Positions 1 through 64,000 of a stretch of 64,000 nt of DNA are shown here, piece by piece. Below the pieces are notes generated by a model that did no database searches, had not been told where the DNA came from, and saw only the letters and a list, made by a program, of their open reading frames with translations. Where the stretch lies: NCBI GenBank assembly GCA_013334975.1, contig JAAXWL010000003.1, positions 1 to 64,000 on the forward strand, in the 5' to 3' direction. Numbering within the stretch: the stretch's first letter is position 1; the number at the start of each line of letters is the position of its first letter. The position numbers and the translations under genes were made by a program. Source of the stretch: Chlorobiaceae bacterium (GTDB taxonomy: Bacteria; Bacteroidota; Chlorobiia; Chlorobiales; Chlorobiaceae).

Positions 1-783
1 AGATCGATGCGGGAGCGATCAAGCCGGCTGAACCAGAGATGCCCAGCCTTGTCTGAAAGATAGAGGAAAAGCCGCTTGACCCTTATTGAATGGCATTGTT
101 CAAGGAGTTCCTGAATAACCTTAGGACAAAGCGTCGTCAGCATTTCCATAAGCTGGTAACACTCTACAAGATCGAAGGCTGTCGATGCCAAGTAGAGACA
201 TTCCAGCATAGCCCGTTCAGGTGAAGAAACGAGGATGGAAAACAGCGGTAATGAAACCTTTGGTCAATGCTTGCTGTGGTCCAAGGAAAGAGGTTTTTTC
301 ATGGATGACTGGACGATGCCAGTCATACTTTGTGAACCAGGCAGGTAACGTGGTTCCCGGTGCTGAAAAGAGGAAAACCGGCTCCTTATCAGAACGCACG
401 TAATGCGCAAATCCTTGCAGGGAAAGTGCGGTTCGCGCACCGGCATGGACCGATATATGACCCTGCTGTTGCAGCGTATAAAGGGCTCCTTCCCAGCCTA
501 TGTTTTCACCAGGCCGTTTACTGGCACCGATGCCTACAGGCTCAAGCCACCCGGATTTCCTGTAATATTGCTGGAGATCATGAGAGATTCCCAAACCTTC
601 CAGCCGGGACGCCAGCTCAACCGTACCCGGGATGTGTCGGGTAAGGAGAAGGTTTAATTTTAATGTTCCAGTGGTAGTCACACTACCAAGGTGCTTGTTT
701 TTTAAACATCTCCAATAGTGTTGCATCCAGGTTGGAAGTCGGTGGGACTTCTCGGCTACTTGAATCCCACGATTTGCGGCCAC
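1..783 (-). pseudogene. AbiEi-like antitoxin / transcriptional regulator, frameshifted; continues beyond window start
   Basis: ORF 217..783 (-) has an AbiEi-like N-terminal region. It ends ...ITAVFHPRFFT*, but a neighbouring frame continues as ...LFSILVSSPERAMLECLYLAS...LSDKAGHLWFSRLDRSRID, typical of the AbiEi C-terminal region. Confidence 0.6.
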
Positions 784-913
784 GAGTCCTACGTTTTCCT
801 CAAGGTGCCCGGCTGATCAGCGGAGGCCTCCGCCTTTTTTATGGCCCTCGATGGTCTGGCCGTAGATGTATCCCCACGCTTCGTTAACGACGATCTCAAG
901 GAAGCCTCACGGC

Positions 914-1288
914 TTACGTGGTTGATGCCAGACCTGAGACCTGACGCTGTTGCGGTATTACGAACCCGTTTCTGTTTCTGGGGCTTACAGATATAATGCC
1001 GGTCTCTATCCCGTAATGGATAGCATCGGCTACTCTCCTTCCGAACTCCGCCAGGCACTTGTCATCGCTTGTATCCTGTAGGTTGTACTGGCCCTTTATC
1101 CAGTCAAGCGTGTCTGGACCAAAGATCGACAAGAACTTTTCCAGAGGCAGCGGGCTCTTCTCGTGTTTCCATTGTGAGACGCTGGACTTGGTTACGCCGA
1201 AAAGCTTGCCAAAATCCTCATCCGTTGCTGCCCCTGATTTCCTGATCAGGTCGCGGACGAATTCCCCTTGCGCAATTATTTTCTCCAT
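914..1288 (-). CDS. phage repressor-like HTH protein
   Basis: N-terminal helix-turn-helix: DEDFGKLFGVTKSSVSQWKHEKSPLPLEKFLSI. Confidence 0.55.
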   Translation of the reverse strand: MEKIIAQGEFVRDLIRKSGAATDEDFGKLFGVTKSSVSQWKHEKSPLPLEKFLSIFGPDTLDWIKGQYNLQDTSDDKCLAEFGRRVADAIHYGIETGIISVSPRNRNGFVIPQQRQVSGLASTT

Positions 1289-1404
1289 AGATGTTCATTT
1301 AAATTTTATTTTGTTAAATATTGTTTGATAGTATTTAACATTTTCCGTCAAGTTTACAAAGATAGTACACGGAAATTTAAACATCGTTCACTAAAAGATG
1401 ACCA

Positions 1405-1647
1405 ATGAAGACGAAAAAGCCAAGATTGCCGGACGGCACATGGGAAAAAGCCATAAAGGCTTATTCGGTAAGGTTTCCAGAGGAAGGTGAGCTTTCGTTC
1501 ACGACGCTGAATGGTCGATATCACCGGGGATGCCTAAAAATTACCAGCGTCATAATTGATGTGGTGTCTCAAGAAAAAGTACGAAAGGATGTTCAGCGTC
1601 GCGAAACTAAGACACTTCATGAGAAACTGAGGAAGTTGATGTCATGA
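1405..1647 (+). CDS. small hypothetical protein, phage early region
   Basis: ORF overlapping the next start codon (ATGA-type coupling), opposite the repressor. Confidence 0.4.
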   Translation: MKTKKPRLPDGTWEKAIKAYSVRFPEEGELSFTTLNGRYHRGCLKITSVIIDVVSQEKVRKDVQRRETKTLHEKLRKLMS

Positions 1648-1856
1648 ACGAGCGACCAAAAGAACTGATGCGGATGCGGCGTGTGCTGGAGATCGTCCCC
1701 GTCTCCAAGACGGTGTGGTATCGGGGAATGCAGATGGGACGATTCCCGAAACCGGCGCCGCTTTCGGAAGGAACCGTGGCCTGGCGCTCTGAAGACGTTT
1801 GGGATGCGTTTGATCGACTGTACAACAAGCAGTCTGCCAAGGAGGCGGTAGCCTGA
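1644..1856 (+). CDS. AlpA-like phage regulatory protein
   Basis: RRVLEIVPVSKTVWYRGMQMGRFPKPAPLSEGTVAWRSEDVWDAFD is the AlpA/excisionase winged-helix pattern. Confidence 0.7.
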   Translation: MNERPKELMRMRRVLEIVPVSKTVWYRGMQMGRFPKPAPLSEGTVAWRSEDVWDAFDRLYNKQSAKEAVA

Positions 1857-1871
1857 AAACGGGAGGAAAAA

Positions 1872-2009
1872 ATGAAGGAGATCATCAGGAGCCTCTACCT
1901 GCTGCTGCGGAGGGCAACCAGCCACTACGAGATCGGGATGTCGGAGCGGACGGAGATCGTCTACCGGGACGGAGCGACCTCAATCATCATCAGCGGTGGC
2001 GGGGTATGA
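1872..2009 (+). CDS. small hypothetical protein (45 aa)
   Basis: ATG after GGAGG-like RBS; stop overlaps the next ATG (ATGA). Confidence 0.35.
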   Translation: MKEIIRSLYLLLRRATSHYEIGMSERTEIVYRDGATSIIISGGGV

Positions 2010-2290
2010 AACACCTTGCGGGTATCGCGTTACTCATCGGATTCTGTGCGCTCTACGAGCAACAGGTCAACGGGGGTGCGGAATGGCTGCAGTACATCGC
2101 CGGCGGAAGCCTGCTTGTGCTCGCAGCCATTCCTGCTCTTGTGGGTGCGCGATGGCTGCTACATGAGAAGTGCTTGAAGCATCGGAAGGTCAATATCAAC
2201 GAAACGGGAGGCGGTAATGGATATCAGGTTACGGAGGCTTCGTCTCAAGAATTTCAAGGGCGTCAAGAGCTTCATGCTCTATGCCGCTGA
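2006..2290 (+). CDS. small hydrophobic hypothetical protein
   Basis: Start coupled to the upstream ORF; two hydrophobic stretches. Confidence 0.4.
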   Translation: MKHLAGIALLIGFCALYEQQVNGGAEWLQYIAGGSLLVLAAIPALVGARWLLHEKCLKHRKVNINETGGGNGYQVTEASSQEFQGRQELHALCR

Positions 2291-3482
2291 GAGCGATTGG
2301 GTGAGCATTTACGGGCGCAACGGGAGCGGGAAGAGTACGCTGGCCGATGCGCTCTCATGGTTGTTTTTCGGGAAGAATCAGGTCGGCGACACTTCGTTCT
2401 CAGTCAAGACGCTCGATGAGTCGGGTCAGGAGATCCACTATCTCGAACATGAGGTTGAGGCGGTGCTTGAGGTTGATGGAAAGGAGTTGAGCCTGCGGAA
2501 GGTCATGACGGAGAAGTGGGCCAAGAAGCGTGGGAGCCAGAGCCCGGAGTTCGGAGGTCACGAGACCACCTATTTCGTCCATGAGGTTCCGCGGAAGCAG
2601 AAAGAGTATCAGGACGAGGTGGCAGGGCTTGTTCGCGAAGACCTGTTCAGGATGCTTTCAAGCATCACCTATTTCAATTCGATGCGCTGGCAGGACCGGC
2701 GGAAGATTCTTCTTGAGGTGATCGGGTCCATTGAGGATGCCGACGTGATCGCCGCCCATGGTGATCGCTTCATCGAGATCCCCGCGATCATGGATGGGCG
2801 GTCGTACGACGACACGATCAAGATGTTGCGGGGGCGGAGGCCGAAGATTGCCGACGAACTCAACGTGATTCCGGCGCGGGTCGACGAGGCCAAGCGGAGC
2901 ATCCCAGGAGACGGGGCGTGCATGCCTCCGCAGGGGGCAAGCTATTCCGGGCTGACAGCAAGGCTCTCGGGCCTTCAGAACAACAGGGCAGCGGTGTTGG
3001 CCGGCGACACGAGTGAGGTCAGGACGTTGATTGCCGACAAAAAGACGCAAATCGATGAGGCCGCACTAAAGCACCAGCGGGTAGCCGTGCCGTTCGAGAT
3101 CAGGCCAAAGAAGAAGGACGCCGAGCGGGACAGCCGGTGTGATGAGATCGAGGCGTTCCTGGCCATGCCAGACGGGGAACTGAGCTGGCAGGAGTGGCTC
3201 AGGGTGCTTCTTGAGGACTTGTTCGTCATTGACGCTCCCTGCATCTACCCGAGAAAGACGAAGGGAGGCAAGCTCTACGCTCTGGAACTGATCGATGGCG
3301 CGACGGTGGTGAGGAAGATCGACCAGGGTGGCCGCACCCCGATGCCGCCGGATATCGCGTACCAGCAGGTGCTCAAGGGCGTTCCCGGTCCGACCTACAC
3401 CCGCGAGGAGCTGATGTACCGGCCGAGGAACCGCCGCTCGCATCGGGTCTACGGGTTCTCGCCGGTCGAGCAGATCCTATGA
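2217..3482 (+). pseudogene. in-frame fusion of a phage SMC/RecF-like ATPase N-terminus to a phage portal protein
   Basis: N-terminal LKNFKGVKSF...GRNGSGKSTLADALSWLFFGK (Walker A). From about residue 300 it is portal-like (DLFVIDAPCIYPRKTKGGKLYALELIDGATVVRKID...RRSHRVYGFSPVEQIL). Confidence 0.6.
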
Positions 3483-4228
3483 CGGTGAACATCGCCATCA
3501 GGCGGCAGCTCTCGCAGCTCCAGTGGTATACTGAGGGCTCGGTGCCGGACTCGATCATGTCGGTGCCGGAGACCTGGACGATGACGCAGATCCGGGAGTT
3601 TGACGATTGGTGGCAGGAGACGCTGAGCGGAAACACGGCTGCGCGGCGCCAGACCAAGTTCGTGCCGGGAGGAGTCAATCTGGTGAACGCCAAGGAGGGA
3701 CTCCTGAAGGACGAGTATGATGAGTGGTTGGCCAGGGTGATCACTTATGCCTTCTCGATGACGAACTTCCCGTTCGTCAAGCAGATCAACCGGTCGACCT
3801 CGGAGACGGCGGCGGAGCAGGCAATCAATGAAGGCCTTGCGCCGACATTGGGGTGGATCAAGATGCTTGTAGATTCGATCCTGGTGCGGTGGTTCGGGGT
3901 GACCGACCTCCATCTGGTCTGGGTTGACACGAAAGACCCTGACCCGGCACAGCAGGCCGAGGCCCGGCAGAAGCAATCCCAGGCCGACGAGATCGATATC
4001 CGCAGCGGCGTGCTCGATATCAACGAGGCGCGTGTCAACCGCGGGCTCAAGGAACTCACCCCCGAAGAGCTGGAGGAGCGTAAGCCCAAGCCGGTTACGC
4101 CGGTCGAGGAAGGCGATCCTGACGATTCCACACAGCCGAAGGGCGGCAAGCAGGCGGAGAAGCTCGAAAAAAAAAAGGTCGGACTGTCTCACCTATTGAC
4201 CGGGAGCGTGAAGGCGTTTCGGTATTGA
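3479..4228 (+). pseudogene. phage portal protein, C-terminal part, out of frame with the upstream part
   Basis: MTVNIAIRRQLSQLQWYTEGSVPDSIM...NTAARRQTKFVPGG continues the portal fold after ...GFSPVEQIL* in another frame. Confidence 0.6.
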
Positions 4229-4962
4229 AGGGGTCGCTTGAGGCGTTCCTCGTCGACTATCTGGCAAGGAAGGGCAGGGAGGCCGCCAATCAGGTGGTGG
4301 CACTGTACGACCGGATGACGAAGGCTGATGACAGCCGGGCAGCGACGATCATTGCCAGCATTCGTCTCGATTGGGTGGACATTGTGCCAGAGGTCGCCGA
4401 GTACCTCTTGGAGATCAGCAGGGAGGGAGTGCGTGCGGCGGCAGTGCAACTCGAACTCACCGATGCCGGGATAACTGAGCTGGCGTTCACCAGGGCCGAA
4501 GCGTGGGCCCGTCACCGTGCTGCCGAGCTTGTCGGCATGAAGTGGATCGGCAGCGAGTTGGTGGAGAACATGGACCCGCTCTGGTCGATCACGGAGTCGA
4601 CGCGGGACATGATCCGTGCTGATGTAATCAGGGCCCTCGATGAGGGGTGGAGCAACCAGAAGCTCCCCCAGGCCATCAGGGAGAACATCGGGTTCAGCCA
4701 GGGCCGGGCGGAGATGATCGCCAGGACCGAGACGGCGTTTGCGGATGTGCAGGGAAACCGGGCGTTCTATGAAGAGGCTGAGCCGCTGGTCGGACCGATC
4801 ACTTGGATGTGGGTGACGGCGGGCGACGACAAGGTGAGCGACATGTGCCGGATGAACCAGGGCGCGGTCAGGCCGGTAGGTGGGCAGTTTCCGAGCGGTG
4901 CGACCGAGCCGCCGCAGCACCCTCGGTGCCGGTGCGATGTGTTGCCGATTTTGAGAGAGTGA
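4225..4962 (+). CDS. phage head morphogenesis protein, MuF / SPP1 gp7 family
   Basis: RAEMIARTETAFADVQGNRAFYEE...WVTAGDDKVSDMCRMNQGAV...PPQHPRCRCDVLPI is characteristic of the family. Confidence 0.8.
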   Translation: MKGSLEAFLVDYLARKGREAANQVVALYDRMTKADDSRAATIIASIRLDWVDIVPEVAEYLLEISREGVRAAAVQLELTDAGITELAFTRAEAWARHRAAELVGMKWIGSELVENMDPLWSITESTRDMIRADVIRALDEGWSNQKLPQAIRENIGFSQGRAEMIARTETAFADVQGNRAFYEEAEPLVGPITWMWVTAGDDKVSDMCRMNQGAVRPVGGQFPSGATEPPQHPRCRCDVLPILRE

Positions 4963-5243
4963 GAAAGATGGCGTGGTTTGCTGGAACGCCGGAGTACATG
5001 AACATCATGATCAGGGGTGGCTCGGAAGCACCCCATCACACCTTTTGGCAAAAATCACCATTTTTTACGATATTATACGTCATGCCGTACATGTGAGACT
5101 TATGAATCACACATGACAGCAAGACCTTCCCGGCACATCATGAGGGTGCAGTTTGCCCTTGCAGTTAGTTTTCTGTAGTAGCAGTACATCTGGACTCTAA
5201 ATCAGAACCTGACCAACCCCATGCACGTGAGTTCAACTATCCC

Positions 5244-7694
5244 ATGACGAACAGCAAGAAAAACCTATCATCAACGGTCAGGCCGCCGGAGGCCACTCAG
5301 GCACATAGTGTTCAACCGATACAGAATCTGATTCTCATCTTGGACCCTGTTGGGACCATTCTTGAGGCCAATGCAGGGTTTGTTTCAAGATTTTGCATGG
5401 CAAGCCGAGAGTGTCAAGGCGCCAATGTCTATGATCTCCTTGGATCTGTCGGCGAGCATGACCTTATGGCTCAGTGGAGAGCAATGGTTGACGAGGTGCT
5501 CCGTTCGGGCAAAGAACTTGCGTTCGAGGAGGATCGGGACACGCGGCGCGTTTGGTATACCGTGAATCCTGTAGGTCCTTGTGACCGTGAGGTTGAGAAA
5601 CTGTTTTTTTGCAAGCAGGATATAACTGTGCTCAACCAAGCTCACAAACAGCTCGATAACGAACTTGCGAAAAACAAAATACGGTTCAGGCAGGCTTTGG
5701 AAGCTGCATCCGCGGGCGTTTGGGAATGGGATACGATTACCGGCGAGAATATCTGGTCGGATGAATTATGGGCATTGCATGGGCTTCAGCGAGGAGATGC
5801 TCCACCGTCCTTCGAACTCTGGGCAAGCAGTATTCATCCTGATGACCGTGAAAGAGTCATCGAAACCGTGATGCGGAGTGCCCAGGCTGAAGTTGATCTG
5901 CATGTGGAATACCGTGTTCGCCACTCTGATGGATCAATTCATTGGCTTATGTCTCGTGGCAAGCCGGAACGAGATGAACGTGGCCACATCGTCCGCTACA
6001 TCGGGACAATCATCGACATCACTGATCGAAAACGATTGGAAGACGACGTGATGCAGAATCAGAGGCGTTGGGACGCTATTTTGAGCCAATGGCGGATTGG
6101 TTTGTGGGAACTTGATTTAAAGGATTATACGGGTATCCATTCTCTTGCAGATGCTCAAATATTCGGGTATGAATCTGCTGAATCGGAATGGTCATTCGAT
6201 ATTTTTTTATCCCATGTTTACCACGAGGATCGGCCGAAACTGGTTGAGTACATCCACAACTCAGTGAAAAATCGAGTCGATTATGCTTTTGAGTGTCGAA
6301 TTGTCCGTAGAGATGGAATGCTGCGATGGATCAGGGCAATGGGAAAGTTCAAGAAAGACGAATCAGGTGATGCTATATCCGTGATGGGTGTGGTAGAGGA
6401 TATCACTGAGCGCAAGGAGGCCGAACTTGAACGTCAAGGCCTGGAAGAACAACTCCATCAGTCTCAGAAGATGGAAGTGCTCGGGCAACTTGCCGGCGGC
6501 ATTGCCCACGACTTCAACAACGTACTTGCGGCGATTCAGGGCAACACCGAACTCATCATCAACGCAACCCCTGAGACGAACCCCATACAACAGAACCTGA
6601 CCAGCATCAGTCACGCCATCCAACGCTCGGCGGAAATGGTCAAGCAATTGCTCACCTTCGCCCGAAAGCAACCAATCCAGCCAAAATCGATTGAACTGGA
6701 TCTCGAACTTGAGCGGATGCGTCTGATCCTTCGCAAACTGATCAGGGAAAACATCTCTCTGCGATGGCAGTTGAATTGCCCCGAAACCGTCGTCAAACTC
6801 GACCCTGCAAATTTTATCCAGATCGTCACCAACCTCATCATTAACGCAGGTGATGCCATCGATGGACAGGGGAGCATCACGCTCGACACCAGCATCGTCA
6901 CGACCGAATCCTGCAAGGAACTCAAACGGTTTGGCGGTAATGCTGCAGGCGACTATGTCAGGATAAGGATTGCCGATACGGGATCAGGAATTTCCGACCA
7001 TGCGCTTCCGCATATCTTCGAACCGTTTTTCACCACGAAGGGGATTGGCCAAGGAACCGGACTGGGCTTGTCGATGGTCTTCGGATCGGTCAAGCAGCAC
7101 CAGGGATATATCACCTGTGAAACCGAATTGGGCAAGGGTACGACGTTCAATCTCTTTTTCCCGGTCGTTCAGGAATCCGTCGGTGCCGGCGATACGTCAA
7201 CACCGGAAACCAGGCCTGTCGCACCAGACAAGCGAGCTGTGCTCATTGTCGAGGACGAACCCGAAATATTGAAGATCATTTGTTTAATGCTTGAAAATGC
7301 TGGGTTCAAAGTGTTTTCAGCAGAAAACGGAGAAGATGCGATCGTACTTGCCCGTCAGCATGCACAAGAGATCACCCTAACCGTTTCCGACGTCATCCTG
7401 CCTGGCATGAACGGCGTGGCAATGAGCACAGAACTGCAGCAACTGAACCCGATGATGAAGTTCCTGTTCATTTCTGGATACAGTGCCGATACGTTGGGTT
7501 CATACGGAAGGTTACGAGATGATGTCAATTTCATCTCGAAACCGTTTTCACTCATCAACTTCCTCAATATGGTTCAGACCGTATTGAAGACCCCCGCGCA
7601 GCAACCTCCGTACCGGACGAACTACGGCAGTTTGCCCACGCAAGCCGGAGAATCGAGGCCTCGTTTTGGCGGCGCTGAAGTTGGTTGGAGATGA
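5244..7694 (+). CDS. PAS-domain hybrid sensor histidine kinase with receiver domain
   Basis: Three PAS-like segments; H-box AGGIAHDFNNVLAAIQGN; N/G boxes NLIINAGDAI, DTGSGIS, GTGLGLSMV; C-terminal REC VLIVEDEPEIL...LTVSDVILPGMNG. Confidence 0.92.
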   Translation: MTNSKKNLSSTVRPPEATQAHSVQPIQNLILILDPVGTILEANAGFVSRFCMASRECQGANVYDLLGSVGEHDLMAQWRAMVDEVLRSGKELAFEEDRDTRRVWYTVNPVGPCDREVEKLFFCKQDITVLNQAHKQLDNELAKNKIRFRQALEAASAGVWEWDTITGENIWSDELWALHGLQRGDAPPSFELWASSIHPDDRERVIETVMRSAQAEVDLHVEYRVRHSDGSIHWLMSRGKPERDERGHIVRYIGTIIDITDRKRLEDDVMQNQRRWDAILSQWRIGLWELDLKDYTGIHSLADAQIFGYESAESEWSFDIFLSHVYHEDRPKLVEYIHNSVKNRVDYAFECRIVRRDGMLRWIRAMGKFKKDESGDAISVMGVVEDITERKEAELERQGLEEQLHQSQKMEVLGQLAGGIAHDFNNVLAAIQGNTELIINATPETNPIQQNLTSISHAIQRSAEMVKQLLTFARKQPIQPKSIELDLELERMRLILRKLIRENISLRWQLNCPETVVKLDPANFIQIVTNLIINAGDAIDGQGSITLDTSIVTTESCKELKRFGGNAAGDYVRIRIADTGSGISDHALPHIFEPFFTTKGIGQGTGLGLSMVFGSVKQHQGYITCETELGKGTTFNLFFPVVQESVGAGDTSTPETRPVAPDKRAVLIVEDEPEILKIICLMLENAGFKVFSAENGEDAIVLARQHAQEITLTVSDVILPGMNGVAMSTELQQLNPMMKFLFISGYSADTLGSYGRLRDDVNFISKPFSLINFLNMVQTVLKTPAQQPPYRTNYGSLPTQAGESRPRFGGAEVGWR

Positions 7695-7695
7695 A

Positions 7696-7785
7696 TTCCC
7701 CAGTGGGGCGACCGAACCGCCGCAGCATCCTCGGTGCCGGTGCGATGTTCTGCCGATTGTTGCGACCGAGGCCGAGTCCGATTGA
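7696..7785 (+). pseudogene. duplicated 3' end of MuF/gp7 gene (copy B)
   Basis: Encodes FPSGATEPPQHPRCRCDVLPIVATEAESD*, matching the 3' end of 4225..4962. Confidence 0.75.
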
Positions 7786-7823
7786 CTAACCGCGTGACAT
7801 GACAATGTTGCTTAATAATGAAA

Positions 7824-7848
7824 AACCCTCGTGGTTCAGGCGAGGGTT
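7824..7848. terminator. stem-loop terminator-like sequence beside TA module 1
   Basis: aaccctcg-tggttcagg-cgagggtt. Confidence 0.55.
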
Positions 7849-7912
7849 GTGAATGCGCATTTCCGAAACATCCTCTCCTGCCGGCTCACAACATGAGGGT
7901 TCTGCATGTTAT

Positions 7913-8236
7913 TCAGGCCTCAGCGGCCTTCTTCGGTTCAAGTTTAATGATCAGGTCACACCCAACGGCTTCAGCATATTTCCTGAGCGTGGTTATGGAC
8001 GGAATGTGTTTGCCACACGCTTCAAGCCGTGAAATGGCGCTTTTGGTCGTGCCGATCTTGATGGCAACCGCTTCCTGTGTCATGCCGGACATCTTGCGTG
8101 CTGCCAGTAACTCTCTGATCAAGGTGTACTTCGGTTCAAGGGCATCATAGCCTTCCTTGAACTCCTTGCTTTCCATAGCGTTACGCAGGAATTCCTGATG
8201 GTCGTGCTTTATGGGCTGATAGGTAAGGTCATCCAT
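7913..8236 (-). CDS. HigA-like XRE antitoxin (module 1)
   Basis: LLAARKMSGMTQEAVAIKIGTTKSAISRLEACGKHIPSITTLRKYAEAVG. Confidence 0.85.
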   Translation of the reverse strand: MDDLTYQPIKHDHQEFLRNAMESKEFKEGYDALEPKYTLIRELLAARKMSGMTQEAVAIKIGTTKSAISRLEACGKHIPSITTLRKYAEAVGCDLIIKLEPKKAAEA

Positions 8237-8555
8237 GGGTTATCTCCTTCATTCGCTTCAGTGCGATCAGTAGCTCTTTTTGGGGTGTTGCCTGTGTTTT
8301 TTTGATGAACGCATGTAAAATCACGATCCTTTTGCCCTGCATAAAACAGAAAAAAGCCCTTCCGATCCCGGCATTCCCCTTTGGGCGAATTTCAAATAGA
8401 CCGTTGCCCATCGCCTTGGAGTGGGGCATCCTGAGGTCTGGTCCGTAATCCATCAGCAACTCAATGAGACGAGCATAATCGATCTTGATGGATTTTGGCC
8501 AAGCCTCAATGTCTTTCAGGATGCGAGGATGGAAGTATTCGATTTCATAACTCAT
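8229..8555 (-). CDS. HigB/RelE-like (Gp49-type) toxin (module 1)
   Basis: MSYEIEYFHPRILKDIEAWP...GNGLFEIRPKGNAGIGRAFFCFMQGKRIVILHAFIKKTQATP. Overlaps the antitoxin start; internal Met chosen. Confidence 0.85.
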   Translation of the reverse strand: MSYEIEYFHPRILKDIEAWPKSIKIDYARLIELLMDYGPDLRMPHSKAMGNGLFEIRPKGNAGIGRAFFCFMQGKRIVILHAFIKKTQATPQKELLIALKRMKEITHG

Positions 8556-8680
8556 GGCACAAGTTAGCAACTGTGTCAACTATCTGAAAGGTTTTTTTTC
8601 TGGTAAACGTTCAATAATCCTACCCCGCCATCGCTTTCAACATTACCGCAGCCATGGATGTGGAGGTGTTTCAGGACAGG

Positions 8681-8800
8681 GACCGAGCCCCCGCAGCACC
8701 CGCGGTGCCAGCGTGACGTGGTTGCCGATTTTGGGGAAATGAGGAGGATTGCGTGGGCTGCTGGAAAGCCAGAGTACATGGGCACAAAGACCTCATTGGA
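8681..8800 (+). pseudogene. duplicated 3' end of MuF/gp7 gene plus start of the following phage gene (copy C)
   Basis: gaccgagcccccgcagcacccgcggtgccagcgtgac...atgaggaggattgcgtgggctgctggaaagccagagtacatg is similar to 4909..4999. Confidence 0.65.
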
Positions 8801-8957
8801 TTTTAACTGCAGCCAGACGATTGTATTCTTATAAGTGTATGTAAAATAAATAAATAAAAGTTGCTTTGTGTCGTAATATGTTGGGTAATAACAAACAAAT
8901 AAAGTAAGTTATAAGTAAGAAGTTTCATCAACCAGACCGGCTCAGACGGAGGCGATA

Positions 8958-9293
8958 GTGACACAGCAGATTGAGAACAACAACATGACGAGAGACATCA
9001 ATTTTATGCTTGAGGTCGCGAGGTACGAAGAGCATTTCGGTTTTCAGCAGATGCTGGAGCATCTCGAAGAAACGAAGGCCACGCTCGAGAAGGCGATGCG
9101 TGACATTGACCGCGGCATGGAGCGGGTAAAGAGCGCGCGTGAAGAAGAAGAGGGTAGGACAGTTCCGGAAGAGGTGTTTTCATGGGTCGTCAACGATCTC
9201 CAGAACATGACCCGCAACCTGCGTTTTGACAGGGCGGTGAGCGTCTCCTCTCGCTACGCTATGGCAAGGGTGAAACTCGAAGCCCTGAGGTAA
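8958..9293 (+). CDS. hypothetical phage-type protein
   Basis: ORF in a same-strand run of small phage-like genes. Confidence 0.45.
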   Translation: MTQQIENNNMTRDINFMLEVARYEEHFGFQQMLEHLEETKATLEKAMRDIDRGMERVKSAREEEEGRTVPEEVFSWVVNDLQNMTRNLRFDRAVSVSSRYAMARVKLEALR

Positions 9294-9329
9294 CAGAAGA
9301 AAACTACTAAACCAGCCAAGGAGGCAGAA

Positions 9330-9836
9330 ATGTCAGCATTTGTGGTGGATCGGGCGCATGTCAGTTACCTCGCAGCGATAGCGTTGTCGGCAGGCGTCCA
9401 GGGGTATGGCGGCATGACTTGGGCCCACAACGGCATGAGGCGTGAACTTCGGCAAGGTGATTATGAGGGGGCGGCCAACCTCGCCCTAGAGCTCTGGAAT
9501 GAGAATATCGAGTCAGTCCTTACTCGCTATCCTGACTGCAGGGAGTCGTTCCCCCGTGGGCTCCCTGGCCCCATAAATGAGGACTATGTCTTCAGGACGA
9601 CCGACATCAGGCCGGTGCTGGACGTCAAGGCGGCGGACATCTTCAATGCGTGCGACTGTTACGAGTACCAGTCATGCGAACATGACGGGTGGCCGTCAAG
9701 CGAAGCGAAAGCCTATCTCGAAGCCTTGCGGAAGAGGGCTGCATGCCTGACACCGGGGTATGAGGATGCGGCTTGGGGGGCTCCCGAGTCTTACGAGGCG
9801 CAGTTCAGGGCAATCAAGATCACACGGAGGAAGTGA
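9330..9836 (+). CDS. hypothetical protein
   Basis: Preceded by an aaggagg RBS; coupled to the next ORF. Confidence 0.5.
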   Translation: MSAFVVDRAHVSYLAAIALSAGVQGYGGMTWAHNGMRRELRQGDYEGAANLALELWNENIESVLTRYPDCRESFPRGLPGPINEDYVFRTTDIRPVLDVKAADIFNACDCYEYQSCEHDGWPSSEAKAYLEALRKRAACLTPGYEDAAWGAPESYEAQFRAIKITRRK

Positions 9837-10033
9837 TGGACTACACGATAACGCTGACACAGAAGGAACTTGACATCATCAGGGTGTCGCTCGATGGGTC
9901 GGAGAGTTACTACGATGGGGCCCTGGAGGCGTCGGATGATTTCCCGGAGTCGGAATATTTGAACGACTCATTGCTTGCCATGCAGGCTCTCATCAGGCGG
10001 TTGGCCGAAATTGACCGGGTAAGACCGGCATGA
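9836..10033 (+). CDS. hypothetical protein
   Basis: ATG overlaps the upstream stop (GTGATGG); MDYTITLTQKELDIIRVSLDGSESYYDG. Confidence 0.45.
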   Translation: MDYTITLTQKELDIIRVSLDGSESYYDGALEASDDFPESEYLNDSLLAMQALIRRLAEIDRVRPA

Positions 10034-10089
10034 GCTTGTGCTTTTTTTTGATGGTTATTTGTTTGGATAAAGTAAACAAATGAGGATCG

Positions 10090-10329
10090 ATGAACATGAC
10101 AGACAAGTGCGTAGTGATTGACACGCCGGAGGGGATCGAGATGTACCGGCTCCTGGCTCTGCGGTCAGCCCTGCAACTGGAGTGCAAGGGGCTCCGCTTC
10201 AGAGGCGGGAGTGCGGTGAAGACGGTCAGGGAACTGATCGGCTCGAAGACCAGGTCGCGGGAAAAGCTCCTCGCTGAGCTGGACGGGGTGATCGAGGGAG
10301 CAAAAGCGCAGTACGGAAGGAAGAACTAA
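10090..10329 (+). CDS. hypothetical protein
   Basis: MNMTDKCVVIDTPEGIEMYRLLALRSALQLE... Confidence 0.45.
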   Translation: MNMTDKCVVIDTPEGIEMYRLLALRSALQLECKGLRFRGGSAVKTVRELIGSKTRSREKLLAELDGVIEGAKAQYGRKN

Positions 10330-10661
10330 AACGGAGCGGGGAAGTGGAAGGTCTACGGGAAATGCAAGCCGGGGGTCACGCCTGCTCAGGCGTTCGCCCT
10401 GGCCAAGCAGAAGCAGGCGGAGCTTTACGAGGAGAAGCCGGCCCTGCGTGAGTATCGGAAGCGGTTGCTGTGGGTAGCGGGTTTGGGGAAGGCATGGAAG
10501 CTGCACGCAGCGATTCAGCTCCTTGGTGACGATGTTGACGGCATCTGGTCGGAGTGCTGCGACGGGTTCGGTGACAACGTCCATGCGGACGTCGATGAGA
10601 TTGCGGAGCTGGTCCGGCTCTACGCGGCGGCGTTGGAACGGGTAGGAACGGGGGCATAGCC

Positions 10662-11141
10662 ATGAACCAGATCGACTTGTTTCAGGAGACTCACGGGTTG
10701 AAGACGATGACTCCGATCTATCGGATCAAACTGATCAGGGAAAGCGGCCTGGAGTACAGTAAGCAGCGGCTCACGAAGGCGGAAGACGCATATCGGCTGT
10801 TCATGGAGCAAGGGCTTGGCGATGAGGCGCAAGAGGTGCTGGTGTGCCTGTTCCTGACGACGAAAAACACGGTGATCGGGTTGAATGAGGTGAGCCGGGG
10901 GACATTGACCGCCTCGCTGTTTCATCCGAGGGAGATCCTGAAGGGGGCAATTCTGGCCAATGCACATGGGATCATCATCGGTCACAACCACCCGTCGGGA
11001 GATCCGGAGCCGAGCAACGCCGACAAGCAGGTGACGTCGTTGCTGAAGCAGGCGGCCACGCTGGTGCAGATCGAGTTGCTGGATCATGTGGTTGTCGGCC
11101 ATGACAAGTGGTACAGCTTTCGGGATAGCGGCCTGTTGTAG
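10662..11141 (+). CDS. RadC-like JAB-domain protein
   Basis: HNHPSGDPEPSNAD metal-binding motif with RadC-type context. Confidence 0.88.
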   Translation: MNQIDLFQETHGLKTMTPIYRIKLIRESGLEYSKQRLTKAEDAYRLFMEQGLGDEAQEVLVCLFLTTKNTVIGLNEVSRGTLTASLFHPREILKGAILANAHGIIIGHNHPSGDPEPSNADKQVTSLLKQAATLVQIELLDHVVVGHDKWYSFRDSGLL

Positions 11142-11240
11142 TTTTGTTTGACCTGATTTGTTTGTAATTTGAAAACAAGGAGGTGTCTCGCGGGATTCCT
11201 TGTGGGTCCCGTCAAAACAGAACTGCAACCAAGGAGTGCC

Positions 11241-11462
11241 ATGGTGGAACTATTGTCAGAGAAAGAGTTGATCGAGAAGAGCGGGTATACGTCACAGCAG
11301 TTGCTCAATTTTCGCAACGGGCGAAAGGCGGGCAAGTACGAGTACCCGCCGATTCTGGAGGAGGGGAAGCACTTCATGAAATTCGGGGGCGGTGTGGCGT
11401 ATACCAAGCTCGGGGTGCGTGTGGTGATGCAGCGTGTCCAGAAGAAGACGGGCTGTGAGTGA
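11241..11462 (+). CDS. small hypothetical, possibly MerR/HTH-like
   Basis: MVELLSEKELIEKSGYTSQQLLNFRNGRKAGKYEYPPILEEGKHFMKF. Confidence 0.45.
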   Translation: MVELLSEKELIEKSGYTSQQLLNFRNGRKAGKYEYPPILEEGKHFMKFGGGVAYTKLGVRVVMQRVQKKTGCE

Positions 11463-11470
11463 TAGCAAAA

Positions 11471-11495
11471 AACCCTCGCAGGTGAGGCGAGGGTT
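11471..11495. terminator. stem-loop terminator-like sequence beside TA module 2
   Basis: aaccctcg-caggtgagg-cgagggtt; same stem as 7824..7848. Confidence 0.55.
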
Positions 11496-11512
11496 TGATG
11501 AAGAGCGGGAGT

Positions 11513-11839
11513 TCAGGCTTCCGCTTTCGTTCGTTTCGGCTCGAGCTTAATGACAAGGTCGCAGCCAACTGCTTCAGCGTATTTCCTGAGCGTGGTGATT
11601 GACGGAGAGTGTTTGCTGCCGGCTTCAAGCCTGCAAATTGCGCTCTTCGTCGTGCCGATCTTGCTGGCAACCGCTTCCTGAGTCATTCCGGACATCTTGC
11701 GCGCTGCCAGTAACTCCCTGATCAATGCGTACTTCGGCTCAAGGGCTTCGAATTCCTTGCGGAATTCCTCGTTCTCAAGATCCTTTTGGATTGCCGCCTG
11801 AACATCATAGCGCACCGGCTGGTATTGTAAATCTTCCAT
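11513..11839 (-). CDS. HigA-like XRE antitoxin (module 2)
   Basis: Close paralog of 7913..8236: LLAARKMSGMTQEAVASKIGTTKSAICRLEAGSKHSPSITTLRKYAEAVGCDL. Confidence 0.85.
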   Translation of the reverse strand: MEDLQYQPVRYDVQAAIQKDLENEEFRKEFEALEPKYALIRELLAARKMSGMTQEAVASKIGTTKSAICRLEAGSKHSPSITTLRKYAEAVGCDLVIKLEPKRTKAEA

Positions 11840-12165
11840 TATTTCATCTCCTGCATTCGTTTTCTGGCAAGTCTTATGTCTTTGGGTGGCGTTTTCTGGG
11901 TTTTCTTGATGATCGCGTGAACGATGATGATTTTTTTGCCTTTAACGTGGCAGTAGAACGCTCTCCCGATTCCATCCCGCCCATGGGGCCTCATCTCAAA
12001 TAACCCATCACCCATCGCTTTGGTATGCGGCATCCGTACTTGTGGGCCGTGTTCCATCAACAGTAGCGAGATATGCCGGTAATCCGCCTTGATGCTTGCA
12101 GGCCACTTCTCGATGTCCGCCTCAATGCTCGGGTGGAAATATTCGATTTCGTGGTTCATTAGCAA
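11839..12165 (-). CDS. HigB/RelE-like (Gp49-type) toxin (module 2)
   Basis: Paralog of 8229..8555: EIEYFHPSIEADIEKWP...GDGLFEMRPHGRDGIGRAFYCHVKGKKIIIVHAIIKKTQKTP. Confidence 0.85.
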   Translation of the reverse strand: MLMNHEIEYFHPSIEADIEKWPASIKADYRHISLLLMEHGPQVRMPHTKAMGDGLFEMRPHGRDGIGRAFYCHVKGKKIIIVHAIIKKTQKTPPKDIRLARKRMQEMK

Positions 12166-12358
12166 AGTTAGCGATTACGATAACTATTGAAAAGGATTTA
12201 TTGAATAAAAAGTTCAGCACCCACGGTCCTGCCTTCACGGTGAACCGCCATACCCTGAGCCGATGGTTTCGTTTCCAACCGTGTGCATTGCTATATTGTT
12301 GAAGTAGTATTGCATGAATCTAAAGGTCATTTAACTCACCTAAGCAAAGGAGGCCCCC

Positions 12359-12592
12359 ATGTCGGTAGAGCAGGCAAAAGCGTTCATCGAGCGGATGAAG
12401 ACGGACGAAGCGTTCCGCGAGAAGGTGATGAGCATCGAAGACGCGGCAGGAAGGATCGCGTGCATCCGGAGCGAAGGGTATGACTGCACCGAACAGGAGA
12501 TCAATGAAGAGGCGCAGGTGGTAGGGGGCGTGGCGGCGGCAGGCGGTGGCATGTACTCAATCATGATTCACAGTATACCCAAAAGGTGTTAA
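12359..12592 (+). CDS. Nif11-like leader peptide (RiPP precursor) 1
   Basis: MSVEQAKAFIERMKTDEAFREKVMSIEDAAGRIACIRSEGYDCTEQEINEEAQ leader, then VVGGVAAAGGGMYSIMIHSIPKRC; strong aaaggaggcccccATG. Confidence 0.85.
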   Translation: MSVEQAKAFIERMKTDEAFREKVMSIEDAAGRIACIRSEGYDCTEQEINEEAQVVGGVAAAGGGMYSIMIHSIPKRC

Positions 12593-12717
12593 GTCGGGTT
12601 CCCACACCTCCGGTATCGCCCCTGATCGGGAGGCAGTGTTGTCAGGCAGGCCATACGATGCCGGAGCGGTCGTAAACCGTTCCGGCATCAGGCGCGTACC
12701 GGGATAACCTGGGGTCA

Positions 12718-12791
12718 GGGGTCAGGCCTTGCAAAACTTGCATTTCCATCATCGCCAACGGACACTTGCAAGTTTTGCAAGGCCTGACCCC
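12718..12791. repeat. 25-bp inverted-repeat element (hairpin), copy 1
   Basis: ggggtcaggccttgcaaaacttgca (12718-12742) / tgcaagttttgcaaggcctgacccc (12767-12791). Confidence 0.9.
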
Positions 12792-12874
12792 AATTTCGTC
12801 TCGGTGATGTCGAGGTGCTTCAGGACATAAACCCGGTAGCGCATAATCAATCAATTAACCCATAGGAGGCCCCC

Positions 12875-13144
12875 ATGTCGGTAGAACAGGCAAAAGCGTT
12901 CATCGAGAAGATGAAGACGGACGAAGCGTTCCGTGAGAAGGTGATGGCCATCGAGGATACGGCAGGAAGGATCGCCTGCATCCGGGGAGAAGGGTTCGAG
13001 TGTACGGAGGAGGAGATCAACGAGGTGGCCCAGGAGGTCAGGGACGACAGCGTACTTGGGGCGGGGATTGATAATTTGCGGATTACATGCGATCGATTGT
13101 TCCCCATCATAGGCTGCGATGGCGCATTATTTTATTTATGTTAG
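12875..13144 (+). CDS. Nif11-like leader peptide (RiPP precursor) 2
   Basis: MSVEQAKAFIEKMKTDEAFREKVMAIEDTAGRIACIRGEGFECTEEEINEVAQEV; distinct Cys-containing tail CDRLFPIIGCDGALFYLC. Confidence 0.85.
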   Translation: MSVEQAKAFIEKMKTDEAFREKVMAIEDTAGRIACIRGEGFECTEEEINEVAQEVRDDSVLGAGIDNLRITCDRLFPIIGCDGALFYLC

Positions 13145-13265
13145 AATCGTTTAGTATGGAGAAAGCCCGCTCTGGTAACCCACGCCTCCGGTATCGCCCA
13201 TGATCGGGAGGCAGTTTCGTCAGGTAGACCATACGATGCCGGAGCGGTCGTAAATCGGATAACCT

Positions 13266-13339
13266 GGGGTCAGGCCTTGCAAAACTTGCAGTTCCAGCAT
13301 CGCCAACGGACACGTGCAAGTTTTGCAAGGCCTGACCCC
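13266..13339. repeat. 25-bp inverted-repeat element (hairpin), copy 2
   Basis: Same arms as copy 1 at 13266-13290 and 13315-13339; near-identical loop. Confidence 0.9.
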
Positions 13340-13380
13340 AATTTCGTCCTTTCAACTCACCTAAGCCAAGGAGGCCCCCC

Positions 13381-13629
13381 ATGTCAGTAGAACACGCCAA
13401 AGCGTTCATCGAGAAGATGACGATGGACGAAGCGTTCCGTGAAAAGATCATGGCAATCGAAACACCGGAGGATCGGCTTAAAGCCATCTGCGCAGCAGGA
13501 TTTGAGTGCAGTGCGGAGGAGGTAAATGATGCCGCCGAGGACGCAGGCAACGTGGCGGGTGGGGGGCGGGCAGAATGGCATCGCCGGCGTCGGCGGTGTG
13601 GTGTTGATGGTCTGACCACACCTCCGTGA
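13381..13629 (+). CDS. Nif11-like leader peptide (RiPP precursor) 3, probably frameshifted in the core
   Basis: MSVEHAKAFIEKMTMDEAFREKIMAIETPEDRLKAICAAGFECSAEEVNDAAEDAGN; after the G run at 13561-13566 another frame reads GGQNGIAGVGGVVLMV*. Confidence 0.75.
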   Translation: MSVEHAKAFIEKMTMDEAFREKIMAIETPEDRLKAICAAGFECSAEEVNDAAEDAGNVAGGGRAEWHRRRRRCGVDGLTTPP

Positions 13630-13702
13630 CGCCCATGCTTGGGCGATATTTTCCGCCGGACTAACCTGTGCGATGCTCGAGCGATCATACACCGCTCCGG
13701 GA

Positions 13703-13996
13703 TCAGGTTCGTACCGTGGCCCCAGTGATGTGGAGGTGTTTCAGGAGATAGACCCAGTATCTGGTTAAGCCGCCTTGCTTCGAGACCAGATCGTCCAGAC
13801 CGCCCCGTAGCCAGCGGTGCCATCGGGTGACGTACTGCCGGAGCCTCGTGATGGAGGCTCCCTGCTCATAAAGCTGGCGGGCACGTTCCGTGAGGCGGTG
13901 TAGGCTCGTCGCCGAAGGGTGCAGCTTGCGGTCGGGGTGGATCTGGTAGCCGAGGAAGTCAAAGCCGTTTTCCGTTCTGCCGATGAATCGCCTCAC
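13703..13996 (-). pseudogene. C-terminal remnant of a group II-like reverse transcriptase
   Basis: FIGRTENGFDFLGYQIHPDRKLHPSATSLHRLTERARQLYEQ...RYWVYLLKHLHI, with no RT catalytic domain. Confidence 0.65.
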
Positions 13997-14029
13997 CGGG
14001 TTTGCTGCTTTCGATGGCGGCCTGAACTT

Positions 14030-14353
14030 TCAGGCAATCGCCCCCAATCCTTTACGCTTGACAATGGAGAGCAGCTTAAGGGAAGGCCCAGCGGGTTTCT
14101 TCCTGCCTCGTTCCCATTGGCTTATAGATTCCTTCGTCACGTTCAGGTAGTAGGCAAAAACAACTTGGCTTACCTTTTCCCGATTTCGTAAGGCCTTGAT
14201 CTCTTCGGGTGTGAATTCATGCACCTGGGTCAAGCAGGATTCATCAAACCCGCGCATGGTCTGTTTACTGACAGCTCTGGCCTCGTACATGTCGGAAACG
14301 GTCTGGTGGATCGCGGCAAGCGCGTCACTCTTGTATGTTCTCGCTTTTTTCAT
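14030..14353 (-). CDS. HigA-type XRE antitoxin (module 3)
   Basis: FTPEEIKALRNREKVSQVVFAYYLNVTKESISQWERGRKKPAGPSLKLLSIV. Confidence 0.85.
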   Translation of the reverse strand: MKKARTYKSDALAAIHQTVSDMYEARAVSKQTMRGFDESCLTQVHEFTPEEIKALRNREKVSQVVFAYYLNVTKESISQWERGRKKPAGPSLKLLSIVKRKGLGAIA

Positions 14354-14720
14354 CGCGCTTTACTGGCACAAAGGCCCCTCGTTTGATTAATGCCTGAAGG
14401 CTGGATTCGGATTGTGAAAAAACTTCTTTGGCAAGAGCATTGAACTCGCGTTCCTCTGCCTTGTTGATGTTGTCTCGCGCGTTCTTTGGAAATCCATAAA
14501 CGAAGAACGCATTTTTCCCTGAACGGAACAGAATGATGGACCTGTAACCGCCTGACTTGCCTTCCCCGGGTCTTGCTATTCGCTGTTTGATAACCCCGCC
14601 ACCATAATCAGCATCAATCAGGCCACGCTCGGCATCCATGATAGCATCCCACAACTTTCCGTCCGGAATGCCTTCATCTTTGGCAAACTTGTGGAACCAC
14701 TTGTTCTTGAAAATCTGCAC
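14325..14720 (-). CDS. RelE-family toxin (module 3)
   Basis: WFHKFAKDEGIPDGKLWDAIMDAERGLIDADYGGGVIKQRIARPGEGKSGGYRSIILFRSGKNAFFVYGFPKNARDNI. Confidence 0.85.
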   Translation of the reverse strand: MQIFKNKWFHKFAKDEGIPDGKLWDAIMDAERGLIDADYGGGVIKQRIARPGEGKSGGYRSIILFRSGKNAFFVYGFPKNARDNINKAEEREFNALAKEVFSQSESSLQALIKRGAFVPVKRDEKSENIQE

Positions 14721-14890
14721 GATGGAACTGCTACTGGTTTCCTCTCTGTTTAACCATCAATATATGGTACTCGGTTCCACTATTCCGAACAATTTATTGC
14801 TGTTCACGCTGCATCACGGATCCCCTCCGGGCTTTTTCTTCTCGACACAAACGTTTTATCCGTAAATCTCACCGCTGCAACTGCATGGTC

Positions 14891-14950
14891 ACGAAATCAG
14901 GTGTGCGCGTGGTGATGCGGCGTGCCAGGAAGAACAAGAGCGGGGAGTGA
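14891..14950 (+). pseudogene. duplicated 3' end of the gene at 11241..11462
   Basis: Encodes TKSGVRVVMRRARKNKSGE* versus TKLGVRVVMQRVQKKTGCE* at 11403..11462. Confidence 0.7.
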
Positions 14951-14992
14951 TGGATGGTGGCAATGGCGTGGGCGTATGCCGGCTAATAGGAG

Positions 14993-15050
14993 ATAACGAT
15001 AATATTTATTTACAAAAATAGCTTAAATTGTAAATAAATATTATCGTTAT
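14993..15050. promoter_or_regulatory. perfect 23-bp inverted repeat overlapping the hipB start; putative operator
   Basis: ataacgataatatttatttacaa (14993-15015), 12-nt spacer, ttgtaaataaatattatcgttat (15028-15050). Confidence 0.85.
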
Positions 15051-15393
15051 GAGTAATCGACCAACAACATTGTATCCGGCATCGGCAAAAGAATTGACGG
15101 ACTTTGGCCAGCGTCTAAAGGATGCCCGCCTCCGTCGCCGTTTTTCCATGGATACCGTCTGTGCCAGAGCCGACATTTCACGTCCCACGCTCTACAAGAT
15201 CGAGCATGGCGATCCCTCGGTGTCAATTGGTCTCTACGTTCAGGTACTGAGGGTTCTCAGCCTTTTGGATGACCTGTCGTTTCTCGCCAAAGACGATACG
15301 CTTGGCCGGCGCCTCCAGGACGAATTGCTCCTGTCCAGAAAAAGGGCCCCACGAAGAAAACGACCGACAGGGGGAAGTGATGAAAAGAGCTGA
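15049..15393 (+). CDS. hipB: HipB-like XRE antitoxin
   Basis: FGQRLKDARLRRRFSMDTVCARADISRPTLYKIEHGDPSVSIGLYVQVLRVL, directly upstream of and overlapping hipA. Confidence 0.8.
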   Translation: MSNRPTTLYPASAKELTDFGQRLKDARLRRRFSMDTVCARADISRPTLYKIEHGDPSVSIGLYVQVLRVLSLLDDLSFLAKDDTLGRRLQDELLLSRKRAPRRKRPTGGSDEKS

Positions 15394-16624
15394 GGAAGAA
15401 CAGCTTTGGGTCTGGCTGGATGACCCTGCTTTCGGGCCGCTGCAACATATCGGGCGTCTTTCAAGAGGGGTTCGTGGAACCGTGCGGTTTGCTTACGAGC
15501 ACACATGGCTGAAACAGGCACACGCATTTCCCATGGATCCTGAACTCGATCTTCAGGCTGGGGAATTTTTCCCGAAAGATTCCAATTTCGGCGTATTCAT
15601 GGATTCGTGTCCCGATCGGTGGGGCCAGGTTTTAATGAAGCGCAGAGAGGCAATAGTAGCCAAAGAAGAGGGGCGCACACCCCGAACGCTTGAACCCTGG
15701 GATTTCCTGATAGGTGTACAAGACGCCACACGCATGGGGGCTTTGCGGTTCACCCGGCCTGACGAAACCATCTTTCTGGCCAATGCGGCGTTATCCGCCC
15801 CGCCCATATCCAAAATCGCAGAGTTACAGGAAATCGCCATCGAGCTGACCAGGAAAAAACAAGCTGATCCGAAAAAGCTCAAGGAATGGCTCAAGGTCCT
15901 AGTGGCGCCCGGCTCATCCCTTGGCGGCGCAAGACCTAAGGCCAACCTGCTTGATGATGACGGCTCTCTCTGGATCGCCAAATTCCCTTCCGCCGACGAT
16001 GATCATGATGTTGCCTTATGGGAAAAGCTGCTCCAGGATATGGCCCAAAAATGCAACATCACGGTACCGCCAAGCCGCATTGTTCAAATAGGGAACGGAT
16101 ATCAGACCTATTTGGTACAGCGTTTTGATCGAACGGAATACAGGCGGGTCTTCTTTGCATCGGCAATGACCATGCTGCATCGCACAGACACTGAAGATGC
16201 AAGCTATCTGGAACTGGCTGAATTCATCGCCACCTATGGGGATGTCGATCATATCAACGGTGATCTTGAAGAGCTGTTCACCAGAATCGTCTTCAACGTC
16301 TGCACGGCAAATCGCGATGATCATCTACGAAATCATGGATTTATCCGTACGCCTTCAGGCTGGCGCCTGGCTCCGGCTTTCGATATGAACCCTTCGTTCA
16401 GAAAAGAGGAGCACGTCTTGTCAATCGATCTCTATGATCGAACCCCCAACATGGACGCTGTTCTTGCAACAGCCGGTTATTACAAGTTGAACGCCGCCCG
16501 CGCCAAAATAATCGTCAATGAGGTTTGTTCAGTGATAGACAGTTGGAAACCCATGGCAAGGAAATTGGGGTTGAGCGCGCATGAATGTTCAGAAGCGGAA
16601 CATTTGTTCATAACCCGAAAGTAG
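15380..16624 (+). CDS. hipA: HipA-like serine/threonine kinase toxin
   Basis: FGVFMDSCPDRWG, SSLGGARPKANL, WIAKFPS, NRDDHLRNHGF, LAPAFDMNP. Confidence 0.92.
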   Translation: MKRAEEEQLWVWLDDPAFGPLQHIGRLSRGVRGTVRFAYEHTWLKQAHAFPMDPELDLQAGEFFPKDSNFGVFMDSCPDRWGQVLMKRREAIVAKEEGRTPRTLEPWDFLIGVQDATRMGALRFTRPDETIFLANAALSAPPISKIAELQEIAIELTRKKQADPKKLKEWLKVLVAPGSSLGGARPKANLLDDDGSLWIAKFPSADDDHDVALWEKLLQDMAQKCNITVPPSRIVQIGNGYQTYLVQRFDRTEYRRVFFASAMTMLHRTDTEDASYLELAEFIATYGDVDHINGDLEELFTRIVFNVCTANRDDHLRNHGFIRTPSGWRLAPAFDMNPSFRKEEHVLSIDLYDRTPNMDAVLATAGYYKLNAARAKIIVNEVCSVIDSWKPMARKLGLSAHECSEAEHLFITRK

Positions 16625-16694
16625 CGCTTCCGGCATTGGTACGTGAGGCAGGTTGTGATCGGTTCTTGTGAAACTGCAACGACTTTGATTCTTA

Positions 16695-17384
16695 TTAGGC
16701 GTGACACCAGGAAATGGTGTCTTGTCGCCATGATATCGTCACGTCGAAATGCTCCAGGATTGCAGTGCCAATGACGGCGGAGGAGCCGGTTAGGGCCCGG
16801 GCCATAGCGGTCATCACTTCGAGCGCACCCGGCAGTATTCCGTATTCGAGGTCGTGGTCATGGCCGGCGAGAGTAGTATTTACGCTGAATACCGGAGCGG
16901 TGAACCTGCCGTTGAGTGGGTGGAAGTCCTCCTTCTGTCCGATCGGCGTCATGGCCGATACCAGTTTCGGGTCGATGTATGAGAGGTGGGCGCCGGTGTC
17001 GAAGATGGCCATGGTCGCTACATCGCCCAGTCGGACGGGGAACACCGGTATGCCGCCGAGGGTTTCCATCTTGTCGACTGTTTCCCCGTCCGGGAAATCG
17101 TCGGCGAATTCCAGGATGCCTTCATTCCACCGGATTCGCATGGCGTGCAGCCCGGCCAGGATGTCGCAGCCGATGAGTGCCTCGATCTTGATGTCCGCCA
17201 GTTCGCTCAGGGTGTCCGTCGTCACCCCGGCCATATCGGTCGGGGGCGCATATCTATTTCCTGCGAAATCGAAAGGTGCTGGCGCGAAGCTCGTCGGGGA
17301 ACCGGTGTCGACGAGGGCGTTGCCAGTCGGCATAGGGACGATGATGTGCCCGCGGATGGCATTGAAGGGGACGGTTATCGTCAT
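16695..17384 (-). CDS. bilobed retropepsin-like aspartic protease with two DTG motifs
   Basis: Lobe 1 ALVDTGSPTSF...ALIGCDIL; lobe 2 AIFDTGAHLSY...AVIGTAIL. Confidence 0.7.
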   Translation of the reverse strand: MTITVPFNAIRGHIIVPMPTGNALVDTGSPTSFAPAPFDFAGNRYAPPTDMAGVTTDTLSELADIKIEALIGCDILAGLHAMRIRWNEGILEFADDFPDGETVDKMETLGGIPVFPVRLGDVATMAIFDTGAHLSYIDPKLVSAMTPIGQKEDFHPLNGRFTAPVFSVNTTLAGHDHDLEYGILPGALEVMTAMARALTGSSAVIGTAILEHFDVTISWRQDTISWCHA

Positions 17385-17447
17385 GGTGTGGAGGCGTGTT
17401 TCGGGTTTGTGCCAACTGCTGCTTTATGCAGAATACGCCATCGAGTA

Positions 17448-17462
17448 GTACAAAAACCGTCC
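17448..17462. promoter_or_regulatory. imperfect copy of the island palindrome
   Basis: GTACA-AAAAC-CGTCC followed by TAT; a second site upstream of the protease gene. Confidence 0.35.
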
Positions 17463-17495
17463 TATGCGAAAAAACACTCCAAATATTCGCACCAG

Positions 17496-17510
17496 GGACA
17501 GTTTTTGTCC
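17496..17510. promoter_or_regulatory. island palindrome GGACA-N5-TGTCC
   Basis: GGACAGTTTTTGTCC followed by GATACC; upstream of 16695..17384 (-). Confidence 0.65.
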
Positions 17511-17521
17511 GATACCCCGCC

Positions 17522-18148
17522 TTAGCTTGCTGTTGATGCGAGGCAGATGGCCTGTTCGATGGCGACGTACTCAGCGGCGCTGAGGGTGCGGAGGTCAGCT
17601 TTTTCCACCGCGAGATGACGTTTTTGCTTTCCCTGGCCTTCAATGACCGTGAGTTTACCGTCGGACTCCATCGCGACAAGGGCCTTGCTGACAGCCTGTT
17701 GGATGGATGGCGTGGGATGAGGGAGGCCGGAAACCGTCTCCCCATAAGCCTGCATGGAGATACGGTCGGCGTGGCTGACGATGTGGGCAAGGCGCTGGAT
17801 GTCCATCTCGGGATTGCCGGCGCAGCGTTCGAGAATGATGAGCAGCACCGTTCTGAGTTTGCGGTAGTCAGTTGCTGAAAGGGATGGGGCTGTCGCCTCG
17901 CAGACACGGAAGAACTCCTCATCGGCGCTTTGCCGGACGGGTCGTCTCTCCTCCACCAGAGTGCCGATCGAAATGCCCAGCGCCCCTGAGAGTTTTTCAA
18001 GCTCCTTGAAGCGTACGTCCTGGCTCCCGGACTCGATTTTGGTGATGGCGGTCCTTGGCAGGTCGACCTGCCTGGCAAGCTCGTCCTGGGAGAGCCCTTT
18101 CTCGCAGCGGAGCTGCTTGATCCTATGTCCGATTTTTTCCTGTTCCAT
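17522..18148 (-). CDS. XRE-family transcriptional regulator with C-terminal extension
   Basis: MEQEKIGHRIKQLRCEKGLSQDELARQVDLPRTAITKIESGSQDVRFKELEKLSGALG. Confidence 0.85.
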   Translation of the reverse strand: MEQEKIGHRIKQLRCEKGLSQDELARQVDLPRTAITKIESGSQDVRFKELEKLSGALGISIGTLVEERRPVRQSADEEFFRVCEATAPSLSATDYRKLRTVLLIILERCAGNPEMDIQRLAHIVSHADRISMQAYGETVSGLPHPTPSIQQAVSKALVAMESDGKLTVIEGQGKQKRHLAVEKADLRTLSAAEYVAIEQAICLASTAS

Positions 18149-18286
18149 TTGCACAATTATACGAAATGTTCTAATATCGAACAATAGGGGTTCTATGAGA
18201 GAACGTTTGGGCCCCGGGCGGAGTGCCCGCAGGGCGGTCCCGGATACCGTCCACACAACAAACAAAATACGATAAAGGAGGCGGCC

Positions 18287-19387
18287 ATGGTGGAGTTGAA
18301 TGCGCGGGGGGACGAACTGGTGTTCCGGTTCCCGGAGGTACATCCCGAAGCTGCCCTGAGGGTAAGTTTCAGGCGCACCCTGCGTATCCCGGACGATGGG
18401 AAAGACTACCCGCTTCCGCCGGGGTTGGGGAATTTCCCGATGCGCCTTGTGGACGATTTTTCCGGGAACGTGCCGAAGCCGTGGATGCGGGACGGAGGTG
18501 TGATGCTGCCGATGTACCAGGCTGAAGCCTTATGGGTCGGGTTCAATACGCGAGAGGTCGACGACCGTGCGGAGTACCCGTTTGCCATCAAGATCTCCAC
18601 GGGAAAGGTCAATGCCGCCTCGGGCCAGCGGATGCGCAAGGGGCTCAACATGGAGCCGCAGGACTATGTGGTAGCCCCCCGCCAGCCATGGGTCGACGGG
18701 TACTGCGTCGAGAAGGGGGTGATCCGGCAGTTCGTCGCCATGCCGCTGGGCAGCGGGTATTCGGTCGAAGAGCAGGTGACGGGTAGCGGCGAGTTCGGCG
18801 GGATGCAGGTACTGGTCTACCCGATGAAGCGCAGTGCGTTCGAAAAGCGCTTTCCGAAACCCGAACCGATGGGCCGAAGGTATGAGCTTTCAGGTCCGGA
18901 GGATTCACCCAACGTCTGCTACTGTTTGAGACCCCACTCGATGGGCTTCGCCCCTGGCGGCAGGATGCGGCAGGAGGTCTACGAGGACCCGTATGAGCCG
19001 GAGGAGTGGGATCTGGAGAACTATTCGCACTGCTTCGTGCACATCGCCAATTCTGAAGTGTGGGGTGAGATTACAGGCAAGCGTCCGCCATATCCGCCGA
19101 TGACCGCAGTGGAGTATTCGCGGTACGGGCTGCCGTGGTTCGACTACTATGCCGAAGAGGGTGCCGAAGCCATCGATGGCGCTGAAAAACTGAAGGGGCT
19201 GAAGAGCGTGAAGGAAATGGGGGAGATGAAAGGGGACGGGCCCCTGCCCGGAAACGGAACGGTCGAGCGGCTTCGTGTCAGGGAAATCGGGCGGAAACCG
19301 AGGCTGGTCAGGGAAGGGGAACTGGAGTCCCCAAAACCCGTGAATTTCACCCATGACTATCTCAAGAAATTTTGGGACGCTCTGTAA
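18287..19387 (+). CDS. conserved hypothetical protein
   Basis: Motifs TLRIPDDGKDYPLPPGLGNFP, GGVMLPMYQAEALWVGF, GKVNAASG, VEKGVIRQFVAMPLGSGYSVEEQVTG; well-formed 366-aa ORF. Confidence 0.7.
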   Translation: MVELNARGDELVFRFPEVHPEAALRVSFRRTLRIPDDGKDYPLPPGLGNFPMRLVDDFSGNVPKPWMRDGGVMLPMYQAEALWVGFNTREVDDRAEYPFAIKISTGKVNAASGQRMRKGLNMEPQDYVVAPRQPWVDGYCVEKGVIRQFVAMPLGSGYSVEEQVTGSGEFGGMQVLVYPMKRSAFEKRFPKPEPMGRRYELSGPEDSPNVCYCLRPHSMGFAPGGRMRQEVYEDPYEPEEWDLENYSHCFVHIANSEVWGEITGKRPPYPPMTAVEYSRYGLPWFDYYAEEGAEAIDGAEKLKGLKSVKEMGEMKGDGPLPGNGTVERLRVREIGRKPRLVREGELESPKPVNFTHDYLKKFWDAL

Positions 19388-19443
19388 CGCGCCCCGGGCC
19401 TGTTCTGCGACGACAATGCAATCATAAACAAAAGGAGGCGACG

Positions 19444-20058
19444 ATGAAAGACGGCTATACGCACATCACGGTCATCCTGGACCGGAGCGGTTCAATGGAA
19501 TCCATCCGCGAGGACGCCATCGGAGGGTTTAACGCCTTCGTTGGGCAGCAGAAAACCGGTCCGGGAGAAGCCAGCCTGACGCTCGTCCAGTTCGACTCGC
19601 TGGATCCGTACGAGGTGGTCTGGCATTTCAGGCCGATCGAAAAGGTCCCCGCGCTGAACCTGGAGACCTATGTGCCCCGAGGCGGTACGCCGCTTCTCGA
19701 TGCGCTGGGCAGGGGCATTAACGACATCGAGGCGAGCATCGGAAGACTCGATGATGCGGAGCGGCCGGAGCACGTGATCGTGGCCGTTATCACCGACGGG
19801 CAGGAGAACTCGAGCAAAGAGTTCGACAAGAATCAGATCGAGCAAATGATCAAGAAACGCTCCGCCGCCGACTGGGAGTTCGTCTTCCTCAGCGCCGACC
19901 TTGCCGCCATTGATGACGCCATGCGAATGGGTTTCCGCCAGGACGCCACTGTGGCGTTCGAAAAAAGCCCGGAAGGTGTGGCCTGCTGCATGGAAACCCT
20001 GTCGTCGAGGGTGTTCGCCAGACGTATGGCACCAAAAGGAAGCTGGAAGGATCTTTGA
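19444..20058 (+). CDS. von Willebrand factor A domain protein
   Basis: MIDAS-type HITVILDRSGSMESIREDAIGGFNAFV...RGGTPLLDALG...VIVAVITDGQENSS. Confidence 0.92.
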   Translation: MKDGYTHITVILDRSGSMESIREDAIGGFNAFVGQQKTGPGEASLTLVQFDSLDPYEVVWHFRPIEKVPALNLETYVPRGGTPLLDALGRGINDIEASIGRLDDAERPEHVIVAVITDGQENSSKEFDKNQIEQMIKKRSAADWEFVFLSADLAAIDDAMRMGFRQDATVAFEKSPEGVACCMETLSSRVFARRMAPKGSWKDL

Positions 20059-20124
20059 GTCTTTCGCGTATTTTGTAGAGTAAATAGTCAACCCGGGGAT
20101 TCACCACGTAACAAATGCAGCATC

Positions 20125-21330
20125 ATGGGTTTTGAACTTGATCATGAGCAACTGATTCTGGGCCAGTCCGCTGGCCTCCGCATAAAGGTCGTCGGTGTCG
20201 GCCGGTTCGGATGTCTGGTCATCAACCACATGGTCGAGAACAATCTGCAGGGGGTCGATTATGTGGCGATTCATTCAGATCCCCGGGTCCTTCTTGAATC
20301 GAAGGCGTCGATCAAGTTGAGGATCGGCGCGGGTGCAGCCCTGGAAAGGGAACAAAACAGGTCCTTGGGGTCGGGTTCCGTTTACCGGCGGCAACTCAAC
20401 GATGAAGAACGTCAATACATCGCCACCCAGCTGCAAGGCGCCAATGTGATCATCCTTGTCGCGGGGATGGGAAAGGGCACCGGGACCAACTTGGCCCCCG
20501 GCATCGCACTCGTGGCCAGGAACATGGGCATATTGACATTGGGAATCGTCACGACTCCGTTCAGTTGCGAAGGGAAGTCGAAAGCCCAGAGTGCAGAGGA
20601 GGGGATTGCGGAACTCAGGAAGTATATCGACACGCTGATCAATATCGACAACGAAAAGGTGCTGGCGCAGTCGGCCAATCCCTCGGTCGACGAAGCCTTC
20701 GTCCAGACTACGGAACTCGTTTGTGGTACGGCCAGGAGCATTGCGGATGTGCTGTCGAGCCGTGGCCATATCAACATCAGTTTCGCGGATTTTGCCGAAC
20801 TGCTGACTGATGCCGGCGAGGCCTCCATCGGAATCGCTACGGCATCAGGCGAGGGAAGTGCCTTGAAGGCCGTGACGAATGCCTATAAAAGCCTTCAGAT
20901 CAGCAAGGAGGAGGCGAGCCGGATAAAGGGCCTGATGGTCAATATCACGGGCAAGGTCGGCATGAAGGACCTGACTTCGGCGATGACGTACCTCCTGGGC
21001 CAGGTCGGCAGCGAGGCCACTGTCATCAATGGCTATATCGAACAGTCGCAGGATATCGGGGTGACCCGGGCAACGCTGATCGTGACTGGCATCAGGACGG
21101 TGTCCAAGCCCGTTCAGCCGGTACAGCCAATCACCCCGCCAGGCTTTCCGCCCATACTGCCTCCAGGGATTAAAGACCGGGATCGCACGTTGCCCACCTA
21201 CGTCCGTAGGCAGATTCGCGTTCCGGGTCTGGAGGACAGCCCGTCTTATCCGAGCTCGTCATCGGGATACAAGGATAAAATCAATAAAAGCAGGCCCGAG
21301 ACGCCCGCATTCGAAAGGGTGATAGCTTGA
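20125..21330 (+). CDS. divergent FtsZ-like protein
   Basis: IKVVGVGRFGCLVINHMVE (T1), AGMGKGTGTNLAPGIA (T4 signature), TPFSCEGKSKAQSAEEGIAELRKYIDTLINIDNEKVL, INISFADF (T7), KGLMVNITG. Confidence 0.92.
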   Translation: MGFELDHEQLILGQSAGLRIKVVGVGRFGCLVINHMVENNLQGVDYVAIHSDPRVLLESKASIKLRIGAGAALEREQNRSLGSGSVYRRQLNDEERQYIATQLQGANVIILVAGMGKGTGTNLAPGIALVARNMGILTLGIVTTPFSCEGKSKAQSAEEGIAELRKYIDTLINIDNEKVLAQSANPSVDEAFVQTTELVCGTARSIADVLSSRGHINISFADFAELLTDAGEASIGIATASGEGSALKAVTNAYKSLQISKEEASRIKGLMVNITGKVGMKDLTSAMTYLLGQVGSEATVINGYIEQSQDIGVTRATLIVTGIRTVSKPVQPVQPITPPGFPPILPPGIKDRDRTLPTYVRRQIRVPGLEDSPSYPSSSSGYKDKINKSRPETPAFERVIA

Positions 21331-22244
21331 TGTACATGACTGCTCAGTCAAAAGCCGCGCGCAGGCTCTTTCGGGGCATAACCGTCGCACTCACGTTTCT
21401 GCTTGCCGCATTTTGTGGCATTCGGGAGATAGACGCCAAGCAGGCACCGTCCAAGGCTCAACCCCAATACCTTGCCCATGAAAGGTTTCGCTTTGAACGA
21501 AGCATCACCATTGCAAAGCCGTCATACTACACCGAAAGCGAGTGGCGGAAACAGCGTGGAGATGACCGTAGGACATTCTGGCGATGCGACTATCCCGTGT
21601 TTGCCGGAGGGCATGCGGCGACGCGCATCAACCGGACGCTTCGGGAGTATGTTTATTCCGTAAGCACCTATCAGGATGTGCCTCCTGTCCGGCCCGGTAC
21701 GTTTAAATCCGCTGCCGATGATCTGATCAAGAGCTATCTGGAAGAGCGGCGCACATCGGGAATCCAGAGGCCGTTCCAGGTCGAGGTAAACGGTTCAGTG
21801 CTGCTGAACAGGCCCGGTCTGTTGACGGTGCACATGACTGCGCATCTCGATTGCGGGGGTGCCCATAGCCTTGATCCGATAAAGGTGTTTGTATTCGACA
21901 GCAACACCGGCTCACAACTGAAACTGGCCGATATCTTCGTGCCGAAGTTTGATTCGCGCTTGAACCGCCTTATCGACAAAGCGTTCAGGAAGCAGAACGG
22001 ACTTTCGGCTACGGACCCGCTGGATAAGCCAAAAGGCGATTTTTTCGGGTTGTCGGAAAAAAAGCTGACCTACCCTGGCAACTTCGCCGTGGGCGTCGAC
22101 GGCATCACATTCGTGTACAATGAATACGAGATTGCCGCATATGCCTACGGCCCTATCGAAATCCTCATCCCCTGGGCCGAACTGCGCCCGATACTCAAAA
22201 AGGCCTTCAAGGCGCGGTGCGCGGCGGCATTTGCTTCGCGATAA
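21327..22244 (+). CDS. exported DUF3298-like protein
   Basis: N-terminal hydrophobic signal; HMTAHLDCGGAHSLDPIKVFVFDSNTGSQLKLADIF...YEIAAYAYGPIEILIPWAELRPIL. Confidence 0.7.
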   Translation: MMYMTAQSKAARRLFRGITVALTFLLAAFCGIREIDAKQAPSKAQPQYLAHERFRFERSITIAKPSYYTESEWRKQRGDDRRTFWRCDYPVFAGGHAATRINRTLREYVYSVSTYQDVPPVRPGTFKSAADDLIKSYLEERRTSGIQRPFQVEVNGSVLLNRPGLLTVHMTAHLDCGGAHSLDPIKVFVFDSNTGSQLKLADIFVPKFDSRLNRLIDKAFRKQNGLSATDPLDKPKGDFFGLSEKKLTYPGNFAVGVDGITFVYNEYEIAAYAYGPIEILIPWAELRPILKKAFKARCAAAFASR

Positions 22245-22434
22245 TCCGGCCGTAAACCGCTTAGGCGCTCCCCGTGCGGTTCATATGCGGCATGGGAAAA
22301 TGAGGCATAACAAGCGGTTTTGACTTGCTGTTTTAGTAGATTTGAGATAACTCTAACTCAGGCAAATCTGTAAATGGCTATAGGAACGTCGTTTGGGATT
22401 TGGTTTTTGAGATATCTTTCGGGGCTAATTTAAG

Positions 22435-23631
22435 TTGTCGATAACTATGCCTGCATTCGTCCACCACGAATTGAGCCTGATCAACCCTGCTTTTGATTCC
22501 CCTCTGGTCGATATTCTGACTGAACTGGAGCACCTGCGCCGCTTAAGGCTGTCGGGTACTACTCCGGCGCCGCTGTTCTTTCAGCTCAAGCAGATCTTTC
22601 ACATGCTCGAAAGTCTTGGCTCGGCTCGCATCGAAGGTAATCACACCACGTTGGCAGATCTGGTCGAAAGCAGGCTGGAGGGAGAACCCTCGGATGCAAC
22701 CGATCAGTTGCGGGAAATGGAGAACATTGAACGGGCGATGAGTTACATCGATGAGCATGTCCAACCGGGATCGGTTCTGACGGAGATGTTTATCCGGGAA
22801 CTGCACGCTCTTACCGTTGCTAACTTGAAGCGAGAAGGCGATTCTACACCTGGAACTTATCGGCAGGTTCCTGTCAGTATAGCCGGGGCCAGTCATCTGC
22901 CCCCGGATGCATTTCTGGTTTCAAACTACATGGCGGAACTGGTCGATTTCATCAACCGGGGTGATCAGCCAAAGTACGATCTCATCAAGGTTGCACTTGC
23001 CCATCACCGGTTCGGCTGGATACATCCATTCCGAAATGGAAACGGTCGCGTGGTTCGTTTGCTCACCTATCTTCTGCTCATCAAATACGGTTTCAATGTG
23101 CAGACTGGTGGTCGAGTTCTCAATCCCACAGCGGTTTTCTGCAATGACCGTGACCAGTATTATCGCATGCTTGCGCAGGCTGACAGCGGCACTGCGGGCG
23201 GAATGGAGTCCTGGTGTGTATATGTTCTTCAGGGGATACTGGATGAGTTAAGAAAAGTTGATCGGTTGGCTGATTTTTCTTACCTGCAAGAAAACATCCT
23301 GATTCCGGCTCTTTCCTCTGCTGAAGAGCGGCAGGTAATCACCCGCCAAGAAGCGATGGTACTTCAACGTGCGGCTAAATCGGGTATTGCCAAAACTGGT
23401 GATCTGACCGGTACGTTAACTGACTTAAGTTCGGGTCAGCGCACCTATTTGATCAAAAAACTTGTAGAGCGCAAAATGTTGCAGCCGATCAAGGAGGGCG
23501 CGAGACAATATGCCATCGGGTTCAGTAACAGCGTGCTTATGCGAGGTATCATCATGGCTTTGTCGAATGAGGGCTTTATTCCGGCAAGCCTGAACCGCCC
23601 CGTCCAGAGATCGGGAGAGTTCGATGCCTGA
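22435..23631 (+). CDS. Fic-family protein (predicted AMP transferase)
   Basis: [14 protein letters not shown] Fic motif; N-terminal SARIEGNHT resembles the (S/T)xxxE(G/N) inhibitory motif. Confidence 0.92.
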
Positions 23632-23673
23632 ATTCATTCGCCCTGAGCGACCCGTTTGATGCGGCTTGACCTA

Positions 23674-24504
23674 TTAGAGATTGAACACGGCAATTTCAGG
23701 TCGTGAACCTAATCGTGCAGAGATGATGGACATTCCTACACCTCTGGAAACGTAGAGTTTGCACCCGGGTATATCGTAAAAACCTGCCACGAAGTGGCCG
23801 CTACCTCTTGGAGTAGATGGTGCCCACCCTCCAATCGTGATCTGTCCTCCATGGGTGTGTCCAGACAGGCATAGGGAAAATCGACTTGAACCCATGATTC
23901 GGCGTACTTCTGGCAGTTCGAAAAATCCGGGCGAGTGTTGCAACAGGACGGTTGTTGTTACCTTTTCCTTGTGCAAGTACCCGATTCGCTCCAATAGCCT
24001 CGGGTCAGGGTTCCCGCCAGTGAAGTCATCAAGACCTATCAGTTGAATGGTGCGTTTTCCCTTTGTGAACGATGACTGTTTATTGAGAAGAAGTTGATTG
24101 CCCTGGCGACTCTCGATGGCCGTGCGCAATTCCGGGAAGTCCAAGCCACTCCAATGCTCCCAGTTGCCAGGGACTGCAATCAGAGGAATCGGGCCAAGAT
24201 CTTCGACAAAAGCTTGCAGCAACGGCAGCGCGTCAGCACGATCGATCATGTCACCAGTCAAGACCACCAGATCAGGTCGCAATGCCTTCACCTGCTTCAC
24301 CAGGGACTTTTCCCGCTCTCCGAAGGCATGAAGGTGAAGATCGGAAAGTTGCACGAGTCGCAAGCCTGGCTCATCACGTTGATGACGCATATCGTGACGG
24401 GTAACCTCTCGACGACCTGGTTCAACAAAAAATGCCACGATCAAGACTGCCAGCAAACTGGTGAACAAGAGTATTCCGACGAGAGGACGAGCGCTAAACG
24501 TCAT
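23674..24504 (-). CDS. calcineurin-like metallophosphoesterase
   Basis: LVQLSDLHLHAF, LVVLTGDMIDR, AVPGNWEHW, LCLSGHTHGGQ. Confidence 0.92.
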   Translation of the reverse strand: MTFSARPLVGILLFTSLLAVLIVAFFVEPGRREVTRHDMRHQRDEPGLRLVQLSDLHLHAFGEREKSLVKQVKALRPDLVVLTGDMIDRADALPLLQAFVEDLGPIPLIAVPGNWEHWSGLDFPELRTAIESRQGNQLLLNKQSSFTKGKRTIQLIGLDDFTGGNPDPRLLERIGYLHKEKVTTTVLLQHSPGFFELPEVRRIMGSSRFSLCLSGHTHGGQITIGGWAPSTPRGSGHFVAGFYDIPGCKLYVSRGVGMSIISARLGSRPEIAVFNL

Positions 24505-25726
24505 TGGGTGGAGTGATCTTCAAAAGTTGTGTTTCGGAGGATAGCTGCTCCGCTTTCCTGAGCTGGCGTTTCCGGTAACCCGATATGCTGAGAAGAATGC
24601 CGACGCCCAGGGAGTTGAAAATCATCGCGGAGCCGCCATAGCTCATGAACGGCAGGGCGACGCCCGTGGTTGGCAGCAGGCTGCAGGCGACAGCGATATT
24701 GATGAAGGCAAAAAAGGTGATTGCGATGGCGATGCCGGCTGCGACATATCGGCCGAAACCGTCAGGCGCGTGCTTGGCGATGATGATGCCGCAGACCAGG
24801 AATCCCGCGAACAGGGCGGTGACGGCGACGGCACCGAAAAAACCGTACTCCTCGCCGACGATGACAAAGACAAAATCGTTGTAGGAGAGCGGCAGGAAGA
24901 GGTCCCGCTGCATGCTGTTCCCGATGCCGCGGCCATCCAGTCCGCCGTTGCCGAGACCGATCAAAGCCTGTACGACCTGGTAACTCATCGCTTTTTCATC
25001 ACCGCTGAAAAAGGAGATGAGACGGGCCACCCTGTAGGGCGCGGCAAGAGCAAAAGCAAGTGCCAAGGGAAGAAGTGGCAGGGCCGTCATGAAAATGTGT
25101 CGGATGCTGACCCCGCCGATAAACATCAGTATAAACCCGATGATGCCAATAAGGGAAGCTGTACTGAAATTCGGCGCTAAAGCCACAAGGAAGACCACGA
25201 CAAGGAGGTTCGCGAGCATGGGGAGGTAGGAGTCCCAGAGGTCTGTTATATACTCCCCCTTTTCGGTGATGAGCCGGGATAAGTGGAAGATCACCGCATA
25301 CTTGGCAAGGTCCGACACCTGGAACCTGAACGGCCCGAAGCCGAGCCATCGCGCTGCTCCCGAAATAAGGTGCACGGCTTTCATCATCAGCAGGAGCATG
25401 AGCAGGGCGATGCTGGCCAACAGGAGGATCTTGCTGGTTTTCTGGAATACATGATAGTCGAGCCTGCCGACGAAGCCGATGACGGCAATGCCGAGCATGG
25501 AAAAGAGGAGATGGCGCCACAGGAAGTACTCCGTACTGGAGAATTTCTTCATGGCCCATCCCGCTCCGCCGCTGTAGACGATGATGATGCCGATACACAT
25601 AAGGATGGAGACAATCAGGAGCAGCAGTTTTCCCACGATGTCAGCACTGCGGGACGGCGCATGGAACTGCTGGGATAAGATCTCCTCTGCGCTATTAGGA
25701 ATGTCAGATGTAATCGGCATAGCCAT
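24494..25726 (-). CDS. FtsW/RodA/SpoVE-family SEDS protein
   Basis: GAARWLGFGPFRFQVSDLAKYAVI, GIGNSMQRDLFLPLSYNDFVFVIVGEEYGFFG, LPTTGVALPFMSYGGSAMIFNS. Confidence 0.92.
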   Translation of the reverse strand: MAMPITSDIPNSAEEILSQQFHAPSRSADIVGKLLLLIVSILMCIGIIIVYSGGAGWAMKKFSSTEYFLWRHLLFSMLGIAVIGFVGRLDYHVFQKTSKILLLASIALLMLLLMMKAVHLISGAARWLGFGPFRFQVSDLAKYAVIFHLSRLITEKGEYITDLWDSYLPMLANLLVVVFLVALAPNFSTASLIGIIGFILMFIGGVSIRHIFMTALPLLPLALAFALAAPYRVARLISFFSGDEKAMSYQVVQALIGLGNGGLDGRGIGNSMQRDLFLPLSYNDFVFVIVGEEYGFFGAVAVTALFAGFLVCGIIIAKHAPDGFGRYVAAGIAIAITFFAFINIAVACSLLPTTGVALPFMSYGGSAMIFNSLGVGILLSISGYRKRQLRKAEQLSSETQLLKITPPNDV

Positions 25727-25790
25727 AGTTGATGAAAGGAATTATCCGGTTGCGAAATCGTAGACGGTTATGCATGCCTTCCCACCGTTG

Positions 25791-26102
25791 TCATATGCTG
25801 TGCGGGGCCAGTGCAAAGCCAAACAGAACGCCGGTTACAAAGCGCCGGGCATTTGTGCTTTCCAGGATCCCGACTTTCTGGACGGTCCAGTCGATGGCGA
25901 GCGGCAATGCCAGGATTACTGACAGGACAACAGGTGGCGTCGCAGATCGGGCGCATAACGGGAAGACGAACGAGCCTATCCGAAACGCCCTTTCCGGTCG
26001 CAGGTTGCAGAGCGGTGCACTGCCGAATCGTCGAATGCGGCCGACCATCGACAGACCTACATTGAGCAACAGAAGCAGATCACTACGGCAATAATGATCC
26101 AC
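25791..26102 (-). CDS. DUF2085-like small membrane protein, divergent
   Basis: RAFRIGSFVFPLCARS...LALPLAIDWTVQKVGILESTNARRFVTGVLFGFALAP. Confidence 0.5.
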   Translation of the reverse strand: MDHYCRSDLLLLLNVGLSMVGRIRRFGSAPLCNLRPERAFRIGSFVFPLCARSATPPVVLSVILALPLAIDWTVQKVGILESTNARRFVTGVLFGFALAPHSI

Positions 26103-26172
26103 ATTGGAATAAACATCGGTCGACTCCTTCTATCGTTTAGATGGCCTACTATGCAGTTTACCACAGGGAATA

Positions 26173-26187
26173 GGACAAAGGCTGTCC
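26173..26187. promoter_or_regulatory. island palindrome GGACA-N5-TGTCC
   Basis: GGACAAAGGCTGTCC; about 70 bp upstream of the 26102..23674 (-) gene set (DUF2085-like, FtsW-like, phosphoesterase). Confidence 0.65.
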
Positions 26188-26242
26188 CGGGTGTGATGTT
26201 TTTTCTGGCTCTCGCGGCAAATATCCTTGATCAGCGATCAAT

Positions 26243-27022
26243 TCAGGTAAATGCGAGGCGCTCAAGGCCGGCGTATTGATAATCGGCCCCTTTGCCCCTA
26301 TACAACGGAGCGATGTTGCCGTTTTCTTCCGCTCTGGGGTCGAACGACTCCTCGAGGCTTGTAAACAGGACAGATGCGAAATTCCCTGCGCTTCCACGGC
26401 GATAACGTTCGCATGATTCCCATATCTCTGGAAGGTTGTCGGGCTTGATGGCTTTTTTTGCGGGGTAACGAACCGCGCGGACGACGACCCACTCGGGGCC
26501 ATCAGGCCCGACGAACCAGAGGGATGGGTTGATCTCTGGGTTGTTTTGCCAGGACATCAGTTGATACCCGTCTTTTTCTATGTGCTCCCGAACGACCTGT
26601 ATCGCAAAATCATGCAACTCCCAATCCGTCATGATAATGAACTCGTCGCTGATCAGGTCGGGGGGATGAATACGTTGCCGTGTCGCGGCATCAAGGAGGC
26701 CCCAGCCCCTTACCGTAGGAACCCATTTCTCCGGTGTCTTGCGCATAGGCATGATGCAGGCGTGTCCCGCACAACCATCGGCGATGGACAGCAATCCCTC
26801 AATGGTACCCGGTGTTTCAAGACTATGGTCGACATCCACGATCAGGATGAAAAAGAGCTGGTTGCCCAACATGAACGAGAGGTGCTCCAGGAAGGGCGGA
26901 TGCGGGTGCGCCCTCAGCCAGCGGAGTTTCTCGGCTCCCGGCTGATTTTGTAGACGCATGCCGGCCTCGTTCCAGCAGTTTATGAAATCTTCAGTAACCG
27001 TTGCCATTGGGATATCGAACAT
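26243..27022 (-). CDS. hypothetical protein
   Basis: 259-aa ORF with ggagga RBS-like sequence upstream of its ATG; no family recognised. Confidence 0.55.
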   Translation of the reverse strand: MFDIPMATVTEDFINCWNEAGMRLQNQPGAEKLRWLRAHPHPPFLEHLSFMLGNQLFFILIVDVDHSLETPGTIEGLLSIADGCAGHACIMPMRKTPEKWVPTVRGWGLLDAATRQRIHPPDLISDEFIIMTDWELHDFAIQVVREHIEKDGYQLMSWQNNPEINPSLWFVGPDGPEWVVVRAVRYPAKKAIKPDNLPEIWESCERYRRGSAGNFASVLFTSLEESFDPRAEENGNIAPLYRGKGADYQYAGLERLAFT

Positions 27023-27328
27023 ATCCTCCTCCTTGGTTTATGCTTCACTCCGGCTTTAATAATCAACCACGGGCCTCTGCTTTACTGGACATGGTATGTA
27101 TCGATCGATTCGCGTGTTATCGTTTCCCTCAGAATAGAGGGAGCCCCCTATGTGCGGTTGTTATTTTGCCCCGCAGATAACCGTCCCCATGCTTCTTGCC
27201 AGAAGACAGCCGGTATGTGTAGCGCCGGTCCGGATACTGCAGGGAAGTGCTTATTCTGGTTGAGCACCCATTTGAGAGGAAGTGTTGATGTCGTAGATTT
27301 CGACCCTTTCGCAGATGGTCTATTCCGT

Positions 27329-27931
27329 TTACCGTGCATGAGCAGATTTCTTCTCGGTAGTCGTAGAATAATTAGGGCTGTCACAACCATAACAGGGCAA
27401 ATAGTTCCGTACGTAGTTCTCCTGCTCGGTTGTTTCTATTGCCCCGGGTCGCACTTCGCGGACGGTGTTGATAGCGTTGTTCGCATCCCATCCCAAGTCG
27501 AGCAACAGCAGGCCTGCGACAAGGCCTGTGCGACCCAGGCCGCCACGGCAATGAAAGAGAATGTGTTCCCCATTGGATAATCGGCGCTGTAATGCCTTTG
27601 CCTGACTGGGCCAATCTTTTTGAAAGGTCTCATCCGGCACTGAGATATCCCTAATGGGCAAATGCACCCATTCGATGCCAGCTTCCTGAATTACGTTGCC
27701 AAGATGTGGTACTCCGAGAAGATCGAGCTCGAACTGTTCCATGAGTGTGACAATGACAGCCGCCCCCCAGTCCTGAATCGCGCTGATATCGATCTCCAGA
27801 TTCCGTGCCCAGGGAGTACCGAAGAGGCTGTTACCCTGCTTGCCGGGGCAGAAGGTCAATCCGATCATGCCCGGAGAGAGGGGGATTTCGGCGATCTGAA
27901 GGGGGTGGGACTGACTCGTTCTTGGGAGCAT
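27329..27931 (-). CDS. dual-specificity / CDKN3-like protein phosphatase
   Basis: HCRGGLGRTGLVAG (CX5R) with upstream WVHLPIRDISVPD. Confidence 0.85.
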   Translation of the reverse strand: MLPRTSQSHPLQIAEIPLSPGMIGLTFCPGKQGNSLFGTPWARNLEIDISAIQDWGAAVIVTLMEQFELDLLGVPHLGNVIQEAGIEWVHLPIRDISVPDETFQKDWPSQAKALQRRLSNGEHILFHCRGGLGRTGLVAGLLLLDLGWDANNAINTVREVRPGAIETTEQENYVRNYLPCYGCDSPNYSTTTEKKSAHAR

Positions 27932-28069
27932 GGTTTTGCTTTATTATGGTTTTGATGGCCGAAACCGTCGTTGCTGTAAGCGCCTGGCCCGGTTGCTTGC
28001 CGCTCTTTTTGCCTTGATTGCAGGTTCGCTGGTCCTCAAGCCGCAATCTCAGGTAAATGTTCGGGTGTG

Positions 28070-28357
28070 CTATCTTTGGCCAATCCTTGCAGGGGGTTGG
28101 GCTGAGAGGTCGACTAAATCATATGGTCGCTTGAGATATATGGTAAGGTTCAGGGGGGCGTCGCAAGATTCAAGAAAATATCGGATTGCAACGCTTTCGT
28201 TTTCAATGCCAGTCGGTACCACTGCAATACTGCGTGAACCTGATTGCCGGTACAATACTTCTGCTGCACACAAGGCGCCGGAAAGGGTGAGAGCTGGAAA
28301 TATGCCATTCTTCGGCTGTATTCCGAGTTCCTCCCATGTTGACATCCGATATGACAC
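28070..28357 (-). CDS. hypothetical protein
   Basis: 95-aa ORF, no family recognised. Confidence 0.3.
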   Translation of the reverse strand: MSYRMSTWEELGIQPKNGIFPALTLSGALCAAEVLYRQSGSRSIAVVPTGIENESVAIRYFLESCDAPLNLTIYLKRPYDLVDLSAQPPARIGQR

Positions 28358-28402
28358 AGCCGGTCATACCGCCCACGAAAAGCATGTGTTTTTGATAATT
28401 CG

Positions 28403-29113
28403 TTATAATTTCCTGCCCAGTCCATCGCTCCGCGTCCATGAGATGATGCCTTCACGCCACGAGACGGCAACGTCGAGATGCCGCAGGATCGAGGTGCCGA
28501 TGACCGCCTAGGCCCCGGCCATGCCCATGGCCATCGAGGTCATCATCCCTACCTTGCCCGGCAGGACCCCGTATTCGATCTCGTTGGCAAGCGCGTCGAT
28601 GCTGGTGCTGACGTTGTAGACCGGCGCCTTGAACCTCCCGTTGAGCGGGTGGAAGTCATCTTTCTCTCCGGTAGGAACCATCTTCGCAACCAGCGCCGGG
28701 TCGATGTAGGAGAGGTGGGCCCCTGTGTCGAAGATGGCTTTGGTCGCTGTGCCGTTGATTGTGACGGGGAAGACCGGCGTCCCGGCGAGGATGGCTAACG
28801 GGTCATTGACCTCGCCGGGCGGGAACCCGTCGGCGAATTCGAGGAGGCCGTCGTTCCATCGGATTCTCAATCCGTGCAGATTGGTCAGGATGTCGCAGCC
28901 GACGACCGCATCGATCCGCATATCGGCCAGTTCGGCCATGACCTCAGTCGTCAGCCCCATCATCGATTCGGGGAGGTTGAACCTCTTTCCAGCCAGTTCG
29001 ATCGGCCAGCGCCCGAAACTCACCGGTGAGCCGGTGTCGACCAGGGCGTCGCAGCCCGGAAGCGGGATAATGAGGTGGCCGCGTACGTTGTTGAAGGGAA
29101 TGATTGTGGGCAT
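28403..29113 (-). pseudogene. second bilobed retropepsin-like protein interrupted by an in-frame TAG
   Basis: ORF 28508..29113 aligns with 16695..17384; after TAG the frame continues AVIGTSILRHLDVAVSWREGIISWTRSDGLGRKL*. Confidence 0.75.
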
Positions 29114-29174
29114 GTTGTTCAGGTGTTCAGGGTTTTCTAAACAAACCTACTGCACAATTATACATCAGGATCCA

Positions 29175-29189
29175 GGACAACTCCTGTCA
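29175..29189. promoter_or_regulatory. island palindrome, 1 mismatch
   Basis: GGACAACTCCTGTCA followed by TACC; between divergent protease 2 and WYL regulator 1. Confidence 0.55.
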
Positions 29190-29256
29190 TACCTCCGGTG
29201 GGATTACGATTTTATTTTCAGAATAATCGAGGCCCCGACGATTTTTTACCTACCCA

Positions 29257-29271
29257 TGACAGCTGTTGTCC
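29257..29271. promoter_or_regulatory. island palindrome, 1 mismatch
   Basis: TGACAGCTGTTGTCC followed by TACC; same intergenic region. Confidence 0.55.
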
Positions 29272-29295
29272 TACCATCGGTACTAAATTTTACCG

Positions 29296-30375
29296 ATGAC
29301 AGGAACAGGCAACAGCAGCAGAACCAGCACACGCCAAGCCATGAAACCACAGACGAGGTTTGCAATGAAACGGATGCATACCATCGACAGGGAGCTGCGA
29401 GCAGGGAAGTTCCCGAACTGCTCGACACTCGCAAAGGATCTGGACACATCGTCCAAGACCATCCAGCGCGACATCAACTATATGACGCTCATGCTCAAGG
29501 CTCCCATCGCCTATGACAACAAGGCAAGGGGCTTCTACTACACTGAGGAGTGGTTGTTCTTTCCGAGCAGTTACTTCAACGAGCTTGATGCTGAATCCCT
29601 GCTGGCGACCAGGGCGGTCCTGTCTCAGTACGAAGGGGCGCCCTACTACGTCGACATCTGCGCCGCGCTCGACAAGGTGCTCCGCAACTTCCCGCCCGCA
29701 AAGAAGGAACGTCACCTCCTCGATGTCTACTCCTTTGCCCAGGCATCGGCGGCGCTGCCGGATACAGAGCTATTTCGCATGCTCGAAGGGGCGATCAGGA
29801 ACCAGCTAAAGGTCAGGTTCCGCTACGAATCGCTGCGGAACGGCGCCGCAAGCCAACGGACCGTCCACCCGTATCGCCTGCACCTTGCCGAGGATACCTG
29901 GTACCTGGTTGCCTTCTGCGAACTCCGTAAAGGGCTGCGTTTGTTCATCCTGCGCAACATCAAGGAGCTTGAGGTGCTGGACGGGCACTACCGGCCGGAT
30001 GCGGGTTTCGATATCGACGGCTACCTGCAAACCCGGATGTTCCTGTTCATCGAAGGTGGCGGTAAGCACACGGTCAGGATCCGGTTCTCCGAACGCTTCG
30101 CCGATTACGTCAGGCATCGCCGATGGCATCCCTCCCAAGAGCTCGCCGCCAACACCGACGGGTCCATTATCCTCTCCATGAACGTCGACGCCTACGACGT
30201 CGTGGCCTGCTGGATCATGCAGTTCGGCACCGGCGCAGAGGTGCTGGAACCTGCCGGACTCCGCAAGAGGGTCGTGCGGGAATCCCGGGCGATACCAGGA
30301 CTTTATGACACGAATGACCGGGTATCGAACCATGCCCTGCAGGAGGAACAGGAACAGGAAAGAAACAAGGAGTAA
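29296..30375 (+). CDS. WYL-domain transcriptional regulator 1
   Basis: HTH MHTIDRELRAGKFPNCSTLAKDLDTSSKTIQRDINYM; WYL region HPYRLHLAEDTWYLVAFCELRKGLRLFILRNIKELEVL. Confidence 0.88.
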   Translation: MTGTGNSSRTSTRQAMKPQTRFAMKRMHTIDRELRAGKFPNCSTLAKDLDTSSKTIQRDINYMTLMLKAPIAYDNKARGFYYTEEWLFFPSSYFNELDAESLLATRAVLSQYEGAPYYVDICAALDKVLRNFPPAKKERHLLDVYSFAQASAALPDTELFRMLEGAIRNQLKVRFRYESLRNGAASQRTVHPYRLHLAEDTWYLVAFCELRKGLRLFILRNIKELEVLDGHYRPDAGFDIDGYLQTRMFLFIEGGGKHTVRIRFSERFADYVRHRRWHPSQELAANTDGSIILSMNVDAYDVVACWIMQFGTGAEVLEPAGLRKRVVRESRAIPGLYDTNDRVSNHALQEEQEQERNKE

Positions 30376-30378
30376 GCC

Positions 30379-30814
30379 ATGCTCACAATGGAATGCGAAG
30401 ATATCAGCATTGAAAGCCTGGCATATGCCATGGAAGTAGCTGCCATCGTGGTTGACCGGCCAAACGAGGAGACCCTCTACCTCAAGGAGGGAGTCAGTTT
30501 TCCCTTATGGCTGATTCCGAACACGGCCAGAAACGGATCGAGCTTCACACCTACTGCGAGTTCAAGAAGTGCGCCGACACCGACCGCCTTCCGGGTTCAT
30601 CGATGAACTGAACAGCGAGTACGTCATGGTCCAGTTTTCATCATATGTCGATGATAACGGCCGGGGGCGATACACCCTATATACAGGTTTCGGCATCATC
30701 GTGCCGCAGCTGATCCATACCGTGAGAAGGTTTTCGTCGATATTCCAGAGCGGGCTGGCGAAGATGGATTCCGACGACGTGTTCTTCACCTGGCGGAGTT
30801 TCGGCGCCTCATAA
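30379..30814 (+). pseudogene. YbjN-like gene broken by two frameshifts
   Basis: Pieces in three frames: MLTMECEDISIESLAYAMEVAAIVVDRPNEETLYLKEGVSFP / MADSEHGQKRIELHTYCEFKKCADTDRLPG / GFIDELNSEYVMVQFSSYVDDNGRGRYTLYTGFGIIVPQLIHTVRRFSSIFQSGLAKMD. Confidence 0.5.
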
Positions 30815-30871
30815 ACTGCCGGATTGCCGTGTGGCGATTGAAATAAACAAAACAACACAAGGGAGGGAGAT

Positions 30872-31156
30872 ATGGCCGTCGTGGTAAGGGTGCGTAACGG
30901 GAGAATCGAAGAGTATGAGAACGGGGCTTACCGGCGAAGTTATGGCTCGAACATCGTAGCTGCCAGTACCGACGGGAGGATTGTCGCCGGAGTAAACAGC
31001 AACGGGCGGGTCGAGGAGTATGAAAAAGGTGCATATCGAAGGTCGTACGGCTCCAATGCAGTTGGAGTCCAAGTGTCAGGCGGCGTCGTGGCTGTACAGA
31101 CCTCGAAGGGACGTACGGAGGAGTATGTCAACGGCGCGTATCGTCGATCCTATTAA
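30872..31156 (+). CDS. small repeat protein (35-aa period)
   Basis: Three copies of GRxEEYxxGAYRRSY(GSN). Confidence 0.7.
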   Translation: MAVVVRVRNGRIEEYENGAYRRSYGSNIVAASTDGRIVAGVNSNGRVEEYEKGAYRRSYGSNAVGVQVSGGVVAVQTSKGRTEEYVNGAYRRSY

Positions 31157-31287
31157 ACAGATTTTCAAGCGCCTGAAAGTACAGTGTGTCGAAACAGATT
31201 GGGTTTCCGATGAAATGGAATTTTCCATGAGGAATTCTCCCGGCCGTTGCGATACTTGTGCCCGATTAGTTCGATCAACACAATACG

Positions 31288-31543
31288 GCTTTCGCTTGTT
31301 ACAATTGACGACGGTTGCGATGGTTCACGTTTGTTGGCCATATCACCCTACCCCTGGCCCCTCTCCGCCTGCTACTGGCAGATTCGGCATTCCCTCACGG
31401 TTCAGCCTACAGTTTCCTGCGGTTACGTTTCCTGGCAGCTTCACACAAGCCGATTGCTCAATCTGCATGTGCCAGCGGGGTCAGCTGACGGCACAGCTGG
31501 TTCGAAAAAAAAAACAGTTCAAATACGCGACTTCACGTCGCAC
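31288..31543 (-). mobile_element. 5' fragment (256 bp) of a group II intron, abutting the 3' end of a full copy
   Basis: Near-identical to 33452..33706: one substitution and one A-run length difference. Confidence 0.85.
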
Positions 31544-33706
31544 GTCGGGTAACGGCAGCGCATTGCTGCGCCACCGTCCCCTAAGAACCGTGCGTGCGAC
31601 TTTCACCGCACACGGCTCAAGCCTCGGCTAAGGCACCATCTGGTACCCGGTAACGCCATGGCATCGATTCCTTCATCTGTTTCTTCCGGACCGCGAAGTA
31701 CTGAGCCCACGCTGGATCGTGCGGGTTAGCACCTCCCCTGATCTTGACATGCCGCCGGATTGGTGTGTCGGCTTCTCTGATGAGTTGAATCTCATCGTTT
31801 CCGCCGGTTTCCTCCCGGGCAGCGAATGTTCCCGTTCTCCCGCCCCGAGTCTTGAAGTATTTCCTCATGACCCAATAGGAAGGCTTGTTGGGGTGTCGCC
31901 GATCTGCCCATCTCCATAGCATGAGCCAGATTCGATTGTCGTTTCGAGCGAAGGTATCCTTAGCGATCACGTGCCGGTGATAATTCGCCCATCCCCGCAG
32001 AACAGGGTTGAGCATACGGATAAGGGAAGGCTGCGTGGCCGTTTTGTTTGCCTTGATGATTTCCTGTACCTTTGTGAGGTGGCTTTTGATGTTCGCTTTC
32101 GACGGTTTGATGAGTAATTTCTCGCCGTATTTGCGGACATTCCATCCGAGGAAATCGAATCCTTCCGTAATATGGGTTATTCTGGTTTTCTCCTGAGACA
32201 GTGATAGGCCGCGTTCCGCGAGGAACCCGACCAGCACCGGCATCACCTCCTTTTCAAGCCACTCTTTCGAGTGTCCGGTGATGACAAAGTCGTCAGCATA
32301 ACGCACCATGTTCATTTTCAGGCCTTGTCGGGTTGCTTGCGGGAAAGCGGTTGCAAGCGCCTGTTCAAGACCGTCCAACGTCATGTTTGCCAGAACCGGG
32401 CTGATAATACCGCCTTGCGGCGTACCGGCTACTGTGGGGAAGAGCTCGTTCTTGAACACAAATCCTGCCTTGAGCCATTGGCGAAGTATCGAGGTGTCAA
32501 CTGGAATGTTGTCGACCAACCACTCATGGCTGATAGCATCGAAGCATCCTGCGATATCGGCCTCCAGCACCCACTGGGCCTGATTGCGTTTGGCAAGGCA
32601 GATGAAGCATTGTTCTGCCGCATCGGCCGTTGACCGCCGCGGCCGGAACCCGTAGGAGTTCGCGTCCGCGGTTGTCTCCGCAACCGGTTCCAGTGCCAAC
32701 AGGTAAAGTGCCTGCATGGCCCTGTCCTTCATGGTGGGGATGCCAAGGGGCCGGGTTTTGCCATTTCTCTTTGGGATATGGACTCTCCGGAGTGGAAGGG
32801 GCTTGTAGCCCCGTCGCTTCAGCGACGCTATGGCATTGGCTTTTGCTTTTGATGTTTTCCAGACGTTGTTGTCGATGCCGGGGGTGTGTTTCCCCCGGTT
32901 TTCCGTCACCCGTTTAACGGCAAGAGCTTTACCGCTGAACGAGTGGGTCAGCAGCCACTGCAGGGCTTTCACCTTGCCGAGGCGGCCTTCCTGCGTTGCC
33001 TTTACAATCCGTGCCTGAAGCCTCTTGACCTGATGATTGACCCGGGACCAGTCGAGCCCTTGCCAATCGGGGACGGAAGGTGCACATACAGGATAAACTG
33101 CATTCATTTGCATTCCTTGCCTTCAGAGGTTCTTCAAGTTTCATGTAAGGCGAGACCATGGGGAAGTCTGCCCGTTTTCACGTGGGGTGATGTTGCAACC
33201 CCTATCCGTCCGGTTACAGGACAGCATTCGCGTTCTCCCCACTCCTTTACCCGCACCACCGTGGTCGTTCCTTGCGGTTCGATTGCCCGAGAGAGACTCG
33301 GGCGATGGTACGGGCTTACCGTGTTCCGCGTACTGAACATGCGAGTGATGTAGGCCCCATCTATCCGCCGGCGGGAGCTGTCGGCCGTGTAAAGGCAAGT
33401 CCGAGATCCTTTACCTGTCCCGCTTACCTTTTGGTGCAAGCGTATCAGTCAGCTTTCGCTTGTTACAATTGACGACGGTTGCGATGGTTCACGTTTGTTG
33501 GCCATATCACCCTACCCCTGGCCCCTCTCCGCCTGCTACTGGCAGATTCGGCATTCCCTCACGGTTCAGCCTACAGTTTCCTGCGGTTACGTTTCCTGGC
33601 AGCTTCACACAGGCCGATTGCTCAATCTGCATGTGCCAGCGGGGTCAGCTGACGGCACAGCTGGTTCGAAAAAAAAACAGTTCAAATACGCGACTTCACG
33701 TCGCAC
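31544..33706 (-). mobile_element. group II intron (full length)
   Basis: On - strand: 5' GTGCGACGTGAAGTCGCG...; domain V-like GAGCCGTGTGCGGTGAAAGTCGCACGCACGGTTC after the RT ORF; 3' end ...GTTACCCGAC. Confidence 0.85.
31617..33113 (-). CDS. ltrA: group II intron reverse transcriptase/maturase
   Basis: RPLGIPTMKDRAMQALYLLALEP, YGFRPRRS, GTPQGGIISPVLANM, MVRYADDFVI. Confidence 0.95.
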   Translation of the reverse strand: MQMNAVYPVCAPSVPDWQGLDWSRVNHQVKRLQARIVKATQEGRLGKVKALQWLLTHSFSGKALAVKRVTENRGKHTPGIDNNVWKTSKAKANAIASLKRRGYKPLPLRRVHIPKRNGKTRPLGIPTMKDRAMQALYLLALEPVAETTADANSYGFRPRRSTADAAEQCFICLAKRNQAQWVLEADIAGCFDAISHEWLVDNIPVDTSILRQWLKAGFVFKNELFPTVAGTPQGGIISPVLANMTLDGLEQALATAFPQATRQGLKMNMVRYADDFVITGHSKEWLEKEVMPVLVGFLAERGLSLSQEKTRITHITEGFDFLGWNVRKYGEKLLIKPSKANIKSHLTKVQEIIKANKTATQPSLIRMLNPVLRGWANYHRHVIAKDTFARNDNRIWLMLWRWADRRHPNKPSYWVMRKYFKTRGGRTGTFAAREETGGNDEIQLIREADTPIRRHVKIRGGANPHDPAWAQYFAVRKKQMKESMPWRYRVPDGALAEA

Positions 33707-33707
33707 C

Positions 33708-33722
33708 GGACAGCATTTGTCC
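33708..33722. promoter_or_regulatory. island palindrome GGACA-N5-TGTCC
   Basis: GGACAGCATTTGTCC followed by TACC; upstream of HEAT gene and directly at the intron 5' junction. Confidence 0.65.
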
Positions 33723-33794
33723 TACCCGGTGTCATAATTTCGGTAAAGGACATTTCCACTGCGACCTGCATTAAACCAATAACACTGGATAGCC

Positions 33795-34694
33795 ATGACC
33801 AGCTCAGACTCAATTACGTTCGAATCAGGTGCGGAACCCCTGCATATCGATTCGAAACGAATCCATAAAATTCTCAGGGAACGGATCAACAAACCAGAAA
33901 ACCTGCTGCTGCTCAAGCATTGGGCTGAGAACGACGAGAGTGACGGTATCAGGATGTTGGCGCTTAAAAAAATCGCCGATAGCTGGCGGAATAAATTGGA
34001 GACCATGGAATGGCTGAAGGGACGTGCAGTGCTAGATGCCAGCCTGAAAATTCGTCTTCAGGCTATTCATATTGTCGCGTCTGACTGGCGAGTAGAACAA
34101 AACGACGAAACAGATAAAACGATCATTTGGCTGAAGGAGCTGGCTACGGTTGCGGAAAATGAAGATATCCGCAAATGTGCCGTTCAAGCTTTCAATAGCC
34201 TAATGCCCAATAACCCTATCGACCTATTGACTGTGCCGGATCCATTTCATGGCGGAGATAATGACAATGAGCGTGGGGACGACTCTCGCGTTTGGACATT
34301 AAAAAACGTGATCTGGCGTAGTAAATTTGATACGGTGACTTTGCATTGGGCCATGCAGCAGGCGGAGTTCGATGAAAGCGATAGAGTCCGGCTGATCGCA
34401 GTTGAAGAAGTTGCCGATGCATGGCAAAGCAATGCCGAGACCTTGATCTGGCTGAAACATCGTGCGGTAGTTGACAAAAATGACAAAATACGGAAGGCTG
34501 CTATCGAAGCGATCGCTTATGGATGGCGAGATGAACCTGACACACAGGCATGGCTCAATGCGCGGGCTATTGAAGAGAAAAGCTCCGAGATTCGCGAGGT
34601 GCTACAGCATGAGTTGGACTGGGGTTGGCGAGAACTTCCAAACGCAATCGAATACCTTCGGCACAAAGCTGAGGGCGGCAAAGCAAACATCTGA
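33795..34694 (+). CDS. HEAT-repeat protein
   Basis: Repeats such as TLIWLKHRAVVDKNDKIRKAAIEAIAYGWRDEPDTQAWLNARAIEEKSSEIREVLQHEL. Confidence 0.75.
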   Translation: MTSSDSITFESGAEPLHIDSKRIHKILRERINKPENLLLLKHWAENDESDGIRMLALKKIADSWRNKLETMEWLKGRAVLDASLKIRLQAIHIVASDWRVEQNDETDKTIIWLKELATVAENEDIRKCAVQAFNSLMPNNPIDLLTVPDPFHGGDNDNERGDDSRVWTLKNVIWRSKFDTVTLHWAMQQAEFDESDRVRLIAVEEVADAWQSNAETLIWLKHRAVVDKNDKIRKAAIEAIAYGWRDEPDTQAWLNARAIEEKSSEIREVLQHELDWGWRELPNAIEYLRHKAEGGKANI

Positions 34695-34699
34695 GGAGA

Positions 34700-35320
34700 G
34701 TGCTGGACATGACTGATCATGGATTAACCCTTGAAGCATTGACCGAGCTGATCGAAACGACAGAACAGCCTGTGATTCTGCTCGAAGGCCGCCGCGCAAT
34801 GCCTGTGGATGACTATGAGTCCGCTCGCTTAGTGGCGGAACTCCTTGCTTCGAGGTTTCCAAACGCTCGGTTTCGTTCAGGCAATGCGACTGGATCCGAC
34901 GAGGCATTTTCAAAAGGGATTGTGGCTGTTGATCCAGCACGACTTCAGGTTATCGCCCCCTATAAGACGCATCGCCTGAAAGCAAGATTTTCCGGGGCCG
35001 CATACGAATATCCGGATGCCCTTTCTGCTGATCAGATCAGGAAAATGATTGACAAGACCATCTCTGCCTCACCCAAGTCAGCCTCTTTGATGAAATTGCT
35101 TGGGCAAAAAGGCTCGCTTGCGGCAAAGGCTGATTATCTCCTGCGCGACACGATGAAAGTGATCGGCTTTTCTCCAGCATTTCCCAAGGCAACAGCAGCA
35201 CTGTTTTTTGTTGATCCGGCCGATCCTATGGCAGGCGGGACCGGTCATACCATTCGTGTCTGTCAACATGCGGGCGTCCCTATCGCGTTTCAAAATCGAT
35301 GGAAGCAATGGATTCAGTAG
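34700..35320 (+). CDS. SLOG/Rossmann-like nucleotide-sensing protein (tentative)
   Basis: PVILLEGRRAMPVDDYESARLVAELLASRFPNARFRSGNATGSDEAFSKGIVAVDPARLQVIAPY. Confidence 0.45.
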   Translation: MLDMTDHGLTLEALTELIETTEQPVILLEGRRAMPVDDYESARLVAELLASRFPNARFRSGNATGSDEAFSKGIVAVDPARLQVIAPYKTHRLKARFSGAAYEYPDALSADQIRKMIDKTISASPKSASLMKLLGQKGSLAAKADYLLRDTMKVIGFSPAFPKATAALFFVDPADPMAGGTGHTIRVCQHAGVPIAFQNRWKQWIQ

Positions 35321-35341
35321 ATATTACGACGTCGAAGGCCG

Positions 35342-35723
35342 TTGGTATTAATCAAACGTCATGATGGTTATCAAACAAAGATGGGCTATGTCGTTGCTCA
35401 TGAGGATATCAAGACGCAGCTCGCTATGAAAGGTGCCATCGTAGAGTCTGCGTTCGGTCCCGATTCGGAAACCGCCAAAAAAGCAATGGCATTCATCCTG
35501 GCCGCTGAACATGGTGATGAAATCGCACAGTTTGAGCTGGGTTGGTTGCTTTTTGAGAATGAACGACGCAGGGAAGTGGTTAGGAAAAGCCTGCAAGCAT
35601 GGGTTTGAGCACGGTTGCCTGGCATATCAAAGCATTAAAGAACAGTGTGCCTTGGCTGATGATCTTAAACATGAGTGGCTTGTACTAAATCGTAGTATTT
35701 CGCAAGACCGATCTCCTTTTTGA
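35342..35723 (+). pseudogene. Sel1-like repeat gene with frameshift
   Basis: AAEHGDEIAQFELGWLLFEN in one frame, then DAGKWLGKACKHGFEHGCLAYQSIKEQ in the next. Confidence 0.5.
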
Positions 35724-35797
35724 CTCCCTGTATTATTACCGTATTATGCTTGTGGTCATCAGGGAATAAGTGATTTGAAAAATCAATTATAGATATC

Positions 35798-36811
35798 ATG
35801 AAGCAGTCCCGGCCCCCGCTGGTTCGCATGCAATACATCGATCAGCAGCTCCGTGAAAACCGGTATCCGAACTGCACTCGAGTGGCCCGGTATTTCGAGG
35901 TGTCTACCAAAAGCATACAGCGTGACATAGAATACATGCGGGACCAGCTGCATGCTCCTATCGCCTATAAGAAGGATGAAAAAGGCTATTACTATGAGCA
36001 CCCCGGGTGGTCGTTCCTTCCGTCCACCATGCTGGCGCGGAACGAGGCTGATGCCCTTATGGCCACCAAAAAGGTCCTTGCACAATACCAGGGCTCGCCC
36101 TACTACGAAGAGGTAAGCCGTGCGCTCGACAAAGTCCGCCAATACCTTCCTGAGAGCTCAGCCGCAGACGAGTTCCTCAAGATCTACTCCTTCGAGCAGT
36201 CTTCGCATCAGGCGGTAGACCCGAGGACATTCGCGCTCATTGAAGATGCCCTCCGCAACAAGTTGAAGATCACCCTTACCTATCGGGCATCCTGGAATCA
36301 GGAGGTGACGGAGCGTACCTTGCATCCTTACATCTTCCATTACTCGAAAATCAGGGATACCTGGTATCTGATCGGGCATTGTGAATTGCGAAATGATGTC
36401 AGGACCTTCGCCTTGAACCGCATACGGACTATTTCGATAACCTCGCAGCACTTCGCTATTCCTGAGTCGTTCTCCATCGAGAACTATCTGGATAAATCCT
36501 TTGACCAGATCCATGACAACAGGGTCTATGATGTGGCCATCCGCTTCAATCCCTATCAGGCACAATGGGTCAGGGAACATCGCTGGCATCCTACCCAGGA
36601 GATTGAGGAGAACATGGATGGTTCGCTGACCCTTAAACTGAAGGTCGGCGCCCTTGAGGCGGTCAAGCGATGGGTCATGCGTTATGGCAGTGAAGCAGAG
36701 GCGTTGGAGCCTTTGGAACTCAGGGTGATGATCAAGCAGGAACTGCTCATGGCCGAGCAGCTCTATGAGGATGTCCGGGCGGTAAAGGTGGAGTCACTCT
36801 CCCTGTTTTAA
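35798..36811 (+). CDS. WYL-domain transcriptional regulator 2
   Basis: MQYIDQQLRENRYPNCTRVARYFEVSTKSIQRDIEYMRDQL...HPYIFHYSKIRDTWYLIGHCELRNDVRTFALNRIRTISI. Confidence 0.9.
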   Translation: MKQSRPPLVRMQYIDQQLRENRYPNCTRVARYFEVSTKSIQRDIEYMRDQLHAPIAYKKDEKGYYYEHPGWSFLPSTMLARNEADALMATKKVLAQYQGSPYYEEVSRALDKVRQYLPESSAADEFLKIYSFEQSSHQAVDPRTFALIEDALRNKLKITLTYRASWNQEVTERTLHPYIFHYSKIRDTWYLIGHCELRNDVRTFALNRIRTISITSQHFAIPESFSIENYLDKSFDQIHDNRVYDVAIRFNPYQAQWVREHRWHPTQEIEENMDGSLTLKLKVGALEAVKRWVMRYGSEAEALEPLELRVMIKQELLMAEQLYEDVRAVKVESLSLF

Positions 36812-36837
36812 GAGCGCCGGTCGTCAGGTACGGATTT

Positions 36838-37608
36838 TCATCCGGTCACGCAAAACGTGATGGCGGTTATGTTATCTTTTCCGCCAGCCGCCTTCGCGTA
36901 TGCAATGAGCTCCTGGCAAGTCGAAAGGGGAGAGCTTTTTGGGGCCAGCACTTTTATGATCTCCTGTTCGGTCAATTCGCCTGTCAGCCCGTCTGTGCAG
37001 AGCAGCAGCTTATCCCCATCTTCAAGGCTTACCGTGCTGATTTCAGCATCGATCTCCTGTCCCATCCCGACGAAACGTGTTATGTGACTCCCGCTGGGCA
37101 GGAGTTCGGCCTCTTCTTCCGAGATGGCCCCCCTCCGTAACAGGTCATTCGCCACGTTGTGGTCCGTCGTAAGCCTTTCAAGGTGTTTTCCGCTGAGCAG
37201 GTAGGCCCGGCTGTCGCCCTTGTGGGCGATGATGGCCTTGTCGTCCCTGATGAGGCAGGCGACGATGGTCGAACCCATACCCTCCCATTCGGGAAGCGCC
37301 CCGCTTCGGTCGCAGACCAAGCGATCGAGGTCCCTGATGGCCAGTCGAAGGGCGTTGGCAAGTTGGGGGCCGAGATGATCGTCGGTAAGCTCCTTAAGCC
37401 GCTTCCTCATCAAGGAGGGCATTGCTTCCGCGATGGTGGCTGATGCCATGTCTCCGCCCGGGCGGCCGCCGATGCCGTCAGCGACGACGAAAAGCCCGAG
37501 GGCTTCATTGATGTCGTAGGCGTCTTCATTGCGACTCCGGCAATTGCCGATATCGCTTATGCCTGCAACTGTGATCCTAAGCATCCGATATTCACTTTTT
37601 ATTAGCAA
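36838..37608 (-). CDS. PP2C-family (PPM) serine/threonine phosphatase
   Basis: RNEDAYDI, VVADGIGGRPGGDMAS, GDSRAYLL, LCTDGLTGEL, GGKDNITAI. Confidence 0.93.
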   Translation of the reverse strand: MLIKSEYRMLRITVAGISDIGNCRSRNEDAYDINEALGLFVVADGIGGRPGGDMASATIAEAMPSLMRKRLKELTDDHLGPQLANALRLAIRDLDRLVCDRSGALPEWEGMGSTIVACLIRDDKAIIAHKGDSRAYLLSGKHLERLTTDHNVANDLLRRGAISEEEAELLPSGSHITRFVGMGQEIDAEISTVSLEDGDKLLLCTDGLTGELTEQEIIKVLAPKSSPLSTCQELIAYAKAAGGKDNITAITFCVTG

Positions 37609-37639
37609 GATTGTTCCTTACGGTCAGGAGAACTGGCGG

Positions 37640-38596
37640 TCATGCTTCAGTCCCTTTTCCCACAAGTTGTTCGGCAAGTTCCAGCGCGTCGATCGGCCAG
37701 AGTTCCTTTGGTCGCGGGCGTTGCACCCTTGGGTTGCCGCGTTCAGGCCTACAGCCGAGGATGGTCGACCTCCAAACCTCGGGAATGGTTTCGATGCCGT
37801 ACACCGCACCGAGCAGCGCACCGCAGATGGCGGCCGTGGTGTCCGCATCCCCGCCCTGCATGGCCGTTTCAAGGATTGCTTCCCCGGGATCATTTGCGTG
37901 GAGCAATTGGTACAGCGCGTTCTGGAATGCGACCAGTACCCAACCGGCATTGGTAAGGTAATCTGCCGGCGGAGAGCCGGCAGCTCGTTTGATCGTTTCC
38001 GCCAACATCAGGTCGACCTCCATTTCCTCCATCCAGCCGAGCAGGGAGGTGTAGAGAGCTTCCGGCTCAGGACCGCTTCTCACCGCTTCGGCTATCGCCA
38101 TCGCATAGAGCGCATTGGCCTGTCGGCAGACAGGGTTGATGTGGGTGAGCGCAGCATCGGCCATGGCCCATTGCGCGGTTTCACCGAGGCTGAAGCGCGA
38201 TCCGAAAATTCCGAGCGGGCTGATGCGCATCATGGCGCCGTTCGCTTGGCTCCGGCTGTCGTGCCTTCCCATCAGCGCGCCATGGATGGTGCGGCCGATG
38301 TCGAATGGCATAGAGTCCCGCCACCAGCGGTAGGCCTCCAGTGCCCGGTCGGGATGGTAGCCCCCTTGCCGCACGATCGATCTGGCCAGGACAAGGGCCA
38401 TCTCGGAGTCGTCCGTCGGCTGTCCGGCGATGGTATTCCATATGCCCCCATCGGCAAGGTGCAGGCCACCCGGATATAGTTCCATGATCTTTTCAGGAGA
38501 GCAGAATTCAACCTGGCTGCCGAGGGCATCACCGGCCAGTTGGCCGAGGAGGCAGCCCTGCGCGCGACTGATGATTGCTGTGTCGATCTGGTCCAT
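37640..38596 (-). CDS. ADP-ribosylglycohydrolase family protein
   Basis: GCLLGQLAGDALGSQVEF, GQPTDDSEMALVLARS, MQGGDADTTAAICGALLGAVYG. Confidence 0.93.
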   Translation of the reverse strand: MDQIDTAIISRAQGCLLGQLAGDALGSQVEFCSPEKIMELYPGGLHLADGGIWNTIAGQPTDDSEMALVLARSIVRQGGYHPDRALEAYRWWRDSMPFDIGRTIHGALMGRHDSRSQANGAMMRISPLGIFGSRFSLGETAQWAMADAALTHINPVCRQANALYAMAIAEAVRSGPEPEALYTSLLGWMEEMEVDLMLAETIKRAAGSPPADYLTNAGWVLVAFQNALYQLLHANDPGEAILETAMQGGDADTTAAICGALLGAVYGIETIPEVWRSTILGCRPERGNPRVQRPRPKELWPIDALELAEQLVGKGTEA

Positions 38597-38608
38597 GGGA
38601 CGTCTGTG

Positions 38609-39202
38609 TTAATCTTTTGTTTCAGATTCTTTATTTGCGGCCTCTTTTTTGAAGTACTCCTCCCTGAGAGATTCGTAGGTCTTCTTGGTCAGGGCGACGG
38701 CGGCGAGGGCCTCCTGCTCTTTTTCGAACAGGGTGACGCCGCAATCGGCCATGTTCCTCACCATGGCAATCGAAGGTTCTACGCCGTCAAAGTCGATGTA
38801 ATCCTTGTATCGGATCTCCCCGTCATCCTCGTCGACAGAGAGGCGCCCATGGTACTGATAGCGCCCATTGATGAAATTGAAAAGCATGCACGCGTCCACG
38901 AACTTGCCATCGATAACGCTATAGGGCGCATAGATGAAGAGGGCCAGGATCCGACTTTCCTCGTGCGCGTCGAGGTACATCCGGAAATTCTGGTTCCCGA
39001 TGTCGATCACATTGGAGATGCGGCTGATTCTGCCGTTGTCGACGGATTCCACCTTGCTATCCCAACCCTGTGTCGCGCAGAACTCCTCCAGGACCCTGCT
39101 GAGCGGGGGAATCCCATTGCATTGTTCTTTCAGGCCCTCCTTTTTACTGGAGGCGCCGAACGCATCCTTTATGGTATTCCACGCATTGTTCCATACTACC
39201 AT
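38609..39202 (-). CDS. YbjN-like protein 1
   Basis: FRMYLDAHEESRILALFIYAPYSVIDGKFVDACMLFNFINGRYQYHGRLSV; paralog of the next two. Confidence 0.65.
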   Translation of the reverse strand: MVVWNNAWNTIKDAFGASSKKEGLKEQCNGIPPLSRVLEEFCATQGWDSKVESVDNGRISRISNVIDIGNQNFRMYLDAHEESRILALFIYAPYSVIDGKFVDACMLFNFINGRYQYHGRLSVDEDDGEIRYKDYIDFDGVEPSIAMVRNMADCGVTLFEKEQEALAAVALTKKTYESLREEYFKKEAANKESETKD

Positions 39203-39205
39203 TGT

Positions 39206-39718
39206 TCACTCCGATTGGTTGCGGGCTGCTTTGAGGGCGGCTTTCTTGTCATAGTCCTTCCTGACTGCCTCGTATGTCTTACTGGTCATCGCCACGGCAG
39301 CAATGGCATCTATATGATATTTGAACAGTGCTGTTGCGCTGGCAAGCATGTTATGGATCATTGCTGCAGCCGGTTCAAGGTTGTCGGTATCGATGACCTG
39401 TTTGTAGCGGATTCCTCCCTCATCGGTCAGGGAGAGACGTCCGCTGAAATAGTAAGAGTCGTTGATGAAGTTGAAAAGCATCTGGGCATCGATGGACTTG
39501 CCTTCGATGACCTGAAACGGGGCGAACAGGTTCAAGGTGAACCGTTCCCGTTTCTCGTCGCCTTCGATATAGAGCATGAACGACTGGTTCATGATCTCGA
39601 TTTTGGTCGAAAGTTGGCTTTCACCGGTTTCCTCGTCGCATTCGACGGGATCACCCCATTCTACATCGGCGACGAACTCTTCAATGATGTTGGCGAGTGG
39701 CATCTCTTGTTCCTCCAT
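39206..39718 (-). CDS. YbjN-like protein 2
   Basis: FMLYIEGDEKRERFTLNLFAPFQVIEGKSIDAQMLFNFINDSYYFSGRLSL. Confidence 0.65.
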   Translation of the reverse strand: MEEQEMPLANIIEEFVADVEWGDPVECDEETGESQLSTKIEIMNQSFMLYIEGDEKRERFTLNLFAPFQVIEGKSIDAQMLFNFINDSYYFSGRLSLTDEGGIRYKQVIDTDNLEPAAAMIHNMLASATALFKYHIDAIAAVAMTSKTYEAVRKDYDKKAALKAARNQSE

Positions 39719-39749
39719 GTATGCTTTTTCTTATCGTGGGCTTGCAATC

Positions 39750-40280
39750 CTATTCGGTCGCCGGGCTTTCTTCACTGTCGCTTTCGGCGGCGGCTTTTTT
39801 GGCCTTCCGAGCCTCATCCTTCTTCACGTAGTCTTCGCGGACCGCCTCATAGGTTTTTTTCGTGAGCGCGACCGATGCTATGGCCTCATTGTGCTCCTCG
39901 AACATCCGTATGCTGCTGGCGAACATGTTGTGGATCAGGTCGGGCACCAGTTCGATGTCCTCGATATTGATGATCTCCTTGTAGCGGATCACCCCCTCTT
40001 CTGAGACGCCGATGCGCCCGCTGTAGTTGTAGCTGTCGTTCAGGTAGTTGAAGAGCATGCATGCGTCGACGAACTTGCCCTCGACGACATGGAACGGAGC
40101 GTAGAGGTAAAGCGAGAGCTTGCCGGCTTTTTCATCCCCTTCGACATACAGTCGGAACGACTGGTTGATGATGCCGACGCTCGTCGAGAGCTGGCTTTCC
40201 CCGGTCTCTTCGTTTATATCGACTTCGTCGCCCCATTCGTTATCTGCGATAAATCCCTTGATCACTTCGGTGAGGTTCAT
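39750..40280 (-). CDS. YbjN-like protein 3
   Basis: FRLYVEGDEKAGKLSLYLYAPFHVVEGKFVDACMLFNYLNDSYNYSGRIGV. Confidence 0.65.
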   Translation of the reverse strand: MNLTEVIKGFIADNEWGDEVDINEETGESQLSTSVGIINQSFRLYVEGDEKAGKLSLYLYAPFHVVEGKFVDACMLFNYLNDSYNYSGRIGVSEEGVIRYKEIINIEDIELVPDLIHNMFASSIRMFEEHNEAIASVALTKKTYEAVREDYVKKDEARKAKKAAAESDSEESPATE

Positions 40281-40430
40281 GGTGGACTCCTTTGGTTTCG
40301 TTGTTCAAACTTTCCCCGGTTCCGGTACGGACGGGTGGTTTTCCGTGCCTTTTTTTATCATGGGCCGACCCTCCGTCTCCGCCCATGACGATGTGTACTT
40401 CTGTCTGTGATAATGATAAGACATTGTATA

Positions 40431-40445
40431 GGACAAAGGCTGTCC
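40431..40445. promoter_or_regulatory. island palindrome GGACA-N5-TGTCC
   Basis: TATAGGACAAAGGCTGTCCAATACC; upstream of the YbjN operon; core identical to 26173..26187. Confidence 0.65.
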
Positions 40446-40597
40446 AATACCTGTAAAATATGATGTTGGTGTATGCAAAATCCTCTTTTTGACGCACTCG
40501 ATAAGTAATTCGGTATTTTTTTCATCATATTGACATAGATGCTTGATGCTGATCTAGGATTCACGATTTTTCTGGATTTGTACGTTTTTATGGTATG

Positions 40598-40612
40598 GGA
40601 CGGCTTTTGTCC
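40598..40612. promoter_or_regulatory. island palindrome, 1 mismatch
   Basis: GGACGGCTTTTGTCC; reverse strand ATAGGACAAAAGCCGTCCCATACC; upstream of the AddB-like gene. Confidence 0.6.
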
Positions 40613-40675
40613 TATGGCGAGGGTTATCCTTGTAGTTGCATGGTTTTGTCATGACGGCAACGTGTCATAAAGCGT

Positions 40676-43453
40676 ATGATCCATTTCCTCCTTGCCCCTG
40701 ATACTTCAGCTGCGCTGTTGGTCCGCCGCCTTGTCGCGTCTTCTGGCGGTCGCATGGAAGTCGTGGTTGGCTCGTGGCCAGAACTACTCATGCATGCCAC
40801 GAACAGCCATATCCTCCCGCCGCCGGCCGAAGAGTGGCCCGCAAGGCTAGCCGAAGCCGTCGCGACGCTCGACGACGCTTTCTGGAGCCGTTCATACAAT
40901 AGTGTGAATACTTCCGAGCGAGAAGCTATCGTTTCCATCGTCGGCGGGCGCCTCGCCATGCTTCTCGAGTCGTTCGGCCCAGAAGGTTCCATGCGGCAGT
41001 TGCGCGGCCTCGGGCTGCAACCACGCCTGCAGCGCCATGTCGAAGATCTCTCACGGCTACATGACAGTATGGGCTTCGTCCTGCCTCCCAACCTTCTTAA
41101 GGTCCGCGATATCCTGCAGGCAGGTTCCGAGCGCGTCATGCGGACGATGTGCGTCTACCTCGTCGAGGGTTGGCCGAGGCTCAACCCATGGCAGCAGGCC
41201 CTCGTCGACCACCTGAACGCAAAGGCCGCGGAGTCCGGCCATGTCCCTGATGCGTCACTCTTCCCGCTCCTCGAATCGGCGGTCTTCGAGCCTTCGGGCC
41301 AACCAGGCACATCCCTTCGCTTCATGCAGGAGAAGCTCTTCAGCCTTCCCCCGGCGCAGGAACTTGACGAGTCGTCGCTCCAGTGGCTCGCTGTCCGCGA
41401 CCACCTGCAAGAGGTCGAGGTCGCGGCGGGCATGGTGCAGTCGGCTCTCGGGAGCGGCAGTGCTGCGACCTACGCCGACTTCGGCCTGCTCCTGCCGGAC
41501 GACCGGCGTTACGGCAGGGCCGTCCGGTCCGTCTTCGCCATGGCAGGCATACCTCTGTCCGGCCTCACCGTCGAAACCGCCGCACGCGACCTCGGCAGGG
41601 AAGCCGTCCTCAACCTGCTCCTCTGCCTCGACAAGCCCGCCCCCGTCATGGCGCTGGCCGCCCTCCTCGCCTCGCCCCTCATGCCATGGGGCCTTGAGGA
41701 AGGAAACAAGGTCGCCCAGTATGTGGTCAAGGGGCGCTTCCGCCTGCATGCCCCCGAAAGCGCTGGCGACAAAGGCCGGCGCATGCTTGACCTCGTCACC
41801 TTACCTGTCGGCAGCGCGAAGGAACTGGACGCCCGGCTCGCTGAATTTGCGGTCTTGATGGACCGCTCCGAAACCCTGGCGGCACATCGGGAGCGTGCCG
41901 AATCGCTCTGCGGACTTCTCAGATCTTCCCTTGAAGGCAGCGGCCCTGTCGACTGGGTTGCGCTCAGGTCCATGGCCACGCCCGAACGCCTGGCTGCCCA
42001 GCCTTTCGCCGAAAACTTCCTTGAGGGGGTAGCGGTCTTCGAAGAGGGGAGGGAGCCGTGGAGGAGGGTGCGCCACCTCATCGTGCTCGGCTGCTCCTCG
42101 GGGCACTACCCTGCCACTGAGTCCGGCAACGGGATCTTTACCGACACGGACCTTGAAGAGCTGCGCCAAAAGGGCGGGCTCGACCTCGAGACCTCCGTCG
42201 ACAGGAACTCCCGCCATCGCGACCTCTTCAGGCGCCAGCTCGCCTCCGCCTCAGGGCAGGCTACCTTCCTGGTGCCCCGCCGCGACGCCCTCGGCAAGCC
42301 CCTCGAACCCTCGGCGAGCCTTATCTTCGCTGCTGCGCTCTTCAAAGGAGGGCAGAAGGCCGAAGGGCTCATGCTCGACCTGGAAAAAGCGACGCACCTC
42401 AGGAGCGCCCGGGGCGTCCCCCGTGCCGGGAACGCCGTAGCCTCATCCATAGCGCTTTCGACGGAAGACCTCCGGTTCGACGAAGACCTGCTCAAGATTG
42501 TCGCGGGGGCGGATGGCGCTCCGGCTTCGGAGACGCCGAGCAGGCTCGATACGCTCCTGGTCTCGCCGCTCGGCTGGCTGCTCGAGCGACTCGAGCTCGA
42601 ACCCCGTGAGTGGGACCCAGAAGCCTTCGATGTCAAGGCCAAGGGTACGCTGGCCCACGCGGTCTTCGAACACCTCTTTGCCCCCGGCGGGCCCCTGCCC
42701 GACGACGCACACCTTGAGGCGATGGTCGCGGAACTGCTCGACAAAGCCATCGACGATGCGTTCCTGTTCCTGAAGCGCGGGGAGTGGATGGTGGAGGTCG
42801 GGCACCTCCGCCAGGAGATCGTCAAGTCTGCCAAGCGCTGGAAGGCGATGCTTCAGGCAATCGGAGCCAGGGTGGCCGCCACCGAGATCCCCCTCGAGGG
42901 GACGCTCGAAGGCCGCCCGATCAACGGGAAGGCCGATCTGTTGCTCGAACTCGACGGCGAACGGCTTGTCGTGGTAGACTACAAGAAGTCTTCGAGCGGC
43001 ACCCGGGAGAAGAGGATGAATGCCGGCTACGACCTGCAGGCGGAACTCTACCGCACCATGATCACGAGCGGCGGGGTCCGGCAGGGCAGTAAGGTGGACG
43101 AATCGGCCGTGGCACTCGTCAATCGGTTCAGGAACTCCGACCGGATCGGCACGCTCTACTACCTCATGAACGACCAGATGGCGCTCTCGGCGACCAAGGG
43201 ATGGTTCCCCGACATTGCCAGCCTCGTCGAGCTTGAAACGGACGTTTCATGCAATGCGATAAGGGAAGTCGAGGAGCGCCTCAAGAATCTCGAAGCGGGC
43301 ATCCTGCACCTGAACTCCGACGCTGACGCCAAAGTCTGCTACGAGGAGAGAGGGCTCTCCACCTTCGCGCTCGACAAGCCGCTCGTCAAGCTGTTCATGA
43401 AACCCGCCGGGCAAGCCGGAGAGGGGCAGGAGACGGAGGTGGCCGATGCATGA
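40676..43453 (+). CDS. AddB/RexB-like PD-(D/E)XK nuclease-helicase subunit
   Basis: C-terminal GKADLLLELDGERLVVVDYKKSSSGTREKRMNAGYDLQAELYRTMI; overlaps the AddA-like gene. Confidence 0.8.
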   Translation: MIHFLLAPDTSAALLVRRLVASSGGRMEVVVGSWPELLMHATNSHILPPPAEEWPARLAEAVATLDDAFWSRSYNSVNTSEREAIVSIVGGRLAMLLESFGPEGSMRQLRGLGLQPRLQRHVEDLSRLHDSMGFVLPPNLLKVRDILQAGSERVMRTMCVYLVEGWPRLNPWQQALVDHLNAKAAESGHVPDASLFPLLESAVFEPSGQPGTSLRFMQEKLFSLPPAQELDESSLQWLAVRDHLQEVEVAAGMVQSALGSGSAATYADFGLLLPDDRRYGRAVRSVFAMAGIPLSGLTVETAARDLGREAVLNLLLCLDKPAPVMALAALLASPLMPWGLEEGNKVAQYVVKGRFRLHAPESAGDKGRRMLDLVTLPVGSAKELDARLAEFAVLMDRSETLAAHRERAESLCGLLRSSLEGSGPVDWVALRSMATPERLAAQPFAENFLEGVAVFEEGREPWRRVRHLIVLGCSSGHYPATESGNGIFTDTDLEELRQKGGLDLETSVDRNSRHRDLFRRQLASASGQATFLVPRRDALGKPLEPSASLIFAAALFKGGQKAEGLMLDLEKATHLRSARGVPRAGNAVASSIALSTEDLRFDEDLLKIVAGADGAPASETPSRLDTLLVSPLGWLLERLELEPREWDPEAFDVKAKGTLAHAVFEHLFAPGGPLPDDAHLEAMVAELLDKAIDDAFLFLKRGEWMVEVGHLRQEIVKSAKRWKAMLQAIGARVAATEIPLEGTLEGRPINGKADLLLELDGERLVVVDYKKSSSGTREKRMNAGYDLQAELYRTMITSGGVRQGSKVDESAVALVNRFRNSDRIGTLYYLMNDQMALSATKGWFPDIASLVELETDVSCNAIREVEERLKNLEAGILHLNSDADAKVCYEERGLSTFALDKPLVKLFMKPAGQAGEGQETEVADA

Positions 43454-46400
43454 GGCGAAGCTGGAATTCAAGGCGCTCAACATCGTCTCTGCCGCCGCCG
43501 GCACGGGCAAGACCCACTGCATCCAGGAGACGCTCGCCGAATGGGTCCGTACCGGGCACGTCGCCCCGGACCGGATCGTCGCGGTGACCTTCACCGAAAC
43601 CGCGGCCGCCGAACTGCAGACGCGAATCCGCGAAGCGCTCGTCAGCGCCGGCATGCTTGAAGAGGCGTTGCGGCTCGACAACGCCTACATCTCCACCATC
43701 CATAGCTTCGGACTGCGCCTGATCGGCGAGTTCGCCTTCGACGCCGGCATCTCGCCTTCGCCTCGGTTGCTCAACGACGACGAAGTGCGCCTGCTCCTCG
43801 GCAGGGCGCTGGCCACCTCCGACAGGGCGAACACGCTCGTGCAGGGCCTCGACAGGCACGGCTACAAGGCGAACCATGACCGGACGGTGTCGACCGAAGA
43901 CCGTTTCCGGAAGCGGGTGCTCGCCCTGGCCGGCAAGCTTCGCGCCATGGGGAGCGACACCGGTTGCGATACGCTCACCGGGTATGCAGAAACCGGCATC
44001 CGCACCATCTACGGCGAAACGCACGGTGAGCAAGAGCCCCTCCGTCAGGCGCTCTACCAGTCCGTCGCTACGCTCATGGAAGCCTTTCCAGGTGACCTCA
44101 CCAAGGTCCATGGAGCCAAGTACGGTGTCACCATTCACAAGAAACTGACATCCGATTTCCGCCAGATCGCCATTGCCCGGGCCGGCGGGGGGGAATGGCT
44201 TGAGCACGACTGGAAGCTCTGGCAGTACCTGCGCAAACTTCGCCAACAGTCCACCCGGCAAAACCCCCTCCCGGAAGGCTATGCCGACGCCGTCACCACC
44301 GTCATCTCAATGGCCAACAGCCTCCCGGAGCACCCCGGCCCCCTCGTGGACGCCGTGGCCCACGCCGTCGGCCTCCTCGAAGCCACTGTCGACCTTCTCG
44401 GCGCCTATTCGCTGGAGAAGAAGCAGCGCGGCCTGGTGGACTACACCGACATGGTCTCCGAAGCCTACCGAATGCTGGTCGACCCTGAAAGCCCGGTTTC
44501 AGCAGCTCTCAGCCAGCGGCTCGGCTGCCTCGTCGTCGACGAGTTCCAGGATACCAACCCGCTCCAGTTCTCCCTGCTCTGGTCCCTGACCCGGGGCAAT
44601 CTGCCCACCGTCGTCGTCGGCGATCTGAAGCAGGCCATCATGGGATTTCAAGATGCCGACTCGCGGCTTTTCGAACGCCTGTGCGGCGACAACCCCGCTG
44701 ACACGACAACGCAATCCGGCAACTTCCGATCCTCGGCCCAACTCATGGAGTGGATCAACCTTGTCGGCAAGGGGCTTTTCGGAGAGAACTACACCGAGCT
44801 TGCCCCGAAGGCCCCATACGAAAGCAGGGTGGAGCACCCCCTCGAAGTCATCGAGTCCGCCAGGAACCTCAAACCCCGCCAATGGGCGGCCCAGACGGTC
44901 CTGCGTATCTCTGAACTCCTCAATGCCGACCCGTCGGTCGAGGTGTACGACAAACACCTGAAGGCGCACCGTCCGCTCCGTGGTGGCGACATCGCCGTCC
45001 TTTGCTTCAAGAACGACCGCCTGAAGACTTACGCCGAAGAGCTTCGAAGGGCAGGCGTCCGCTGCCGCCTCCAGGAGGAGGGCTGGCTCGACTCCAGGAT
45101 CGTCCAGCTCGTCTGGCACTGCCTCTCATACATCGCCGACCCGGGCGACCTCCACGCGGCGCTCTACCTCTCCGCCACCGAACTCGGGCACAGCAACCTC
45201 GCTCCGGCGCTCTCGGCTGTACTGGCAAGGCGCCCCTTCGACGGGTTCCCCTTCACCATCCTCGACGAAGCCGCCTCTGGAAGCCCCGACCGCACCGTCG
45301 GTGACCTGCTTGACGAGGTCATCGACCGCCTCGACCTCTACGGCGTCACTTCGGCCTGGCCGAACGCCCGGGAGGCACGGGCCAACCTTCTACGCCTCAG
45401 CGAAGAGTGCCTCGGCTTCATGTCGGCCAACCGGGACGCCATGGCCTCGGGCGGATACCACGGTACTGGCGTCAAGACCTTCCAGTCGTGGCTCAAGGGC
45501 AAGGTCGCTCGCGACCGTGACGGCGACCTGCAGCCCGAACCATCAGTGGGCGACGACGACGCCGTCCAGCTCATGACCTGGCACCGCTCCAAAGGCAGGG
45601 AGTGGCCTGTCGTCTGCGTCTGCGGCCTCGACCAAAAAGAGTTCCCGCGCCTTCCTGCCGAAACCGTCGAGTACCCCGGATTCGAGGGCATCGAGCTTAG
45701 CAGCATCCTCGACCATGCCCGCATCGGCATCTATCCGGAATTCGACGCTCCTGAACAGCATCAGCAGTTCCAGGCCGGACTCTGGGACGAACTCGGCAGC
45801 ACCATGGACCGCCTGCTCTACGTCGCCATGACCAGGGCCCGCGAAAAGGTAATCCTCGAATGGCCCTCCGCTCCTCAGAAGGACGAGGACAAGATGACCT
45901 ACTTCAAGAGGTTTGTGGCCCGTACCGGGGCGGCCATGACCCCCGAAGGCATGCAGATTGCCGGTGGCATCTATCCCTGTCGACACGACAACCTTGGCGA
46001 AATGGTGCCCGATCCTCTTGATGCTGTTGAACCGGACCATCAACTCCCGACTATCGGCCGCCGGGCAATCACACCCGCCCCGTTGCCCGATTCGCCCACG
46101 CCGGAATTGTACACACCCTCCTCGCTGCACAACAGTGAATGTGCTATTCCGGGAGGGCGCAGGGAAGAGGTGTACGGCAGGCCGCTCGTCATAGATTTCC
46201 CCGGGATCACCGATCCCCAGGAGAAAGGAAAGATCCTGCACCGCGCCTTCGAGGTGCTCTCGCAACATCCCGAACGGAAGGTGCTGCTCTCTGATGCGGT
46301 TGGCCGCGCGCTCACCACGGAACAGGCCGACGCCATAGCAGGGGCCGTAACGGCCTTCGATCGCTGGATTGCCGAAACCCTGAAGCCCCTCTCCGTGAAT

Positions 46401-46676
46401 GCGGAGGTGCCCCTGCTCACCCTCGACGGCAACGGTTCGGTCGTCACCGGTTTCGCTGACATGCTCGTCGAAACCGCCGACGGTATCTGGATCGTCGACC
46501 ACAAGTCCGACCAGGTGACAACGCCTGAAATCCTCGAAGAACGTTTCCGGATCTACTACCCGCAGCTCAAATGCTACGCCGACGCGCTGGCGACTGTGGC
46601 TGGGTCGAAGCCGGTCCGGGGGTTCGTCGTCAACTGGCTCAGCTTCGGCATGGTCAGTGTACTTGAAATCGAATAA
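43446..46676 (+). CDS. AddA-like UvrD-family helicase/exonuclease
   Basis: VSAAAGTGKTHCIQETL, VAVTFTETAAAELQTRI, LVVDEFQDTNPLQFSLL, MTWHRSKGREWPVV, YVAMTRAREKVIL, WIVDHKSDQ. Confidence 0.92.
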   Translation: MHEAKLEFKALNIVSAAAGTGKTHCIQETLAEWVRTGHVAPDRIVAVTFTETAAAELQTRIREALVSAGMLEEALRLDNAYISTIHSFGLRLIGEFAFDAGISPSPRLLNDDEVRLLLGRALATSDRANTLVQGLDRHGYKANHDRTVSTEDRFRKRVLALAGKLRAMGSDTGCDTLTGYAETGIRTIYGETHGEQEPLRQALYQSVATLMEAFPGDLTKVHGAKYGVTIHKKLTSDFRQIAIARAGGGEWLEHDWKLWQYLRKLRQQSTRQNPLPEGYADAVTTVISMANSLPEHPGPLVDAVAHAVGLLEATVDLLGAYSLEKKQRGLVDYTDMVSEAYRMLVDPESPVSAALSQRLGCLVVDEFQDTNPLQFSLLWSLTRGNLPTVVVGDLKQAIMGFQDADSRLFERLCGDNPADTTTQSGNFRSSAQLMEWINLVGKGLFGENYTELAPKAPYESRVEHPLEVIESARNLKPRQWAAQTVLRISELLNADPSVEVYDKHLKAHRPLRGGDIAVLCFKNDRLKTYAEELRRAGVRCRLQEEGWLDSRIVQLVWHCLSYIADPGDLHAALYLSATELGHSNLAPALSAVLARRPFDGFPFTILDEAASGSPDRTVGDLLDEVIDRLDLYGVTSAWPNAREARANLLRLSEECLGFMSANRDAMASGGYHGTGVKTFQSWLKGKVARDRDGDLQPEPSVGDDDAVQLMTWHRSKGREWPVVCVCGLDQKEFPRLPAETVEYPGFEGIELSSILDHARIGIYPEFDAPEQHQQFQAGLWDELGSTMDRLLYVAMTRAREKVILEWPSAPQKDEDKMTYFKRFVARTGAAMTPEGMQIAGGIYPCRHDNLGEMVPDPLDAVEPDHQLPTIGRRAITPAPLPDSPTPELYTPSSLHNSECAIPGGRREEVYGRPLVIDFPGITDPQEKGKILHRAFEVLSQHPERKVLLSDAVGRALTTEQADAIAGAVTAFDRWIAETLKPLSVNAEVPLLTLDGNGSVVTGFADMLVETADGIWIVDHKSDQVTTPEILEERFRIYYPQLKCYADALATVAGSKPVRGFVVNWLSFGMVSVLEIE

Positions 46677-46715
46677 AGATTAGAAAATAAGCACAATGCA
46701 TAAGGAGCAATAGCG

Positions 46716-47459
46716 ATGACTCCCAACGAATATCTCCGGCGCATGCCGGAACGGATGCCTTCGTGGCTAGAGCGCTTTAGACCGGGAGATCGATTCGATC
46801 GTGATGCATTTTTTTTATCACGTATTGTTTACTACCCCGGATCCTGGTTTGATGGCCATGCAGTCAAACTGTTTGGTTCATCACATAGCGCCCACTGTTT
46901 TATTTATGTCGATTATGGGTTTTCTCTGAAGAGGGTAAAAGAGGAATTGGCCCATCCTGTCTATAGCTTTCGTGGATATGACATGGTAGCGGTCATCCAG
47001 TTGAGCATGGAAGATCTAACTCCTTCGGGCTGGCTTCCGCATTTTTCTCGGCCGATCAGAGATCCCTTTATGACCGGTTCGATTAAGCCTTTTGGTTTTT
47101 TGTCAGTTCTCGAACGGGATGATTCGCTTGACGACAGTCATGGCCCATGGCGGCTTGCAGTTCTTTTTCTTGGAGCCGACGGTATCGCCACTTATGACGC
47201 GCTGTTCTGCCAAAGAGACGGTACTCCGCCACCATTCGCAATTCTCTTGCAGGATCATGGTTTTGGTGGAAATTATGATCGATTCGGACAAGGTGGCTTT
47301 ATGGAAGACATAGCCATCAAATGCAATGCCCTTCCTCAATTACTCTTTGTCGGCGAAACTACAGGTGAATGGATGGGCTATCATCGTATCGATGGGTTGA
47401 CCCATGAGCGAGGAGGGATGAGCAGTTTTCAACGCAGTTTATTTCAACGTCAAGATTGA
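46716..47459 (+). CDS. hypothetical protein
   Basis: ATG after aaggagc RBS; 247-aa ORF; no family recognised. Confidence 0.6.
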   Translation: MTPNEYLRRMPERMPSWLERFRPGDRFDRDAFFLSRIVYYPGSWFDGHAVKLFGSSHSAHCFIYVDYGFSLKRVKEELAHPVYSFRGYDMVAVIQLSMEDLTPSGWLPHFSRPIRDPFMTGSIKPFGFLSVLERDDSLDDSHGPWRLAVLFLGADGIATYDALFCQRDGTPPPFAILLQDHGFGGNYDRFGQGGFMEDIAIKCNALPQLLFVGETTGEWMGYHRIDGLTHERGGMSSFQRSLFQRQD

Positions 47460-47470
47460 TCATTTTCCCA

Positions 47471-48091
47471 ATGGCAGACCCGAAACACCTAGAAATTATC
47501 AAACAAGGCCCGGAGGCTTGGAACGATTGGTTCGCAAAGCACTCCAACATTACCCCGGACCTCAAAGGCGCGGATTTCAGCGGCATGTCGCTCGTTGAAG
47601 TTCGGCTAAGCGGGGCAAACCTTGCAGGGGCGGTCTTCACGCACGCTGATTTGACTCTCGCCGACCTCAGCATGACCGACCTGTCGAACGCCGACCTCCG
47701 CAGCGCAAGTCTGGTGGCCGCCGACTTTAGGGGCACCAACCTGGCCAGCGCTAACCTAAGGGGAGCCGACCTTCAGACAGCTATCTTCGGTTTTACAGAC
47801 TTGGCTGGTACTGATTTCAGCGATGTATCTTTTGGGCTAACCATGCTGAACTTCACCGACTTCAGTAAAGCCGTTGGGCTTAACACTGTCAAGCACGCCA
47901 AGCCCTCTTCAATCGGGGTCGAGACAATCCTTTGGTCCGAAGGCCACCTCTCTGATGAGTTCCTCCGAGGATGTGGCGTTCCGAAGGGCCTCGTCGAGTT
48001 TTTCAAGAACTGCGCGGCAGCCCCGTCAGGTTACCACGGAACCTTGGGACCGACGACCTTGACAGATCTACGAAACAGCAGCATGAACTGA
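47471..48091 (+). CDS. pentapeptide-repeat protein
   Basis: A(D/N)LxxAxL-type repeats: GANLAGAVFTHADLTLADLSMTDLSNADLRSASLVAADFRGTNLASANLRGADL. Confidence 0.88.
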   Translation: MADPKHLEIIKQGPEAWNDWFAKHSNITPDLKGADFSGMSLVEVRLSGANLAGAVFTHADLTLADLSMTDLSNADLRSASLVAADFRGTNLASANLRGADLQTAIFGFTDLAGTDFSDVSFGLTMLNFTDFSKAVGLNTVKHAKPSSIGVETILWSEGHLSDEFLRGCGVPKGLVEFFKNCAAAPSGYHGTLGPTTLTDLRNSSMN

Positions 48092-48096
48092 GAAAG

Positions 48097-48219
48097 ATAG
48101 CAACTCAAGATGGTCCATTCAATCTGGGTTGGATGTATCATAAAGGTCAGGAAGTAAAAAAATCTTCAGTTGGCAAAAACGTGGCACAAAACAGCATGGA
48201 ACGATGGTCAAGAACGTGA
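48097..48219 (+). pseudogene. Sel1-like repeat remnant
   Basis: DGPFNLGWMYHKGQEVKKSSVGKN. Confidence 0.4.
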
Positions 48220-48326
48220 ATGCCAGTATTATCAGAAAATCAAGACTTAAGAAGTATAAGTTATTGAGAATGTTTGTTTTGTAAGACTTATGCTTATTGG
48301 AATGTATGTAAACTAAAACCGATCAA

Positions 48327-51300
48327 ATGGACGTCTTCGAGTTTAGAAATCGCTTAATAAGCGAGTATGAACAGTTCAGCCGGAGCTTCACCAAACCGGA
48401 TGCAGAGGACATTCAGACATACCTGAATTCCTGCTACGACCAAGGCGTCTTTTGGCCTGCTCCACTCGTCCAGTTGAACCCGAGCTTTGTCCCCGGAGGT
48501 AGCGTAGAGGATTTAGTCAGTAGCGGGGTTCTCCATCGCGAATGTGCCCGGATTTTCAGGGCCGGCAAAAGCGAGAGTGGAATCGGGGTCACCCTCCGAT
48601 TGCACAAGCACCAGGAAGAAGCTATCAGGGCCGCACAACGCAAGCAGAACTATGTGCTGACGACAGGGACCGGTTCAGGAAAGTCGCTCAGCTATTTCAT
48701 CCCGATCGTCGATCATGCGCTTCGTCAGAAGGACTCCGGGGATACTGCCCCACGGGTCAGGGCGATAGTTATTTATCCGATGAATGCTCTTGCTAACAGC
48801 CAGAGAGAAGAATTACATCGTTTTCTGAAATTGGGTTATGAGGGGGGAGATGGACCAGTAACGTTTGCGAGATATACTGGCCAGGAAAGCAGCGAAGAGC
48901 GCGATGCCATTGCAAGGCGTCCACCAGATATCATCCTCACGAACTTCATGATGCTGGAACTCATGATGACTCGACAGGACGAGGTAGACAAAGCGATTGT
49001 CAGGGCTGCAAGGGGGTTGAGGTTCCTGGTATTGGATGAGTTGCATACATACCGCGGGCGTCAGGGGGCTGATGTGGCCATGCTGGCGCGAAGGGTCCGA
49101 GCCGCCCTCAATCCCGAAATGATCTGTATCGGAACATCGGCAACCATGGCGACCGAGGGAACGCCAGAAGAGCGAAATACTGAAGTGGCCAAGGTGGCCA
49201 GCAAGCTTTTCGGCTCCGAAGTCCTTCCTGATAACATTATCACGGAGACACTCCAGCGCTTGACTGAAGACAGTCCTTTGAAAGATCCTGAAGTTCTTTT
49301 GTCTGCTGTTTCTGCCGAACTGCCCTCTCAATCGGATTTTGCATCGCTCCGCTCCCATCCGCTGGCCGTCTGGGTCGAATTGCATCTCGGATTGACCCAG
49401 GAGGCTGGAAAATGGGTCCGTGCCCGACCGAGGACATTAACAGCTGCCGCTATAGAACTCGCAGATGAAACTGGAATAGGGCATGAGCTCTGCCTGACAA
49501 GACTGAAGGACTTCTTGTTGCTGGCGTACCAAACAAAACGCAATGAGTATGATGACCGTAGCCGCCTCTTTGCATTCCGGCTACACCAGTTCATTTCAGG
49601 CGCCGGCGACCTGTTTGCGACTCTCGAGCCCCGTAATCAGCGTTACCTCGACGTGCATGGCCAACAGTTTCAGCCAGGCCATACTGACAAGTGTCTCTTC
49701 AATGCCGTCTTTTGCCGGGAATGTGGCCAGGAGTATTTCCCGGTATGGGCAAGCGGTCCGAAAAATTCACCGGCAATGTTCGAGCCTCGAGACCTCGGCG
49801 ATAGGAATCGTGAACCAAACGACGGCGATGATGTGGTCGTCTTCGGCCTCCTGATGCCAGATAATGAACAGATTTTTGACGTTGAGGATGCCGAACGTTT
49901 CCCCGAAGAGTGGGTTGATTATGCCCGGACCCCTCCTGCACTAAAAAACAATTACCGGAAATACCGTCCCATACCCCTGCAGGTCAGCCCGAACGGGGAT
50001 GTGGTCAACGCAGGAATGCCCGCCCTATTCATTCCCGGCTCATTCCGTTTTTGCCTGAAATGTGGGATCTATCATGACGCGTCTCTTAAGAGTGACATGT
50101 CAAAACTCTCCAGCTTGAGTTATGAGGGGCGAAGCTCCGCTACGACGGTGCTGACATTGGGGGCGATGCGTTACCTGCTGGAAGAGGCTGGAGAACTGGA
50201 TCCTCAGGCCAAGAAACTCCTCGGCTTCACGGACAACCGGCAAGATGCTGCGTTGCAGGCTGGCCACTTCAATGACTTTATCCAGGTGTTGCTGCTTCGC
50301 GGATCCTTGCTTGCCGCGATCGAGCGCCATGGCGAATTGAGCGACGAGGTCCTGGCTCAGTCGATCCAGGAGGTACTGCATTTGGAGAAAACTGATTTCA
50401 TGGCCAATCCGGAGGCGATGTTTCTGGCTGAAAAACAGGCGCAGCGAGCACTGCGTGACATCCTTGGTTATCGGCTTTACTACGACCTGAGGCGTGGGTG
50501 GCGGTTGACCAACCCCAACTTGGAACAACTTGGGCTGGTAAGGATCGATTATCAGGAGCTCGAAGCGATTTGTAATGAATCGTCACTTTGGGCGGATGCC
50601 CCGCCATTGCTTTCAGGGGCTACGCCCGAAGCCAAGCTTGGCATTGCCCACCGATTTCTCGACGTGATGCGGAAGGAGCTGTGCATCAAGGGTCACTACC
50701 TCGACCCAGACCAGCAGGAACAGTTCAAGCTTGCAAGTTTCAGCCATCTTCGTGAGCCGTGGGCCGTTAATGAAGACGAGCGCCTGCAGCCGAGTCGCTA
50801 CCTTATCCTGGGCTCAAGGCCTCCTGAACTCAACCGTCAGGATGACCGTGCTGCTTACCTGTCCTATCGTTCTCGTTTTTCTCGCGAGATACGCGTCATG
50901 GGCCTTTGGGGGGCTGATGCCGCAAGCCGATGGCCGACAAAATTCAATGAGGAGTATTTCAATTCGATCGTCACCGCCCTGCTTGAAGGACTGACAAAAG
51001 GCGGAATCATCCACCCTCTCGAAACTCGCGCTAACGTTCTTGCCTACCAGATCACCGCATCAGCTCTCATCTGGCGTCCTATCATAGGCGAACAGAAAGT
51101 TGCGAATACGACCTTGAGTTATAACCAGTTCTTCCGGGAGCTTTATCTGAACATTGCGAAAGCACTGAATGGAAACTCACGGATTCTGCAGTCGCTGGAA
51201 GCTCGGGAACATACGGCCCAGGTCGATTCTGAAGACCGGGAGAAACGGGAGAAGCGTTTCAGGTCTGCAGAACTGCCAATTCTTTTCTGTTCACCGACCA

Positions 51301-53552
51301 TGGAACTTGGCGTGGATATCGCCGATCTGAACACGGTATACATGCGCAATGCTCCGCCAACTCCTGCGAATTATGCACAGCGAAGTGGTCGTGCAGGAAG
51401 AAGCGGTCAACCCGCCCTGGTGTTTACTTACTGCGCAGCAAAGAGCCCGCATGACCAGTACTACTTCGCCGACCCGGCCCGGATGGTTGCGGGAAGCGTG
51501 ACCCCACCCCTCATTGATCTTGCGAACGAGGATCTGGTCCGTAGCCATCTTCATGCCGTCTGGCTTGCCGAAACGGGGCAGAAGCTGTCAAGTTCGGTCA
51601 ACTCGCTATTGAAAATGGATGACCCCCAGCAGCCCCTACTGGAAGAACTCGCATCCCAAATGGACCGCCCAGAGGCACGTGATCGTACCGGCAGCGTTTT
51701 TTCGATTGTGCAGAGTATGCTCGCCAACGAACTGACGCCCGAGCAGGCCCACTGGTTTAGCCACGGATGGGCTGATCGAATGATCGTACAGGCGTACCGG
51801 CAGTTTGACCTCGCTTTTGACCGATGGAGGGATCTGTACCGGGCAACGATGCGGCAAATGGAAGCGGCCCACGCAGTAAGAATGAATGCAGCTGCCAGCC
51901 AGAAAGAACGCAGCGAAGCAGATCGGCGGTATATGGAGGCAAAGACACAGCAGGATCTCCTGCTCCAGGCTACTTCAAAAATGGAGTCGGATTTCTATAC
52001 CTACCGTTACCTCGCGAGCCAAGGGTTCCTTCCTGGTTACAATTTCCCGCGGCTGCCATTAATGGCGTTCATCCCGGCCAGGAGGGAGAAGGTCGGCAAG
52101 AACTCTTTCCTCAGCCGGCCACGGTTCCTCGGCCTTTCGGAATTCGGGCCGCGAAGCATTATTTACCATGAAGGCAACGAGTACCGGGTGCGCAAGGTGC
52201 TCCTCGGAATCCGCGACAATGCTGGCGGCGATGCTGTTGGCACACAACTGCCCCTGCGGTTGGTGCGGATGTGCCCAGCTTGCGGCTATGGGCATTTCGG
52301 TGAGCAACTTCAGATGGAGCGCTGTGTGGCATGTGATACAATATTGGAGGGTGGCCTGACACTGCCATCACTGTACCGGATTGAAAACGTGAGTACCCGA
52401 CGAGCCTACCGGATCACATCCGATGAAGAAGAGCGTGTCCGGCAAGGCTACGAGTTGCTGACCACGCTACAGTATGCGCAGGAGAACGGTGTGCTTCAGG
52501 TGGTAAAAACCCGTTTCGAGCTCGACGGGGAGCTATTGGCTACCGTTCATTATGGACCGGCAGCAACGGTTTGGCGTATGAATCTCGGATGGAAACGCAG
52601 GAAAGAAAAATCGATCTACGGTTTCAATATCGACACCACGACAGGCATATGGGCAAAGGATGCCCAGGCTCCTGAGGAGGATGAAGAGCAGGAGGCTGGC
52701 GCATCGGTGCAGCGGATCGTTCCTTTCGTTGAGGACCGCCGGAACGTGCTGATCTTTTATCCTGCCCCTGAGCTTGACGAAGAGGCGATGGTGACACTTC
52801 AGTACATGCTCAAAAGGGGAATCGAAGCGGAGTACCAACTCGAAGAGGTTGAGCTCGCTGCGGAGCCAATGCCTAGGAGAGAGCAACGGACCGCAATTCT
52901 GCTCTATGAGTCTGCCGAAGGTGGCGCGGGCGTACTGACCCGCATTGCGAGTGATCCGCATTCGCTGGCGCGTGTCGCAATAAGGGCGCTGAAGGTCGCT
53001 CATTACCGAACGGAAGATAAAGAGTGGAGTATCGACCGGCTGATTGATACCGGCAGTGAATGCGAGGCCGGGTGTTACAAGTGCCTGTTGTCATACAGCA
53101 ACCAGCCAGACCACAAGCTGATCCAACGAAAAAACAGCACGGTACTTGACCTCTTGTGCCGTCTGGCTTCTGCGGATGCAGAACGAGGAACTGCAGGGCG
53201 GAGCGCAGACGAACAGTATGCCGAACTTATGCGTCTTTCGGGTAGCAGCCTGGAACAGGTATGGCTAGAGACCGTCAAGCGCACAGGATATCGACTACCG
53301 GACCGGGCGCAGTTCTCGATGCCCGAATTTGGGGTGAGGCCCGATTTTGGATATGATGGCGACTCTCCCGCACTGATTTTCATCGACGGGCCACACCATG
53401 AGCACGATCGACAGATGCAGATTGACGATACAAAGCGGCGCAGTCTGCGTGACGCAGGCTACGAAGTAGTAATCTTTACCCGTGATCGTGAAGCATGGCC
53501 GTCGAAGTTTAGCAACTATCCTGACATTTTCGGACAAGGAACGAACGTATGA
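48327..53552 (+). CDS. DEAD/DEAH helicase with DUF1998-like C-terminus and terminal nuclease-like segment (DISARM DrmA/DrmB-like)
   Basis: VLTTGTGSGKSLSYFIP, VLDELHTYRGRQGADVAML, SPTMELGVDIADLNTVYMRNAPPTPANYAQRSGRAGRSGQ; CPACGYGHFGEQLQMERCVAC; SECEAGCYKCLLSYSNQPDH; terminal FIDGPHHEHDRQMQIDDTKRRSLRDAGYEVVIFTR. Confidence 0.8.
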   Translation: MDVFEFRNRLISEYEQFSRSFTKPDAEDIQTYLNSCYDQGVFWPAPLVQLNPSFVPGGSVEDLVSSGVLHRECARIFRAGKSESGIGVTLRLHKHQEEAIRAAQRKQNYVLTTGTGSGKSLSYFIPIVDHALRQKDSGDTAPRVRAIVIYPMNALANSQREELHRFLKLGYEGGDGPVTFARYTGQESSEERDAIARRPPDIILTNFMMLELMMTRQDEVDKAIVRAARGLRFLVLDELHTYRGRQGADVAMLARRVRAALNPEMICIGTSATMATEGTPEERNTEVAKVASKLFGSEVLPDNIITETLQRLTEDSPLKDPEVLLSAVSAELPSQSDFASLRSHPLAVWVELHLGLTQEAGKWVRARPRTLTAAAIELADETGIGHELCLTRLKDFLLLAYQTKRNEYDDRSRLFAFRLHQFISGAGDLFATLEPRNQRYLDVHGQQFQPGHTDKCLFNAVFCRECGQEYFPVWASGPKNSPAMFEPRDLGDRNREPNDGDDVVVFGLLMPDNEQIFDVEDAERFPEEWVDYARTPPALKNNYRKYRPIPLQVSPNGDVVNAGMPALFIPGSFRFCLKCGIYHDASLKSDMSKLSSLSYEGRSSATTVLTLGAMRYLLEEAGELDPQAKKLLGFTDNRQDAALQAGHFNDFIQVLLLRGSLLAAIERHGELSDEVLAQSIQEVLHLEKTDFMANPEAMFLAEKQAQRALRDILGYRLYYDLRRGWRLTNPNLEQLGLVRIDYQELEAICNESSLWADAPPLLSGATPEAKLGIAHRFLDVMRKELCIKGHYLDPDQQEQFKLASFSHLREPWAVNEDERLQPSRYLILGSRPPELNRQDDRAAYLSYRSRFSREIRVMGLWGADAASRWPTKFNEEYFNSIVTALLEGLTKGGIIHPLETRANVLAYQITASALIWRPIIGEQKVANTTLSYNQFFRELYLNIAKALNGNSRILQSLEAREHTAQVDSEDREKREKRFRSAELPILFCSPTMELGVDIADLNTVYMRNAPPTPANYAQRSGRAGRSGQPALVFTYCAAKSPHDQYYFADPARMVAGSVTPPLIDLANEDLVRSHLHAVWLAETGQKLSSSVNSLLKMDDPQQPLLEELASQMDRPEARDRTGSVFSIVQSMLANELTPEQAHWFSHGWADRMIVQAYRQFDLAFDRWRDLYRATMRQMEAAHAVRMNAAASQKERSEADRRYMEAKTQQDLLLQATSKMESDFYTYRYLASQGFLPGYNFPRLPLMAFIPARREKVGKNSFLSRPRFLGLSEFGPRSIIYHEGNEYRVRKVLLGIRDNAGGDAVGTQLPLRLVRMCPACGYGHFGEQLQMERCVACDTILEGGLTLPSLYRIENVSTRRAYRITSDEEERVRQGYELLTTLQYAQENGVLQVVKTRFELDGELLATVHYGPAATVWRMNLGWKRRKEKSIYGFNIDTTTGIWAKDAQAPEEDEEQEAGASVQRIVPFVEDRRNVLIFYPAPELDEEAMVTLQYMLKRGIEAEYQLEEVELAAEPMPRREQRTAILLYESAEGGAGVLTRIASDPHSLARVAIRALKVAHYRTEDKEWSIDRLIDTGSECEAGCYKCLLSYSNQPDHKLIQRKNSTVLDLLCRLASADAERGTAGRSADEQYAELMRLSGSSLEQVWLETVKRTGYRLPDRAQFSMPEFGVRPDFGYDGDSPALIFIDGPHHEHDRQMQIDDTKRRSLRDAGYEVVIFTRDREAWPSKFSNYPDIFGQGTNV

Positions 53553-56380
53553 GCATGATCTATCAGCCGGGAAGCCTGGTTAAGGCAAGAGGACGAGAGT
53601 GGATCGTCCTTCCGGAATCTTCAGAGCAAATCCTGCACCTTCGTCCTCCAGGATCGGGGGATGATGACGTCGCTTTGATCTATCTACCTCTGGAATCAAC
53701 TCCGGTAACATCGGCGACGTTTGATCCGCCACTCGTCCAGCACGCTGGCACTCAAGCCGCCGGATTGATTCTTCGCGATGCCATTAGGTTGGCTTTCCGT
53801 TCAGGGGCAGGCCCGTTCCGCAGCTTTGGCAGCCTGGCATTCGGGCCGAGGGCCTACCAATTGGTTCCGCTGCTGATGGCGCTGAAGATGGATACGGTCC
53901 GGTTGCTGATTGCTGACGACGTCGGTATCGGCAAAACGATCGAAGCGGGTATGATCGTCCGTGAACTCATGGATCGAGGAGAAGTGACTGGGTTCACCGT
54001 GCTCTGTCCGCCCCACCTTTGCGACCAGTGGCAGGACGAACTCCGTGAGAAATTCAATATCCCGTCTGTCGTCGTCACGAGCGGTTCTGCATCAAGCCTT
54101 GAACGCGGCCTGCCTGCGGGGACATCGTTGTTTGATACCTATCCGGTGACCGTTGTAAGCCTCGATTACGTCAAGCAGGATCGCCGACGCGACGAGTTCC
54201 TCCGGGCCTGCCCAAAACTGGTGATCGTGGACGAAGCACACACCTGTGTCCAGGCCGGCACCGCCGCCAGGCACCAGCGCTACCAGGTGCTGAAAGGTCT
54301 CGCAACAACAGAGGATCGCCATATACTGTTGCTTACCGCAACACCTCACAGTGGCGACGAAGAGGCCTTCTATAACATGCTCGGCCTGCTGCGGCCCGAT
54401 TACGGTAGGTTGCGCGACATGGAGGCAACAAGCCGAGACAGGGTGCGCGAGCAACTTGCCAATCAGTTCGTCCAGCGTCGCCGGGCCGATATCGCAGAAT
54501 GGCATGACTCATCGGTCTTTCCTGACCGGCTGAGCCGTGAGGCCACGTATAAGCTCAGCGGAGAATGGGGCGAACTGTTCAACGACGTGCTCGATTATGC
54601 TCGCCGCCTGGTCGAGTCGTCAAAAGGTGACTCGCTGCTCAAGCAGCGTATGAACTGGTGGAGTGCCCTCGCGCTTCTGCGGTGCATCAGCTCCAGCCCG
54701 GCTGCGGCAGCAACCGCTCTTCGAACGAGGATGGGGGTGTTGACCGATGCCAGTGAACAGGTACAGATTGAGGAACTGGATCGCACTGGAGAAGAGACGG
54801 TCTACGATGGCGATACGGAAGGTGACCTTTCGATTGATGATAGCCAGCCGGCAGCCCAGTCGGCAGGCATTTCTGACAATACTGATTCCCGGGAACTTGC
54901 TGTGTTCCTCATGCGTGCAGACGCCTTACGGGGCCCGGAACGGGACGGGAAGCTGAAAGTATTGTTGGCTCAGATCGACGAGCTTCTTGATGCGAAGCAC
55001 AACCCGGTGGTGTTTTGCCGCTACATCCAGACCGCCCATTACGCAGGCGAATACCTCCGCCAAAAACTCGAGCGTCAGGGTGTGACGGTAGCGGTAGTCA
55101 CCAGCGAATTCACACCGGCAGAACGTGCGGTGAAGGTAGCCAGCCTTGGCGATGCCGAACGACGGGTGCTGGTAGCTACGGACTGCCTGTCTGAAGGTAT
55201 CAATCTGCAATCCCTGTTCGATGCGGTACTGCATTACGATCTCTCCTGGAACCCGACGCGCCATGAGCAACGGGAGGGCCGGGTTGACAGGTTCGGGCAG
55301 AACGCTAAGGTTGTCAGGATGGTCATGCTCTATGGAGAAAACAACCCTGTTGATGGCGCGGTACTTCAGGTCATTCTCAGGAAAGCAGAGCGCATCAGGA
55401 AAGAACTCGGCGTTTCGGTGCCGATGCCCGACAACTCCAGCAAGGTGATGCAGGCGGTTATGGAAAGCGTATTGCTGCGTCGGGGAAATGCACATCAACA
55501 AGGCTCCCTGTTCGATTTCAGCGATGTTGAGGAAAGCGTAGGCAAGGAGTGGGAAAGCGCTAAAGAAAAGGCGGCACAGAGCCGCACCATATTCGCGCAG
55601 CGTAGGCTCAAGCCGGAACAGGTCTTGCCGGAATGGGAGAAAGCAATTGCTGCCCTCGGAAGCCAGGACGATGTGGCGAGATTTATCCGGAATGCTGCTG
55701 AACGGCTTGGGGCACCGATCGAACCTGGCCGGACACATTCAACGCTGCCGTTGCGGCATCTTCCAAAACCGTTGCTGCACCGGCTTGACGGGGCCGGTAT
55801 TAGCGGAAACTCCCTGAAGGTTGAGTTCACCAGGCCGACGGATCCAAAGCATGTGCATCGGAGCCATCCACTGGTCACCTCGATAGCCGCCTATCTTGCT
55901 GAACGAGCCCTTGACGGTGCTGATCCAGAGCTTGTGGCAAGGTGTGGCGCAATTTTTACCCAGGAGGTCTCAAGCCGAACGGTGGTAGCCCTGCTCAGGC
56001 TTCGTTCGCAATTGACAACCACGTATCGGTCAACCAAAAGGATTACGCTTTCCGAAGAGGCGCTTGTTGTAGCCTTGAGTGGCTCCCATGACCTGAAAAT
56101 ACTGAATGACACCGACGCAGCGGCGCTAATGGCTGCCGTTCCGGCGCGAAACATGGACCCCTCACGTCGTAACCGTGAGATTTCCGACGCGTTGAGTGAG
56201 CTACCCCTGGCTGAATCCGCATTGAATGCCCTGGCCCGAAAACGTGCTGACGAGCTGTTGCAGGATCATCGTCGGGTTCGTGAAGCATCGGAAAGCAGGT
56301 TCCTGCGGTATGAGGTGACGCCCTGCCTGCCGGTGGACGTCCTTGGATTGTACGTGCTGCTTCCCGCGCCAAAATTCTGA
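53549..56380 (+). CDS. SNF2-like helicase (DISARM DrmD-like)
   Basis: IADDVGIGKTIEAGMIVRELMDRG, VIVDEAHTC, LLTATPHSGDEEAF, ATDCLSEGINLQ, RHEQREGRVDRFGQ. Confidence 0.85.
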   Translation: MSMIYQPGSLVKARGREWIVLPESSEQILHLRPPGSGDDDVALIYLPLESTPVTSATFDPPLVQHAGTQAAGLILRDAIRLAFRSGAGPFRSFGSLAFGPRAYQLVPLLMALKMDTVRLLIADDVGIGKTIEAGMIVRELMDRGEVTGFTVLCPPHLCDQWQDELREKFNIPSVVVTSGSASSLERGLPAGTSLFDTYPVTVVSLDYVKQDRRRDEFLRACPKLVIVDEAHTCVQAGTAARHQRYQVLKGLATTEDRHILLLTATPHSGDEEAFYNMLGLLRPDYGRLRDMEATSRDRVREQLANQFVQRRRADIAEWHDSSVFPDRLSREATYKLSGEWGELFNDVLDYARRLVESSKGDSLLKQRMNWWSALALLRCISSSPAAAATALRTRMGVLTDASEQVQIEELDRTGEETVYDGDTEGDLSIDDSQPAAQSAGISDNTDSRELAVFLMRADALRGPERDGKLKVLLAQIDELLDAKHNPVVFCRYIQTAHYAGEYLRQKLERQGVTVAVVTSEFTPAERAVKVASLGDAERRVLVATDCLSEGINLQSLFDAVLHYDLSWNPTRHEQREGRVDRFGQNAKVVRMVMLYGENNPVDGAVLQVILRKAERIRKELGVSVPMPDNSSKVMQAVMESVLLRRGNAHQQGSLFDFSDVEESVGKEWESAKEKAAQSRTIFAQRRLKPEQVLPEWEKAIAALGSQDDVARFIRNAAERLGAPIEPGRTHSTLPLRHLPKPLLHRLDGAGISGNSLKVEFTRPTDPKHVHRSHPLVTSIAAYLAERALDGADPELVARCGAIFTQEVSSRTVVALLRLRSQLTTTYRSTKRITLSEEALVVALSGSHDLKILNDTDAAALMAAVPARNMDPSRRNREISDALSELPLAESALNALARKRADELLQDHRRVREASESRFLRYEVTPCLPVDVLGLYVLLPAPKF

Positions 56381-56408
56381 GTAACGAGGTCATCGAAACA
56401 TAGACACC

Positions 56409-59400
56409 ATGTCCCAAACCGAGCTGAATACCCTTGCACTTCGCATCGAAGGTGGCCTGCTGCCGGCGGAATTCATCCAGACTCTCCTGGAACTCAAGGC
56501 CGAGCGACAGTCTGCTGTGGACTACGGCATCCTTCCTGGCCTTAACCTGAAAGACGAGATCGGACGTTATTGGCGGATCGCGACGGCGCTCTGGACCAAC
56601 TATCGGCAGCGTTTGTCGAAACCGGATGCCAATCAGGATCGGGTGACGCTCGAACACTGGTTGCTGCCGCTGTTCACACAGGTGCTCGGCTACGAAGGGA
56701 TTGCACGGGTACAGGGGCTTCAGGTCGGGGAACGGCTCTTTCCTGTGACCCATCGGTACGGATCGACGCCCTTGACATTCATGGGGGAATCGATAAGCCT
56801 CGACAAGCGTGAAGCACGATTCGCCCCCGAGGGCCGGAAAAGGTCGGCACATGCGACGATGCAGGAGTACCTCAATGCCAGCCAAGAAGCCCAGTGGGGC
56901 CTCGCCACTAATGGCCTCACCCTGAGGGTCCTGCGCGACAACCCGAGCATGACTCGCCCGGCATACATCGAAGTGGCCCTTGATCGTATCTTCGAAGAGG
57001 AACGCTATGCGGACTTCGTCGCTTTCTGGCTGATCATGCACTCCACCCGGTTTGGCAACAGTACGGAGACGCATGGCGAACATATTCCGGTGATCGAACT
57101 ATGGCACGGACAGGCGCAGTCAATCGGCGAGCGTGCGTTGGCCAACCTCCGCGACGGCGTGACTGAAGCGCTTCGCCAGTTCGGCAACGGGTTCATCGCA
57201 CACTTGGGCAATAGTGCCCTTCGTGCCCGAGTTACTGATGGCAGCCTCACCGAAGAGGAGTTCTACAGGCAGCTGCTTCGTTTGATCTATCGGTTGATCC
57301 TGCTCTTTACCGCAGAAGATCGGGGTATCCTGCTCTCCCCGGACTCCACTGAACAGCAACGGGCACTCTACGCCAACGGGTATGGCACTGCACTGCTCCG
57401 CAATCGCGTGCTAAAGCCTAGAGCTGACCGCCACGCTGACCTTTGGCAGGGATTACTGGTGACGTTCCGGGCCTTGGGAACCGGTGCCGAACCGCTGGGC
57501 CTTCCCGCCCTTGGCGGCATCTTCTCCGCTGACCGGTGCCCTGACCTTGATACCGCGGAACTGCCGAACACCGCGCTGCTCGCAGGGCTACGCTCCCTCA
57601 GCTTCTTCAGGTCTGGAACCGCACTTTCAAGGATCAATTACCGTGACATGGATACCGAAGAGTTGGGGAGCGTCTATGAAAGCCTGCTCGAACTCCAGCC
57701 ACGCATCACTGTCGAGACCAATCCCTGGCAGTTTGGTTTTGCTGGCGATATCGATGAAACCGGTGATTCCCGCGGCTCAGCCCGACGGTTGACCGGCAGT
57801 TATTACACACCCGACGACCTGGTCCAGGAGCTGATCGGAACGGCGCTTGAACCGAAAATTGCAGTCGCGTTGAAGACGTCCGATCCTCGCCAGGCATTGC
57901 TCTCATTGAAGGTGGTCGACCCGGCATCTGGCTCGGGTCATTTCCTGCTTGCCGCCGCCCGTCGGATCGCTGCCGAAGTCTCCCGCATCGATGCGGAAAA
58001 CGAGCTTGCAGAGTCGGTTGCCTTCCGTCATGCGATGCGTGAGGTTGTCGCGCGATGCATCTACGGCGTAGACCTCAACCCGTTGGCGGTCGAATTGTGC
58101 AAGGCCGCTCTGTGGCTGGAAACCCTCGAACCGGGCAAGCCACTCGGGTTCCTCGACCACCATATCCGCCATGGCAATTCGTTGGTCGGCATCCTCGACT
58201 CCTCCATCATGGCTGGGGGAATTCCGGATAAAGCCTATGAACTGCTTTCCGGTGACGATAGGGAGGCCTGCAACTCGTTGAAGCGGCTGAATCGAAGCCA
58301 AATGAACGGCCGCCAGACCGACCTGTTCTTTTCAGGTTCCAGCGCTGAGGCTGCCGACACCGTCGCTACGCTCGAGGCCATGCCCGAAGATACGGTTGGC
58401 GCCATCGAGGCGAAGCGCAAAGCGTTTGCCCGGTACGAAAAGGATGAACGTTTCGCCCGTGAACGCTTTCGTTTCGACCTCTTCTGCTCGGCGTTCTTCG
58501 CCGCCAAAACATCGGCGAGCATGCAGATGGTTCCGCTTTCCGACGACCTTGGCAATGCCGGTGTCGGACTGGCGCCACGCAGCGGCGTTGCGGAACTGGC
58601 GCGGGAACTGGCTGGGACATTCAATTTCTTCCACTGGCAACTGGCGTTTCCTGAAGTCTTCGCTCAAGGAGGATTCGATGTGGTGCTGGCCAATCCACCG
58701 TGGGAGGTATCCCAGTTATCAGAAGAGGAGTTTTTTACGGCCTGTTCTCATCCGATTGGAACGATGACCGGTAATGCTAGAAAACAGGCGATCCAGTTGC
58801 TTGAAACTACTGATGTGCCATTATGGCATAAATTTCTAAAAGCAAAGCGCCGTTACGAAGGAACCAATAATTTTGCCCGTTTTGCAGAGCGTTTTCCACT
58901 GACAGCCAGTGGAAAAGTGAACCTTTACGCCCTTTTCGCCGAATGTATCTCACAGCTCATTGGCGACAATGGGCGCGCAGGCATGATCGTGCCGTCAGGC
59001 ATCGCGACAGATGATTCGACTAAGGCGTTCTTTGACTCCATCGCCACCAATGGCAGGATTGCGAGCCTGTATGATTTCGAAAATCGGGAAAAACTCTTTC
59101 CTGCTGTCGATAGCCGGATGAAGTTCTGCGCACTTACTTTGGGCAGGCAGGAACAGGCCCGTTTTGTCTTTTTTGCTACCCGTACCAGCCATCTCCGTGA
59201 AGATCGACGGGCGTTCAATCTTTCAGCTGAAGACATCAGTCTACTCAATCCGAACACGAAGACCTGCCCTGTGTTCAGATCGCAGGCTGATGCGGAACTG
59301 ACCAAGAAGATCTACCGCCGGGTACCTGTGTTGATTGAAGAGGGCAAAGGTGACGCTGGCAATCCATGGAAGATTTCGTTTCGTCAAGGACTCTTTAATA

Positions 59401-60308
59401 TGACCAGTGATAGCCATCTTTTCTCTACCGCAATCGAGATGAGAGCTTCTGGGGCACAGCGGAACGGAGCCAACTGGATCGATATCGACGGGGACCTTTG
59501 GGTGCCGTTGTACGAAGCCAAGATGGTGCATCAGTTCGACCACCGTTGGGCGATGTATGAGGAGAATGGGGAGGATTCGCGGGATCTGACAGATGCAGAG
59601 AAGCAGGACGCTTCGATGACCGCGCAGCCGCGTTACTGGATCAAAGAAAGTGAGGTGAATGCGAAATTGGCAGGAAGGTGTGATCGGCAATGGCTGATGG
59701 GCTGGAGGGATATTACGAATGCCACGAATGAGCGAACGGTGATCGCTGGGGTGATTCCGAGGGTTGGGGTCGGGAATAACATGCCATTATGGTTTCTAGA
59801 TCAACAGCATGGCCCACGTCATTCAGCGACATTACTTGCAAATTTTTGTGCTCTTACACTTGATTTCACTGCGCGACATAAAGTTGGAGGAACTCACCTC
59901 AATTTCTTCATTTTCAAGCAGCTTCCAATTTTGCCCCCAAGCCGATATTCGACTGAAGATTTGGACTTCATCGTCCCCCGCGTCCTTGAACTGACGTACA
60001 CAGCCCATGACCTTTCACCGTTTGCACGTGATCTGGGGTATAACGGTCCTCCGTTCTCATGGAACACTGAGCGACGAGCACTCCTGCGTGCCGAGCTCGA
60101 CGCTTGGTATGCGAAACTGTACGGACTGACAAGAGACGAACTGCGCTACATCCTTGACCCATCGGACGTTTACGGCGAGGACTACCCGAGCGAGACATTC
60201 CGGGTGCTGAAGAAAAACGAGACCAACCAGTTCGGTGAGTATCGTACCCGCAGGCTCGTGCTGGAGGCTTGGGATAGGTTATGCCAGGCTCCGGAAAGTT
60301 GCCATTAA
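56409..60308 (+). CDS. N6-adenine DNA methylase, PglX/DrmMI/Eco57I-like
   Basis: VVDPASGSGHFLLAAARRIA (motif I), DVVLANPPWE (motif IV), LTGSYYTPDDLV. Confidence 0.88.
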   Translation: MSQTELNTLALRIEGGLLPAEFIQTLLELKAERQSAVDYGILPGLNLKDEIGRYWRIATALWTNYRQRLSKPDANQDRVTLEHWLLPLFTQVLGYEGIARVQGLQVGERLFPVTHRYGSTPLTFMGESISLDKREARFAPEGRKRSAHATMQEYLNASQEAQWGLATNGLTLRVLRDNPSMTRPAYIEVALDRIFEEERYADFVAFWLIMHSTRFGNSTETHGEHIPVIELWHGQAQSIGERALANLRDGVTEALRQFGNGFIAHLGNSALRARVTDGSLTEEEFYRQLLRLIYRLILLFTAEDRGILLSPDSTEQQRALYANGYGTALLRNRVLKPRADRHADLWQGLLVTFRALGTGAEPLGLPALGGIFSADRCPDLDTAELPNTALLAGLRSLSFFRSGTALSRINYRDMDTEELGSVYESLLELQPRITVETNPWQFGFAGDIDETGDSRGSARRLTGSYYTPDDLVQELIGTALEPKIAVALKTSDPRQALLSLKVVDPASGSGHFLLAAARRIAAEVSRIDAENELAESVAFRHAMREVVARCIYGVDLNPLAVELCKAALWLETLEPGKPLGFLDHHIRHGNSLVGILDSSIMAGGIPDKAYELLSGDDREACNSLKRLNRSQMNGRQTDLFFSGSSAEAADTVATLEAMPEDTVGAIEAKRKAFARYEKDERFARERFRFDLFCSAFFAAKTSASMQMVPLSDDLGNAGVGLAPRSGVAELARELAGTFNFFHWQLAFPEVFAQGGFDVVLANPPWEVSQLSEEEFFTACSHPIGTMTGNARKQAIQLLETTDVPLWHKFLKAKRRYEGTNNFARFAERFPLTASGKVNLYALFAECISQLIGDNGRAGMIVPSGIATDDSTKAFFDSIATNGRIASLYDFENREKLFPAVDSRMKFCALTLGRQEQARFVFFATRTSHLREDRRAFNLSAEDISLLNPNTKTCPVFRSQADAELTKKIYRRVPVLIEEGKGDAGNPWKISFRQGLFNMTSDSHLFSTAIEMRASGAQRNGANWIDIDGDLWVPLYEAKMVHQFDHRWAMYEENGEDSRDLTDAEKQDASMTAQPRYWIKESEVNAKLAGRCDRQWLMGWRDITNATNERTVIAGVIPRVGVGNNMPLWFLDQQHGPRHSATLLANFCALTLDFTARHKVGGTHLNFFIFKQLPILPPSRYSTEDLDFIVPRVLELTYTAHDLSPFARDLGYNGPPFSWNTERRALLRAELDAWYAKLYGLTRDELRYILDPSDVYGEDYPSETFRVLKKNETNQFGEYRTRRLVLEAWDRLCQAPESCH

Positions 60309-60326
60309 CGATTAAACAATAACCGT

Positions 60327-61310
60327 ATGACCCCCAATTTGCCAAACGTATGGTGTGTGCGTGCTGAGTTCGGTACGTATACGAATCATTTTATCCAGGG
60401 AGGATTTATAGGTATCGGTTGGATCGATTCGATCGATCTCTCCAAAGCGGCAAGCAGAGATGATGTTTATCCGGTCTTCAAAAAGACCTTCCCTCATGAA
60501 ACGAGCAACGTTGTCATCGGCCAGCAGGTTGGGCAGATATCCCGATTCCTGTTTGAACTGCAAGGCGGGGATTTTGTGATAACCCCTGATCAGAATACCG
60601 AGTATCTGCATTTTGGGCGCCTCACATCGCAACTACCCTATTTTGACCCTTCTCCGACAGATGGCTGTCCTTACAACCATCGACGGCATGTTGTGTGGTG
60701 TACTGAACTGTTGAGACGAAACGAGTTTTCGGTTCCGTTTCAGAACACGATCCGTTCCTCGCTCACGGTGTTTTCAATTTCCCAGCGAGAGGAGTTTTTG
60801 GAGAAAATAGGCACCATGCCGCATGGCACAGGGCTGAGAGGAACGCATATCGATCCTTACGACGCAGTACTGGAACAGATCCTCAAGTTGAATGACAAAG
60901 AGTTTGAGATCCTTGTGAAGGACTTGCTCACCGCAATGGGATTTGAAGAGTCTAAAGTAATCGGGAAAGTCTGCGACGGGGGTGTAGACGTCCAGGGAGA
61001 ATTGAATATCGCGAACATGGCTAAGGTGAAGCTCTTCGTACAAGCCAAACGATACAGGTTGGGATCGAAAATCTCGGCGAGTACGGTCAAGCAATTAAGG
61101 TCGGCCATTCCAAATGACGGTCAGGGTGCCTTTATCACTACAGCAGATTACCAACGGGCCGCAGCTGACGTGGCTATCGCAAATGGTTTTGCTCGAATAG
61201 GGCTTATCAACGGCAGGCAACTTGTGGACCTGTTGATTGAGCATTGGGACGATTTATCCGAAGAATTACAAACCAAACTTGGACTCAAGAAAGGCCTCGT
61301 CATAGTCTGA
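60327..61310 (+). CDS. Mrr-like restriction endonuclease with EVE/PUA-like N-terminus
   Basis: VWCVRAEFGTYTNHFIQGGFIGIGWI; LNDKEFEILVKDLLTAMGFEESKVIGKVCDGGVDVQGEL...KLFVQAKRYRLGSKISASTVKQLRSAI. Confidence 0.75.
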   Translation: MTPNLPNVWCVRAEFGTYTNHFIQGGFIGIGWIDSIDLSKAASRDDVYPVFKKTFPHETSNVVIGQQVGQISRFLFELQGGDFVITPDQNTEYLHFGRLTSQLPYFDPSPTDGCPYNHRRHVVWCTELLRRNEFSVPFQNTIRSSLTVFSISQREEFLEKIGTMPHGTGLRGTHIDPYDAVLEQILKLNDKEFEILVKDLLTAMGFEESKVIGKVCDGGVDVQGELNIANMAKVKLFVQAKRYRLGSKISASTVKQLRSAIPNDGQGAFITTADYQRAAADVAIANGFARIGLINGRQLVDLLIEHWDDLSEELQTKLGLKKGLVIV

Positions 61311-61318
61311 TAAACAAA

Positions 61319-62056
61319 ATGAACATCGAAGTCCGTTTTTCAGCGGCCGACATCAATGCTGTCAGGACTCTCGTCGAAAAAATGAAAGATGATGAGATCG
61401 TTGTCGACCGTCAACACAGGAATGTAGACCGTTATGACCTCGACATTTCTCGGGGAAAGGTATGGAAAACGCACATCGGCTGCCTGCTGACTTCCCAACA
61501 GAAGTCCAGTGTAGGTTCACCGATACAGCGCTTCCTGGATTCATCATCGCAGCTTCTTTCGATTGGCCATTGCGACAGCCTCAATGATCTCAAAGAATTC
61601 GCATTTAAGGAGCTCAAAGAATCACCGGGAATAAGATTCACGGATAAAATCTCGGAGCATATCAACACGAACCATGACCGGCTATCGAAGGGCCGGTGGA
61701 GTGAGCTCCTCGATATTCTCCATCCTTTTGTCCTAACGCCTTGCTCGAAAGAAGAAGAGCGGGCGGCAGCTGAACGTATTCCTGACATCCTGAAGGGATT
61801 CTGGCCAAAGCAGTCACGAAACTTCCTTCAGTGGCTAGGCCTGACTCAATACGAGATACCTATCGACAGCCGCATAATCAAATGGCTGAAAGAGACCGGA
61901 AATTCAACGACCAAGGCATTGCTTCCGCCGGCAGCTTTTTCCGACAAGGATTATTATTGCTGCATCCTTGATGCTATCCAGGGGCTTTGCCGTGATGCAC
62001 AAGTTCTACCGTGCATGTTTGATGCCGCAGTGTTTGCAAGTATTAAAAATCCCTAA
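61319..62056 (+). CDS. helix-hairpin-helix DNA-glycosylase-like protein (tentative)
   Basis: GCLLTSQQKSSVGSPIQRF...KGFWPKQSRNFLQWLGLTQYEIPIDSRIIKWLKE. Confidence 0.5.
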   Translation: MNIEVRFSAADINAVRTLVEKMKDDEIVVDRQHRNVDRYDLDISRGKVWKTHIGCLLTSQQKSSVGSPIQRFLDSSSQLLSIGHCDSLNDLKEFAFKELKESPGIRFTDKISEHINTNHDRLSKGRWSELLDILHPFVLTPCSKEEERAAAERIPDILKGFWPKQSRNFLQWLGLTQYEIPIDSRIIKWLKETGNSTTKALLPPAAFSDKDYYCCILDAIQGLCRDAQVLPCMFDAAVFASIKNP

Positions 62057-62111
62057 AAAAACGCCGTCATTAGATCAGCAAATGCTTACAAATTAACCAA
62101 ACCACTATCGT

Positions 62112-64000
62112 ATGTCGAATAAACCTGATTCGATCTCGTTTACGATAGGCCCGTTGCGCCTTCGCCATATATCCGAAGAGAGAAGAGTCGCTACGCCCTG
62201 TTCTTGCGGTGAAAAAAAGTCAGCGAAAACGAATGTCTATAAGTTATCACATTCCAGCGGCTGGTTCTTGGAGATCGGGTATCTTGATTTCGGTGACGAA
62301 TGGGACGTTCGTACCTTAGAATATTCTCACGATTGCCCTCTCCCACTTCATAGGCTGAAGCACGGACTTCGGCTCGGAATACAACGGCCCGTTGAGGATA
62401 GAAGCTTTGTCGAACTTCGACAGGCCTGCCCCAAAAAGGACGGAGCCTCTTGGGCGACTGCTCGGAAAGTGTCTGCATCTGAACTCGACGAAAAAGCGGG
62501 TTTTTCAGTCAAGCCTGCTCTCGAAAGTATTGGCGCGAAATTCGGAACTCGTGAAGACCTGCTCGGAGATACCAATAAACACAGGAAATTTTTATGTGCA
62601 GTTTTTCCTCCAAATGATTATACAGTGCCTCTTTTTGCCTATATCACCACCAGAGTTCTACCCCTATTGTCTGTGTCTGGAAATTCTCGGGTTGGTGTGA
62701 TATCGTGCCCCCAAGTGATAGTTCAAGACGTCAATGCCTTTGAACCATCTTCCGATAATACCGGCTCAGCTGTCAAAAAAGTCATCGAAATACAAGAGGA
62801 CCAGACGGGGATATCATATGCGGTTCTATTCTCTGCATATCTCAAAGATGCTGTAAGAATAAAGATATGCGATACGTACATCCGGTTGACTTACCAAGTC
62901 AGGAATCTTCGGGACTTTTGCAGTGTACTTCATCCTGTTGAGACGGGTATAGACCTACATCTTATTACCAAGCCTTGTATGGACGACGGCCCGGGACAGA
63001 CCGAAAAGCTGGAGGCCCTTGCAAAGGCATTGGCGGAAGAAGGTATCCGTTTTACTTATGACTTCGACTTTTCTTTGCATGACCGATCGATAGAGACGGA
63101 TACAGGTTGGCATATCATCTTGGGCAGGGGATTGGACATTTATAAAAAGTACGAAAGGTTTGCTCTCGCTGAAACCGACCAGACGAGACGACTCTGCAAG
63201 AAGACCACGATAGCTTATCATCGTGGCGATGTATGCGGATCTCCCGTACCTGCCGGGAATAGCGCTGCAATCCGAATCCAAACCGCTGACAATATCAAGG
63301 ATATCGCTGGAGAAGAAGCCGATGAACTGGATGAGGGTCAGGATTCGGAGCCTGAAGTGATCATCCATTCGGGTTCATCCGGTACTTCTCAGGTAGCGGG
63401 CCAGACACCATTGGGAACGCTGCTGTGCTATAAGGAGGATGCCAAAAAAGGCAATGCAGAAGACCAATGTCGACTTGGCGACGCGTACTTCTTCGGTCGA
63501 GGGGTCGATCAGGATTACGAGGAGTCGGTGAAATGGTACCGGAAGTCGGCTGAGCAAGGTAATGTAGATGCTCAAAGAAAGTTAGGGAATGCCTACTATT
63601 TTGGTGCAGGAGTGGAACAAGACTATGAGACATCAGTAGAATGGTACCGCTTGTCAGCTGATCAAGGTGACGCGGGAGCGCAGAAAAAATTAGGAGATGC
63701 TTACTATTTCGGGGAAGGTGTACAAGAGAGCTATGAAGAGTCGATTAGTTGGTATCGGCTTTCAGCAGATCAAGGCAATGCCGATGCACAATATGATCTG
63801 GGCCATGCTTACTATTTCGGAGAAGGAGTCAAGAATGATTATAAAGAGGCGCTGAACTGGTGTGGCTTGTCGGCAGGGCAAGGAAATGCCAATGCCCAGA
63901 AATTGTTGGGAGATGCATACTACTACGGAAACGGGTTAGAACGGATGTATAAGGAGGCAGTTAAATGGTATAGGCTTTCTGCTGACAAAGGAAACAAATA
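62112..64000 (+). CDS. MIT_C (MITD1-like, PLD-fold) domain protein with C-terminal Sel1 repeats; truncated by window end
   Basis: Not in the ORF track because it has no stop in the window. FSAYLKDAVRIKICDTYIRLTYQVRNLRDFCSVL...GIRFTYDFDFSLHDRSIETDTGWHIILGRGLDIYKKYERFALAETDQTRRLCKKTTI, then Sel1 repeats (AEDQCRLGDAYFFGRGVDQDYEESVKWYRKSAEQGN). Confidence 0.8.
   Translation, partial: MSNKPDSISFTIGPLRLRHISEERRVATPCSCGEKKSAKTNVYKLSHSSGWFLEIGYLDFGDEWDVRTLEYSHDCPLPLHRLKHGLRLGIQRPVEDRSFVELRQACPKKDGASWATARKVSASELDEKAGFSVKPALESIGAKFGTREDLLGDTNKHRKFLCAVFPPNDYTVPLFAYITTRVLPLLSVSGNSRVGVISCPQVIVQDVNAFEPSSDNTGSAVKKVIEIQEDQTGISYAVLFSAYLKDAVRIKICDTYIRLTYQVRNLRDFCSVLHPVETGIDLHLITKPCMDDGPGQTEKLEALAKALAEEGIRFTYDFDFSLHDRSIETDTGWHIILGRGLDIYKKYERFALAETDQTRRLCKKTTIAYHRGDVCGSPVPAGNSAAIRIQTADNIKDIAGEEADELDEGQDSEPEVIIHSGSSGTSQVAGQTPLGTLLCYKEDAKKGNAEDQCRLGDAYFFGRGVDQDYEESVKWYRKSAEQGNVDAQRKLGNAYYFGAGVEQDYETSVEWYRLSADQGDAGAQKKLGDAYYFGEGVQESYEESISWYRLSADQGNADAQYDLGHAYYFGEGVKNDYKEALNWCGLSAGQGNANAQKLLGDAYYYGNGLERMYKEAVKWYRLSADKGNK

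Follow-up and report, generated by a model that had tools for sequence, protein, structure and literature searches.

The gene P0001, on the reverse strand of the 64,000-nucleotide stretch of Chlorobiaceae DNA analysed here (the window), probably encodes a clan AA aspartic endopeptidase, cytosolic and with two lobes in a single chain, which is built from a duplicated and fused retropepsin-like lobe and acts with specificity at near-neutral pH. The P0001 family is widespread and apparently undescribed among bacteria. P0001 was originally singled out for two DTG motifs in one frame, each followed by a hydrophobic-hydrophobic-Gly (hhG) motif, and this reading holds: the first set comprises ALVDTGS (D26) and LIG (G72), the second AIFDTGA (D129) and VIG (G206), and all four residues are kept in 44 of 44 full-length homologues. 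The relevant features are as follows, with codon coordinates counted from the start codon at 17,384.

16,695 to 17,384, reverse strand: two-lobed aspartic peptidase gene P0001, 229 aa with an ATG start, supported by its open reading frame, 63 related loci, a PF13650 match on the C-lobe and an AlphaFold2 pLDDT of 95.7
17,085 to 17,384, reverse strand: N-lobe of P0001, about residues 1-100, with DTGS at 26-29 and LIG at 70-72; shortened and lacking a long flap, from homologue spacing and model secondary structure
16,698 to 17,084, reverse strand: C-lobe of P0001, about residues 101-229, with DTGA at 129-132, a flap at about 149-172 (DFHPLNGRF), an extra helix at 186-199 and VIG at 204-206, from spacing, conservation and the model
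17,301 to 17,309, reverse strand: first DTG codons (residues 26-28), unchanged in all 44 homologues
16,992 to 17,000, reverse strand: second DTG codons (residues 129-131), with D129 and G131 invariant and T or S at 130
28,430 to 29,113, reverse strand: paralogue of P0001, sharing 56% identity and intact except for a single in-frame TAG in the C-lobe, immediately ahead of the second hhG motif

P0001 is a real gene, because relatives exist at 63 loci and both aspartates and both glycines are conserved throughout the homologues. Among close homologue pairs, the third codon position changes about 2-5 times as often as the other positions, as expected of a coding gene under constraint. Only P0001 and the paralogue at 28.4-29.1 kb carry two such DTG motifs in one frame among the 508 stop-to-stop frames of at least 60 aa in the whole window, and the two motifs appeared in 1 of 200,000 shuffles of P0001. 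The paralogue is probably a decaying copy. A WYL regulator gene (29,296-30,375) is divergent to it, and a homologue of this regulator (58% identical) lies just upstream of a family fragment at the locus L037. Promoter and terminator scans of the P0001 locus were empty.

Internal duplication and predicted fold

Profiles of the N-lobe and the C-lobe align with each other end to end (P ~3e-9, probability 96%), strongly supporting an internal duplication of P0001 at the level of sequence. AlphaFold2 modelled P0001 with its family alignment at pLDDT 95.7 and pTM 0.91, and a Bacteroidota homologue only 24% identical to P0001 (L054) at pLDDT 96.0 and pTM 0.91, two runs that had most of the alignment in common and are thus not fully independent. 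Both models match 9iy9 best among PDB folds (TM by query 0.66 and 0.68); renins, pepsins and other two-lobed enzymes come next at about 0.55-0.65, with essentially the whole target aligned. Tethered HIV-protease dimers match at about 0.45, and the top viral matches, which are for the most part single-lobe retropepsins, stay at 0.27-0.45. The Foldseek rmsd of these matches is high (~5-10 Å), as expected of proteins that differ by 100 residues of loops. The full-length matches to renin and pepsin imply that the lobes of the modelled protein pack as in pepsin, which would set both aspartates in one cleft. The internally duplicated, pepsin-like arrangement of the original prediction is strongly supported by the similarity of the lobe profiles, the two high-confidence models and these full-length fold matches.

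The same prediction described two complete retropepsin-type lobes, which is true of the C-lobe but not of the N-lobe, shortened and devoid of a long flap hairpin by both spacing and model. Across the 44 homologues, the Asp-to-hhG spacing is 45-53 residues in the N-lobe versus 73-79 in the C-lobe, and the spacing between the two aspartates in sequence varies little (median 104). In the secondary structure of the models, the C-lobe has a long hairpin (149-155/159-172) with a conserved DF[HY]P..G.F motif, and the N-lobe hairpin is very short (38-40/43-45). Because only the C-lobe has a long hairpin in the models, the single long flap is predicted to sit there, leaving the N-lobe nearly flapless. 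In pepsin, the main flap is on the N-lobe; the P0001 family lacks this A1 trait, as judged from secondary structure. In the long two-lobed relatives L095 and L097, the N-lobe spacing is still 73-82, which makes the short N-lobe a hallmark of the P0001 family. To our knowledge, there is no solved template for so short an N-lobe, and the cleft on that side of P0001 may be atypical. At an Ignavibacteria locus (L066), the N-lobe (2,176-2,478) and the C-lobe (2,479-2,859) occupy the same frame with one stop codon in the linker directly before an ATG; either the gene is split here or a nonsense mutation has interrupted it.

Family membership, precedents and distribution

Each lobe of all 44 homologues contains the clan AA combination of DTG or DSG with a psi-loop hhG motif. 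HMM searches against retropepsin and pepsin families gave a divided answer. PF13650 matches the C-lobe, the sole lobe of P0001 recognised by Pfam, at 24.8 bits (cut-off 24.3) and 42 of the 44 members at E<=0.1; the pepsin model PF00026 matches none of the 44 at E<=0.1. Pfam therefore covers the family only in part. The lobe-lobe profile match and the models indicate the single chain with two lobes that is typical of PF00026, and the A2-like arrangement of one lobe per chain in a dimer is contradicted by the two lobes of every full-length member. By sequence, P0001 is placed outside family A1, and by its predicted architecture it is not an ordinary A2 enzyme.

A two-lobed arrangement is not categorically new, and the uniqueness implied by the original prediction was too strong, since other two-lobed bacterial proteins exist. 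Although a PDB search with the single P0001 sequence returned chance matches only, the best PDB profile match of the family is 9iy9 (E 4e-9), a "putative endopeptidase" or "Exported protein" of Bacteroides fragilis (420 aa, released 2025-08-06) for which a describing paper was not found. Like P0001, it carries both motifs, DTG and hhG, twice in a single chain. However, 9iy9 is exported, with about 420 aa and an extra N-terminal region, whereas P0001 has 229 aa and no leader. The first lobe of 9iy9 bears a DTGA..SY signature and, in the printed alignment, a full Asp-to-hhG spacing of about 76; P0001 has this signature in its C-lobe and a short N-lobe. P0001 shows no leader ahead of its first strand, and across its family the N-lobe spacing of 45-53 falls short of a full-length N-lobe. 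Three long, probably secreted Bacteroidota proteins (L095, L096 and L097) also have two DTG lobes per chain, and these lobes match the P0001 family profiles; their open frames of 347-521 aa begin with leader-like N-termini (judged by eye), unlike P0001.

Pepsins of family A1, including the bacterial shewasins, resemble P0001 in their two lobes with one catalytic aspartate each, and bacterial members have also been described as intracellular (PMC2761423). They differ in length (about 325 residues versus 229), in the PF00026 match that the P0001 family lacks and in carrying the main flap on the opposite lobe. Single-lobe retropepsin-like proteins (PF13650; RimB, RloA, APRc, Ddi1 and HIV protease) share their signature, DTGA, flap and hhG, with the P0001 C-lobe, but they have one lobe per chain and form dimers, whereas P0001 fuses two divergent lobes. 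A paper describing a compact cytosolic family with a C-lobe flap was not found in the open-licence literature, a scope within which absence is not proven.

An alignment-based scan of GTDB species representatives found relatives of P0001 at 63 or more loci, a lower bound because the C-lobe motif was required, and a count that includes fragments as well as second copies within one genome. An earlier scan of genome contigs with the single P0001 sequence had found none. The hosts include Chlorobiaceae, Ignavibacteriota, Bacteroidota, Acidobacteriota, Hydrogenedentota, Myxococcota, Synergistota, Deferribacterota, Elusimicrobiota and Competibacteraceae, among others. The family tree spans 13 phylum-level groups, and its Chlorobiaceae branch also contains copies from Competibacteraceae, Myxococcota and Hydrogenedentota. 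Of 398 genomes in the phylum, 20 matched in a profile search, four of them through weaker, partial matches to longer proteins; the 20 further members listed for the genus of the window gave no match. The genome of origin itself comprises 2.79 Mb in 178 contigs. The patchy distribution of the family fits lateral transfer, to which binning errors in metagenome assemblies could add, and P0001 is probably a patchily distributed accessory gene. Carriage by viruses, phages or plasmids was considered and dropped, as searches of viral, phage and plasmid collections gave no family matches.

Genomic neighbourhood

Two genes near P0001 bear on its possible regulation.

17,522 to about 18,148, reverse strand: XRE-type regulator just upstream of P0001 across a 137-bp gap (HTH_3, E 3e-14), a neighbour in this genome only
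19,444 to 20,058, forward strand: VWA-domain protein with a weak VWA match and homologues in L047 and L073

It is fair to call the surroundings of P0001 a toxin-antitoxin-rich accessory region: they contain HipBA, RelE-HTH and Gp49-HTH together with Nif11-type peptides, Fic, a WYL regulator and the reverse transcriptase of a group II intron. The original prediction set P0001 beside an XRE regulator in a conflict-type island. Both the XRE gene and the toxin-antitoxin-rich surroundings are real, but they tie P0001 only weakly to a conflict role, because no XRE homologue adjoins the other family loci; a conserved role of this neighbour was rejected for the same reason. A link to a described conflict system was also rejected, large surveys of such systems making no mention of aspartic proteases. 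It is rather unlikely that P0001 is a conflict or toxin-antitoxin effector, restrained by the XRE protein and cutting a host or phage protein once activated. The toxin-antitoxin genes of the window, the upstream XRE gene, the patchy distribution and the VWA, ADP-ribosylglycohydrolase, PP2C, kinase-AAA or TerB-like genes near some relatives would suit such an effector, yet the XRE neighbour recurs beside no other family locus, PADLOC defence models give no match for P0001, and many relatives stand among unrelated housekeeping genes (e.g., L071 and L062). The effector reading addresses the biological role of P0001 and is compatible with its being an endopeptidase.

VWA domains recur near the family without being universal: they are fused to the protease in L044, L046 and probably L048, adjacent as a VIT-VWA protein in L069, and nearby in L047, L073 and the window. 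The fusions in L044 (4,702-6,672) and L046 (880-2,919) are proteins of 650-680 aa with an N-terminal VWA domain and the bilobed protease as their C-terminal part. Going by raw counts of loci, the fused VWA domain is the most promising hint of a regulator of the family, and by analogy the VWA protein at 19,444-20,058 is a possible partner of P0001. Next to this gene lies an FtsZ-like GTPase (20,125-21,330, forward strand; Tubulin 3e-28, FtsZ_C only at the cut-off), perhaps a second, divergent FtsZ.

Other neighbours vary. ADP-ribosylglycohydrolase-like genes, again not universal, occur in L022 (with PP2C and YbjN), L026, L041 and L053, and a methyltransferase is found at or just upstream of the protease in a group of Ignavibacteriota and Bacteroidota loci. 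A protein of about 180 aa bearing an LGHG motif, which by eye may be caspase-like, recurs as a neighbour in L043, L060, L073, L076 and L077; the two copies scanned (L043 and L076) had no Pfam match. In L063 (1,110-10,776), the cluster around a relative contains an Hsp70-like gene (by eye) as well as genes for a protein kinase-AAA fusion, a TerB-like protein and a restriction methylase of Eco57I type. In L024 (2,739-5,159, reverse strand), ThiF/E1-like and JAB-domain genes that resemble bacterial ubiquitin-like conjugation operons adjoin a family copy. The relatives at L040 (6,001-7,008) and L042 (664-2,148) bear a C-terminal extension with a common Cys-rich stretch, WC....C.TCGA.D, and no Pfam match. 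Within the window, three successive genes for Nif11-type leader peptides (12,359-13,629, forward strand; the one at 12,875-13,144 Pfam-confirmed) are possible RiPP precursors. Across the family, neighbouring genes point to no consistent substrate.

Putative activity and origin

P0001 is most likely a specific intracellular aspartic endopeptidase, an activity that remains putative. Inspection of the sequence and model found no hydrophobic leader ahead of the first strand, so P0001 should be cytosolic. In the proposed mechanism, an ancestral retropepsin-like lobe would have been duplicated and then fused into one chain, after which the lobes diverged: the C-lobe would have kept the substrate-covering flap (about 149-172, DF[HY]P..G.F) and the extra helix, and the N-lobe would have been reduced to a psi-loop platform. 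P0001 would then operate as pepsin or a tethered retropepsin dimer does, with two aspartates, one cleft and one flap, and might cleave one or a few specific intracellular proteins near neutral pH; catalysis, pH and specificity are each what we infer. The residue after the C-lobe DTG is alanine in 44 of 44 homologues, and in renin, retropepsin and bacterial pepsins alanine at this position has been tied to a neutral pH optimum (PMC2761423), suggesting by analogy that P0001 is active at neutral pH.

The residues D26, T27, G28, G72, D74, D129, G131, A132, S135, Y136, D153 and G206 are invariant in the 44 full-length homologues, and within the C-lobe flap, F154, P156, G159 and F161 are near-invariant alongside the invariant D153. 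That the two aspartates and the two psi-loop glycines survive across such divergence speaks for a functional two-Asp site in the family. The same conservation makes it improbable that the fold is right but P0001 serves mainly as a peptide-binding or scaffold protein. Clan AA does include members that have lost catalysis, Ddi1 being called a non-peptidase (PMC2761423), and the VWA fusions and lack of an evident substrate would suit a binding role; however, lost catalysis normally entails a lost aspartate, and both DTG motifs and both glycines persist in 44 diverse homologues. It is very improbable that P0001 acts as a dimer with catalytic sites between chains, as in ordinary retropepsins and in solved bacterial retropepsin-like enzymes such as RloA (PMC12239564), given the very high confidence of the single-chain models (pTM 0.91), their full-length match to monomeric two-lobed pepsins, and an in-chain Asp-Asp spacing that hardly departs from its median of 104.

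More tentatively, the single-chain endopeptidase might represent an undescribed cytosolic clan AA family in which lobe duplication took place apart from that of pepsin, with the lobe roles reversed and with control, in some cases, by a VWA partner or fusion. It has long been asked whether a duplicated retropepsin-like gene gave rise to pepsin or the reverse took place (PMC2761423), and the P0001 family could show how pepsin-type enzymes arise through duplication. A compact two-lobed family whose halves still match by profile, together with the single-lobe PF13650 proteins that occur in the same order as the P0001 host, makes the duplication step testable.
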